Source: an uncultured Clostridia bacterium (GTDB taxonomy: Bacteria; Bacillota; Clostridia; Christensenellales; UBA1242). From it: 39,752 nucleotides of DNA. The notes beneath the pieces are model-generated. The model saw nothing but the letters and a program-made list of their open reading frames with translations, was not told the DNA's origin and ran no database searches. Of the stretch, positions 1-39,752 are shown piece by piece; position 1 is the stretch's first letter; each line of letters begins with the position of its first letter. The position numbers were made by a program, and so were the translations under genes. The DNA is taken from assembly GCA_949841045.1 (NCBI GenBank), contig CATKXS010000011.1:1-39752 (forward strand), written 5' to 3'.

Positions 1-76
1 TGTTTAATATTTTTTTATTATGTTAAAATACATTGTAAGGAATAATAAAATTATATTGTCTTTTAGAGAGATTATT

Positions 77-472
77 ATGAAGCATGTTTGGGATTTTTTT
101 ACTTTTTGGACAAAAATAAGATTCAAATATGAAAGGCTTTCAAAAGATGAAGAAAAGAAAAAGAGCTCAATCAAGCTTGGTATTTGGTCTATTTGTGAAA
201 CACTTGTTGGGGCTATAATAACAGTGCTTGCTCTTTGGGGAATGTTATTATGCGTTAATGCTATGGGCAATAATTCGTTTATTCTTCCGCTAATTGGTGC
301 GATTGTGACAGCTGTTTTGGCTTTGACCGCTTTAGTTCGTGGAATAATAGGTGGACTATTATATATGATTTATCAGCTTAAGCTCAATAAACGTGCTATC
401 GGATATATTGCTTTAGCGCTTTGGCTTTTAGCTATCGGGGCAGTGATAGCAGTAGTTATCGTAGTTTTATAA
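77..472 (+). CDS. Small polytopic membrane protein, unknown function
   Basis: About 131 residues. The first 30 or so are charged and cytoplasm-like (KYERLSKDEEKKKSS). Three or four hydrophobic helices follow and run to the C-terminus, so it is an inner-membrane protein. The ORF track starts 19 codons earlier, but only the ATG at 77 has a purine-rich stretch (AGAGAG) just upstream, so I prefer it. I do not recognise the family. A strong hairpin-plus-T terminator follows, so it ends its own transcript. The promoter lies at or before the window edge. Confidence 0.6.
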   Translation: MKHVWDFFTFWTKIRFKYERLSKDEEKKKSSIKLGIWSICETLVGAIITVLALWGMLLCVNAMGNNSFILPLIGAIVTAVLALTALVRGIIGGLLYMIYQLKLNKRAIGYIALALWLLAIGAVIAVVIVVL

Positions 473-544
473 CCAAAATTTTGTTTGAACTAAATTTTAC
501 TTAAAATGCTGATGTCTTTTTATGTTATTGTTGTGTTTCAATTT

Positions 545-571
545 AAGCATGCGATTTTGCATGCTTTTTTT
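545..571 (+). terminator. Rho-independent terminator
   Basis: An 8-bp perfect stem (AAGCATGC/GCATGCTT) with a 6-nt loop runs into seven T residues. It closes the first membrane-protein gene. Confidence 0.85.
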
Positions 572-654
572 GTTTTTATCATATTTGTAATTTTGTTGTC
601 ATAATGTATAATGTAAAAATTTTGTTGATTTTTCAACAAATTTTTAAAAAACGC

Positions 655-684
655 TTTACAAATGATAGAGCAAAGTTGTATAAT
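655..684 (+). promoter_or_regulatory. Sigma-A-type promoter
   Basis: TTTACA and a perfect TATAAT are separated by 18 bp. It lies about 48 bp ahead of the GTG start at 732. Confidence 0.75.
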
Positions 685-731
685 CACTTTGTAATTCAAG
701 AATTATAAATTTAAAAAAGGAGGTAAAAGCT

Positions 732-1232
732 GTGAATAAGATTAAAGGTATAGTTTGTTATAGCGGTGGTATCTTATTTTCTGTTTTAACTTTTGTTTGG
801 TTTGCGCTTGCTGGTGTTACAACAAAGGTTGCACCTGTTCAAGGTGATGTTCAATTTGGAAGCGAAACAGTTTACAAATTGTTTACAGGCAATGGTGTTG
901 GTCTAGGCAAAACTTCTGTAATCTTCGCAATTATTGCACTCGTACTTGCATCTCTTCTTTTAATTGCTTGCGTGATTGGTCTTTTAAATCATTTTGGCAT
1001 TTTAAAAGCAGAATGGATTTCTTGGGTAACAATTGCTATCGCATCATTATTTGTTATTGCTGCCATTGTTTCTATGGCTTGCATGATTAAATATTGCGGA
1101 GACAACAGCGGAAATATGATTTACTATACAGTTAAAGCTTCTTGCGGCGTTGGCTTAATATTGCCAGTTGTAAGTTCACTTCTTGCACTTATTTCAGTGG
1201 CACTAAATAAGTTAAATCTTGAAAGAAAATAA
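732..1232 (+). CDS. Four-helix membrane protein, unknown function
   Basis: 166 residues starting with GTG. The start is fixed by an AAGGAGG box eight bases upstream. Hydrophobic segments at roughly residues 7-30, 60-85, 95-118 and 134-158 predict four transmembrane helices. The loop after helix 1 (about residues 30-58, including QGDVQFGSETVYKLF) is the longest non-hydrophobic part. Four membrane spans with one large loop recall tetraspan or claudin-like bacterial proteins, but I recognise no motif. It is a single-gene transcript with its own promoter and a weak downstream hairpin. Confidence 0.75.
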   Translation: MNKIKGIVCYSGGILFSVLTFVWFALAGVTTKVAPVQGDVQFGSETVYKLFTGNGVGLGKTSVIFAIIALVLASLLLIACVIGLLNHFGILKAEWISWVTIAIASLFVIAAIVSMACMIKYCGDNSGNMIYYTVKASCGVGLILPVVSSLLALISVALNKLNLERK

Positions 1233-1244
1233 ACTGATATATAA

Positions 1245-1274
1245 AAATGCAGGCTTTTTAGGTCTGTATTTTTT
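1245..1274 (+). terminator. Probable weak terminator
   Basis: AATGCAG can pair with CTGTATT (one G-U pair), followed by a T run, just after the membrane-protein gene. Confidence 0.5.
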
Positions 1275-1397
1275 AAAGATAATTTTGACTTAATTTAATT
1301 GACAAATTTTAGTATAAATCTTAAAATATTCTTATAGATTGACTACATAAAAATGAAGATTGATCTTACAAAAAATAGTTTTTATAAGGAGGAAAAT

Positions 1398-2054
1398 ATG
1401 GAAAAAATTATTCGAGTAACAGGAGAAGGAGAAAAAGGGGTAAAACCTGACACGATTGAGGTAGCACTTAATTTGAACGGGCTTAACAAAGATTATTCAA
1501 AGTCGCTTAGCCTTGTCGATGAAAAAGTGATTGCGCTTAAAGACGCACTAAAAAGTATAGGCATAAAAGATGTTAAAACTCAAAACTTTTCTGTTAGGCA
1601 AAAAGTCAAACGCATTTACACAAGAGACAATAATTATAAAGATGAGTTTGAAGGCTTTGAAACAAACCATAATCTGAAAGTATCTTTTGATTACGATACT
1701 AAGAAATTAGGCGAGGTTGTAAATTCAATTTCGGCGACAATTGTTGAGCCAAGACTTAATATTTCATTTGTGGCAAAAAATGTTGAAGGAGTAAAAGTAG
1801 AACTTTTAAAAGATGCGGTGGAAAAAGCCAAAGTAGATGCTCAAGTTCTTGCTGATGCAGCTGGGGTTAAACTTGGCTCTATTGTAACTATAAATCATAG
1901 TTTTAGCGAAGTAAGATATGACTATCCACAAAATTCTGAATTCATGGCGAAGGCCTGCAGGTATGGGTCGAGCGTGGGCTCAAGTTTAGATAGCATTGAA
2001 GTTGAAAATATTAAGCTTTCTGCAAATGTGACAATAGAATGGGAAATTAAATAA
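1398..2054 (+). CDS. SIMPL (DUF541) domain protein
   Basis: 218 residues. The start is at the internal ATG preceded by AAGGAGG, not the upstream ATG of the ORF track, which has no binding site. The opening (IRVTGEGEKGVKPDTIEVAL), the long amphipathic helices, the 'DVKTQNFSV' stretch and the closing beta strand ending in TIEWEIK are typical of the SIMPL/YggE (DUF541) family. Many members are periplasmic or surface proteins linked to oxidative stress. This copy has no signal peptide, so it is probably cytoplasmic. Its biochemical role is unknown. Confidence 0.82.
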   Translation: MEKIIRVTGEGEKGVKPDTIEVALNLNGLNKDYSKSLSLVDEKVIALKDALKSIGIKDVKTQNFSVRQKVKRIYTRDNNYKDEFEGFETNHNLKVSFDYDTKKLGEVVNSISATIVEPRLNISFVAKNVEGVKVELLKDAVEKAKVDAQVLADAAGVKLGSIVTINHSFSEVRYDYPQNSEFMAKACRYGSSVGSSLDSIEVENIKLSANVTIEWEIK

Positions 2055-2072
2055 AAATTGCCTCAATTTTAA

Positions 2073-2100
2073 TTGCATAATATTAAATTTGTGTTATAAT
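2073..2100 (+). promoter_or_regulatory. Promoter of small membrane protein
   Basis: TTGCAT and TATAAT with a 16-bp spacer, placed 18 bp ahead of the ATG at 2118 and leaving room for the AGGAGGG site. Confidence 0.65.
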
Positions 2101-2117
2101 ATCTTTAGGAGGGAAAA

Positions 2118-2342
2118 ATGGCAAAAACAAGTAATGATTATTTTGGACTTGGAAGACTTTTAAGTGTTATTCTTGCTTTTATTCCATTTACTGCTCTTAT
2201 TCTTGGCGTTGCAACTAGACTTAAAGAAGGAAAAATTGTAGCAGCTATTTTAAGAATATTTGTAGGTTGGAATATTGTTTGGATTTGTGACTTTATTCTC
2301 ATGATTCTCAATGGCAAGATTTTAAGACTCTTAAACATTTAA
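2118..2342 (+). CDS. Small two-helix membrane protein
   Basis: 74 residues with an AGGAGGG site four bases before the ATG. There are two hydrophobic helices (about residues 13-32 and 45-64) joined by a basic loop (TRLKEGK). No family is recognised. It has its own promoter and terminator, so it is a genuine monocistronic small protein rather than a shadow. The minus-strand ORF covering the same bases has no ribosome binding site. Confidence 0.72.
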   Translation: MAKTSNDYFGLGRLLSVILAFIPFTALILGVATRLKEGKIVAAILRIFVGWNIVWICDFILMILNGKILRLLNI

Positions 2343-2351
2343 TTAAAAATA

Positions 2352-2380
2352 CTCTCGCATATGTGCGAGAGCTTTTTTTT
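2352..2380 (+). terminator. Rho-independent terminator
   Basis: Perfect 8-bp stem CTCTCGCA/TGCGAGAG with a 4-nt loop and a run of eight T. Confidence 0.9.
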
Positions 2381-2496
2381 CGATAAAATTTTCAATTTTT
2401 TTATTTTTTAGCCTTTTATTTATTTGACTAAATATTTTTTTTGGATATAATCTCTAATGTGTAAATTTTAGATTTGCCGATTTTTTTAAATATTCC

Positions 2497-2525
2497 TTGC
2501 ACTATGGCATTTAATGTGTTATAAT
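2497..2525 (+). promoter_or_regulatory. Promoter of the secG-rnr transcript
   Basis: TTGCAC, a 17-bp spacer and TATAAT, 20 bp ahead of the 2545 start. It appears to drive the small membrane protein, secG and rnr together, because no terminator lies between them. Confidence 0.75.
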
Positions 2526-2544
2526 TTAATAAGGAGAATGGGTT

Positions 2545-2778
2545 ATGACAAGTTTGATTTGCAATTGGTTCCATGATTGGGGAAGGTCAATAAGGGCTGG
2601 ACTTGGTCAGGTCGGCCTTATAATTTTTATGGTTGCTTTTGCATGCATTGGTGCTATGCTTATATATGGAATTATTAAACATGCCACGATAACTATAAAA
2701 CGTAAAATTGAATGGGGATATTTATTTATTTTAATTATTATTATATTATTCTTTATTTGGTTTGCTACGCTAGTTTAG
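2545..2778 (+). CDS. Small two-helix membrane protein upstream of secG
   Basis: 77 residues with an AAGGAG site. Two hydrophobic helices (about residues 22-43 and 56-76) are separated by a basic stretch (KHATITIKRKIEWG). No family is recognised. The gap to secG is only 18 bp and there is no terminator, so the two genes are probably cotranscribed. A role near the translocon is conceivable from position alone. Confidence 0.7.
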   Translation: MTSLICNWFHDWGRSIRAGLGQVGLIIFMVAFACIGAMLIYGIIKHATITIKRKIEWGYLFILIIIILFFIWFATLV

Positions 2779-2796
2779 ATTTTTTAAGGAGAGATT

Positions 2797-3120
2797 ATGT
2801 ATAATTTTGTTTCAACATTATTAGATGGTGAAATTGCAAGCGATTTTGCTACGAAAGTTTTACCTGTACTTCGTTATGTACTATTTGCTATTATTATCGC
2901 TGCTGCCATTGTTATGATTATTACAACCCTCATGCAATCAAATGATTCAAATGGAGGAATGGACGCTTTTACAGGTGCAAAGCAAGAAAGTTATTATTCT
3001 CAAAATAAAGGTGCATCAAAAGATGCAATTTTGAAAAGAATAACTATTGCTATGGCAGTGATTATTTTTGTTTGCATTTTGACATTCTTCATCACTGAGC
3101 TTATTGCAGGTATAAAATGA
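2797..3120 (+). CDS. secG: Protein translocase subunit SecG
   Basis: 107 residues with an AAGGAGAG site. SecG is the small accessory subunit of the SecYEG channel that assists SecA-driven export. The protein has a first helix (about 25-46), a conserved polar loop beginning MQSNDSNGGMDAFTG and continuing through ESYYSQNKGASKDAILKR, and a second helix (about 84-104), which is the SecG pattern. It is somewhat longer than the usual 75-80 residues because of the N-terminal 24 residues. The stop overlaps the start of rnr (ATGA); secG-rnr-smpB is a common Bacillota order. Confidence 0.9.
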   Translation: MYNFVSTLLDGEIASDFATKVLPVLRYVLFAIIIAAAIVMIITTLMQSNDSNGGMDAFTGAKQESYYSQNKGASKDAILKRITIAMAVIIFVCILTFFITELIAGIK

Positions 3121-5204
3121 CAGTTAAATCAGTAATTTTAGATTTATTAAAGAAAGATGGTCTTTTCATAAAAGGGAAAGACAATCTTTTTTCTTTTATT
3201 TCAAAGACTTATTCCTTTAAAATTGAAGAAATCAAAAAAACTTTCCTTAATCTTGAAAAAGAAGGGCTAATTTATGAGATGAGCAAAAATAGATTTATCT
3301 CTCTTCCTTCGCATGGTTATGTGCGTGGACTCTTTATGGGCAATAGCAGAGGTTATGGCTTCTGTCATATCGAAAATTCTGATAAGGACGACATATTCAT
3401 ACCTGCAAACATGGTGAATGGTGCAATTGACGGCGATAGAGTAATTGTAAAAATCCTTTCTGATAATGAAGAGGGAAGCGATGGCAAAGTTGAAAAAATT
3501 TATAAACCTGTCAAACTACTTGCAGGTGTTGTGGTGAAAATGGGGAGCTCCTATTTTGTTGAGCTAGATAACAACCATATCCCATTTAAAATAAAACTTT
3601 CTGGTGGGATACCTTTTGAGGAAAATGATAGGGTTACAATAGAGCTTGAAAGAGGCAAGATTTTAAGCGGAAAGGTAACTGAAGTCTTAGGCAAGAGTGA
3701 AGATGTTAAGGCGTGCGAGCTTGCAATAATAAGAGACCATGGTCTTTATGAAACGTTTTCAGAAAGTGTACTTGAAGAGGCAAGGGCTCTTCCTAAAAAG
3801 ATAACAGACAAACAAAAGAAAGGTCGCGTTGACCTGACTGACAAGGTTATATTTACTATTGATGGTGAAGACGCGAAAGACCTTGATGACGCTGTTTCAA
3901 TTGAAAGACTTGAAAATGGTTATAAGTTAGGCGTCCATATAGCCGATGTTGGCGAGTATGTTAAATATAGTTCAAAACTTGACGAAGAGGCATTCAATCG
4001 TGGAACAAGCGTTTATTTCCCAACTTCAGTTTTGCCGATGCTTCCAAAAGAGCTGTCAAACGGCATTTGCTCACTTAATGAGGGCGAGGAGCGATTAACG
4101 CTAACATGTGAAATGGTCTTAGATAAAGAGGGCAATGTCAAAGCTCACAAGATTTATGAAAGTGTGATAAAGAGCAAGGCAAGGCTTAACTATACAAATG
4201 TCAACAAAATGTTCTTGGGTGAGACCTCTGACGAAAAGACAGAAAGCGTGAAAGAAGAACTTTTTATCATGAGAGAACTTGCTCATATTGTTGAAGATAA
4301 AAACAAGAGAATGGGAAGTCTCGATTTTGAAATTCCAGAAGTGCAGTTTGTGTTTGATGAAAAGGGCATGGCTGTTGGCTTTGAAAAACGAGAACGCAAT
4401 GACGCTCATAGACTCATTGAAGATTTTATGGTGCTGGCAAATCAAACAGTTGCAAAAGAATTTTGTGACAATGATATTCCATTTTTATATCGTGTTCATG
4501 AAGCGCCACAAAAGGAAAAAACTCTGGGGGTTATTGAATATCTTAAAGGTCTAAATATTAAGACGCCTAAAATTCCAGAAGTGCTTACGCCAAGTTATTA
4601 TCAAGAACTGATTAAACTTACGGCAGACAAGAGCTACACTGAAACGGTCAACAAAGTGATTTTGAGGTCAATGCAAAAGGCGAGATATTTTAATAGATGC
4701 TTAGGCCACTTTGGGCTTGCTCTTAAATACTATTGCCATTTCACTTCACCAATCAGACGTTATCCAGACCTTACGATACACCGCATTATAAAAGAGGTGC
4801 TTCATAAGGGAAAACTTACTGGTCGCAGAATAGAAGAGCTTGAAGAGTTCACCTTTGAAGCTGGTGAGCAGTCAAGTTTGACTGAGAAAAATGCCGACAA
4901 AGCAGAGCGTGAAGTCGATGACCTTTGGAAAGCATATCTTATGAAAGATAGAGTTGGAGAACTGTTTGATGGAGTTGTTTCATCAGTTACAAATTTTGGA
5001 ATCTTTGTTGAATTAGAAAATACTGTTGAAGGACTTATCAGAATTGAAGACTTACCAGATAATGGATTTTTACTCTTTGAAAAGCAACTTAAGCTTAAAG
5101 GAAACAGACTTGTATTTTCGGTAGGTGATAAGATTCAAGTTAAGCTTACCTCAGCAAATATTTATACAAGAAAAATTGATTTCGCTTTTGAGAAATTTTT
5201 ATAA
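3117..5204 (+). CDS. rnr: Ribonuclease R (3'-5' exoribonuclease)
   Basis: 695 residues. It degrades structured RNA processively and, with SmpB-tmRNA, removes non-stop mRNAs. Domains in order: N-terminal winged helix (1-65), cold-shock-like OB folds (about 70-220), RNB catalytic domain (about 230-565) and S1 domain (about 617-690). The active-site signature DGEDAKDLDDAVS is near residue 249, where the clustered Asp residues bind metal. The family motif HFTSPIRRYPDLTIHR is near residue 540. The S1 domain reads SSVTNFGIFVELENTVEGL. Translation is coupled to secG through a 4-bp overlap. It lacks the long Lys-rich tail of the E. coli enzyme. Confidence 0.95.
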   Translation: MTVKSVILDLLKKDGLFIKGKDNLFSFISKTYSFKIEEIKKTFLNLEKEGLIYEMSKNRFISLPSHGYVRGLFMGNSRGYGFCHIENSDKDDIFIPANMVNGAIDGDRVIVKILSDNEEGSDGKVEKIYKPVKLLAGVVVKMGSSYFVELDNNHIPFKIKLSGGIPFEENDRVTIELERGKILSGKVTEVLGKSEDVKACELAIIRDHGLYETFSESVLEEARALPKKITDKQKKGRVDLTDKVIFTIDGEDAKDLDDAVSIERLENGYKLGVHIADVGEYVKYSSKLDEEAFNRGTSVYFPTSVLPMLPKELSNGICSLNEGEERLTLTCEMVLDKEGNVKAHKIYESVIKSKARLNYTNVNKMFLGETSDEKTESVKEELFIMRELAHIVEDKNKRMGSLDFEIPEVQFVFDEKGMAVGFEKRERNDAHRLIEDFMVLANQTVAKEFCDNDIPFLYRVHEAPQKEKTLGVIEYLKGLNIKTPKIPEVLTPSYYQELIKLTADKSYTETVNKVILRSMQKARYFNRCLGHFGLALKYYCHFTSPIRRYPDLTIHRIIKEVLHKGKLTGRRIEELEEFTFEAGEQSSLTEKNADKAEREVDDLWKAYLMKDRVGELFDGVVSSVTNFGIFVELENTVEGLIRIEDLPDNGFLLFEKQLKLKGNRLVFSVGDKIQVKLTSANIYTRKIDFAFEKFL

Positions 5205-5239
5205 CAAAATTGCTTAAAAATTTGCCTTTTTAGAAAATG

Positions 5240-5269
5240 ATGAGAAAAGATAATTTAAACTTTTCTCAT
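5240..5269 (+). other. Inverted repeat in the rnr-smpB gap
   Basis: Perfect 10-bp arms ATGAGAAAAG/CTTTTCTCAT with a 10-nt loop. No T run follows on the plus strand, so it is a poor terminator and could instead be an mRNA-end stabilising hairpin for rnr. The remaining gap to smpB, about 5280-5380, is almost pure A with scattered T and G and holds no ORF. Confidence 0.45.
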
Positions 5270-5376
5270 TAAAAAAGGTGAAAAAATCGAAAAAAACTTA
5301 AATTTTATTAAAATTTGGGTCGAAATTAACAAAAAAATCAAAAAAAATATAAAAAATTAAAAAAAATATTAAAAAT

Positions 5377-5418
5377 TTGATTTTAGGTATTGAAATATAT
5401 TTATAATAGTGTTATAAT
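5377..5418 (+). promoter_or_regulatory. Overlapping smpB promoters
   Basis: Two sets can be read. TTGATT-19-TATAAT (-10 at 5402-5407) would start transcription before the AGGAG site. TTGAAA-17-TATAAT (-10 at 5413-5418) fits the consensus better but would start only a few bases before the ATG at 5429. Which one is used cannot be told from sequence. Confidence 0.6.
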
Positions 5419-5428
5419 AGGAGTCGAG

Positions 5429-5869
5429 ATGAAGATAATAACTAATAATAAAAAAGCTTATCACAATTTCTTCGTTTCAGACCTACTTGAGGCAGGCATT
5501 GAACTTAAAGGTGGTGAAATAAAATCTGTCGTTCGGGGCAAAATAAATTTAAGTGATAGTTATGTCGATATTAAAGGCGGCGAAGCTATTCTTAAAAATT
5601 GCTACATTGCTTCGGCAGAAGGAGCGCAACCTGACAGTCAAACCAAGCGTTCAAGGAGGCTACTCTTACATAAAGCGGAGATAATCAAATTGTCTCGCAA
5701 GGTGCAGGAAAAAGGTTTTTCCATTGTGCCTACAAAAGTCTATCTCTCGGGTGGCAAGGCAAAAGTAGAGATTGGGCTTGCGAAAGGCAAAAAACTTTAT
5801 GATAAGAGGGAAGTCCTTATGCAACGTTCTGTTCGTAGGGACATTGACCGAGCAATCAAAAACGTTTAA
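5429..5869 (+). CDS. smpB: SsrA-binding protein SmpB
   Basis: 146 residues, the usual SmpB length. It binds tmRNA and delivers it to ribosomes stalled on broken mRNA. Recognised by NKKAYHNFFVSDLLEAGIEL, GGEIKSVVRGKINLSDSYV, the LHKAEIIKL helix and the closing GLAKGKKLYDKRE followed by a basic tail. I moved the start 13 codons downstream of the ORF-track start, to the ATG after AGGAG, because the upstream part lies inside the promoter. The ssrA gene begins seven bases after the stop, so partner protein and RNA are adjacent. Confidence 0.94.
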   Translation: MKIITNNKKAYHNFFVSDLLEAGIELKGGEIKSVVRGKINLSDSYVDIKGGEAILKNCYIASAEGAQPDSQTKRSRRLLLHKAEIIKLSRKVQEKGFSIVPTKVYLSGGKAKVEIGLAKGKKLYDKREVLMQRSVRRDIDRAIKNV

Positions 5870-5876
5870 CCATTTT

Positions 5877-6265
5877 GGGGGCGTTATTTGGTCTCGACGG
5901 GGAGCATTGTTCAAAATGCAAAGCACGCGGTGAGCTCTCACCTAAAAAAGGGCAATTGCAAATAAACGCAAAAAATGAAAATGTAGTTCGTATGCCTAGC
6001 CTTGCTTGCGCTGCGTAACTAAAAAAATTCGGTTCGAAAAAATTCGACCTCTCTTCTTGTTTTCTCGCTAAAAACTTGTTAGGGATTATTTAAGCGCTCT
6101 TACATTCACAAGTTTGTCTTTATAGTGAATGCAAATTTTAAAAGGCTCGTTTATAAAAGGTTGTTTGTGGCCTAGTTATAAATTAAATTTAAGTACAAAC
6201 TAAGCGTGTAGAAAAGTTTTGAAAAAGTTTTTCGGAAGCGGGTTCAATTCCCGCCGTCTCCACCA
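5877..6265 (+). ncRNA. ssrA: tmRNA (10Sa RNA)
   Basis: About 389 nt. The 5' GGGGGCG pairs with CGTCTCC near the 3' end to form the tRNA-like acceptor stem (two G-U pairs), and the CCA is encoded. The 3' T-arm carries GGTTCAATTCC and the 5' end has the typical GGTCTCGACGGGGA. The tag reading frame starts at a GCA resume codon at 5968 and reads AKNENVVRMPSLACAA before TAA at 6016. A one-piece tmRNA directly after smpB acts with SmpB and RNase R in ribosome rescue. I see no convincing promoter between smpB and the RNA, so it may be processed from the smpB transcript. Confidence 0.95.
5968..6018 (+). other. tmRNA tag-peptide reading frame
   Basis: Resume codon GCA, then 15 more codons and TAA, giving AKNENVVRMPSLACAA. 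The hydrophobic ending LACAA fits the degradation-tag pattern (commonly LALAA or FALAA in Bacillota), but the tag is longer than usual and has Cys in place of the common Leu. Confidence 0.8.
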
Positions 6266-6318
6266 AAATCATCGGTCAGATGATAAGCAAAAAATTTATT
6301 AAAAAGGAAGTGTATTTT

Positions 6319-7509
6319 ATGAGTTCAGTAATTATCGCAGTAGTTGTTGTTCTTGGAATCATTGTTGCTGGAGGTTTTCTTCTTTATTTCTTAGGTGACC
6401 TTTTAATGAGCATCTCTGGTAAGAAAAAAGATTCAGACGCAATTAAAGAAAAACAACTTAAAGAGCAAAAAGATTTGGAAGCAAGAGTAAATGCTCTTGA
6501 AAACAGCCAAGAGGTTAAAAATGACCCTCAAATCGCCACAGTTTTATTTAATGGTGGTTATGTAGAGGATTACAATCCTAATGAGGATGAAGAAGTTGAG
6601 GCAGAGGAAGTTGCTACTGAAACAGCTCCAGTAGAAGAAGAGGAAACTGCTGAAGAAACAGAAGAAGTTGCTGAAGAGGCTTCTGAGGAAGAAGACAGCA
6701 CAAGTGAGTATATCAGACAAAGAAGAAAAGAACTTCTTGAAAGACTTGCTAAGATGCAAGAAGAAAATGAAGAAAACAGTGAAAACGAAGACACTGTTGA
6801 CCTTTCTGAAGAAACAGAAGAAGATGAAACTACAGAAGAACCTGCTGTAGATGAAGAAACAGTAGTAGAAGAAGTTGCTACCGAAACAACTGAAGAATCT
6901 GTTGAGACAGAAGAAACTCCAGTAGAGGATGCTGCTGAAGAAACAGAAGCAGAAACAGAAGAAGTTGTTGAAGAAGTTACAGAAGAAGTAGCTTCTGAAG
7001 AAAGAGTTGAACAAAGAGTTGAAGAAACTGTTGCTAGCGATGCTATCAACAACAATAGCCTTGCAGCTAACTTCTCACTTGAAGAACTTGAAGCTAAACT
7101 TGCAGAAGAGCAAGAAAAACTTAAAAACAACGAAAAAGACCTTCGTCAATGCAAGAAAGAATTTATTCCACTCAGAAGAGTAAAGAACACTCTTGAAAGT
7201 GATGAAAAGAAATTACGCAGAAAAGAAGCTCTTGTTGCTAAGCAAAAAGTAGTTCTTTACGGTGTAAACAACTATGCAGATATTGATGAAGAAAAAGCTC
7301 AAAAACTTGCTGAAGACCTTGACCTTCTTGACGGACTTAAACTTTCAGTTCAACACTGTCAAGAAGTTATGGATAAGAATCAAGATAGATACCCTCTTCT
7401 TGAACAAATCTTCAATTTGTTAACATCTCAAAACGAACAAATTAAAGACAACATTAAAGAACTTCAAGATGCTATTGCTGAGTTAAAGGGCGATACTGAC
7501 CAAGAGTAA
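6319..7509 (+). CDS. Membrane-anchored acidic coiled-coil protein
   Basis: 396 residues. The start chosen is the ATG after AAGGAAG, which drops 13 leader codons from the ORF-track call. One N-terminal helix (about 3-30) anchors it. Residues about 80-245 are a low-complexity segment dominated by Glu, Thr and Val, repeating EETEE and VEEVATET-like units. The last 140 residues are predicted coiled coil (EELEAKLAEEQEKLKNNEKD). The layout recalls EzrA-like or cell-envelope scaffold proteins, but there is no homology I can name. The serine-rich minus-strand ORF across the acidic region is only its complement. Confidence 0.8.
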   Translation: MSSVIIAVVVVLGIIVAGGFLLYFLGDLLMSISGKKKDSDAIKEKQLKEQKDLEARVNALENSQEVKNDPQIATVLFNGGYVEDYNPNEDEEVEAEEVATETAPVEEEETAEETEEVAEEASEEEDSTSEYIRQRRKELLERLAKMQEENEENSENEDTVDLSEETEEDETTEEPAVDEETVVEEVATETTEESVETEETPVEDAAEETEAETEEVVEEVTEEVASEERVEQRVEETVASDAINNNSLAANFSLEELEAKLAEEQEKLKNNEKDLRQCKKEFIPLRRVKNTLESDEKKLRRKEALVAKQKVVLYGVNNYADIDEEKAQKLAEDLDLLDGLKLSVQHCQEVMDKNQDRYPLLEQIFNLLTSQNEQIKDNIKELQDAIAELKGDTDQE

Positions 7510-7525
7510 AATTAAATATACAAAA

Positions 7526-7553
7526 AAGGCACAGAATTATCTGTGCTTTTTTT
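7526..7553 (+). terminator. Bidirectional terminator
   Basis: GCACAGA/TCTGTGC stem with a 4-nt loop, A run before and T run after. It can serve both the acidic-protein gene (+) and ung (-), which converge here. Confidence 0.85.
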
Positions 7554-7648
7554 AATATATAAAAATACTGCTTAGATATTTAGAAATAGGTTTGATTGAT
7601 ATGTCTTAATAGTTGTTTATAAAAAACTTTTAATGACACAATCTATGG

Positions 7649-8308
7649 TTATTGCCAATCTATAGGAGTTTGATTATGAGCCTCTAAAAACTCGTTACAT
7701 TTTGAAAAATGTTTACAGCCGAAAAATCCTCTATATGCAGATAATGGGCTTGGGTGAGGTGCTTTGAGTACAAGGTGCTGTGGTGCTATTTCGCTTGCAA
7801 AGTTTTGAGCGTATGAACCCCATAATAAGAATACAAGTGGTTTTTCTCTCTTTGCTACAATCTCAATAATTTTTCTTGTCAAGTTTTCCCAGCCTTTATC
7901 TTTATGTGAGTTGGCTTGACCTCTGCGAACTGTCAACACGCTGTTTAGAAGTAGTACGCCTTGATTTGCCCAACGTTCGAGATTGCCGTCTTTTTGGCAT
8001 TTTATATTAAGGTCACTTTCAATTTCTGTCATTATATTGACAAGAGATGGTGGAATTTCAACATCTGAAGGCACAGAAAAAGAAAGTCCTTGTGCCTGAC
8101 CAGGCTCATGATATGGGTCTTGTCCAATAATTACCACTTTAATTTCGTCTAGTGGAACATGATTGAGTGCATTAAAAATTTTATCCTCACTTGGATAAAT
8201 CTGATATTTTTCATATTCTCTTCTTAGAAAGTCTTGCAAAGTTTTAAAGTAATCTTTGTCAAATTCACTTTTAAGAAGTTCGTACCATTGTCTTTTGATT
8301 TTTATCAT
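7649..8308 (-). CDS. ung: Uracil-DNA glycosylase, family 1
   Basis: 219 residues, the normal family size. It removes uracil from DNA in base-excision repair. The water-activating loop GQDPYH (Asp64), LLLNSVLTVRRGQANSH, LVFLLWGSYAQ and the HPSPLSAYRGFFGCKHFS minor-groove loop (His185) are all present. The usual HPSPLSAHRG is HPSPLSAYRG here, a small change next to the catalytic loop. It is a single gene on the minus strand. Confidence 0.96.
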   Translation of the reverse strand: MIKIKRQWYELLKSEFDKDYFKTLQDFLRREYEKYQIYPSEDKIFNALNHVPLDEIKVVIIGQDPYHEPGQAQGLSFSVPSDVEIPPSLVNIMTEIESDLNIKCQKDGNLERWANQGVLLLNSVLTVRRGQANSHKDKGWENLTRKIIEIVAKREKPLVFLLWGSYAQNFASEIAPQHLVLKAPHPSPLSAYRGFFGCKHFSKCNEFLEAHNQTPIDWQ

Positions 8309-8386
8309 AGTTTAATTATATATTCAATAATAAATAATTGCAAATAAATTTAACTTTTTTTGGTAAAAGTCATTAATTTTAATAAA

Positions 8387-8415
8387 AAACATATTCGATA
8401 ATGAATATGTTTTTT
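8387..8415 (-). terminator. Terminator of the NifU-like/GGGtGRT operon
   Basis: AACATATTC pairs with GAATATGTT around a short loop. A T run follows on both strands, so it could also stop plus-strand read-through. Confidence 0.8.
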
Positions 8416-8441
8416 ATCGTTTATAAAAGTTGATTGAAATT

Positions 8442-9428
8442 TTATTTCTTTCTTGTTTCAACTGCAACGGCAAGTGCTACAGTTGCGCCAACGATAGGGT
8501 TGTTGCCCATTCCTATAAAGCCCATCATTTCTACGTGTGCTGGGACTGATGAAGAGCCTGCAAATTGTGCGTCACAGTGCATTCTTCCCATTGTGTCAGT
8601 TAGGCCATAACTAGCAGGTCCTGAGCCCATATTGTCTGGGTGGAGAGTTCTTCCAGTACCGCCACCTGAGGCTACCGAGAAGTATGTTTTACCATTTTCA
8701 AAGCACCACTTTTTGTATATGCCAGCAACAGGGTGTTGGAATCTAGTTGGATTTGTTGAGTTACCAGTGATTGAAACATCAACTTTTTCGTGTTTCATGA
8801 TTGCAACGCCTTCTGGTACATCATAAGAACCATAGCATCTTACTTTTGCTCTGTCTCCATTTGAGAAAGCTTTTTCGTTAACGATTTTAAGCTCGCCAGT
8901 CTTGTGGTTATATTTTGTATCAACAAAAGTAAATCCGTTTACTCTTGAAATTATATATGCTGCGTCTTTTCCAAGACCATTTAATATAACGTTAAGAGGG
9001 GTTTTTCTAACCTTATTTGCAGAAGTTACAATTCCAATTGCACCTTCGGCTGCTGCAAAACTTTCGTGACCTGCAAGGAAACAGAAAGATTTTGTATCTT
9101 CATTTAAAAGCATGCTACCAAGTCTGCCATGTCCAAGACCTATTTGTCTTTCGTCAGCAACAGAACCTTTTACACAAAAAGCTTGTAGACCTTCTCCAAG
9201 ACAAAGTGCAACTTCGCTAGCCTTTTCAGTGCCAGTTTTGAGTGCAATTGCAACGCCAAGCTCGTAAGCTTGTACCGCATTGTCAAAACAAATTGGTTGA
9301 ATACCTTTGACTATTTTCCATACATCAATGCCATTTTTAAGACAAATATCTTCTGCCTCTTTAAGGGAAGATATGTTATATTTTTTTAATACATTGTCAA
9401 TGTTTGCATGTTTTACAGTGAAATCCAT
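8442..9428 (-). CDS. GGGtGRT family protein
   Basis: 328 residues. The glycine motif that gives the family its name, GGGTGRT, is at about residues 255-261, followed by LHPDNMGSGPASYGLTDTMGRMH and a C-terminal FIGMGNNPIVGATVALAVA. Members occur beside NifU-like scaffold proteins in anaerobes, and their biochemical role is not established. Its ATG overlaps the stop of the scaffold gene, so the two are translationally coupled. An earlier stretch (LGHGRLGSMLLNEDTKSFCFLAGHESFAAAEGAIG) looks conserved. Function in Fe-S or redox chemistry is inferred from the neighbour only. Confidence 0.88.
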   Translation of the reverse strand: MDFTVKHANIDNVLKKYNISSLKEAEDICLKNGIDVWKIVKGIQPICFDNAVQAYELGVAIALKTGTEKASEVALCLGEGLQAFCVKGSVADERQIGLGHGRLGSMLLNEDTKSFCFLAGHESFAAAEGAIGIVTSANKVRKTPLNVILNGLGKDAAYIISRVNGFTFVDTKYNHKTGELKIVNEKAFSNGDRAKVRCYGSYDVPEGVAIMKHEKVDVSITGNSTNPTRFQHPVAGIYKKWCFENGKTYFSVASGGGTGRTLHPDNMGSGPASYGLTDTMGRMHCDAQFAGSSSVPAHVEMMGFIGMGNNPIVGATVALAVAVETRKK

Positions 9429-10096
9429 TAGTCAATCCTCCTTGGGTCAATAAAGGTGACGCCTTCGTTATATCTTCCATAAGTCTTTGTCGCTTTTTCA
9501 ACAGCTTCTTTTGGGTCAACTCCATCTCTAAGAGATTTCATAAGTGAACCAGTTGAAACATATTCATATCCGATTATTTCACCACGCTCGTCAAGAGCCT
9601 CTTTTGTGATATAACCCTCTGCAAGATTGAGGTAACGTGGACCTTGGTCGTCACGAGAATAAACTGTTCCCACATTGCTGTTAAGTGTCTTGCCAAGGTC
9701 TTCAAGTGCAGAGCCGACAGCAAGTCCGCCTTCAGAGAATGCAGATTGACTTCTGCCATATACAAGTTGCAAGAAGATGTTTTTCATTGCGTCATTTATG
9801 GCATCGCAAACAAGGTCGGTGTTTAATGCTTCAAGAAGTGTTTTGCCTGGTAAAATTTCAGCAGCCATAGCGGCAGAGTGTGTCATGCCAGAACAGCCAA
9901 TTGTTTCTACAAGCGCCTCTTTTATAATTCCTTCTTTAACATTAAGTGTCAATTTGCATGTGCCTTGTTGAGGTGCACATTTGCCACAGCCATGTGAAAA
10001 GCCTGAAACCTCAGTAATATCCTTTAATTGTATCCATTTTGCTTCCTCAGGAATAGGAGATGGACCAAACCCGTTCATGTTTATTGGACAACTCAT
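9428..10096 (-). CDS. NifU-like iron-sulfur cluster assembly scaffold
   Basis: 222 residues. The first half resembles the NifU/IscU N-terminal scaffold fold. Cysteines at about positions 37, 40 and 47 (GCGKCAPQQGTC) and 68 (ETIGCSGMTHSAAMAAEIL) could bind a cluster. The C-terminal half (YLNLAEGYITKEAL, EYVSTGSLMKSLRDGVDPKEAVEKA) is specific to the version paired with GGGtGRT proteins. It is first in a two-gene operon with a GGAGG site. It is not the housekeeping IscU, because no cysteine desulfurase is nearby. Confidence 0.85.
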   Translation of the reverse strand: MSCPINMNGFGPSPIPEEAKWIQLKDITEVSGFSHGCGKCAPQQGTCKLTLNVKEGIIKEALVETIGCSGMTHSAAMAAEILPGKTLLEALNTDLVCDAINDAMKNIFLQLVYGRSQSAFSEGGLAVGSALEDLGKTLNSNVGTVYSRDDQGPRYLNLAEGYITKEALDERGEIIGYEYVSTGSLMKSLRDGVDPKEAVEKATKTYGRYNEGVTFIDPRRID

Positions 10097-10117
10097 TGTT
10101 TTTATTCCTCCGCTATT

Positions 10118-10145
10118 ATTTTAGCCTAATTTAATAAAATATCAA
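10118..10145 (-). promoter_or_regulatory. Promoter of the NifU-like/GGGtGRT operon
   Basis: On the minus strand TTGATA and TAAAAT are separated by 16 bp, about 20 bp before the start codon. Confidence 0.6.
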
Positions 10146-10199
10146 AATGAAAAGTATAACTTTAACAAAATGATTTTGAAAATATTTAATCAAATTGCG

Positions 10200-10228
10200 T
10201 TGACAAACTTATAAAACTTTGTTAAAAT
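10200..10228 (+). promoter_or_regulatory. tyrS promoter
   Basis: Perfect TTGACA, a 17-bp spacer and TAAAAT. Transcription would begin about 500 bp before tyrS, giving the long T-box leader. Confidence 0.8.
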
Positions 10229-10235
10229 GTTTTTA

Positions 10236-10690
10236 ATCAAAATGGTGGAATAAATCTAGTAGTCTTTGCTTATTGACTTAAAGAGAGTGAGCGGTTGGTG
10301 TGAGCTCATAGCAGGGCAAAAGATGAATTACAATTATTTCAAGTTTTGCGCTTATGTCAAGCGAATTGACAAATAAGGAATGTATGACAACAATAAATTA
10401 AAAACCAATCTGTGTGTTTCCTTTAAGCAATTTTTATGAGATTGCTTAGCCCGAAAAACAAAGGGAAAGGGCTTAGCCCATCTTGTTTTTCGGCAAGCAC
10501 CTTATATCGAAGAAAAATGTCCAGCGGAATTTTTCGAGATGGGGAAAGGGGTTTATGGGGAAAACAAAAATTTAGCTGTTAGGCAAAGCCGTGCCAGCGT
10601 CAAAATTTTGGTTGTCCATATATTTAAAGTTAGGTGGTACCACGAAGGCACGCTTCGTCCTAATGAAGGATATGCGTGCTTTTTTGATAT
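10236..10690 (+). ncRNA. T-box leader of tyrS
   Basis: A tRNA-sensing leader that permits transcription when uncharged tRNA-Tyr binds. The T-box core AGGTGGTACCACG is at 10632-10644. The AGAGAG...GGTTGGTG motif of stem I starts near 10281. A candidate UAC tyrosine specifier is at 10329-10331. Between stem I and the antiterminator there are large extra helices, for example an 11-bp stem CCGAAAAACAA/TTGTTTTTCGG (10451-10493). Ahead of a tyrosyl-tRNA synthetase the tyrosine specificity is secure, though the exact specifier position is inferred. Confidence 0.93.
10647..10686 (+). terminator. T-box regulated terminator
   Basis: GGCACGC pairs with GCGTGCT, followed by a T run, immediately after the T-box sequence. 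It is the attenuator that competes with the antiterminator. Confidence 0.85.
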
Positions 10691-10730
10691 ATAGAAAACG
10701 CTAAATATACGTTTTCATTTTGGAGGTTTT

Positions 10731-11972
10731 ATGATAGATACAAATTTGTTTAATACTTTGAAAGAGCGTGGACTTTTATATCAATGCTCTGATGAAGAGG
10801 CACTTAAAAAACTGCTTGAAAGCGGTGAAAAGATTGCTTTGTATGAAGGCACGGACCCTACAATGGACAGTCTTCATATTGGTCACTGTGTGCCTTACTG
10901 CATTCTTAGGCGTTTTCAACAGGCAGGACATAAAGTATATTTATTAATGGGCGGTGCAACAGCTTGCATTGGCGACCCAAGTGGAAAAAGTGAGATGCGT
11001 CAACTTATGGACAAAGACGCGATTGCTCACAACATAGAAAAAATCAAAAATTCACTCAAAGTGTTCCTTGACTTTGAGGGCGAAAATAAAGCCGAGATTG
11101 TAAATAATTATGATTGGTTTAAGGGATATGACTATATAGACTTTATGCGTGAAATTGGCGTTCATTTCAACGTGAACAAAATGCTTACAAATGATATTTA
11201 TGCAAATAGACTTAAAGAAGGCGGGCTAACTTTCTTTGAAATGGGTTATATGCTTATGCAGGCTTATGACTTTATTCACCTTAATAAAGATAAAGGTTGT
11301 CGTCTTGAATGGGGCGGAGCAGACCAATGGGGCAACATTATAGCCGGGGTTGAACTTGCAAGAAAACTCAATTTCCAAGACGGCGGAAAAAGAGAAATGA
11401 TTGGCGCGACAAATCCTCTTCTTCTTACGCCAGAAGGCAAGAAAATGGGTAAGACTGAAAAGGGTGCAATTTGGATTGATAAAGACAAAATTTCTGCTTA
11501 TGATTTCTATCAAGGTATATACCAAACTCCAGACGCTTGCGTTGAAATGATGTTTGCACTTTTCACCGATTTACCAATGGAAACAATTAGAAATTTAATA
11601 AAAGAAGATATTGTTAAGGCTAAGAAACGTCTTTGTTTTGAGATTACCAAATTTGTAAGAGGCGAGGAAGATGCAATTCTTGGCTCACGCATGAGTGAGA
11701 ACTTATTTACACAAGGCGGCTCTGATGCTCCAATTTTTGAAATGGCAAAATCTGATTTTGAAAATGGAATGAACATTTGTGACATTTTGGTTAAGACAGG
11801 TTTATGCTCATCAAAGAGTGACGGGAGAAGAATGATTGAAGGTGGCGCTGTTTCTTTAGACGGACAAAAAGTAAGTGACATTTCTCTAAGCATAACACTG
11901 AGCGATTTTAATGAAGATTCTATACTTTTAAAGAAGGGAAAGAAAAACTTTATAAAGGTTGTAATCAAATGA
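10731..11972 (+). CDS. tyrS: Tyrosyl-tRNA synthetase
   Basis: 413 residues. It charges tRNA-Tyr in the cytoplasm. Class I signatures are HIGH (in TDPTMDSLHIGHCVPY, about residue 50) and KMGKT at about residue 238 in place of KMSKS. The binding-pocket stretch GGADQWGNI is present. The last 65 residues form the S4 RNA-binding domain (GLCSSKSDGRRMIEGGAVSLDGQKVSD). GGAGG precedes the ATG. It is controlled by the T-box upstream. The stop overlaps the next gene by 4 bp. Confidence 0.96.
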   Translation: MIDTNLFNTLKERGLLYQCSDEEALKKLLESGEKIALYEGTDPTMDSLHIGHCVPYCILRRFQQAGHKVYLLMGGATACIGDPSGKSEMRQLMDKDAIAHNIEKIKNSLKVFLDFEGENKAEIVNNYDWFKGYDYIDFMREIGVHFNVNKMLTNDIYANRLKEGGLTFFEMGYMLMQAYDFIHLNKDKGCRLEWGGADQWGNIIAGVELARKLNFQDGGKREMIGATNPLLLTPEGKKMGKTEKGAIWIDKDKISAYDFYQGIYQTPDACVEMMFALFTDLPMETIRNLIKEDIVKAKKRLCFEITKFVRGEEDAILGSRMSENLFTQGGSDAPIFEMAKSDFENGMNICDILVKTGLCSSKSDGRRMIEGGAVSLDGQKVSDISLSITLSDFNEDSILLKKGKKNFIKVVIK

Positions 11973-12322
11973 AATTATTAAAAAATGCCGAAATAATAGA
12001 GAAAAAATCCAAATTTTATGGCTTTTTGTATGAAATTTCTGACGAAAATGATATAAAAACCATTTTGGACACATTAAAGAAAGAACATAATAAGGCCACT
12101 CATATATGCTGGGCAGGAAGGATTATTTCTCCTTTTTATGAAAAGATGAGTGATGACGGTGAGCCTGGTGGAACGGCTGGAAGGCCTATACTTTCTGTAA
12201 TGCAAAAACGAAATATAAACAATGCGTGCGTTGTTGTGGTGAGATATTTTGGCGGTGTTAAACTTGGTGCGGGGGGACTTCTTCGTGCTTATTCAAAAAC
12301 TGCTTCGATGGTTTGCAATTAG
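11969..12322 (+). CDS. YigZ/IMPACT N-terminal domain protein (short form)
   Basis: 117 residues. This is the UPF0029 (IMPACT/YigZ) domain with KATHICWAGR, SDDGEPGGTAGRPIL and the hallmark VVVVRYFGGVKLGAGGLLRAYS. The usual bacterial YigZ has about 200 residues with a second, DUF1949 domain. This copy stops after TASMVCN and the recX ribosome binding site follows at once, so the second domain is missing. Coupled to tyrS by ATGA overlap. The role of the family is uncertain (translation- or RNA-related). Confidence 0.88.
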   Translation: MKLLKNAEIIEKKSKFYGFLYEISDENDIKTILDTLKKEHNKATHICWAGRIISPFYEKMSDDGEPGGTAGRPILSVMQKRNINNACVVVVRYFGGVKLGAGGLLRAYSKTASMVCN

Positions 12323-12331
12323 GAGGAAATT

Positions 12332-12949
12332 TTGAGAAAAATAACTGAAATTAGAAAGGTTGGAACTGGAGCTAGATACAAATTGTTTCTTGACGATGAA
12401 TATTTTGGCACATATGAGGCCGAGATACTTGCAAGGCATGGTCTAAAAAGTGGCGAAGAGTATGACGAAAAGTTTTTCGAGGACTTAAAATTTGAAAACG
12501 GCGACTATGCTTGTTTTAATCGGGGACTTAGCTCGCTTGAAAAGAGTATGAAGAGTGAGAAAATGCTGAGAGATTATTTAAAAGAGCGTGAGTATCCTTT
12601 GTCTTGCATAGATAAGGCTGTTGATAAACTTAAAGACTATGGTTATATTGATGACGAAGCATTTTGTGATAACTTCATTTCTATTTACTCTGGTAGTAAA
12701 AGTAGACGTAAAATCAAGTATGATTTATTATCAAAAGGGGTTAACGTTGACCTTATAGAAAGAAAGCTAGAAAATCTTAATGATGAGGATGAAGAAGAAA
12801 AATGCTATAAATTTGCAAAAAAATACATGAAAAATAAGGAATTTGATTTAAAAAACAAGCAAAAACTATATAATCACCTTGCTGGCAAGGGGTTTGAGTT
12901 TGGCTTTATTGGGAATGTTTGGGAAAGGTTGCAAAATGATGTTGACTGA
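12332..12949 (+). CDS. recX: Regulatory protein RecX
   Basis: 205 residues with a TTG start behind AGGAGG. RecX binds RecA filaments and limits recombination. The three-helix repeats of the family are visible: SSLEKSMKSEKMLRDYLKEREYP, AVDKLKDYGYIDDEAFCDNFI and RRKIKYDLLSKGVNVDLIERKL. An acidic linker (NDEDEEEK) follows repeat 2. It sits in the tyrS-yigZ operon with no recA beside it, unlike many genomes. The terminator is at about 13001. Confidence 0.87.
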   Translation: MRKITEIRKVGTGARYKLFLDDEYFGTYEAEILARHGLKSGEEYDEKFFEDLKFENGDYACFNRGLSSLEKSMKSEKMLRDYLKEREYPLSCIDKAVDKLKDYGYIDDEAFCDNFISIYSGSKSRRKIKYDLLSKGVNVDLIERKLENLNDEDEEEKCYKFAKKYMKNKEFDLKNKQKLYNHLAGKGFEFGFIGNVWERLQNDVD

Positions 12950-13000
12950 TGATGCTTTTTAAGAAAAGTAAATATTATTTAAAAAACTAAAAAACTAATA

Positions 13001-13028
13001 AAAAGGTGCATAATTGCATCTTTTTTTT
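13001..13028 (+). terminator. Terminator after recX
   Basis: GGTGCA pairs with TGCATC (one G-U pair) around TAAT, followed by eight T. Confidence 0.8.
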
Positions 13029-13066
13029 GCAAAATAGTTTAAAATCGCAAAAATTAGGAGATAATC

Positions 13067-13318
13067 ATGACTAAGCAAAGCAGTTACAGAGAGGAGCTAA
13101 ATTTAAGAAAAGAAAAAATAGAAAATCTTGACATTTCTTCTCTTGTACATGCAAATTTTGACGAAGAAGAGCATAAAATGCTTATAGGAGAAGATGTAGA
13201 GGAGTTTTATGGCGCTATGTCAGAAGAACAACTTTTTGAAATCTTCCAGTTAGAAAAAGTCGACCTTATTGATTATTGGAACAATTGCGAGTATGGACGG
13301 ACAGATAAAAAGAGGTGA
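13067..13318 (+). CDS. Putative antitoxin-position protein, unfamiliar family
   Basis: 83 residues with a TAGGAG site. It is acidic and mostly helical ([45 protein letters not shown]). It overlaps the MazF-like gene downstream by 26 bp in another frame. The position is that of a MazE-type antitoxin, but I see no ribbon-helix-helix or AbrB-like DNA-binding motif, and the basic tail (GRTDKKR) is short. It could be a non-canonical antitoxin or an unrelated cotranscribed gene. Confidence 0.7.
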
Positions 13319-13640
13319 AATTTATTATGCTGATTTAAGCCCTGTTGTTGGAAGTGAACAGGGTGGTATTCGTCCAGTTCTTATTATCCAAAATGATGTT
13401 GGAAATAAATATTCGCCAACGGTTATTGTGTCTGCTATTACGAGCCAGCTGGGGAAAGCTAAACTTCCAACGCATATAGAACTTTCTGCAATAGAGTATA
13501 ATCTTCCGAAAAATTCGGTGGCTCTTCTTGAGCAAATAAGAACGCTTGATAAAAGACGTTTGCAAGAAAAAGTAACCACTTTATCAGATGATAAGATGAG
13601 GGAGGTTAACAAGGCAATTTTAATTTCACTTGGATTTTAA
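13293..13640 (+). CDS. MazF/NdoA (PemK-type) endoribonuclease toxin
   Basis: 115 residues from the ATG at 13293. The ORF-track start is eight codons earlier and less like the family. It cleaves single-stranded mRNA at short specific sites. It is a close match in motif to Bacillota Ndo[45 protein letters not shown] and [12 protein letters not shown]. In many Bacillota this gene is a chromosomal housekeeping toxin. Here its translation is coupled to an unfamiliar upstream partner. A probable terminator follows. Confidence 0.93.
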
Positions 13641-13696
13641 CCACATTATGCGGTTTTTGGTTTGCAATCGATAAATTATTATAAAAATTTGATTTA

Positions 13697-13725
13697 AAAA
13701 AAGCCACATTATGTGGCTTTTTTTT
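13697..13725 (+). terminator. Bidirectional terminator
   Basis: GCCACA/TGTGGC with a TTA loop, A run before and T run after. It sits between the converging mazF-like and PH-domain genes. A second, imperfect version with the same core (AACCACATTATGCGGTT) lies just upstream at about 13640. Confidence 0.85.
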
Positions 13726-13730
13726 AAGTA

Positions 13731-13809
13731 CGTAATAATGATGTGAGATTTATCGAACGTTTTCTTTAGGCACGCAAGAATAACGTGAGATTTATCGAAC
13801 GTTTTTTTT
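13731..13809. repeat. Tandem direct repeat, 42-bp period
   Basis: Two units share the identical core GTGAGATTTATCGAACGTTT, followed by a T-rich end. Their left flanks are also related (CGTAATAATGAT against CGCAAGAATAAC). It lies between the terminator and the stop of the PH-domain gene. Confidence 0.75.
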
Positions 13810-14446
13810 ATGGTCTATATTTTGTTTTATAACCATGATTTTCGCTTGGTCTAAGGTCGTTTGGAAAGATAATGTCAGTCTTAATATCAAGTACAATCTT
13901 TTGAATTTTGTTTAAAATAAAGTATGGATTTTCAATATCTTCAATTACTGAACTTTGTTCAAGGGCTTGAATATAAATATCTCCCACTTTGCACATTCTG
14001 TCAATAATTCCAACTTTTAGGTTCACGCCTTTAATATCAGAGTAGTAGATGTTTTTGAAGTCAATTCCTACAACGCCGCTCCTGATTATAATTCTTTTTT
14101 CGGTGAAAACATATTCGGTGTTTTTATATCTTATATTTGCTTTTATGATGTTTGAAATCCAGAGCCAAACTGGCATTAAGTGAAATAGGAAGAATACACA
14201 CATAAAGATAATTACTCCAACTGGTAATTTAGGCCCTGCAATTGCAATTCCTGCAATAAAACCGCCGTCAAATAAAAGCCATATAAGAGCAATTGGAAAC
14301 ATTGAGAAGATTGAATTTAAAATAAAAGCCGATTTTTTTGGTTTTAAACTTAGAAGCGCACTTTCGTCTGCGTCAAGTATATCTTCTATTGAGTTTTGCT
14401 TCATGTTGTCGTCAATTTTAAAATAATTTTCATCTATTTTTCCCAT
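13808..14446 (-). CDS. Bacterial PH (bPH2/YdbT-like) membrane protein
   Basis: 212 residues. Residues 1-35 are polar and two helices (about 40-60 and 70-100) span the membrane. After them comes a bacterial pleckstrin-homology-like domain with YVFTEKRIIIRSGVVGIDFKNIYYSDIKG, the family pattern. The domain probably faces the cytoplasm, and its ligand is unknown. The start overlaps the Nudix gene stop by 17 bp and has an AGGAG site, so the two are cotranscribed on the minus strand. Confidence 0.82.
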   Translation of the reverse strand: MGKIDENYFKIDDNMKQNSIEDILDADESALLSLKPKKSAFILNSIFSMFPIALIWLLFDGGFIAGIAIAGPKLPVGVIIFMCVFFLFHLMPVWLWISNIIKANIRYKNTEYVFTEKRIIIRSGVVGIDFKNIYYSDIKGVNLKVGIIDRMCKVGDIYIQALEQSSVIEDIENPYFILNKIQKIVLDIKTDIIFPNDLRPSENHGYKTKYRP

Positions 14447-14918
14447 AACTATCTCCTATAATATCTATTTTATAATCTTTTAGGGAATTGTCAATATTAA
14501 AAGTCAAATTTGCTTTAATTTTTTTGCCTGCAAGTACATGTTTAAGCCAAAGCACATCTCCGTCCCACATTCTATTATATGGAATGTTATTCAAGTCAAA
14601 CCACATAGGCCTCATTTCCTCGCTTTCAGAGACTTCTCCTATATAATCTTTTGCAATAAAGACATACATACTTTCAATTGATTCTTCGCCTTTGTATGAA
14701 AGGAGGCAATCAATTGTCGCAACTTCTGTATAGTCAAGGGGAGTAACACCGATTTCTTCTTGTGTTTCTCTTATCATAGCCTGAATAACAGTTTCTCCTT
14801 TTTCAAGTTTTCCTCCAACGCCATTGAGTTTTCCTTCGCCATGCCCACGCTTTTTCTCTGCAAGCATAATTTTACCGTCCTTAATTATGAATAATAATGT
14901 GGTAGAAAATTTATTCAT
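14430..14918 (-). CDS. MTH1-like Nudix hydrolase
   Basis: 162 residues. The Nudix box runs from G36 to V58 (GGKLEKGE then RETQEEIGV) with all key Glu residues. The N-terminal KLNGVGGK and the C-terminal WFDLNNIPYNRMWDGDVLWLKHVLAGKKI resemble the MTH1/NUDT1 group that clears oxidised purine nucleoside triphosphates such as 8-oxo-dGTP. Sanitation of the nucleotide pool is therefore likely. It is the first gene of a two-gene minus-strand unit, with an AGGAG site. Confidence 0.88.
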   Translation of the reverse strand: MNKFSTTLLFIIKDGKIMLAEKKRGHGEGKLNGVGGKLEKGETVIQAMIRETQEEIGVTPLDYTEVATIDCLLSYKGEESIESMYVFIAKDYIGEVSESEEMRPMWFDLNNIPYNRMWDGDVLWLKHVLAGKKIKANLTFNIDNSLKDYKIDIIGDSYGKNR

Positions 14919-14948
14919 ATCTTTCTCCTAAATAGACTTGATTTTTTA

Positions 14949-15048
14949 TTTTGTACCTAAATTGTGCCTAATTTTTTAAAATGCAATATAAAGTTGTTTG
15001 TCTATAATAAAAACCACAATATATTGTGGCTCTAAAAAGTGGCAGGGG
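14949..15048. repeat. Left 100-bp direct repeat (att-like)
   Basis: Matches 18201-18300 with one mismatch. It contains the tRNA-Trp terminator hairpin (CCACAATATATTGTGG) and the last nine bases of the tRNA 3' end including CCA (minus strand). It bounds the phage-derived segment on the left. Confidence 0.92.
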
Positions 15049-15075
15049 ACAAATAAACTAATTTGAACCCCTTTT
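15043..15075. other. Hairpin closing the left tRNA-Trp 3'-end copy
   Basis: Where the left repeat ends, AGGGG is followed by a small hairpin (CAAAT aaacta ATTTG) and then CCCCT. A tRNA acceptor strand is thus paired with a new arm. The rest of 15053-15242 has no gene; it is AT-rich lead-in to the small-terminase gene. Confidence 0.6.
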
Positions 15076-15242
15076 TATTATAATACCATATTAATTTAAG
15101 TTTTTCAAGTAAATAAGTAAAATTTATAAGAATTATTTGTCAGTCAATATTGCTTTTTAATAACTTGATAAATATAATAAAAATCAAATTTATGAGAAGT
15201 TTTTATGGTAGTGAAACTTTTTTACATATTTAGGATGGAAAA

Positions 15243-15671
15243 ATGGATAGAGCAAATAAAATTATGAAAGAAATGCAAGAGCATTATTTAAAAAAGCAAC
15301 AAGAGACTGCTGAAATAAACGAAAAAATTTTACATATTCCGAATGGATTAACTGATGAAGAAAGGAAAGTATACGAAGATATTATAGCAACTCTTAAAGA
15401 TAGTATTAATTATAGACTTTCGCCTACGGATACAGAACTTATTTGGCAGTATTGTCAAATTAAAGTAATAAGAGATAGAGCATGGCGAGAATATAATAAA
15501 AATCCAGATAGATATATCCGAATTGTAACTGGAATTTGTAGTGATGGTAAAACGCCAAAAGTTATGGTGAAAGAGAATGAGCACTATAAAACACTGCAAG
15601 ACTGCAATAAACAACTAGAGAAGATTTTAAAAGATTTAAGATTAACACCTCAGGAAAGGAGTAAAAAATAA
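15243..15671 (+). CDS. Phage terminase small subunit, P27-like
   Basis: 142 residues with an AGGATGGA site. The layout fits P27-type small terminases, which recognise phage DNA for packaging. There is a helical N-terminus, then LSPTDTELIWQYCQIKVIRDRAWREYNKNP, a short central MVKENEHYKTLQDCNKQLEKILKDLRL and the ending LTPQERSKK. The partner large subunit is not adjacent; the only one in the window is 17 kb away. It is the first gene of the segment between the 100-bp repeats. Confidence 0.75.
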   Translation: MDRANKIMKEMQEHYLKKQQETAEINEKILHIPNGLTDEERKVYEDIIATLKDSINYRLSPTDTELIWQYCQIKVIRDRAWREYNKNPDRYIRIVTGICSDGKTPKVMVKENEHYKTLQDCNKQLEKILKDLRLTPQERSKK

Positions 15672-15672
15672 A

Positions 15673-16713
15673 ATGGATGAGCTAAAAATTGAGTATATAG
15701 ATATAGAAAAATTGAATCATTATGAAAATAATTCAAAAATACATACAAAAGAGCAAATTGAGCATATTGTAAATTCAATTAGAGAATTTGGTTTTAATGA
15801 TCCTCTTGGAATTGCAGGAGAAGATAATATAGTTTTAGAGGGTAATGGCAGAGTTGAGGCAGCAAAGAAATTAGGTTTGACTAAATTGCCATGTGTTAGA
15901 CTCGACCATATGAGTAAAGAGGAATTAGAAGCATATGTTATTGCACATAATTCAACTAATTTAGAAACTGGATTTGATAGTCAAATGCTTTTAAGTGAAC
16001 TAGATAAGTAACAGTCAAAGTTTGATTTTAAAGACTTTGGATTGACAAATGAAATGTTTGAATTAGATGTACGGGATGATTATTATAAAGATTTTCTTTC
16101 TTTAAAGAAAAAGAAACTTGTAAGGAATGAATTTGAGATGGTGGGGGAATATGATTTGCCGCTCATTAAAAAGCAAAATATTGATATAGAAAAAATAGTG
16201 TTGATGAATTTTAGTAATACAAAATATAACGATGCAAAAAATAAGAATAAAACAATTCAATTTTTTACTTATGATTATAAATTTGATTATGTATATTCAC
16301 ATCCAGAATTTGCTGTTGAAAAATTAAAGCAATATTACTGTTTGCTTTCTCCAGATTATAGTTTATATACAGATATGTCATTATCTTTGCAAATTAAAAA
16401 TACATTTAAAAATCGCTGGTGTGGTGCTTATTTTCAAAGTCTTGGGCTAAGAGTCATCCCAACAATTGAATGGAGTGATGAGAGGAGTTTTAAGTTTTGC
16501 TTTGATGGAGTAGAAGAAGGAAGTGTTGTTGCAGTATCTACATATGGCAAACAAAAAATTGAGGAGGAATTTATGAAAGGTTATAACAGAATGTTGGAAA
16601 TTATTAAACCAAGTGCTATAATATGTTATGAAAAACCATTTCCAAAAATGGGAGGAAAAATAAAAGCATTTCCTTACAATCATAATGTGTGGAGGGATTG
16701 CTATGAGATTTGA
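15673..16713 (+). pseudogene. ParB-N/DUF4417 fusion broken by a stop codon
   Basis: The first part (15673-16011, 112 residues) is a ParB/Srx-type nuclease domain: IDIEKLNHYENNSKIHTKEQ, GEDNIVLEGNGRVEAAKKLGL and AYVIAHNSTNLETGF. A TAA follows ELDK. The same frame then continues QSKFDFKDFGLTNEMF and runs into a DUF4417 domain (LSPDYSLYTDMSLSLQ, RWCGAYFQSLGLRVIPTIEW, GSVVAVSTYG). The ATG at 16042 has no ribosome binding site. I therefore read this as one phage gene interrupted by a single nonsense codon. Two separate genes or a sequencing error remain possible. Confidence 0.72.
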
Positions 16714-16969
16714 TTCACAACTTTTTGGTGGTGGTGGAGGTTCAAGTGGTGGGAGTTTTAGGGGAAGTGCAAAACCTCCTAACACTAATCGTCCAAATTC
16801 GAAATATACTCAATATAAAAATGGTAAAAAACACCAAGAAAGATGGTATGATAAATTTGGTAATCCTAAACGAGACAGGGCTTACACTAATCATGGCAAT
16901 CCTAAACAACATCCAAAAGTTCCTCATGACCATGATTGGAATAATGGACAAAGAGGGGAATGGTATTAA
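16703..16969 (+). CDS. Gly-rich small protein with a polymorphic-toxin-like C-terminus
   Basis: 88 residues from the ATG that follows GGAGG; it overlaps the DUF4417 stop by 11 bp. A glycine-serine linker (FGGGGGSSGGSFRGS) leads to a basic, His/Asp-rich module: QYKNGKKHQERWYDKFGNPKRDR, TNHGNPKQHPKVPHDHDW. The 'HGNP..HP.VPHDHDW' pattern resembles C-terminal toxin modules of polymorphic toxins and phage-head-associated toxins. I cannot name the family with certainty. The next gene is in the place of an immunity protein. Confidence 0.62.
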   Translation: MRFDSQLFGGGGGSSGGSFRGSAKPPNTNRPNSKYTQYKNGKKHQERWYDKFGNPKRDRAYTNHGNPKQHPKVPHDHDWNNGQRGEWY

Positions 16970-16979
16970 AGGAGATTTT

Positions 16980-17276
16980 ATGAAGAATATAGTAAATCGT
17001 TGTAATGAACTGATGAAAAAAATTGAAAGTAAGCAAAAACTGACTTATGATGAATTTATTGAAATTGTAAGCTATGGGCTCGAAATGCAATTTTATTATA
17101 AAAAGAGAAAATTTGGCATAACTCATTTTGCTGGATATGAGTTTTATGAATGGGAAAAAGAAGAAGGGTATCAAAGTTATAATACAATTGAGGATTTTTC
17201 AAATAAGATTAATATTGAAGGCTTATTAGTAAAAGATATCTGGAATAAGGTTTCTCGTATAAATTTTGCAGATTGA
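16980..17276 (+). CDS. Small protein in immunity position
   Basis: 98 residues. The start is the ATG behind AAAGGAG, 10 bp after the Gly-rich gene. The ORF track merges it with an out-of-frame upstream stretch. It is helical (CNELMKKIESKQKLTYDEFIEIVSYGLEMQFYYKKRKFG), with a mixed aromatic C-terminal part (GYEFYEWEKEEGYQSYNTIEDF). Size, tight spacing and order match immunity proteins of toxin/immunity pairs. I recognise no named family. Confidence 0.65.
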   Translation: MKNIVNRCNELMKKIESKQKLTYDEFIEIVSYGLEMQFYYKKRKFGITHFAGYEFYEWEKEEGYQSYNTIEDFSNKINIEGLLVKDIWNKVSRINFAD

Positions 17277-17331
17277 TATAATGTTATTAAATAGTTTTTA
17301 AATTTGATGATGTTTTTGTTATAATAATACT

Positions 17332-18150
17332 ATGAGTATAATTTATAAACCTTGTGGAATGGCTAGAGAATATAGCCCGTATGCCTTAAATATTTATATT
17401 GGTTGCAGTCATGGCTGCAAATATTGTTATGCACCTCACACGCTTCAAAGGCGAGGCGAAGAGTATTTTATTAAACCTGAGCCACGAAAAGATATATTGA
17501 AATTATTAGAAAAAGATTTACAAAAGAATGTTTATACTGAGCAGGTGCTTTTGTCATTTGTAGGAGATGTTTATTGCGATAATACAGATGGAAGCCAGAC
17601 AACAAGGGAAGTGTTAAAACTTTTAAATGCATATAAAGTCCCTGTTGCAGTTCTTTCCAAAGGTGGAAAGAAAATGCTGAGAGATTTAGACATTTTTAAA
17701 GAGTTTGGCGACCGAATTTCTGTCGGGACTACTTTGACCTTTTTAGATGAAGAGAAAAGCAAACTTTTGGAGCCAAATGCAGCTTTGCCAGAAGAAAGGC
17801 TTGAAACTCTTAAAATTTTGCACGAGAATGGAATTAAAACATTTGCAAGTTTTGAGCCAACAATTGAGCCAGAGGAAAGTTTGAAGCTTATAAAACGTAC
17901 TCTTGCAGATAATTCTGTTGACCACTATAAAATTGGCAAACTTAATAATTTTAGGCGAGAGGATAAGTGGCAGGATTGGGGGAAATACTTACAGGATTGT
18001 GTGAATTTACTCCGTCCAACTGGCAAGCAGGTGTATTATAAGTTCTGTTTAAGAAAGCTCGCACCAGAAGTAGAACTAACGGATGAAGAGATAAATCCAG
18101 ATGAATATATTGTTAAAATAAAAAATAAACAACTTAGTATATATGATTAA
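17332..18150 (+). CDS. SPL-type radical SAM protein
   Basis: 272 residues. The CX3CX2C cluster-binding motif is CSHGCKYC (Cys25, 29, 32), in the setting IYIGCSHGCKYCYAPH that is typical of the spore-photoproduct-lyase-like radical SAM group. Later motifs are SFVGDVYCDN, VAVLSKGG, DRISVGTTLTF and FEPTIEPEESL. Related proteins are common in phage packaging regions, and their substrate is unknown. There is no ribosome binding site and a TATAAT ends only six bases before the ATG, so the mRNA may be leaderless. Confidence 0.85.
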   Translation: MSIIYKPCGMAREYSPYALNIYIGCSHGCKYCYAPHTLQRRGEEYFIKPEPRKDILKLLEKDLQKNVYTEQVLLSFVGDVYCDNTDGSQTTREVLKLLNAYKVPVAVLSKGGKKMLRDLDIFKEFGDRISVGTTLTFLDEEKSKLLEPNAALPEERLETLKILHENGIKTFASFEPTIEPEESLKLIKRTLADNSVDHYKIGKLNNFRREDKWQDWGKYLQDCVNLLRPTGKQVYYKFCLRKLAPEVELTDEEINPDEYIVKIKNKQLSIYD

Positions 18151-18171
18151 AGTAATTAATATAGTTAAGAT

Positions 18172-18204
18172 AAAAAAGATGATAAAATTATATCATCTTT
18201 TTTT
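18172..18204 (+). terminator. Terminator after the radical SAM gene
   Basis: AGATGATA/TATCATCT stem with a 6-nt loop and a T run. It touches the start of the right direct repeat. Confidence 0.85.
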
Positions 18205-18300
18205 GTGCCTAAATTGTGCCTAATTTTTTAAAATGCAATATAAAGTTGTTTGTCTATAATAAAAACCACAATATATTGTGGCTCTAAAAAGTGGCAGGGG
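18201..18300. repeat. Right 100-bp direct repeat (att-like)
   Basis: Second copy of 14949-15048 (99 of 100 bases identical). Here it is joined to the complete tRNA-Trp gene, so this is the side that retains the intact tRNA, as expected for integration at a tRNA 3' end. Confidence 0.92.
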
Positions 18301-18365
18301 TGGAAGGAATCGAACCCTCCTCTGGAGTTTTGGAGACTCTCATTCTACCGATGAACTACACCCCT
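18292..18365 (-). tRNA. tRNA-Trp (CCA anticodon)
   Basis: Acceptor stem AGGGGTG/CACCCCT, discriminator G, encoded CCA, D stem GTTC/GAAT, anticodon loop CTCCAAA (anticodon CCA) and T arm GAGGG/CCTTC with loop TTCGATT. The first anticodon-stem pair is A-C. A hairpin with a T run (CCACAATATATTGTGG) downstream on the minus strand is its terminator. Confidence 0.93.
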
Positions 18366-18379
18366 ATAAATACTTTGTA

Positions 18380-18408
18380 ATTATATCATATCTTATTTTC
18401 TTAGTCAA
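18380..18408 (-). promoter_or_regulatory. tRNA-Trp promoter
   Basis: Minus-strand TTGACT, a 17-bp spacer and TATAAT, ending about 15 bp before the tRNA. Confidence 0.8.
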
Positions 18409-18436
18409 TAAAAATTGACAAAATTGTTTTTCATGT

Positions 18437-18465
18437 TTGATTTTTATTGAAGAAGATGATATAAT
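18437..18465 (+). promoter_or_regulatory. Promoter of the HAD/MBL pair
   Basis: TTGATT, a 17-bp spacer and TATAAT, 25 bp ahead of the 18491 start. Confidence 0.75.
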
Positions 18466-18490
18466 TATGTCTATGAGATAGGAGAAGAAA

Positions 18491-19084
18491 ATGATAATAG
18501 GTGTTGATGTTGATGGTGTTCTTACAAATTTAGATTATTTTTTCAAAAAGAATTATAAAAAGTTTTCTAAAGAGAATAACATTAAGATTAAAAGAAAAAA
18601 GGCAGATAATTTATCAGATTATTTTGGCTGGACTAAAGAACAAGATTTAAAGTTTTGGGATGAAAATATCTGGAAATATTCTGAAAGTGTAAAATTTTAT
18701 AAAACAGCGAGTAAGTATTTGAAGAAATTACATAATGACGGACATGAGATTTATATTATTACAAGACGTCATTATATGGAAAGACAAGATGACTGGGGCG
18801 AAAGAATGAGGGCGATTGTAGATAAACAGTTTAAAGAAAATGATATTGTATATGACAAATTTTTTGCTGTTGGAATAGGTAATTCAAAATTTAATGTAAT
18901 TAAAGATAACAATGTTGAAATTATGATTGACGATGAAAGTGGTAATTTGAAGGAAATTTCAAAGTTAATTCCAACAATTTGTTACACGCAAAATTATAAT
19001 GTTAAGTTAAAACTTGATAATATGCATCATTGCAAAAATTGGAGAGAAATTTATAATTACATAAGAAAATTAAATAAAAATTAA
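18491..19084 (+). CDS. HAD-family 5'-nucleotidase (NT5C-like)
   Basis: 197 residues with a TAGGAG site. HAD motif I is VDVDGVLTN near the N-terminus, motif II is in HEIYIITRR, and the late acidic motif is VEIMIDDESGNLKEIS. The short size and helical cap (KRKKADNLSDYFGWTKEQDLKFWDENIWKY) resemble the NT5C/YqfW group, which dephosphorylates nucleotides. The substrate is not shown by sequence. The MBL-fold gene follows by 16 bp, so they are probably cotranscribed. Confidence 0.78.
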   Translation: MIIGVDVDGVLTNLDYFFKKNYKKFSKENNIKIKRKKADNLSDYFGWTKEQDLKFWDENIWKYSESVKFYKTASKYLKKLHNDGHEIYIITRRHYMERQDDWGERMRAIVDKQFKENDIVYDKFFAVGIGNSKFNVIKDNNVEIMIDDESGNLKEISKLIPTICYTQNYNVKLKLDNMHHCKNWREIYNYIRKLNKN

Positions 19085-19100
19085 ATATTTGAGGTGAATT

Positions 19101-19715
19101 ATGATAATAAAGAGGTTTATTTCCAAGCTTTTAGATTCAAATGTTTATATTCTTGAAAAAGACAATGAGATTCTTATTATTGATAGTGGCGTCGAGGTAA
19201 AAGATGTTGAGAAGGTGATAGGAAACAAAAAGGTAGTTGGTTTGCTACTTACTCATGGTCATTTTGACCATAGTGCTTATTGTCTTGATTATGCTAAAGC
19301 TTTTAACACCAAGATTTACGCCAGTGACAAAATTAAAGATACATTAACCGATAAAAAGGCAATTTATAGTGAAAATGGTGAAATTATTGATGATTTTTCA
19401 AATTTTGAGTTTATAAGTGGTGATAAAAAGTTAAAACTCGGTAAATTTGATATTGAATGTTATTATGCGCCTGGGCATTCAAAGTGTTGTGAGTGTTATC
19501 TTATTGAAGGTCAACTTTTTGCTGGAGATGTGCTTTTTAGACGTAGCATTGGAAGAACTGATTTAGTAAGTTCAAGTAGAGATGAAATGTATGATACTCT
19601 AATTAAACTTGAAAAGGTCGAATTTGAGAATGTTTATAGTGGTCATGATGATTCAAGTAGTCATGAGGAGCAACTTAAAAACTTTGCAATTTATAAAAGG
19701 TTTTTAAGAAGATAA
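19101..19715 (+). CDS. MBL-fold metallo-hydrolase (glyoxalase II-like)
   Basis: 204 residues. The metal-binding motif is THGHFDH (residues 51-57), followed by APGHSKCCECYL, AGDVLFRRSIGRTDL and YSGHDD, so every zinc ligand position of the fold is present. The arrangement matches the stand-alone hydroxyacylglutathione-hydrolase-like proteins of Bacillota, whose substrates are mostly thioesters or unknown. It has a GAGGTG site. Confidence 0.86.
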   Translation: MIIKRFISKLLDSNVYILEKDNEILIIDSGVEVKDVEKVIGNKKVVGLLLTHGHFDHSAYCLDYAKAFNTKIYASDKIKDTLTDKKAIYSENGEIIDDFSNFEFISGDKKLKLGKFDIECYYAPGHSKCCECYLIEGQLFAGDVLFRRSIGRTDLVSSSRDEMYDTLIKLEKVEFENVYSGHDDSSSHEEQLKNFAIYKRFLRR

Positions 19716-19730
19716 TTTCATTAAATTACA

Positions 19731-19760
19731 AAAAAACGGCATAAATTCGCCGTTTTTTTC
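19731..19760 (+). terminator. Bidirectional terminator
   Basis: AAAACGGC/GCCGTTTT with an 8-nt loop, A run and T run. It separates the MBL gene (+) from the converging loader gene (-). Confidence 0.88.
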
Positions 19761-19772
19761 TTGTTTTTATGG

Positions 19773-20687
19773 TTATTTTTTTGATTTTTCTGCTTTTAGA
19801 CGTAAATCTTCGCCTTCAAGGTACACGCAAATTGAAGTTGATTTATCTGCAATTCTGCTTGATATACGTTCATCATAATAATCAAATATATCATATAAAT
19901 CAAGATTTGAAGTGATTATTGTAGGAAGTTTTTTCATCTTTCTTTCGTTAAGAATTTGGTAGAGATAATTTACCGTTATATCTCGCTGTCTAAGTTCAGT
20001 ACCTAAATCGTCTATAAAAAGTATTTCAGCGTCAAGATATTTATTTAAAAGTCTTTGTTTTTCTTCAAGGTCTCGACAAGAATAACTTTTTACAAAATCT
20101 TGGTGCATTGCGAAAGAGGTGGTGAGTAGTACGACTTTGTGTCTTTTTATAAGTTCGTTTGCCATACATTTCATAAGGTGAGTTTTTCCAACACCAGTTT
20201 GTCCTGCAAGATAAACAAGATTTTTATCAAAACTTGAATGACACCATTTTTTCATAACGTCATAGAGTTTAATAATTTCTTCTTTGTTTTTAAATAAATC
20301 AAAGCTTGTTTTGTCAAAATCTTCAAGATTTAAAAATCCGCTTTCAAGTTTCAATATTTTGTTTATTTCATCAATAAGGCAGTCACAATATTTTCCTTCA
20401 ATAAAGCCATTGTCGTTGCATTTCTTGCAAGAGTATTCTGGCTCGATTGAGCCGATTTTTAATTCTTTCAATCTTATATTTAAATCGTTTTTAAGTTTTG
20501 ATACATCTTTATCGTCATCAACGCCATTTTTGGCATTATCAATCATCTTTTCAATATACTTTTGATAAAGACTGTTGAATTTTTCATCTTTTAAAGCCTC
20601 AATTTTGTTGTTAATTGCATTATTATCAGCTTCAAAGTGTCTATCATCAATGATTTTTTTACCTTTTTCTATTATTGTGGCTTTCAT
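19773..20687 (-). CDS. DnaC/DnaI-like helicase loader ATPase
   Basis: 304 residues. AAA+ protein that would load the replicative helicase. An N-terminal helical region is followed by a zinc knuckle (CKKCNDNGFIEGKYCDC, Cys87-Cys103). Walker A is GQTGVGKTH (162-170), Walker B is ILFIDDLG, and sensor 1 is IITSN. An arginine is available in ERISSRI. It follows the DnaD-domain gene by 20 bp on the same strand, the familiar Bacillota replication-initiation pair. Confidence 0.9.
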   Translation of the reverse strand: MKATIIEKGKKIIDDRHFEADNNAINNKIEALKDEKFNSLYQKYIEKMIDNAKNGVDDDKDVSKLKNDLNIRLKELKIGSIEPEYSCKKCNDNGFIEGKYCDCLIDEINKILKLESGFLNLEDFDKTSFDLFKNKEEIIKLYDVMKKWCHSSFDKNLVYLAGQTGVGKTHLMKCMANELIKRHKVVLLTTSFAMHQDFVKSYSCRDLEEKQRLLNKYLDAEILFIDDLGTELRQRDITVNYLYQILNERKMKKLPTIITSNLDLYDIFDYYDERISSRIADKSTSICVYLEGEDLRLKAEKSKK

Positions 20688-20707
20688 TTTATCTCCTTTG
20701 GTTTATA

Positions 20708-22159
20708 CTATACGTCTATCTCTTCGATTGATTGGAACAGGGCGTTGATTTCGCTATTAGAAAAACTTCTACCTTTGAAGTTCTGCTTTTTAACTTCGGT
20801 TGAAGATGGTTTGTTAATCGGTGAGGTTTGTTTTGCTTCTTGAATTTTCTTTATTCCTTTTTCATGCCAGTCAGCAAGAATACGGCTTAAATATTTGAGC
20901 GGTGAATCTTTATCTTTTGAAAGCTGGGTTGCATAGTCGATAAGTTCGTCGCTAAGTTTCCAGTTTTCTTTCCAAGTCTTATAGTTTTCTCTATCAATGA
21001 AATTTACTATTCTTTTAATGTTTAATATGTCGAGAATGTTTTGTAATTTTTTATCAGTCTCTAAAAGTTCGCCCATATATTCATTGAAAGCGTCCAAAGA
21101 TAAGAGACCTAATTTATAGAATTTGAGAATTGACCTATCCATGCCGTCAAGTGTGCGGATTGAGTTTTTAAAGCAGTACTGGGCCACTTCTAAAAGTAGT
21201 GCTCTGTCAAAACCTAAATTTATCCATTTTAAAATATAGTTTTCGACAATCGCTTCAAGGTTTTCATAGAAAAGACCCAAAGACTTATTTATATCCTTAG
21301 CAAGGGTGTATAATTCTTGTTTTTCCTTTTCAAAGCTTTCAATTTCTTGAATTGAGAAAAGCTTCATTTCATAGTATTTTGTTAACTTTTCATCACATTT
21401 TTCAATAGAAAACCTATTTTTACCTTTAAATGTCTTTGAAATATGCAAAATTGTCTCAAGATTAAAGCCATAATCGTTGAGCCATTTGTTGACTATGCTA
21501 CGTTCTTCAACATATGGTGCGCGTTTTATTCCTACAGCGTTAAATATTTCAGTAAGTTCTGATGACTTTTCTTCAAATCGATTAAGTCGCTCTTCAACTT
21601 GCATAGTGCTGGTTATTCCTTCGTTTGCCCAATTTCTGGCAACAGTCAAAATATAATTATAACCTACAGCGCTTTGTTTTGTTTCAACGCAATATTTCAT
21701 AATCATAAGAAGTGCTTCTTGTTCAACGTGATAGCGTTCTAAGAAATCATAATATTCTTGATATTCATGTTTGGAAATGCTCCGCTTGCCCATAAAGATT
21801 TCATTTGCTTGTTGATTAAAAGTAGTATATTTATCAGGTTTGTAAAGCTTATTTGCAGACAGCACATTCTTTAGAGGGATATAAGTCACTTCAAGAGGGT
21901 TTGTTCTTAATATTTGCACAAGCCCTTGTTCTTCCCAATATTTGAATGCATCCATAACTTCGTCTTCGCTTAAATTTAAAATTCTTGCCATGTTTGCAAG
22001 AGAGTTGTCAAAGGCGTTTGAAGAGCAAAGATAAAGTCCATATATATAGATTACCACGTGGTTTGGCTGTGCATATGGAAGATAGTCGTTTATGAAGATG
22101 TTGTCAAGCTCGGTTTTTGAGCTTGCTATAAATTCAGTTGAAAATTTACAAAATGACAT
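20708..22159 (-). CDS. DnaD/DnaB-domain replication protein
   Basis: 483 residues. The N-terminal winged helix (about 30-110) includes FDNSLANMARILNLSEDEVMDAFKYWEEQGLV. A DnaB_2/DnaD-type helical domain lies near 120-190 (KHEYQEYYDFLERYHVEQEALLMIMKYCVETKQSAVGYNYILTVARNWANEGI). More helical repeats follow, with a late copy near SPLKYLSRILADWHEKGI. The last 45 residues are basic and Ser-rich. It should act with the loader downstream to remodel DNA at origins or restarted forks. Confidence 0.87.
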   Translation of the reverse strand: MSFCKFSTEFIASSKTELDNIFINDYLPYAQPNHVVIYIYGLYLCSSNAFDNSLANMARILNLSEDEVMDAFKYWEEQGLVQILRTNPLEVTYIPLKNVLSANKLYKPDKYTTFNQQANEIFMGKRSISKHEYQEYYDFLERYHVEQEALLMIMKYCVETKQSAVGYNYILTVARNWANEGITSTMQVEERLNRFEEKSSELTEIFNAVGIKRAPYVEERSIVNKWLNDYGFNLETILHISKTFKGKNRFSIEKCDEKLTKYYEMKLFSIQEIESFEKEKQELYTLAKDINKSLGLFYENLEAIVENYILKWINLGFDRALLLEVAQYCFKNSIRTLDGMDRSILKFYKLGLLSLDAFNEYMGELLETDKKLQNILDILNIKRIVNFIDRENYKTWKENWKLSDELIDYATQLSKDKDSPLKYLSRILADWHEKGIKKIQEAKQTSPINKPSSTEVKKQNFKGRSFSNSEINALFQSIEEIDV

Positions 22160-22288
22160 TTTGTGCTCCTAAGAATATTTTTGCTTTCCATTGTATTCTA
22201 TCACATTAAACAATTTTTTACAAGAAAAATTGATTTATAATTTAGGCTTGTTTGTAATATTTAATTTTTTGTCAAGGTATATTATAGC

Positions 22289-23806
22289 ATGATAAAAAAG
22301 ATATTTGATAAAAAGAATTTAAAAATAATTGTTCCAGCTGTTATAGTTGTACTGGTTATGCTGGTTATTTTAATAGTAAGTCTAACTAAAAAAGATGATA
22401 ATGTTCAAGGACTTCATAATTACAAACTTCAACTTTCTTATAATGATGAGAGCAAAGTTCTTAGTGGTAGCGAAGAGGTGGAGTATTATAACAATAGTGA
22501 AAATATGTTTACTTCTTTATATTTTCATCTCTATCCAAATGCATTTAGAGAAGGAGCAAGTTGCAAAGTTGTCTCTTCAGTAAATGAGAGTAATGCTTAT
22601 CCAAATGGAAAGGATTATGGCTATATTAATATTAAAAAGGTTGAAAGTGATGAAGGAGAACTTTCGTTTCAAATCGCTGGTGAAGATGAAAATATCTTGG
22701 TGGTTGAACTTGGAGGTGAGCTTTATCCTGATGAGATAGCAAAAGTGAAGATAGATTTTGAAGTTAAACTTGCCAATATTCATCATAGGCTTGGCTATGG
22801 AGATAAGACAATAAACTTTGGCAATTTTTATCCTATAGCATGCGTTTATGAAGAAGGCATAGGTTTTAGTACAAATCTTTATCATTCAAATGGTGACCCA
22901 TTTTTTAGCGAGTGTTCAAACTATGAAGTCGAGATAAGTTATGACAAGGTTTTTGAGATTGCAAGCAGTGGAGTGGAAGTGAGTTCGGTGCTGGATAATC
23001 AAAAAATCACAAAAACGTTTAAAGCAAAAAGTGTAAGAGATTTTTGTTTTGTGCTAAGTGAAAACTTTGAAAAGACTTCGAGCAAGGTGGACGGTGTGGT
23101 CATAAATTATTTTGGCTATAAAGGTGACGAAAACCTTGAAACATGTCTAGATGTCAGCGGTGATGCAATCAAAACTTTTAACAAACTTTTTGGAGATTAT
23201 CCATATGAGGAGATTTCCATTGTGAAGGCAAATTTCATTCATGGAGGTATGGAATTCCCTAATATAGTACTAATAAGTGACAATGTTGAGCTCCAAGAAG
23301 ATTATAACTATGTTATCGTCCATGAAATTGCTCATCAGTGGTGGTATGGAGTTGTTGGTAATGATGAGTATAACTATGCTTGGATTGATGAAGGGCTTGC
23401 AGAATATAGCACATTATTATTTTTTGAAGAGAATTCAAAATATGGATATAATTATAAGGAAATGACAAATAATGCGCTTGAAAATTACTTAACTTTCGAA
23501 GAAGTGTATAGAAAAGTTACAGGAACAGTTGATGGACGCATGCAACGCCCACTTGATGAATTTAATACTGAGCCTGAATATGCTCAATGTGTCTATACTA
23601 AAGGTGTTCTTTTATTTAACAATATTAGAGACCTTATTGGTAGAAAAAAATTGATTAAGACTCTTGAGGGGATTTATTCAGTTTATTCCTTTAAAAACAT
23701 TACACCAGAAGAATTTGTTCATGAGTTTGAAAAGGCGGGCGGAAAAGCAATGGTTGGCGTCTTCAATAGTTGGCTTAATGGAAAAGTTATATTGACGAAG
23801 AATTAG
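22289..23806 (+). CDS. M1-family zinc metallopeptidase, membrane-anchored
   Basis: 505 residues. The N-terminal helix (about 11-31) after a lysine-rich start is a signal anchor, so the enzyme faces outside. The zinc site HEIAHQWWYG is near residue 344, with the third ligand in DEGLAEY about 20 residues on. The substrate motif GGMEFPN replaces GAMEN. The last 100 residues form the helical C-terminus. It is an aminopeptidase-type exopeptidase of the M1 group. No ribosome binding site is seen, and a -10-like TATATT ends a few bases before the ATG. Confidence 0.9.
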   Translation: MIKKIFDKKNLKIIVPAVIVVLVMLVILIVSLTKKDDNVQGLHNYKLQLSYNDESKVLSGSEEVEYYNNSENMFTSLYFHLYPNAFREGASCKVVSSVNESNAYPNGKDYGYINIKKVESDEGELSFQIAGEDENILVVELGGELYPDEIAKVKIDFEVKLANIHHRLGYGDKTINFGNFYPIACVYEEGIGFSTNLYHSNGDPFFSECSNYEVEISYDKVFEIASSGVEVSSVLDNQKITKTFKAKSVRDFCFVLSENFEKTSSKVDGVVINYFGYKGDENLETCLDVSGDAIKTFNKLFGDYPYEEISIVKANFIHGGMEFPNIVLISDNVELQEDYNYVIVHEIAHQWWYGVVGNDEYNYAWIDEGLAEYSTLLFFEENSKYGYNYKEMTNNALENYLTFEEVYRKVTGTVDGRMQRPLDEFNTEPEYAQCVYTKGVLLFNNIRDLIGRKKLIKTLEGIYSVYSFKNITPEEFVHEFEKAGGKAMVGVFNSWLNGKVILTKN

Positions 23807-23854
23807 AAATAAACTTATTTTAATTTTTAAAAAAATTTAATTTTTATATTAATA

Positions 23855-23877
23855 AAAAGCGGAGTGTCCGCTTTTTT
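23855..23877 (+). terminator. Terminator after the M1 gene
   Basis: AAAGCGGA/TCCGCTTT with a 3-nt loop and a T run. Confidence 0.88.
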
Positions 23878-23928
23878 ATTTTTCAATATTATATTTATTG
23901 AAGAAATTTAAGAAATTTTAAATTATAG

Positions 23929-23957
23929 TTGACAATTTTTTAAATATATATTATAAT
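23929..23957 (+). promoter_or_regulatory. tRNA-Lys promoter
   Basis: Perfect TTGACA, 17-bp spacer, perfect TATAAT, 18 bp before the tRNA. Confidence 0.9.
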
Positions 23958-23975
23958 CATCAATGTTTCAAGTTT

Positions 23976-24051
23976 GGACTGCTAGCTCAGTTGGTAGAGC
24001 ATCTGACTCTTAATCAGGGGGTCCGGGGTTCGAGCCCCCGGCAGTCCACCA
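23976..24051 (+). tRNA. tRNA-Lys (CTT anticodon)
   Basis: Acceptor GGACTGC/GCAGTCC, D arm GCTCAGTTGGTAGAGC, anticodon stem TCTGA/TCAGG with loop CTCTTAA (anticodon CTT), T arm CCGGGGTTCGAGCCCCCGG and encoded CCA. All stems are regular. Confidence 0.95.
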
Positions 24052-24055
24052 AAAA

Positions 24056-24080
24056 ATGACGGGAAAGCCCGTCTTTTTTT
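24056..24080 (+). terminator. tRNA-Lys terminator
   Basis: GACGGG/CCCGTC stem with an AAAG loop and seven T. A related terminator with the same ends (ACGG...CCGTCTTTTTT) is at 24356-24377 after the repeats. Confidence 0.88.
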
Positions 24081-24082
24081 AT

Positions 24083-24228
24083 GCCGGGAGCTAGCAACTG
24101 AAGTTGCTATGGCGTCCGCCATACGAACCCCAGACCAAGTCCGAGTCGGAGCTTTTAAGCTCGGTCATTCGACTTTTCTGTTTCTCCCGAAACAGGTCTC
24201 ATACTACGAGCCCCCGGCAGTCCACCAA
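24083..24228 (+). repeat. Structured element ending in a copy of the tRNA-Lys 3' end
   Basis: The last 22 bases (24207-24228) are identical to the tRNA-Lys 3' end (24031-24052) including CCA. The left arm GCCGGGAGCT pairs with this copy (CCCGGC plus AGC). Inside lie four near-perfect hairpins: AGCAACTGAAGTTGCT, ATGGCGTCCGCCAT, GAGCTTTTAAGCTC and CTGTTTCTCCCGAAACAG. No ORF here looks real. Confidence 0.82.
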
Positions 24229-24238
24229 CCTAAACTCT

Positions 24239-24358
24239 GTAAGAACACTGAAACAAATTTTCAGGCATCGATTAAATCGCTCCACCAAACCATTTGCTGT
24301 ACGAACACTTAAACGAATGTTCAGACAGCGACTAAGTCGCTCAACCAAATATATAACG
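24239..24358 (+). repeat. Two 60-bp tandem repeats ending in ACCAA
   Basis: Units 24239-24298 and 24299-24358 align without gaps over most of their length. Each has a GAACACT...TTC inverted repeat, a second small hairpin (TCGATTAAATCG, GCGACTAAGTCGC), then TC(C/A)ACCAA, which resembles the end of a tRNA. A terminator-like hairpin follows at 24356. Confidence 0.75.
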
Positions 24359-24392
24359 GTGAAAAGCCGTCTTTTTTATTGTTTTTTAAGTG

Positions 24393-24914
24393 TTAATCTT
24401 TAAAATCCACATATACTTTGCTTTCTTGGGGACCTATGCTATTTTGATATTTGCCGTTATATAATTTGATTTTTCCTAAAGTTTTCCAAAACATGATTTG
24501 TCCTATTTTCATGCCTTTATAAATTCTAAGGGGTTGGACAGCATGAAGTTGAAAAGTTAAGTTGCCTTTAAAACCAATATCTACAAGTTCGGCGGTTATT
24601 TGAACAAATAAACCAAGTCTTCCTGTCGAGCTTCTTCCAGTTAGAGTAGGCACGAAATAGTCGCTCCCCAAAATTTCTTTTGTAAAGCCAAGATAAATTT
24701 TGTTTGGCTTTAAGACAAGCCCTTCGTCTGGAATTTTTATGATTTTTGTTTTAAGTTCTTTTTTGCTGTCAAGAATTTCGTCATCATATACTTTTAAATA
24801 ATCGCCAAGCTCTACGTTATAACTGTTTGGATTTACATTTTTTTCGTTAAATGGTGAGATAGTAATTTTGTTTTTACGTACCTGTTTTTTGATTTCGTTG
24901 CCCGTAAGTATCAT
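24393..24914 (-). CDS. dCTP deaminase/dUTPase-fold protein, paralog A
   Basis: 173 residues, trimeric Dcd/Dut fold. The motifs GRSSTGRLGLFVQITAELVDIGFKG and MKIGQIMFW are typical of Dcd. The substrate-site Arg in GRSSTGR and the conserved Asp (LVDIGFKG) are kept. At the position of the catalytic Glu of dCTP deaminases (VLEFYN in E. coli) this protein has Gln (LTFQLH). It may therefore be a dUTPase-like or regulatory subunit rather than a deaminase. It is the last gene of the operon and overlaps paralog B by 4 bp. Confidence 0.85.
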   Translation of the reverse strand: MILTGNEIKKQVRKNKITISPFNEKNVNPNSYNVELGDYLKVYDDEILDSKKELKTKIIKIPDEGLVLKPNKIYLGFTKEILGSDYFVPTLTGRSSTGRLGLFVQITAELVDIGFKGNLTFQLHAVQPLRIYKGMKIGQIMFWKTLGKIKLYNGKYQNSIGPQESKVYVDFKD

Positions 24915-25432
24915 TTTAACTCCTTATAAAACTTGCTTATTTGTGCCGATTGAAATTGTTTGTATTCGCCATTTTTATATGTGCGAGTCTTTCTGCCTTT
25001 TATCTTCCAAAAGGTGACTTGACCTATCTTCATGAGGGGATAAACTCTAAGTGGCTGAACGACTTTAAGTTCAAGCGTCCATGAATGGAAAGTTCCCACA
25101 TGACCGAGCGGGGCGGTGATTTGAAGAAAAAGTCCAAGTCTGCCCATTGAACTTCGGCCTATAAGTTGTGTCACAAAATTATCGCTTCCGATTTTTTCAT
25201 AGGTGCTGGCGAGATATAATTTGCCAGGCTTTAAAATGTAACCGCTCTCTGGAATGATGATTTTCCTAAACTTTGGTTTTTCTTTTGCGTCTAGGTCAGT
25301 GTCAAATTCAATAAGCTGGTCAGCAAGCCGATAATTATAGCTATTTGGATTTAATAATTCTTCATTAAAAGGCTGGATTTTAATGCGATTTTTACGCACT
25401 TGTTTGATAATTTCTAATTTTGTTAAAATCAT
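24911..25432 (-). CDS. dCTP deaminase-like protein, paralog B
   Basis: 173 residues, similar throughout to the next gene (both begin MILT..EI.KQVRKN, and both have NPNSYN, GRSS.GRLGLF.QITA and VQPLR.Y..MKIGQ). The catalytic Glu is present (WTLELKVV). The conserved Asp region is altered to TAPLGHVGTFHSW, with no Asp and one or two extra residues. dCTP deaminases make dUTP for dTMP synthesis. The two products could form a mixed trimer, but that is inferred. Confidence 0.85.
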   Translation of the reverse strand: MILTKLEIIKQVRKNRIKIQPFNEELLNPNSYNYRLADQLIEFDTDLDAKEKPKFRKIIIPESGYILKPGKLYLASTYEKIGSDNFVTQLIGRSSMGRLGLFLQITAPLGHVGTFHSWTLELKVVQPLRVYPLMKIGQVTFWKIKGRKTRTYKNGEYKQFQSAQISKFYKELK

Positions 25433-25466
25433 AGTTCACCTAGTTTGTTTAAGGTTTATTGTATAT

Positions 25467-26177
25467 TTAAGATTTGATAGTTGCCCATGCCTCAGGGGTT
25501 CTGAAGTCTATAGGTAGCAAATTTAGATATGAGTCAATTCTAATAATAAGTTGAAAGGTGTTATGGCAGTTTTGTGCGATTAAAAAGTCTCGAATATTGT
25601 CGATTATATTATGTAATTTTGAAATTATATAAGAAATATCATAATTACTAAAATGGCTTTTCTCTATCATTTTTTCATTAAATCTTTTTACATGAAATAT
25701 ATTGCCATGATTATAAGGAAATTCAACCATTAAATAGGGTGAATTATCTCTTGTTGATACGCCAGGAACGACTGAGGGAATAAAACTTATTCTGTCTATA
25801 AAATCGGTGTTTTCTTGGGTACTGAATTGAACAATTGCAAGTTTGTCACTATAATAGTTCTCATTTTGCTTAAATTTGTGACATTCTACACAAAAGATAA
25901 ACCTATCTTCAAATTCTTCTGCACCTATTTTAAGGTCTGATAAAGTTTTGAAAAAACGATTGTCCTTGCATTTTATATCGCTCAAAAATGCATATTTATT
26001 GTCGCCACTTCGCTTTAAAACTAGGGTGTCATAACTGCCAGACAAATTTAACTCTATAAGTTCTTTTTTGGAATCAACGAAATAAAGTTCAATTCGATTT
26101 TTGTTAAAATAATATGGAAAATTCTCATACAAGAATTTTAAACCTAAAACTCTATTAAAAGTTGGCAATTCTATCAT
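25467..26177 (-). CDS. Unknown protein in a nucleotide operon
   Basis: 236 residues. I do not recognise it. It starts by 4-bp overlap with the kinase gene and is followed 34 bp later by the Dcd pair. There is no signal or membrane segment. Segments that look structured are LYFVDSKKELIELNLSGSYDTLVLKRSGDNKYAFLSDIKCKD (beta-rich), ECHKFKQNENYYSDKLAIVQFS, a central SFIPSVVPGVSTRDNSPYLMVEFPYNHGN and a helical C-terminus. It has few cysteines and no P-loop. Only the context suggests a link with nucleotides. Confidence 0.75.
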   Translation of the reverse strand: MIELPTFNRVLGLKFLYENFPYYFNKNRIELYFVDSKKELIELNLSGSYDTLVLKRSGDNKYAFLSDIKCKDNRFFKTLSDLKIGAEEFEDRFIFCVECHKFKQNENYYSDKLAIVQFSTQENTDFIDRISFIPSVVPGVSTRDNSPYLMVEFPYNHGNIFHVKRFNEKMIEKSHFSNYDISYIISKLHNIIDNIRDFLIAQNCHNTFQLIIRIDSYLNLLPIDFRTPEAWATIKS

Positions 26178-26698
26178 AATTTTTCCTCGCTTAATATTTT
26201 ATTAATCAGATTTAACAGGTTGTTTTGATATTCTTCAATTGTGCCAAGATTGTCGAGTTCATAGTCGCAAGGAAGTTCGTTTTGCCATTCAAGGCTGAGT
26301 TTTGTGTTTGCCTCAGTGTGGTCTTGGCGCTCTCTTTTGTAGCCATTTATTTTTATAAAAACAAAGCCTAAATCTTTTAAATATTGAAAATCTGGTGGTC
26401 TGCAATCATCATTTGTTATAATGCCGTCATAGTCATAAAAATTGTCTAGCTTTTTAGTGAAATTATCGAGAATAAAAGTTGGATTCTCTTTTCGTATTTT
26501 GCTTCCTAGAAATTGCAAGAGTTCGCCGTCTTGTTTTTCTTTCATTTGAGTGCCAAGAAAGGTATAAAAATAATCTTGAAGTTCATAGAGGGGAGAGGCG
26601 AGTTTAATGTTTTTGATTTTAAAGTGTTTTTCCAAAATCTTTATGGCCCTGCTTTTACCATATCCGCTTGGTGCAATAAAACAAATCTTTTTATTCAT
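26174..26698 (-). CDS. P-loop kinase-like protein (possible dNMP kinase)
   Basis: 174 residues from the ATG at 26698, which has an AAGGAG site. The ORF-track start is 22 codons earlier and would include the operator in coding sequence. Walker A is APSGYGKSRA near the N-terminus. Later come a TNDDCRPPDFQYLKDLGFVFIKI segment and NGYKRERQDHTEANTKLSLEWQ, which fits the lid and base region of phage-type deoxynucleoside monophosphate kinases or dephospho-CoA-kinase-like folds. It is the first gene of an operon with two Dcd-like proteins, so nucleotide phosphorylation is likely. Confidence 0.75.
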   Translation of the reverse strand: MNKKICFIAPSGYGKSRAIKILEKHFKIKNIKLASPLYELQDYFYTFLGTQMKEKQDGELLQFLGSKIRKENPTFILDNFTKKLDNFYDYDGIITNDDCRPPDFQYLKDLGFVFIKINGYKRERQDHTEANTKLSLEWQNELPCDYELDNLGTIEEYQNNLLNLINKILSEEKL

Positions 26699-26716
26699 AT
26701 TTTTCTCCTTAAATAA

Positions 26717-26735
26717 ATGTGTAAAATTTACGCTT
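26717..26735. promoter_or_regulatory. Operator of the kinase-Dcd operon
   Basis: ATGTGTAAAATTTACGCTT matches the palindrome before the NrtR-like gene (ATGCGTAAAATTTACGCAT when read on the minus strand) at 17 of 19 positions. It is 19 bp ahead of the kinase start. I could not identify a clean promoter around it. Confidence 0.78.
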
Positions 26736-26798
26736 TTGTTGTTTTTATAAAACACGATTTTCATCGTGTTATATTTGTTATCTCATAATTCAAAATTT

Positions 26799-27488
26799 CT
26801 ATTTATAAAAACTTATTGATGAGATTTTGTCAGTAAATCTATAAAGTTTGGTTGCTTTTTTATTTTCTTCTTTTATGGTTTGGTTTGTTTCAGCTATTAT
26901 ACCGTCAGACAATAGTTTTTTTCTGAAATTTCGTCTGTCAAGTTCTTTATCCAGTATTTTCTCGTATGCGATTTGAAGTTCGGGCAGGGTGAAAGTGTCT
27001 GGATATAATTTCTTTATGATAGTCGAAGTAAAGATTTTCTCTTTTAATGTTGCAATAGCTTTTTCTAGTATTTCCTGATGGTCATAACCAAGAGGGGGCA
27101 CTCTGTCTATCTCAAACCAGTCAGCATCTGATGCTTTTTCAGTTTGTTTGAACTTTTCAATAATACTAGAGTCGCTGACGCCAATATATCCTATTGCAAT
27201 CATTCTGCGAATAGGTGAGCGGTCTGGTTTTGTGAAAACATCAAACATTTCAAAGTCTATATTTTTAATACAGGTCTTTTCATAAAGCTCACGTTTCATT
27301 GCTTCTTCGCCAGTTTCAGTATTGTAAGCACATCCTCCAACCATTATCCATTTGCCTTTAAATGGCTCGTTTTTTCTTTTGATTAGAAGTACTTTAAATT
27401 TGCCTTTATCAATGGTGAAAAGTGCGAGAACTACGTGCAAACCTTGATTATTATATCGAGGGTCGTTTGCCTTCATTTTTGCCTCCAA
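26799..27488 (-). CDS. NrtR-like Nudix transcriptional regulator
   Basis: 229 residues. The N-terminal Nudix domain (about 15-150) has a degraded box. GX5E and REL are kept, but the following EExG reads EKTC, so hydrolysis is unlikely. The C-terminal 70 residues (FTLPELQIAYEKILDKELDRRNFRKKLLSDGII) form the winged-helix domain of the NrtR group, which senses nucleotide metabolites and often represses NAD genes. It is divergent from nothing and transcribed alone. A perfect palindrome fills its own promoter spacer, so it is probably autorepressed. The ligand is unknown. Confidence 0.87.
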   Translation of the reverse strand: MEAKMKANDPRYNNQGLHVVLALFTIDKGKFKVLLIKRKNEPFKGKWIMVGGCAYNTETGEEAMKRELYEKTCIKNIDFEMFDVFTKPDRSPIRRMIAIGYIGVSDSSIIEKFKQTEKASDADWFEIDRVPPLGYDHQEILEKAIATLKEKIFTSTIIKKLYPDTFTLPELQIAYEKILDKELDRRNFRKKLLSDGIIAETNQTIKEENKKATKLYRFTDKISSISFYK

Positions 27489-27492
27489 ATAT

Positions 27493-27521
27493 ATTATGCG
27501 TAAATTTTACGCATTTGTCAA
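27493..27521 (-). promoter_or_regulatory. Promoter with embedded NrtR-like operator
   Basis: On the minus strand TTGACA and CATAAT are 17 bp apart. The palindrome ATGCGTAAATTTTACGCAT (27496-27514; 9-bp perfect arms around one base) covers the whole spacer and part of the -10. Repressor bound here would block RNA polymerase directly. Confidence 0.88.
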
Positions 27522-27613
27522 GTGGTTAATTGAATTTTTTGTGCATTATGCACATTTTAATAATATTTTTATGAAATGAATAGGGGATTAGAGGGTAGAA
27601 AGATAAAAGATAA

Positions 27614-27642
27614 TTAAAAAAATCCACTAAGAAAGTGGATTT
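27614..27642 (-). terminator. Terminator after degV
   Basis: On the minus strand ATCCACT/AGTGGAT with a short loop and a run of T, immediately after the degV stop. Confidence 0.85.
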
Positions 27643-27646
27643 AATA

Positions 27647-28483
27647 TTAATCTTTTACAAAGAATCCAAGACCATAACAGCCTGCGCCAACATGTGAGCC
27701 AACAACGCAACCAATTTCACCAGTTACAATTTCTTGATTTGGGCTTATTTTTGCTTTAACTTTTTCTTTGAGATTATTGACTGCTTTTAGGTTGTCAGAG
27801 TGAGCGAGGTAGAAATATTTATCTTCGTCAATATTTTCAATTTTATCGAGGAGGTATTGGTCTGCTTTGTTTGCGCCCATACATTTTGCAATATTTACAA
27901 CTTTGCCGTCCACAATGCTTACGATTGGTTTTACGTTAAGCATAGAGCCAATGACAGCACTGGTTGAGGTGAGGCGGCCGCTGTGTTTAAGATATTTAAG
28001 GTCGTTGATGACAAATCCGCAACGTATATTTTTTCTTAAACGGTAGAACTCTTCTTTAATCTTTTCAATGTCATGTTCTTTTTCCATGAACTTGCAAAGT
28101 TCAACGATGATTGCTCCTTGAGCAATAGTTGTTGAGGCGCTTTCTTCAATAAAGACATTCTTCATGTAAAGGTTGTCTGCCGCCATTTGAGCTTGAATTT
28201 TGGTTGTGCTCATTTCCATTGAGATGACGATTGTAAAAATAAAGACGTCTTCCTTATTGCAATATTCTTTATAGAACTTTTCAAATTTATATGCGTTTGG
28301 CATGGCAGTTTTGGGAATAAGTCCTGTTTCGTTAAGTTTTTTATAAAATTCACGAGTCTCTAGTCCTTCCTCGTATATTTCCTCACCAAACATGACCTCA
28401 ATCGGAATAATTGATATATCATATTTTTCCATGAATCCTTCTGGAATATCGCATGACGCATCAGCTAAAATTTTAAATTTCAT
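27647..28483 (-). CDS. DegV-family fatty-acid-binding protein
   Basis: 278 residues from the ATG after GGAGGG; the upstream 22 codons of the track ORF have no binding site. The opening ILADASCDIPEGFMEKYDISIIPIEVMFGEE, then TAMPNAYKFEKFY, FTIVISMEMSTTKIQAQMAA, SASTTIAQG, LKYLKHSGRLTSTSAVIGSMLNVKPIVSI and the closing GCVVGSHVGAGCYGLGF are all family motifs. DegV/FakB-type proteins bind acyl chains and can present fatty acids to FakA kinase. No fakA is nearby. Confidence 0.92.
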   Translation of the reverse strand: MKFKILADASCDIPEGFMEKYDISIIPIEVMFGEEIYEEGLETREFYKKLNETGLIPKTAMPNAYKFEKFYKEYCNKEDVFIFTIVISMEMSTTKIQAQMAADNLYMKNVFIEESASTTIAQGAIIVELCKFMEKEHDIEKIKEEFYRLRKNIRCGFVINDLKYLKHSGRLTSTSAVIGSMLNVKPIVSIVDGKVVNIAKCMGANKADQYLLDKIENIDEDKYFYLAHSDNLKAVNNLKEKVKAKISPNQEIVTGEIGCVVGSHVGAGCYGLGFFVKD

Positions 28484-28613
28484 TTTCCCTCCATATTTTA
28501 TAAAGTATTGTAACATACAATTTATATTTCTGCAAAATAAAAAGGTCAAATTTTATAAAAAAATACAATTCTTTACAAATATGTCGAATTTTTGTAAAAA
28601 ATCAAAAAATCGT

Positions 28614-28642
28614 TTTACATTTTGCTCTGTAGTTTGTATAAT
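28614..28642 (+). promoter_or_regulatory. Promoter of the Spo0A-domain gene
   Basis: TTTACA, a 17-bp spacer and a perfect TATAAT, 29 bp ahead of the start codon. Confidence 0.8.
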
Positions 28643-28671
28643 AAACCTTGAAAATCATAAGAGAGGTTGTT

Positions 28672-29088
28672 ATGAATAATTTGAATGATAGTTTCATTGA
28701 AGAAAGACTTAGCCTTTATCTAATGCTTTTGAAAATCACACCCAATTTAAAAGGCCATGCATTTTTCAAGGAATGTGCAACGAAGATATTAGATGACCCA
28801 ACGTTAAAGTTTAACATACATGATAAGCTATTTAAAAACATAGCTGATATGTTTGATGAAACAATATATATGGTTGCTCGTTCGCTCAGGCATGCGATAG
28901 AGGTGAGCTTGAAAAGAGAGGGGATAAGGGATTTTGAGAGATATACTAAAGTTGAACTTTTTAATCCAAAACCCTCGCCACGCGAACTTCTTTGTATTTT
29001 GGTGGAAAGAGTTATGGTTGAAAATAGTCATATGACCGCAAATTTAGGTGATACTGCAGACCTGTGGAATGATTGTTTAATTTTTTGA
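28672..29088 (+). CDS. Stand-alone Spo0A C-terminal-domain protein
   Basis: 138 residues from the ATG after GAGAGG. Residues about 12-110 match the DNA-binding domain of the sporulation regulator Spo0A. PNLKGHAFFKECATKILDD corresponds to the HIKGYQYLREAI region, and VARSLRHAIEVSLKREG to the conserved VERAIRHAIEVAW recognition helix. There is no receiver domain, so it cannot be controlled by phosphorelay in the usual way. The C-terminus PKPSPRELLCILVERVMVE is also Spo0A-like. It is transcribed alone, just upstream of lexA. Confidence 0.83.
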   Translation: MNNLNDSFIEERLSLYLMLLKITPNLKGHAFFKECATKILDDPTLKFNIHDKLFKNIADMFDETIYMVARSLRHAIEVSLKREGIRDFERYTKVELFNPKPSPRELLCILVERVMVENSHMTANLGDTADLWNDCLIF

Positions 29089-29100
29089 AAAAATTTGGCA

Positions 29101-29131
29101 AAAACACTTGATTTATTTTTTCAAGTGTTTT
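29101..29131. other. Inverted repeat overlapping the lexA -35
   Basis: Perfect 11-bp arms AAAACACTTGA/TCAAGTGTTTT with a 9-nt T-rich loop. The left arm contains the -35 (TTGATT) and the right arm abuts the -10. It can act as terminator for the Spo0A-domain gene, as operator, or both. Confidence 0.75.
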
Positions 29132-29136
29132 ATAAT
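29108..29136 (+). promoter_or_regulatory. lexA promoter
   Basis: TTGATT, 17-bp spacer, perfect TATAAT, 45 bp ahead of lexA. Confidence 0.78.
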
Positions 29137-29142
29137 GAACCC

Positions 29143-29167
29143 ATAAAAGAACACGGCGTTCTTTTAT
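29143..29167. promoter_or_regulatory. Candidate LexA operator
   Basis: Perfect 10-bp arms ATAAAAGAAC/GTTCTTTTAT around ACGGC, downstream of the -10. It holds GAAC N5 GTTC, close to but one base longer than the Bacillota SOS box CGAAC N4 GTTCG. It would also fold in the mRNA leader. Confidence 0.65.
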
Positions 29168-29181
29168 AAATTGGAGCGAGT

Positions 29182-29778
29182 ATGAAAGTAATAGATGAAA
29201 CATTGCTTGAAAAGATGCTTGATTATATTAAAACTTATCAGATAAGTTATGGTCAGAGTCCAACTTATCGTAATATAATGAAGCATATGTCTTTGAAGAG
29301 TTCGTCCATTGTTTATCGTTATGTCGAGATTCTTTGCGAAAGAGGAATGCTTGATAAAGATGAATTTGGAGGAATTGATATTTCAAGCAATTTAAGCTGT
29401 GATGAGACTATAATTGCCCCTATAGTCGGCACAGTTACTTGCGGTGCTCCAATTTTGGCACAAGAGAATATTGAAGGGATTTTAAAACTGCCATCTTCTA
29501 TTTTTGGAAAGGGAGAAAAGTTTTTGCTTCACGCCGAAGGTGACAGTATGATTGATGCAGGTATACAAAGCGGTGATATGCTTGTTGTAAGAAAGTGTGA
29601 AACGGCTGAAAATGGCCAGATTGTTGTGGCACTTATTGATGATAGTGCGACTGTTAAAACTTTCTACAAGAAAAATGGCTATGTACTATTGCATCCAGAA
29701 AATCCAAAGTATGATGATATAAAAGTAAAAAATGTACAAATTTTAGGTATTGTTGAACATTACATTCACAAAATTTAA
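29182..29778 (+). CDS. lexA: LexA repressor (SOS response)
   Basis: 198 residues. The N-terminal winged helix (1-70) includes YGQSPTYRNIMKHMSLKSSSIVYRYVEILCERGML. The peptidase part has self-cleavage bond Cys87-Gly88 (TVTCGAPILA; Ala-Gly is usual), nucleophile Ser122 in EGDSMIDAGI and Lys159 in ATVKTFYK. RecA filaments would trigger cleavage and derepress repair genes. GGAG precedes the ATG. The small zinc protein follows after 10 bp. Confidence 0.93.
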   Translation: MKVIDETLLEKMLDYIKTYQISYGQSPTYRNIMKHMSLKSSSIVYRYVEILCERGMLDKDEFGGIDISSNLSCDETIIAPIVGTVTCGAPILAQENIEGILKLPSSIFGKGEKFLLHAEGDSMIDAGIQSGDMLVVRKCETAENGQIVVALIDDSATVKTFYKKNGYVLLHPENPKYDDIKVKNVQILGIVEHYIHKI

Positions 29779-29788
29779 GGAGGCAAAA

Positions 29789-29977
29789 GTGCAGATTAAA
29801 TTGTTTTGTCCTCATTGTGGTAGATGTTTGGGGGAGTGCAACTCCACTGATGAGCATGCAAATTGCAAGGTACTTGTGAATATGCCAGAGAGGAAAAGCA
29901 AAAAGTATTTTATTCATGATATGAAATGTGTAAAATGCAAAAAAGAGATTTTTATTTTAATGGAATTTAAAGATTAA
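29789..29977 (+). CDS. Small zinc-ribbon protein
   Basis: 62 residues with a GTG start fixed by AAGGAGG. The ORF-track start overlaps lexA and lacks a site. Paired cysteines CPHC near the N-terminus and CVKC near residue 49 form a two-knuckle zinc ribbon, with extra Cys at CLGEC and ANC. It resembles short Com-like or ribosomal-type zinc proteins but cannot be assigned. It is cotranscribed with lexA and ends at a strong hairpin. Confidence 0.75.
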   Translation: MQIKLFCPHCGRCLGECNSTDEHANCKVLVNMPERKSKKYFIHDMKCVKCKKEIFILMEFKD

Positions 29978-30000
29978 AATTGTCATAATGAAAAAAGCGA

Positions 30001-30049
30001 GCCTAGCGTTCCAAAAATCATTTAGATTTTTGACGTTAGGCTTTTTTTA
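30001..30049 (+). terminator. Terminator of the lexA transcript
   Basis: Long hairpin whose arms, GCCTAGCGTTCCAAAAATC and GATTTTTGACGTTAGGC, enclose ATTTA; a T run follows. Confidence 0.85.
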
Positions 30050-30145
30050 AGCCTTACGCTTAGCGAGCAACCAAATGTTGCACGACTATTGTAAGGAATA
30101 AATAAAATAAAAAAAAATGAACTAGGCAAGGTTGAAAGATAAAAA

Positions 30146-30169
30146 AACGCTTGACGATAATCGCCAAGC
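30146..30169 (-). terminator. Copy of the tRNA-Leu-type terminator
   Basis: Minus strand CGCTTGGCG...CGTCAAGCG followed by a run of T. A second such hairpin is at 30370-30390, so this terminator motif is duplicated downstream of tRNA-Leu. Confidence 0.75.
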
Positions 30170-30217
30170 GTAAGGTTCGGGGAACACATAGTAGGTTTAA
30201 TAAAGTGGCTAAGCCAC

Positions 30218-30325
30218 ACGATAAACGTCAAGCGTAAGGCTTGTGGTGCCGATGGTGGGAGCCTTTACCCTAAAAATCTAACGATTTTCAGGGGACCCAG
30301 AACCCATGGGTTCGCCTCCCACTTA
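30218..30325 (-). repeat. Structured element ending in a copy of the tRNA-Leu 3' end
   Basis: A 44-bp exact repeat (30218-30261 and 30438-30481) holds the last 18 bases of tRNA-Leu including CCA, plus its downstream flank. In this copy, on the minus strand, CTCCCAC pairs with a new arm GTGGGAG. It encloses a perfect hairpin GAACCCATGGGTTC and a second (CCCTGAAAATC/GATTTTTAGGG). The rest of 29978-30460 is repeated terminator-like sequence with the motif AAGCCTTACGCTTG; I see no gene in it. Confidence 0.8.
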
Positions 30326-30369
30326 ATGAGAAAAATTTATTTGGAACGAAATAACTTTAAATAAAACAA

Positions 30370-30390
30370 ACGCTTGACGATAAACGCCAA
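30370..30390 (-). terminator. Second copy of the tRNA-Leu-type terminator
   Basis: Minus strand CGCTTGGCG TTTAT CGTCAAGCG, then TTTGTTTT. Confidence 0.75.
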
Positions 30391-30463
30391 GCGTAAGGCT
30401 TGTGGAACGTAATAAGATTAATAAAGAAAGAAGTTGAACGATAAACGTCAAGCGTAAGGCTTG

Positions 30464-30549
30464 TGGTGCCGATGGTGGGAGTCGAACCCACATGAAGTTG
30501 CCTCCAACGGATTTTGAGTCCGTCGCGTCTGCCATTCCGCCACATCGGC
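30464..30549 (-). tRNA. tRNA-Leu (CAA anticodon)
   Basis: Acceptor GCCGATG/CATCGGC, discriminator A, encoded CCA, D arm with TGGCGGAATGGCAGACGC, anticodon loop CTCAAAA (anticodon CAA), a long class II variable arm (TTGGAGGCAACTTCAT) and T arm GTGGG/CCCAC. 86 nt. Confidence 0.95.
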
Positions 30550-30560
30550 ATTGCGAGATA

Positions 30561-30589
30561 ATTTTATCACATAAATCATTTCTATGCAA
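30561..30589 (-). promoter_or_regulatory. tRNA-Leu promoter
   Basis: Minus-strand TTGCAT, a 17-bp spacer and TAAAAT, about 12 bp before the tRNA. Confidence 0.78.
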
Positions 30590-30789
30590 CTGTTTTTTGA
30601 AAATTTTTGACGATTTGGTTTGATTTTTTAAAAAAATATTTTCTTGATTAACAATAGAATAAATTCTCATTTTCTATTTCTTTTTATCGAATAAAAAACT
30701 ATATTGTCGCATTTTTTACTTTTTAAAACAAATTTCGACATGAATTTTTGTAAAAATTTAACATTTTTGTAAAAAATTGTCAGTCATCG

Positions 30790-30819
30790 TTGACTAATGA
30801 TGAAAATAAAAATTATAAT
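30790..30819 (+). promoter_or_regulatory. Promoter of the sigma-like gene
   Basis: TTGACT, 18-bp spacer, TATAAT. The -35 is the right half of a small inverted repeat AGTCA TCGT TGACT, possibly an operator. Bases 30590-30789 are AT-rich with no gene. Confidence 0.65.
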
Positions 30820-30841
30820 CACTTTAAAGCGGGAGGGAAAA

Positions 30842-31336
30842 ATGAAATCTAATGAATGGGCTAAAACTTTATTGCATGTTTACAAATATCTTGATAGGGT
30901 TACTGAAGGTATAGATAAGATGGTTTCGCAAAATGCTTATAATTCTTTTTATACACGTGGGGACAAGCAGGGCGAAAACGGAATAATGGCGGTTGCAGAT
31001 AGAATTATTAATTTAAGTGCAAGAAAGGTGCGTCTTATAAACACAAAGGTTCTTTGTGATAAAGCTCTGCTTGCCATTGATAAACCAAGTGCAAGGCTTT
31101 TAATAGAGCGCTATATGGATAATGATGAAGCAGATATTATTGCTGAAAGGCACGGATTCAATGTTCGTACATATTTTCGTAAGCTTTTTCAAGCTGAGGT
31201 GAGCTTTTGTCAAGCTATGTCAAGAATGGGATTTAATGAAAACAAGTTAAGCGATTATTTGAATCAAGAGAAATGGATAATTGAAGTTTATGAAAAATTT
31301 AAAAATGAAAAAGAGGAGCTTAAAGAAGCTGTTTAG
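30842..31336 (+). CDS. Sigma-70 region-4-like/ArpU-like regulator
   Basis: 164 residues from the ATG after GGGAGGG; the track ORF begins 15 codons earlier inside the promoter. The N-terminal half is helical (WAKTLLHVYKYLDRVTEGIDKMV). The C-terminal half, LLIERYMDNDEADIIAERHGFNVRTYFRKLFQAEVSFCQAMSRMG, has the spacing of a sigma region-4 helix-turn-helix, as in ArpU/RinA-type late-gene regulators of phages. A large terminase lies downstream, which fits. Assignment is by pattern only. Confidence 0.55.
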   Translation: MKSNEWAKTLLHVYKYLDRVTEGIDKMVSQNAYNSFYTRGDKQGENGIMAVADRIINLSARKVRLINTKVLCDKALLAIDKPSARLLIERYMDNDEADIIAERHGFNVRTYFRKLFQAEVSFCQAMSRMGFNENKLSDYLNQEKWIIEVYEKFKNEKEELKEAV

Positions 31337-31337
31337 G

Positions 31338-32132
31338 CTAATTTAAGTCTCCTTCATCAAATTCAAAATAATCTTTATTTTTGGCTCTCTTAAATTTTGT
31401 TTTTGGGGAAGTTACCTTCTCTTTTGCGATTGTAGGTCTAATGAGAAGATATAGCACAATAAGGCAAGGAATTGATACGCCGACAATTATAAACCCCATT
31501 GCGACAGAAGTTAGTTCTTTTGCGCTTTGACTTTTAAAGAAAGGGTCTTTGATTATTTCAAAACGTTCATTATTTGTGGCAATTGTGGGAAGTTTATCAC
31601 AAAAGACTGAATATACAAAGCCATAATTTGATGCGTCATAACTATATTTACAGTAAATCCAAATGCTACTTTTATCGGGAATAGCTTCTTGCCCAAGTAT
31701 GGTGCCATAATATGTGACATTATCTGTTAGATAGGGAATAACACATTTTTTATTTTCTTCGTTTAGGCTTGGTGAAGAATATAGCCCCAGTCCTTCTGTT
31801 GCAAATACTCTAAAGTTTGCTTCAACAAAAGGTTGGGTTGGTGTTCCGTCCATAGCGGTTACTTCGGTCTTTTTGACATAGCCATAAACATCTTTGTATA
31901 CGCAATAATAGAAATTGTCATTAGCACTTTCTATAAGCCTAACGAAATAGCTGTTTGGAATTTCAAAAAGCCTTAGCGAGTTTTCGCTTCTTGGTGCAGA
32001 ATAAAGATAAATTCCACTTTGCTCAATTTTGGCATAGATTGAAGAGGAATCAGCGAAAGAAATATTTCCCATAGAAAATGAGAAAGGCATAAACAAAAAT
32101 AAAATGAATAGAGATAGGAATAATTTTTTCAT
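31338..32132 (-). CDS. Exported SH3-like protein with C-terminal membrane anchor
   Basis: 264 residues. Signal peptide (1-27) ends MGNISFA. Then come two SH3-like parts (LRLFEIPNSYFVRLIESANDNFYYCVYKDVYGYVKKTEV and LYSSPSLNEENKKCVIPYLTDNVTYYGTILG), one transmembrane helix (about 209-230) and a Lys/Arg tail ending in acidic residues. It is a type I membrane protein facing the envelope. Its stop is 1 bp from the converging sigma-like gene. The same GNISFA string ends the signal region of the GLUG protein at 33807. Confidence 0.75.
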   Translation of the reverse strand: MKKLFLSLFILFLFMPFSFSMGNISFADSSSIYAKIEQSGIYLYSAPRSENSLRLFEIPNSYFVRLIESANDNFYYCVYKDVYGYVKKTEVTAMDGTPTQPFVEANFRVFATEGLGLYSSPSLNEENKKCVIPYLTDNVTYYGTILGQEAIPDKSSIWIYCKYSYDASNYGFVYSVFCDKLPTIATNNERFEIIKDPFFKSQSAKELTSVAMGFIIVGVSIPCLIVLYLLIRPTIAKEKVTSPKTKFKRAKNKDYFEFDEGDLN

Positions 32133-32219
32133 GACTTTATTTTAAAATGTTTGATTACCTTTTCGCAAATCAATATTTGTCGAAGAGAGGCTAATATTAT
32201 ACAATTTAGGCAGGTGAGT

Positions 32220-33656
32220 ATGAATGAAAAATTAAAAGAATTGAAACGAAAGTTAAAACTTGTCAATGATGAAATAAAATTAAGGCAAAAAAATGATTAC
32301 CTTTCGAGATATAACACGGGCAAGTTTATACATAAAAAGCAAATTGAATTTCACAAATGTAAAAAGAAAAATAGGTGGGTGTTTGGTGGCAACCGCTCGG
32401 GAAAGACAGAATGTGGTGCGGTTGAAACGGTTTATCTTGCAAGAGGAATTCATCCATATAAAGATAATAAGCCAATATCATGTTGGGTGGTGAGTTTGTC
32501 AAGACAGGTTCAAAGAGATGTCGCTCAAGAGAAGATTCTTCACTATTTAAGACCTGATTGGATTGCAGATATTGTCATGTCAAGCGGAAGAGCGGATAGT
32601 GCTGAGAGCGGAATTATCGACTTTATTTTGGTGAGAAATGTGTTTGGGTCACTTTCAAAAATAGGGTTTAAAAGTTGTGACCAAGGTCGTGAAAAATTTC
32701 AAGGCTCTTCGCTTGATTTTGTTTGGTTTGACGAAGAACCGCCTTTTGATATTTATCAAGAATGCAGAATGAGAGTTTTAGATAGAAAGGGAGAAATCTT
32801 TGGTACTATGACACCGCTTAAAGGTTTGACATGGGTGTACAATGAGATTTATCTAAATACAAATCATGATGATAATGTTTGGCATATTTCAATTGAATGG
32901 GCAGATAATCCTTACCTTGACAAGGGAGAGATTGAAGCGATGACAAAGTCTTTGTCAGAGGAAGAACTCGAAAGTAGGCGATATGGCAAATTTATGCTGT
33001 GCGGGGGACTTGTTTATAATGAATTTGATGAGAGCGTTCATGTAATTGAACCCTTTGATGTGCCAAAAGATTGGTACGATAACATTTCAATTGACCCTGG
33101 TCTTAATAATCCACTTTCAGCGCATTGGTATGCTAAAGATTATGACGGAAACGTCTATGTTATCGCCGAACATTTTGATAAAGGAAAGGACGTTGCATAT
33201 CATGCAAGTCGAATTAAAGCTATTTCAGAAAGGCTTGGTTGGCATTACTATAATGGAAAAATTAGGGCGCTTATTGATAGTGCTGCAATGCAGAGAACAC
33301 TCGCCAGTATAAAAAGTGTAGTCGAGCTCTTTGCTGAGAATGATATTCTTGTCAATCCAAAAGTCAACAAGGACATGTATAGTGGTATTTCAAGAGTTAA
33401 GAGATATTTAAAGGACGGAGAAGGTAAACCTCATCTATTTATATTTAAAAATTGTATAAACATGATTGAAGAAATCAAAGGATACTGGTGGGGAAATGAG
33501 GACCTTCCTATTAAGAAAGATGACCACTGTTTGGATGAATTGAGATATTATCTTATGAGCATAAATCAAAATGAGCGGTTAAAAGAAGAAAAATCGGCTA
33601 TTCAAAGGGAAAAAGAGAGGCTTATTAAAAAACTTGACCGCTCTAGGCGAAAATAA
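32220..33656 (+). CDS. Phage terminase large subunit
   Basis: 478 residues from the ATG at 32220 (AGGTGAG site). It is the packaging motor ATPase plus nuclease. Walker A GGNRSGKTE is at 56-64, Walker B LDFVWFDEEPP near 172, and the coupling motif GTMTPLKGLTW follows. The RNase-H-like nuclease has Asp in SIDPGLNNPLSAHW (about 292), LIDSAAM (about 352) and DDHCLDELRYYL (about 435). It looks complete, yet no portal, capsid or small terminase is adjacent. The C-terminal 40 residues are charged coiled coil. Confidence 0.9.
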   Translation: MNEKLKELKRKLKLVNDEIKLRQKNDYLSRYNTGKFIHKKQIEFHKCKKKNRWVFGGNRSGKTECGAVETVYLARGIHPYKDNKPISCWVVSLSRQVQRDVAQEKILHYLRPDWIADIVMSSGRADSAESGIIDFILVRNVFGSLSKIGFKSCDQGREKFQGSSLDFVWFDEEPPFDIYQECRMRVLDRKGEIFGTMTPLKGLTWVYNEIYLNTNHDDNVWHISIEWADNPYLDKGEIEAMTKSLSEEELESRRYGKFMLCGGLVYNEFDESVHVIEPFDVPKDWYDNISIDPGLNNPLSAHWYAKDYDGNVYVIAEHFDKGKDVAYHASRIKAISERLGWHYYNGKIRALIDSAAMQRTLASIKSVVELFAENDILVNPKVNKDMYSGISRVKRYLKDGEGKPHLFIFKNCINMIEEIKGYWWGNEDLPIKKDDHCLDELRYYLMSINQNERLKEEKSAIQREKERLIKKLDRSRRK

Positions 33657-33806
33657 ATTGGCTATTAATTTAAAATGCCTTGCAATTTGTTTGGAAAAAA
33701 TCAAAATATATGATAAATTTAAATTAAGTATATTTATTATATAAATATTTCATACTATTTTAATAAAGTTTGATTTCTTTGCGGTTACAAAATAAGTGGT
33801 GAGAGA

Positions 33807-36104
33807 ATGAAAAGATTTTTGGTTTTGATTTTTTCTGTAATGATTTTTGCTTTTGGCGGGGTTTGCTTGTCTGTGGGCAATATTTCTTTTGCCCAAGAGG
33901 GTGACAAGGTCTTTAAAATTTCGTCAGCAGAAGAATTTTTGGAAGTTATGACAAATGAAGGTGTCTATGATGACACAAGTGTAAATATTATGCTCACCGA
34001 TAGCTTCGACCTTGCCGAAACAGATTTAACTCCTATCTTTGAGCTTAATGCAAAGTTTAGAGGAAAGTTTGATGGAAATGGTTATACAATTTCTAATATT
34101 AATTTCCCAATGTCTGGGCAGTATGTTGGACTTATCCCACAAGCTAGCGGTGCGGAAATTACAAATGTAAAAATAAGTGGAAATGTAACTTATGGATTTT
34201 CATCAAGTTATGTAGATGAACTTTATTTAGGTGTGCTTGTTGGATATGGCGAAAATGTTACTTTCTCAAAATGTGAATTTGATAACCTCGATGATGAAAA
34301 TCATGAGGATATTGAACTTAAAGTCTATTCAAACTTAAACTTTGGAATGCTTGCTGGGAGACTTAGAAATGACATTGCAGTAAATTCTTCTATTTCAGAT
34401 TGCGTAAATTATTTTAATGCCAATGTTATTTTAAATAAAGATGCCAACGTAAGAGTTGGGGGACTTGTTGGTTATGGCGAAAACCTTTCTATTTTAAATG
34501 TTTTAAATTTTGGAAATGTGACTTTAACAAACAACCTTTCAGATAGTCCTCTTGATAAAGTTTATATTGGTGGTATTGTTGGAGCGGTTAACGGCAGTAA
34601 AACAGCCATTCGTAACGCTTGCTTTGGCGGAAATATTACTGTTCCAAACGCTAGTTCCTCAAATATTATTTATGGTGGAATTTTAGGTGGAGCTATGACT
34701 AGTCTGCCAGCAAGAGCTAACACCAACTTCGTTTATTATTCTGATTTCAATTTGAAGCCAAGCGGAGATGATTTCCTTGTTTTAACTGATAAGGTTGCAA
34801 AGGTGTCAAGCATTAATCGTGAGTTTGTTTCAAACAAAGAAAACTTTGACCCTGCTAATTCATCGTTTGATTTTGAAAAAGTTTGGAGACAGGTGGCTTC
34901 AAGGTCAAGTCTGCATCTTCAAAATTTCCAATTGTTCGACTTTGCATTCAACTCTCTTCTAGATAACGCGCAAATGATTGATAATGCGACTTTCTCAACA
35001 CTTGACCAAAATGAATTAAATAGCCTACAAGTAAAATATAATCAAGAAATTCAAATCCATATTAGCCTTAAAGAAGAGTATTATGGTTATTATATTCTAT
35101 CGCGTGTGCTATTGAATGGAAATGAGCTTTCTTCTGAATTTAAGACAGAAGAGGTTAAAAATAGCGAAAATTTAGTTACTGGCTATGTGGTAACGCTTTT
35201 GGCTAACGCGCAAACAAGCGGTTCCTATTCTTTCTCGGTCACTCCAAAAGCTTATAACTGTGTGATTGCAGTGTCTGACAGAGCTAAGACTAACGGTGAA
35301 GGTGTTATTCGTTTCAATGATGGAGACCCTATTATTGATATGTCTTATCCTTTCTATAACAATAGTAGAGAGCAAAAGATTGTTGCCGAAGGTAAAAGCA
35401 TCTATAGCTTCGATTTTTGGGAGCTTTATTATAGAGACTCAAATGGCAACTTTACATCAAGAGCTACTTTTGAAAATTATCAAGACAGTGGCCTTAGAAT
35501 AAATTTTGGAACAGCACCTTTTGATAGAGAGTTTAAACTTGTTGCAAACTTTACAGACCAAGCGGCGATTGAAGTGTCTTTTGGAAGAATAAATGCAAGC
35601 GTCATTAAGTCAATCTCTTTTGGCGGGGTTGAATATGATGGTATGGCGATTAAGGTATCTCCAAATAGTTCACAATCTCTTGAGCTTGTTGTAAACAAAG
35701 ATTATGTTCTTGATGTTGATGTCTTTGTTGGAGATATTGGAGCTCTTTATGGTGGAAATCCAACTTCTTCACTAATTGTTCGAGACCCAGAAAGTACAGA
35801 CGATAATATTTATAAACTTAATGATGATGGCGATAAGGTTTATAGATTTTCAATCAATATGAGATATATAAAAAATATTGAAGATAACAGCCTAAGACTA
35901 TCTTTCTTGACTCACGAAGACAAAACGGGCGGCGCTAAAAGTTTGTTGTGGCTTTATATAACTCTTCCTATTGTTGTAGTAGTTATTGTAGGTGTGATTG
36001 TATTCATCGTCCTTAGAAGAAGAGGAGGCGGCACCTCTTACAGCAGAACTTCGGGTACGGCAAAGACTAAAACTAAAAAAGAAAATTATAAAGATTTATA
36101 CTAA
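33807..36104 (+). CDS. GLUG-repeat surface protein with C-terminal anchor
   Basis: 765 residues. Signal peptide ends VGNISFAQ. GLUG-type repeats follow (FRGKFDGNGYTISNINFP, then VGGLVGYGENLSILNVLNFGNV, VYIGGIVGAVNGSKTAIRNACFGGNI), as in many Bacillota adhesins. The middle part is beta-rich (residues 400-680). A transmembrane helix at about 712-734 is followed by a basic tail (RRRGGGTSYSRTSGTAKTKTKKENYKDLY). No LPXTG is present. It is a large secreted, membrane-tethered surface protein of unknown ligand. Bases 33657-33806 before it hold no gene. Confidence 0.85.
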   Translation: MKRFLVLIFSVMIFAFGGVCLSVGNISFAQEGDKVFKISSAEEFLEVMTNEGVYDDTSVNIMLTDSFDLAETDLTPIFELNAKFRGKFDGNGYTISNINFPMSGQYVGLIPQASGAEITNVKISGNVTYGFSSSYVDELYLGVLVGYGENVTFSKCEFDNLDDENHEDIELKVYSNLNFGMLAGRLRNDIAVNSSISDCVNYFNANVILNKDANVRVGGLVGYGENLSILNVLNFGNVTLTNNLSDSPLDKVYIGGIVGAVNGSKTAIRNACFGGNITVPNASSSNIIYGGILGGAMTSLPARANTNFVYYSDFNLKPSGDDFLVLTDKVAKVSSINREFVSNKENFDPANSSFDFEKVWRQVASRSSLHLQNFQLFDFAFNSLLDNAQMIDNATFSTLDQNELNSLQVKYNQEIQIHISLKEEYYGYYILSRVLLNGNELSSEFKTEEVKNSENLVTGYVVTLLANAQTSGSYSFSVTPKAYNCVIAVSDRAKTNGEGVIRFNDGDPIIDMSYPFYNNSREQKIVAEGKSIYSFDFWELYYRDSNGNFTSRATFENYQDSGLRINFGTAPFDREFKLVANFTDQAAIEVSFGRINASVIKSISFGGVEYDGMAIKVSPNSSQSLELVVNKDYVLDVDVFVGDIGALYGGNPTSSLIVRDPESTDDNIYKLNDDGDKVYRFSINMRYIKNIEDNSLRLSFLTHEDKTGGAKSLLWLYITLPIVVVVIVGVIVFIVLRRRGGGTSYSRTSGTAKTKTKKENYKDLY

Positions 36105-36174
36105 ATTTTTGTGTAAAAGCTTGAAAGTTTTGAATTTTTCAAGAAATGAATACAATAAAGAGTAAAAAAAATCG

Positions 36175-36235
36175 TTTAATAAGATTTATGTTTTCTTCAA
36201 GATAATTTAATAAGATTTATGTTTTCTTCAAGATA
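36175..36235. repeat. Tandem 30-bp direct repeat
   Basis: TTTAATAAGATTTATG... occurs twice in a row, identical over 30 bases with a 31-bp period, between the GLUG gene and its terminator. Confidence 0.9.
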
Positions 36236-36237
36236 TA

Positions 36238-36268
36238 AAAAAAGCTATAGTTTTCTATAGCTTTTTTT
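36238..36268 (+). terminator. Bidirectional terminator
   Basis: AAGCTATAG/CTATAGCTT with a TTTT loop, A run before and T run after. It separates the GLUG gene (+) from the lipoprotein gene (-). Confidence 0.88.
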
Positions 36269-36297
36269 TGGTAATACTTGAGCTGTTTTAGAGAGCT

Positions 36298-37308
36298 TTA
36301 AGCGATTCTGCTTGCGATTTCAGTATTTACAAGAGCGGTGTAGTTTGGATGATAATCATCTTTGCTTGCATTGTTTAATACTTTAAGAAGATTATCAAAA
36401 GACTCTTCAGTCATGACTGGGCTAGCGCACCAAGCGTCAATTGCAAGATACTGCTCTACAGCGATTTCGAGTTCGGTTTGTGTCATTCCATCGAATGAAG
36501 CTTTGAGAGCTTTTGCAGATTCAGAATATGGTTCTGTCTTGATAAACTGATAAGCTTTATAAACGGCTTTCAAGAATTTTTCAGCTTGCTCGTCATGTGA
36601 TTTTAAATAACTTGACTTTGCAACGAAACATGTATATGGAATATATCCAGATAAGTCGCCGACAGCTTTAAGAACGTGACCATTTCCAGCTTTTTCAAGG
36701 TTGGTTGCAGTTGGCTCGAAAAGAGTGCAGTATTCGTTGCCCGAAGTTATAAACTCACTGGCAATGTTTGCAAACGCAACGTCAGTACGAAGGTTTACTT
36801 CACCTTTAGACGCGTTTGTTCCAATTGTTAAGCCGTTACTCTCAATGACATATTGAAGTGTCATTGCAGGGAGCCCACCTTGTCTACCGCCGATTATTGT
36901 TTTGCCTTTAAGGTCATCAAGAGTAAAACTTGAATTTGCCTGTCTGCCAACAATGAATGAACCATCTTTTTGAGTAAGTTGACCGAATACCATTGGGCGG
37001 TCTTTTACTTCTTCGGCGTATACAACTTGCTCTGGGCCGCATAAAATTATGTCAGCACTGCCACTTATTAAAGTGGTCATTGAAGAGTCAGAGCCATTTG
37101 TACTTTCTAGAACTACGTTAAGCCCTTCATCTTTAAAGAAGCCTTTATTTAAAGCTACATATAATGGGGCATAGAATATGCTATGTGTAACTTCGTTAAG
37201 ACGTATCTTGTTTTCATCTTTTTTGCCACAGCCTACAAACATGAGCGATGAACATACCAAGATTGCTAGGCATAGTGCAAATAATGAAAATCTTTTGAAT
37301 TTTTGCAT
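36298..37308 (-). CDS. ABC-type substrate-binding lipoprotein (SsuA/THI5-like)
   Basis: 336 residues. Signal peptide with lipobox FVGC (Cys27). The NMT1/THI5/SsuA-like fold shows at THSIFYAPLYVALNKGFFKDEGLNVVLE, SADIILCGPEQVVYAEE, LKGKTIIGGRQGGLPAMTLQY and CTLFEPTATNLE. Relatives bind sulfonates, thiamine precursors or similar small molecules for import. It has an AAGGAGG site. No ABC permease or ATPase gene lies within the visible neighbourhood, so its transporter must be elsewhere. Confidence 0.88.
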   Translation of the reverse strand: MQKFKRFSLFALCLAILVCSSLMFVGCGKKDENKIRLNEVTHSIFYAPLYVALNKGFFKDEGLNVVLESTNGSDSSMTTLISGSADIILCGPEQVVYAEEVKDRPMVFGQLTQKDGSFIVGRQANSSFTLDDLKGKTIIGGRQGGLPAMTLQYVIESNGLTIGTNASKGEVNLRTDVAFANIASEFITSGNEYCTLFEPTATNLEKAGNGHVLKAVGDLSGYIPYTCFVAKSSYLKSHDEQAEKFLKAVYKAYQFIKTEPYSESAKALKASFDGMTQTELEIAVEQYLAIDAWCASPVMTEESFDNLLKVLNNASKDDYHPNYTALVNTEIASRIA

Positions 37309-37405
37309 TTTTCCTCCTTACATTAGTCAATTTATGTTTTTTGAGGGTTGTGTGTGAAAAAATATTGATGAATTTGATTAAATTTTAAACAAAATCCTTA
37401 ATGTT

Positions 37406-37435
37406 TTGACTTTTGACTGCTAAATAAGTTATAAT
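37406..37435 (+). promoter_or_regulatory. rsmD promoter, possibly giving a leaderless mRNA
   Basis: TTGACT, an 18-bp spacer and a perfect TATAAT that ends six bases before the ATG. No Shine-Dalgarno sequence is visible. Confidence 0.65.
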
Positions 37436-37441
37436 ATCCTC

Positions 37442-37972
37442 ATGAAAGTAACTTCTGGAATTTATAAAGGACGAAAACTTATAGATAATAAATTTGAGCA
37501 TATAAGACCGACGGCTGATATGGTAAAACAGGCTATGTTTAATAAGCTTAGCGAAATTGTTGTGGGAGGAAAGGTGCTTGACCTTTTTTGTGGCACGGGG
37601 GCTCTTGGAATTGAGGCAATAAGTCGTGGGGCGAGCAAGGTGGTTTTTGCCGATAAAGACAAAAGAAGTGTTGAGCTGACCAAAAACAACTTAAAAAATC
37701 TTAATATTTCAGCCAAAGTATTTTTTGCAGACTATCAAAGCGCTATTAAAGCACTTAAAGGCGAGAAGTTTGATTTAATCATTTTAGACCCTCCGTATAT
37801 GGCGGGATTATATGAAAACGCACTCAAAACTATTTTTGAGTGTGAACTTTTATCTGACGGCGGAGTAATAGTTTGCGAACATGAGCGAAATGTAAAAATT
37901 GATTTTAGTCCATTTATAGTTCAAGATGAAAAAAACTATGGTATTAAGACATTGACATATTTAAGTTATTAA
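37442..37972 (+). CDS. rsmD: 16S rRNA (guanine(966)-N(2))-methyltransferase RsmD
   Basis: 176 residues. It methylates G966 (E. coli numbering) of 16S rRNA during 30S assembly, using SAM. Motif I is VLDLFCGTGALGIEAISRGA (SAM pocket), the acidic motif is VVFADKDKRSVEL, and the catalytic DPPY is at 116-119. The opening SGIYKGRKL and RPTADMVKQAMFN are RsmD-specific. Short but complete. It ends at a bidirectional hairpin. Confidence 0.93.
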   Translation: MKVTSGIYKGRKLIDNKFEHIRPTADMVKQAMFNKLSEIVVGGKVLDLFCGTGALGIEAISRGASKVVFADKDKRSVELTKNNLKNLNISAKVFFADYQSAIKALKGEKFDLIILDPPYMAGLYENALKTIFECELLSDGGVIVCEHERNVKIDFSPFIVQDEKNYGIKTLTYLSY

Positions 37973-37989
37973 ATTAAAAATTGATAAAT

Positions 37990-38019
37990 AAAAAGGAAGA
38001 TAATCTCTTCCTTTTTTTA
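37990..38019 (+). terminator. Bidirectional terminator
   Basis: AAGGAAGA and TCTTCCTT pair around a short loop, with A and T runs on the two sides, between rsmD (+) and the GDPD gene (-). Confidence 0.83.
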
Positions 38020-38023
38020 TTTT

Positions 38024-38752
38024 TTAAATTATTGGCTCAAAGTCTTCAAAGATGACATTATCACAATATTTGACAACTTTAAGATATTCGCTTTCACTTC
38101 TTACTGTCCAGGCGAGAAGTGGAAGACCTTTAAACTTTCTTGTAAAGCGGTTTGGAAGTCTTTTTGCTTCATAACTAATAAAGTCAGGGTGGCTTACATT
38201 TTTGTTGAGAAGCATTCTTTTAAGAGCAAACTTTTTTACGAGAGAAAGTTTAACATCTCTAAAATAACTTGAAAGTTGACCTCTTGGAATTTCTGGTGCA
38301 TGCTTATAGAAGTATTCAAGCACATAAGGATTGAAAGACTGAACTGCAAACTCTCCATTATAATCTTGCAAAAGTTCTACCACGCCTTTTTCAAGGTCGC
38401 CGACTTTGCCTTCGTTTTTCACTTCTATAAGAAGAGGAACGCGTCCGTTGACAAACTCAAGCACTTCTTTAAAGGTAGGTATTTTTTCATCACTGCCTTT
38501 AAGAGAGAGATATTTAAGGTCTTCCTTGTTTAAGAATTTTAAATATCCGTCATTATCAGTAAGTCTAGAGAGTGTTGTATCGTGGAAAACCACAATAGTT
38601 CCGTCAGAAATGATTTGAACATCAAGTTCAATAGGGTGACCAGCTTCAATTGCTTTTGCAAAAGCTGTCATTGAATTTTCTGGAATTTTGTTGTCGTGTA
38701 AACCTCTATGTGCGATTGGCTGGAGAACGAGCCAAGAATTAAATAAATCCAT
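38024..38752 (-). CDS. Glycerophosphodiester phosphodiesterase
   Basis: 242 residues with a GAGGT site. It hydrolyses glycerophosphodiesters to glycerol-3-phosphate and an alcohol. The catalytic/metal motifs of the TIM-barrel GDPD family are present: IAHRGLHD (His15, Arg16), PENSMTAF, IELDVQ, VVFHD (second His), LIEVKNE and a late FEDFE. There is no signal peptide, so it is cytoplasmic. It resembles the UgpQ/YqiK group. No glycerol-3-phosphate transport genes are adjacent. Confidence 0.92.
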   Translation of the reverse strand: MDLFNSWLVLQPIAHRGLHDNKIPENSMTAFAKAIEAGHPIELDVQIISDGTIVVFHDTTLSRLTDNDGYLKFLNKEDLKYLSLKGSDEKIPTFKEVLEFVNGRVPLLIEVKNEGKVGDLEKGVVELLQDYNGEFAVQSFNPYVLEYFYKHAPEIPRGQLSSYFRDVKLSLVKKFALKRMLLNKNVSHPDFISYEAKRLPNRFTRKFKGLPLLAWTVRSESEYLKVVKYCDNVIFEDFEPII

Positions 38753-38917
38753 TGTAACCTCAGTTTGATAAAATATAAAATATATAATTGATTTTTCAAT
38801 AATTATTAAATATAGTATAACATAATATATGATAGAAAATCTACAAAATAGTAACTCTTTCTATAATTGTTTACGGATATTTACAATTAAGAATATTTTT
38901 TGTGTCAATAATTTTTG

Positions 38918-38945
38918 AATAGTTCCTATAAAAAGGAGCTATTTT
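38918..38945 (+). terminator. Terminator-like hairpin near the insertion-sequence end
   Basis: AATAGTTCCT/AGGAGCTATT (one G-T pair) with a 6-nt loop and a short T stretch. Bases 38753-38917 hold no gene that I can support. Confidence 0.55.
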
Positions 38946-38976
38946 AACGTATGAATAATTCCTATAAACGTTTCAT

Positions 38977-39102
38977 TTATATTGATTTTAGTTTAGTAAC
39001 AAAATTATTTACATTTCGTCTTACTTCTTTACTATAAACTGGATCAACTTTATCTTCTAGATAAAAAATAAAATTAATTATCTCTTCTGTATTTATCTTC
39101 AT
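38977..39102 (-). CDS. Possible 41-residue ORF
   Basis: MKINTEEIINFIFYLEDKVD and further to NFVTKLKSI; helical and charged. The ribosome binding site is poor (GCGTGAATTAA). It lies in the non-transposase part of the insertion sequence or just outside it. It could be chance. Confidence 0.3.
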   Translation of the reverse strand: MKINTEEIINFIFYLEDKVDPVYSKEVRRNVNNFVTKLKSI

Positions 39103-39171
39103 TTAATTCACGCTTCTTTTTTCTTTTAAATAATGATAATAACGAGTATTTCTATCTTGATAAGTTAGTAT

Positions 39172-39224
39172 AGCTCTTTAGAAGATTTCTATTCACTAGT
39201 GAATAAAAATCTTCTAGATGAGCT
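39172..39224. repeat. 53-nt interrupted palindrome
   Basis: The arms AGCTC, AGAAGATTT and TATTCAC pair with GTGAATA, AAATCTTCT and GAGCT around a TA centre, with small mismatches between the blocks. It lies 75 bp past the transposase stop and is followed on the plus strand by TTTTGG, so it may block read-through. The rest of 39103-39299 is AT-rich with no gene. Confidence 0.7.
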
Positions 39225-39299
39225 TTTGGTTTTGTAACAAGAAAGAAATAGTGTCGTAATTTGTTTTACGAAAATAAAATTATTATTTAAAAAAATATG

Positions 39300-39752
39300 T
39301 TAAGATGTAGTTAGCAAAGGAGATAGTTCTTTAGAATTGTAACTACATATTTCTGTAGCGAATTTTTTAACAGTAGCTTCATATTCTTTGCAGAATTTAT
39401 TTAATGTTAACGTTGAATATGTAGAAGGTACATTATCTAGGCAAACTACTTTGTACCTTTTTTTATTGTATTCAACTATAATTCCAATTTTCTGTCTCAT
39501 ATATATATTTACTTTAGCTTTAGGTAATATATCATTATCAATAATTTGAAACTTTTTATTTTGAATACTAAAAGTACCAGAATTATCAATTATTCTTGTA
39601 AATTTATTTGTTAGCAACATATTTAAATCTATATATGATGGCAATGGAATAAATTTATTTTCTTTTGATAAAGGTTCTACTGCAAACTTTTTATTGTATT
39701 TTTCAATATATTTAGGTAAAAATTGATTGGCTTCTTCAATAGTTGTAATATT
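39300..39752 (-). mobile_element. ISNCY-type transposase, C-terminal part (runs off the window)
   Basis: The ORF track gives 114 residues, but its start is a TTG inside a longer frame. Reading on to the window edge gives NITTIEEANQFLPKYIEKYN...AVEPLSKENKFIPLPSYIDL before the listed protein. This is the typical end of ISNCY-family transposases: the 'IEEANQFL..YI..YN.KFAV.P' stretch and then the beta-rich tail TRIIDNSGTFSIQNKKFQII, PKAKVNIY, IVEYNKKRYKVVCLD. The catalytic core lies outside the window. The left end of the element is between about 38.8 and 39.2 kb, and its terminal repeat cannot be identified without the other end. Confidence 0.82.

Follow-up and report, generated by a model that had tools for sequence, protein, structure and literature searches.

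The question raised by this locus is why a bacterium should encode, side by side, two proteins of the dCTP deaminase (DCD) family that each lack a different active-site residue. The locus lies in a window of 39,752 nucleotides (the whole stretch of DNA that was analysed) from an uncultured Clostridia bacterium, and the two genes, here called paralogs A and B, are transcribed in the order B then A:

24393..24914, minus strand: paralog A, a DCD-family open reading frame of 173 aa with D112, Q122, an intact RSSxGR motif and an intact C-terminal tail (GKYQ..GPQ.S)
24911..25432, minus strand: paralog B, a DCD-family open reading frame of 173 aa with E121, H111, Gln at the His of HVTA, and the tail Lys lost
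24911..24914, minus strand: ATGA overlap of the B stop and the A start (translational coupling); most related loci share this -4 overlap

An initial annotation, made from the sequence alone, had placed two reading frames with the DCD/dUTPase fold at these coordinates, and both the open reading frame list and the matches to the Pfam DCD model PF22769 agree (cut-off 27; A, E 5.6e-39, 134.1 bits; B, E 2.7e-30, 105.9 bits). The 4-bp overlap that it took to couple the pair is the ATGA listed above. The TIGR02274 equivalog model for dCTP deaminase (cut-off 92.8) scores A above the cut-off at 110.9, though A is without the deaminase Glu, and B below it at 80.8, though B has that residue. The archaeal dUTPase model NF002598 matches A weakly, and the trimeric dUTPase model PF00692 has no match at E <= 0.01 in the whole window genome, A and B included. 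Automatic annotation calls the genes of such pairs plain dCTP deaminase or hypothetical protein, labels that mask the pair.

Alignment with solved DCD structures in the PDB places D112 of A and H111 of B at the catalytic Asp (D128 of E. coli), and Q122 of A and E121 of B at the deaminase Glu (E138 of E. coli, E145 of M. jannaschii). A has the catalytic Asp of dUTPase motif III and B does not, whereas B has the general-base Glu of dCTP deaminases and A does not. Neither protein (A is D/Q, B is H/E) has the two together in one chain, which is the trait of the bifunctional dCTP deaminase-dUTPases (DCD-DUT). The RSSxGR phosphate-binding motif is found in both, and the Arg/Ser/Arg of the phosphate grip is kept (R94, S95 and R99 in A; R93, S94 and R98 in B). 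The initial annotation had described the same exchange of residues and was correct in this, but its account was incomplete: besides the transcript order, it missed that the His of the HVTA allosteric loop is Gln in both A and B, and that the C-terminal tail Lys is gone from B. The Gln of A is the same change as in the engineered M. jannaschii E145Q variant (PDB 3gf0, titled as a pyrophosphate complex), and in human dUTPase an Asp-to-Asn change abolishes hydrolysis and does not weaken binding (PMC4827122). These two variants suggest that B can deaminate without hydrolysis and that A can hydrolyse without deamination. It should be noted that B may be inactive, because its HVTA His and tail Lys are lost as well.

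The alignment of orthologous pairs, which had been proposed as a check, showed conservation of this pattern. Every one of the 38 two-gene loci found, from Bacillota, Saccharibacteria, Actinomycetota, Rhizobium and Babeliaceae, has one gene with the Asp but not the Glu and one with the Glu but not the Asp, although some of these loci are near-duplicates (distinct pairs number about 33) and the genome search that yielded most of them had B as its query and is therefore biased towards such pairs. Because the pattern is true of every two-gene locus, those from three genera of the window's family among them, it is not a matter of chance. The counts for the Asp and Glu columns themselves are not independent evidence, because the A and B classes were assigned from those columns; the one-of-each rule and the remaining columns are. 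Among those columns, the tail Lys is present in 38/38 A proteins versus 7/40 B proteins, the Trp before TLE in 40/40 B versus 6/38 A, and Gln for the HVTA His in 36/40 B versus 10/38 A, and His stands at the hairpin Gly in 38/40 B. The gene order is B-A at 37 of the 38 loci, 36 of these with adjacent genes, and most pairs overlap by 4 bp. A Streptomyces locus (L145) alone has the order A-B, and at another locus (L097) a 361-aa kinase-like gene separates B from A.

The pair is rare and patchy. It is present in 3 of 147 genomes of the window's own family (G000, G091 and G094), where the A proteins are 79-82% and the B proteins 71-73% identical to those of the window and the residues are the same. 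A sample of 398 genomes of the phylum had it in the window genome only. A scan of one genome per species added pairs from Clostridia, Bacilli, Saccharibacteria, Streptomyces, Kitasatospora, Nocardia, Arthrobacter and one Babeliaceae bacterium, and a plasmid collection added pairs from Streptomyces, Nonomuraea, Nocardiopsis and two Rhizobium plasmids. Phage origin was considered and rejected: in a set of 50,697 phage records, every matching record had exactly one DCD-like place (147/147 and 196/196), which means that phages are not known to carry genes paired in this way.

Purifying selection acts on both genes: dN was well below dS for A and for B in 7/7 genome pairs (ratios of about 0.04 to 0.48), which rules out decay into pseudogenes. 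In the tree, the B proteins form one clade (support 95/84) and the canonical proteins another (98/99), while A is poorly resolved. The separation of the B clade from the canonical clade fits one ancient duplication, and the simplest history is a single duplication followed by spread. Stand-alone relatives carry both Asp and Glu, with one exception in genome G089 (L038:4960-5535), a DCD that keeps the Asp, has Gln for the Glu and falls in the canonical clade. The Glu was lost independently in this protein, which is perhaps a dUTPase; PF00692 was not found in that genome (77% complete), and the gene adjoins HD, ThyA/thymidylate synthase and dCMP deaminase-like genes.

Alongside the residue pattern, conservation, gene coupling, selection and operon context that were observed, we infer a complex, its reactions and substrate, and which subunit lends its grip to which site. 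At slightly under even odds (a probability of about 0.48), A and B descend from a duplicated bifunctional dCTP deaminase-dUTPase and are the two subunits of an obligate hetero-oligomer, which is probably a mixed trimer. B would provide the deaminase-type hairpin, with the Glu kept and the hydrolytic Asp lost, and A would provide the dUTPase-type hairpin, with the Asp kept and the Glu lost, together with a phosphate grip and a C-terminal tail that are both intact. Most likely, a cytosine (deoxy)nucleoside triphosphate would be deaminated at sites with a B hairpin, and its uracil product would be hydrolysed to the monophosphate where an A hairpin forms the site.

How the two subunits could share sites depends on where the residues lie. 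The AlphaFold2 monomer model of B (mean pLDDT 85) has strands at 101-105 and 114-124, with H111 between them and E121 on the second, and it matches the M. tuberculosis DCD-dUTPase 2qxx with Z 22.2 and rmsd 2.4 over 173 residues. Along the sequence, ten residues separate the Asp position from the Glu position, the spacing also seen between Asp128 and Glu138 of E. coli. The initial annotation had raised the idea of a mixed trimer with shared active sites. In its literal form, a single active site taking its Asp from one subunit and its Glu from the other, this would account for losses that appear complementary; however, the predicted model puts both positions on the hairpin of one chain, so a site with both residues could not be rebuilt by mixing chains in a trimer, and this form is highly improbable. 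What mixed chains can give, going by this model, is two kinds of site, one with the B hairpin and its Glu and one with the A hairpin and its Asp; in such sites, one subunit's hairpin could be combined with an RSSxGR grip and a tail that come from a different subunit. The broader idea of a mixed A/B complex fared better, being backed by a pair that is conserved, mostly coupled, complementary throughout, and in two cases has a B without RSSxGR.

Those two cases carry much of the argument. In DCD and dUTPase structures, motif 2 is supplied by the neighbouring subunit. RSSxGR was lost only in the B proteins of L145 (10354-11070; Streptomyces NBC_00161) and L097 (559-1074), where the partner A keeps the motif and B keeps WTLE. 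Since the active sites of the dUTPase superfamily lie at intersubunit clefts (PMC4827122), these two B proteins would have to borrow the grip from A. Among the sequence observations, this loss argues most strongly for an obligate A/B complex. Both proteins are on long branches, and their joining in the tree is less sure than the motif loss itself. The same cases bear on a rather improbable alternative, in which two independent homotrimers share an operon and act in sequence, B as deaminase and A as dUTPase, with no complex between them. Each protein of most pairs has a full RSSxGR grip and could in principle form its own sites. However, two pairs have a grip-less B, the tail Lys is gone from B yet retained in A, and neither the strict one-of-each rule nor the overlapping genes fit independent enzymes well.

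The losses in B can also be read in another way, and this is the main rival, raised by the initial annotation too, though an unlikely one. Here one subunit would be catalytic, most likely A, whose Asp, grip and tail are intact, and the other would be a pseudoenzyme, binding nucleotide and controlling activity or stability. B has lost the Asp, the loop His and the tail Lys, and two B proteins have lost RSSxGR, as in a degenerating pseudoenzyme. Additionally, the altered HVTA loop is the allosteric dTTP loop of DCDs and carries their dTTP-driven cooperativity, which runs via the central channel (PMC4827122). However, the deaminase Glu is present in 40/40 B proteins and WTLE is kept throughout, which a pure regulator would not need, with the reservation that the B class is partly defined by this Glu.

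In the window, the pair closes a run of five co-directional minus-strand genes:

26799..27476, minus strand: NrtR-type regulator with a Nudix-like domain and a winged helix (open reading frame listed to 27488; likely start ATG 27476)
26174..26698, minus strand: P-loop (d)NMP kinase-like protein (open reading frame listed to 26764; likely start 26698 with a Shine-Dalgarno sequence)
25467..26177, minus strand: 236-aa protein with a predicted ATP-grasp fold, a conserved neighbour in Clostridia loci
27493..27521, minus strand: sigma-70-type promoter of the operon, TTGACA-17-CATAAT (11/12 matches)
27496..27514, no strand assigned: palindromic operator ATGCGTAAAATTTACGCAT, within the promoter spacer
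26718..26734, no strand assigned: second operator-like copy with 2 mismatches, just upstream of the kinase

The kinase-like product matches PHROG 139, deoxynucleoside monophosphate kinase (E 1.2e-13), and the model of the 236-aa protein matches the ATP-grasp fold with Z 11.6. The regulator matches PF21906 (NrtR winged helix, 72.7 bits) and PF00293 (Nudix, 50.2 bits), and scores 115.6 against NF050029 (cut-off 400). An NrtR gene is present in nine Bacillota loci, each with TTGACA and, after it, a palindrome or related site extending into the -10 element; L036, L037 and L039 have the same operator arrangement with the same or a related palindrome. The window genome holds no further operator copies within 2 mismatches, so the regulator probably serves only this operon. 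The arrangement resembles NrtR-regulated operons in the NrtR-type regulator and the palindromic operator in the promoter, but the regulator is far below the NF050029 cut-off and the operator is found at no other genes.

The clusters that hold relatives of the pair vary and are of a nucleotide or natural-product-like kind. Among 40 loci, a (d)NMP kinase-like gene is the most frequent neighbour (25), followed by methyltransferase (16), glycosyltransferase (15) and cytidine deaminase-like genes (11), among others. Such surroundings point to dedicated nucleotide pathways rather than to the supply of dTTP, and given their variety the substrate may not be dCTP. Two simpler roles were rejected. The window genome is without PF00692, yet G091 and G094 encode a separate dUTPase besides the pair, so in those genomes the pair is not simply a housekeeping dUTPase. 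Supply of dUMP to ThyA does not fit a window genome that has no PF00303 match and in which Thy1 is matched only weakly, on another contig. The published description of a 4'-thiothymidine cluster does not mention a deaminase (PMC12691670).

A further alternative starts from these clusters. As an enzyme of dedicated biosynthetic or defence clusters, the pair could have specialised in a cytosine nucleotide that is modified or non-deoxy, with loss of the Asp altering sugar recognition or chemistry rather than dividing the labour. The clusters hold kinase, methyltransferase, radical SAM, glycosyltransferase, aminoacyl-tRNA-synthetase-like, ATP-grasp, MccF-like or EPSP-synthase-like genes, and a Nocardia pair adjoins a 676-aa TIR-domain protein, all of which would suit such a role; however, no one context is common to all loci, and we regard it as improbable.

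Several individual clusters deserve mention. In Rhizobium and Arthrobacter (L144:11979-13016 and L066:7974-8960), (d)NMP kinase-like and cytidine/dCMP deaminase-like domains are fused. In Nocardia (L059:3387-5417 and L062:3339-5402), the TIR-domain protein, whose N-terminal part is HD-hydrolase-like by eye, adjoins the kinase, B, A and a third DCD with both Asp and Glu, and this cluster looks defence-like. At L046 (1516-2961), a RelA/SpoT-type protein (HD, RelA_SpoT, TGS) has an MccF-like peptidase, a methyltransferase and the pair as cluster-mates.

The pair differs from each known system with which it was compared. Bifunctional DCD-DUT enzymes (M. jannaschii 1ogh/1pkh, M. tuberculosis 2qxx, B. 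halodurans 4xjc) are alike in fold, length, RSSxGR, hairpin and, for A, the tail, and the best structural match of B is among them (2qxx); however, they are homotrimers with Asp and Glu in one chain, whereas here the residues are divided over two co-encoded proteins. With monofunctional dCTP deaminase (E. coli Dcd, TIGR02274), A shares a score above the cut-off and B the Glu, but B is below the cut-off, and E. coli Dcd retains Asp128, His121 and the tail Lys, unlike B. The trimeric dUTPases (PF00692) and the archaeal DCD-fold dUTPases (2zdc, 8y1w) have the essential catalytic Asp that A keeps; unlike these, A is DCD-like by sequence. Anti-phage dCTP deaminase defence systems also exist. They belong to the same family by name, and the Nocardia relative at L059 adjoins a TIR-domain protein, but they differ from the pair in architecture, no defence genes were recognised beside the window pair, and PADLOC defence models did not match A or B up to E 1.

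The pair is a real, conserved variant of a well-known enzyme family and apparently an undescribed one, since the searchable literature yielded no account of DCD paralogs that are paired, heteromeric or inactive. The dUTPase superfamily has been described as homotrimeric (PMC4827122). If the split-enzyme reading is true, nature has already separated the residues, and this heteromeric version with its divided labour could be used to test directly how one site does two reactions. The pair would also serve as a marker for uncharacterised clusters in bacteria that range from Clostridia to Streptomyces, Rhizobium and Saccharibacteria; these clusters probably produce or break down unusual nucleotides. 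A wider proposal, which we put forward tentatively and consider possible but doubtful, is that the pair is across the whole family an obligately heteromeric member of the dUTPase superfamily, with deamination and hydrolysis split over two hairpins and one subunit lending the phosphate grip, and that it would serve as a movable module making uracil-type nucleotides for varied nucleotide-derived products or defence signals.

Some minor observations remain. In Embleya (L147:8001-8696), B appears to form an in-frame fusion with the C-terminal tail of A, the grip and hairpin of A being missing, and a separate A-like match lies about 10 kb off. In the window itself, an imperfect tandem repeat (24221-24349, period 60, 2.2 copies) lies directly downstream of A. 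By eye, phage-like genes at 15243-18150 (small terminase-like, ParB-like and SPL-type radical SAM) and a large terminase-like gene at 32151-33656 stand amid housekeeping genes and may be prophage remnants.
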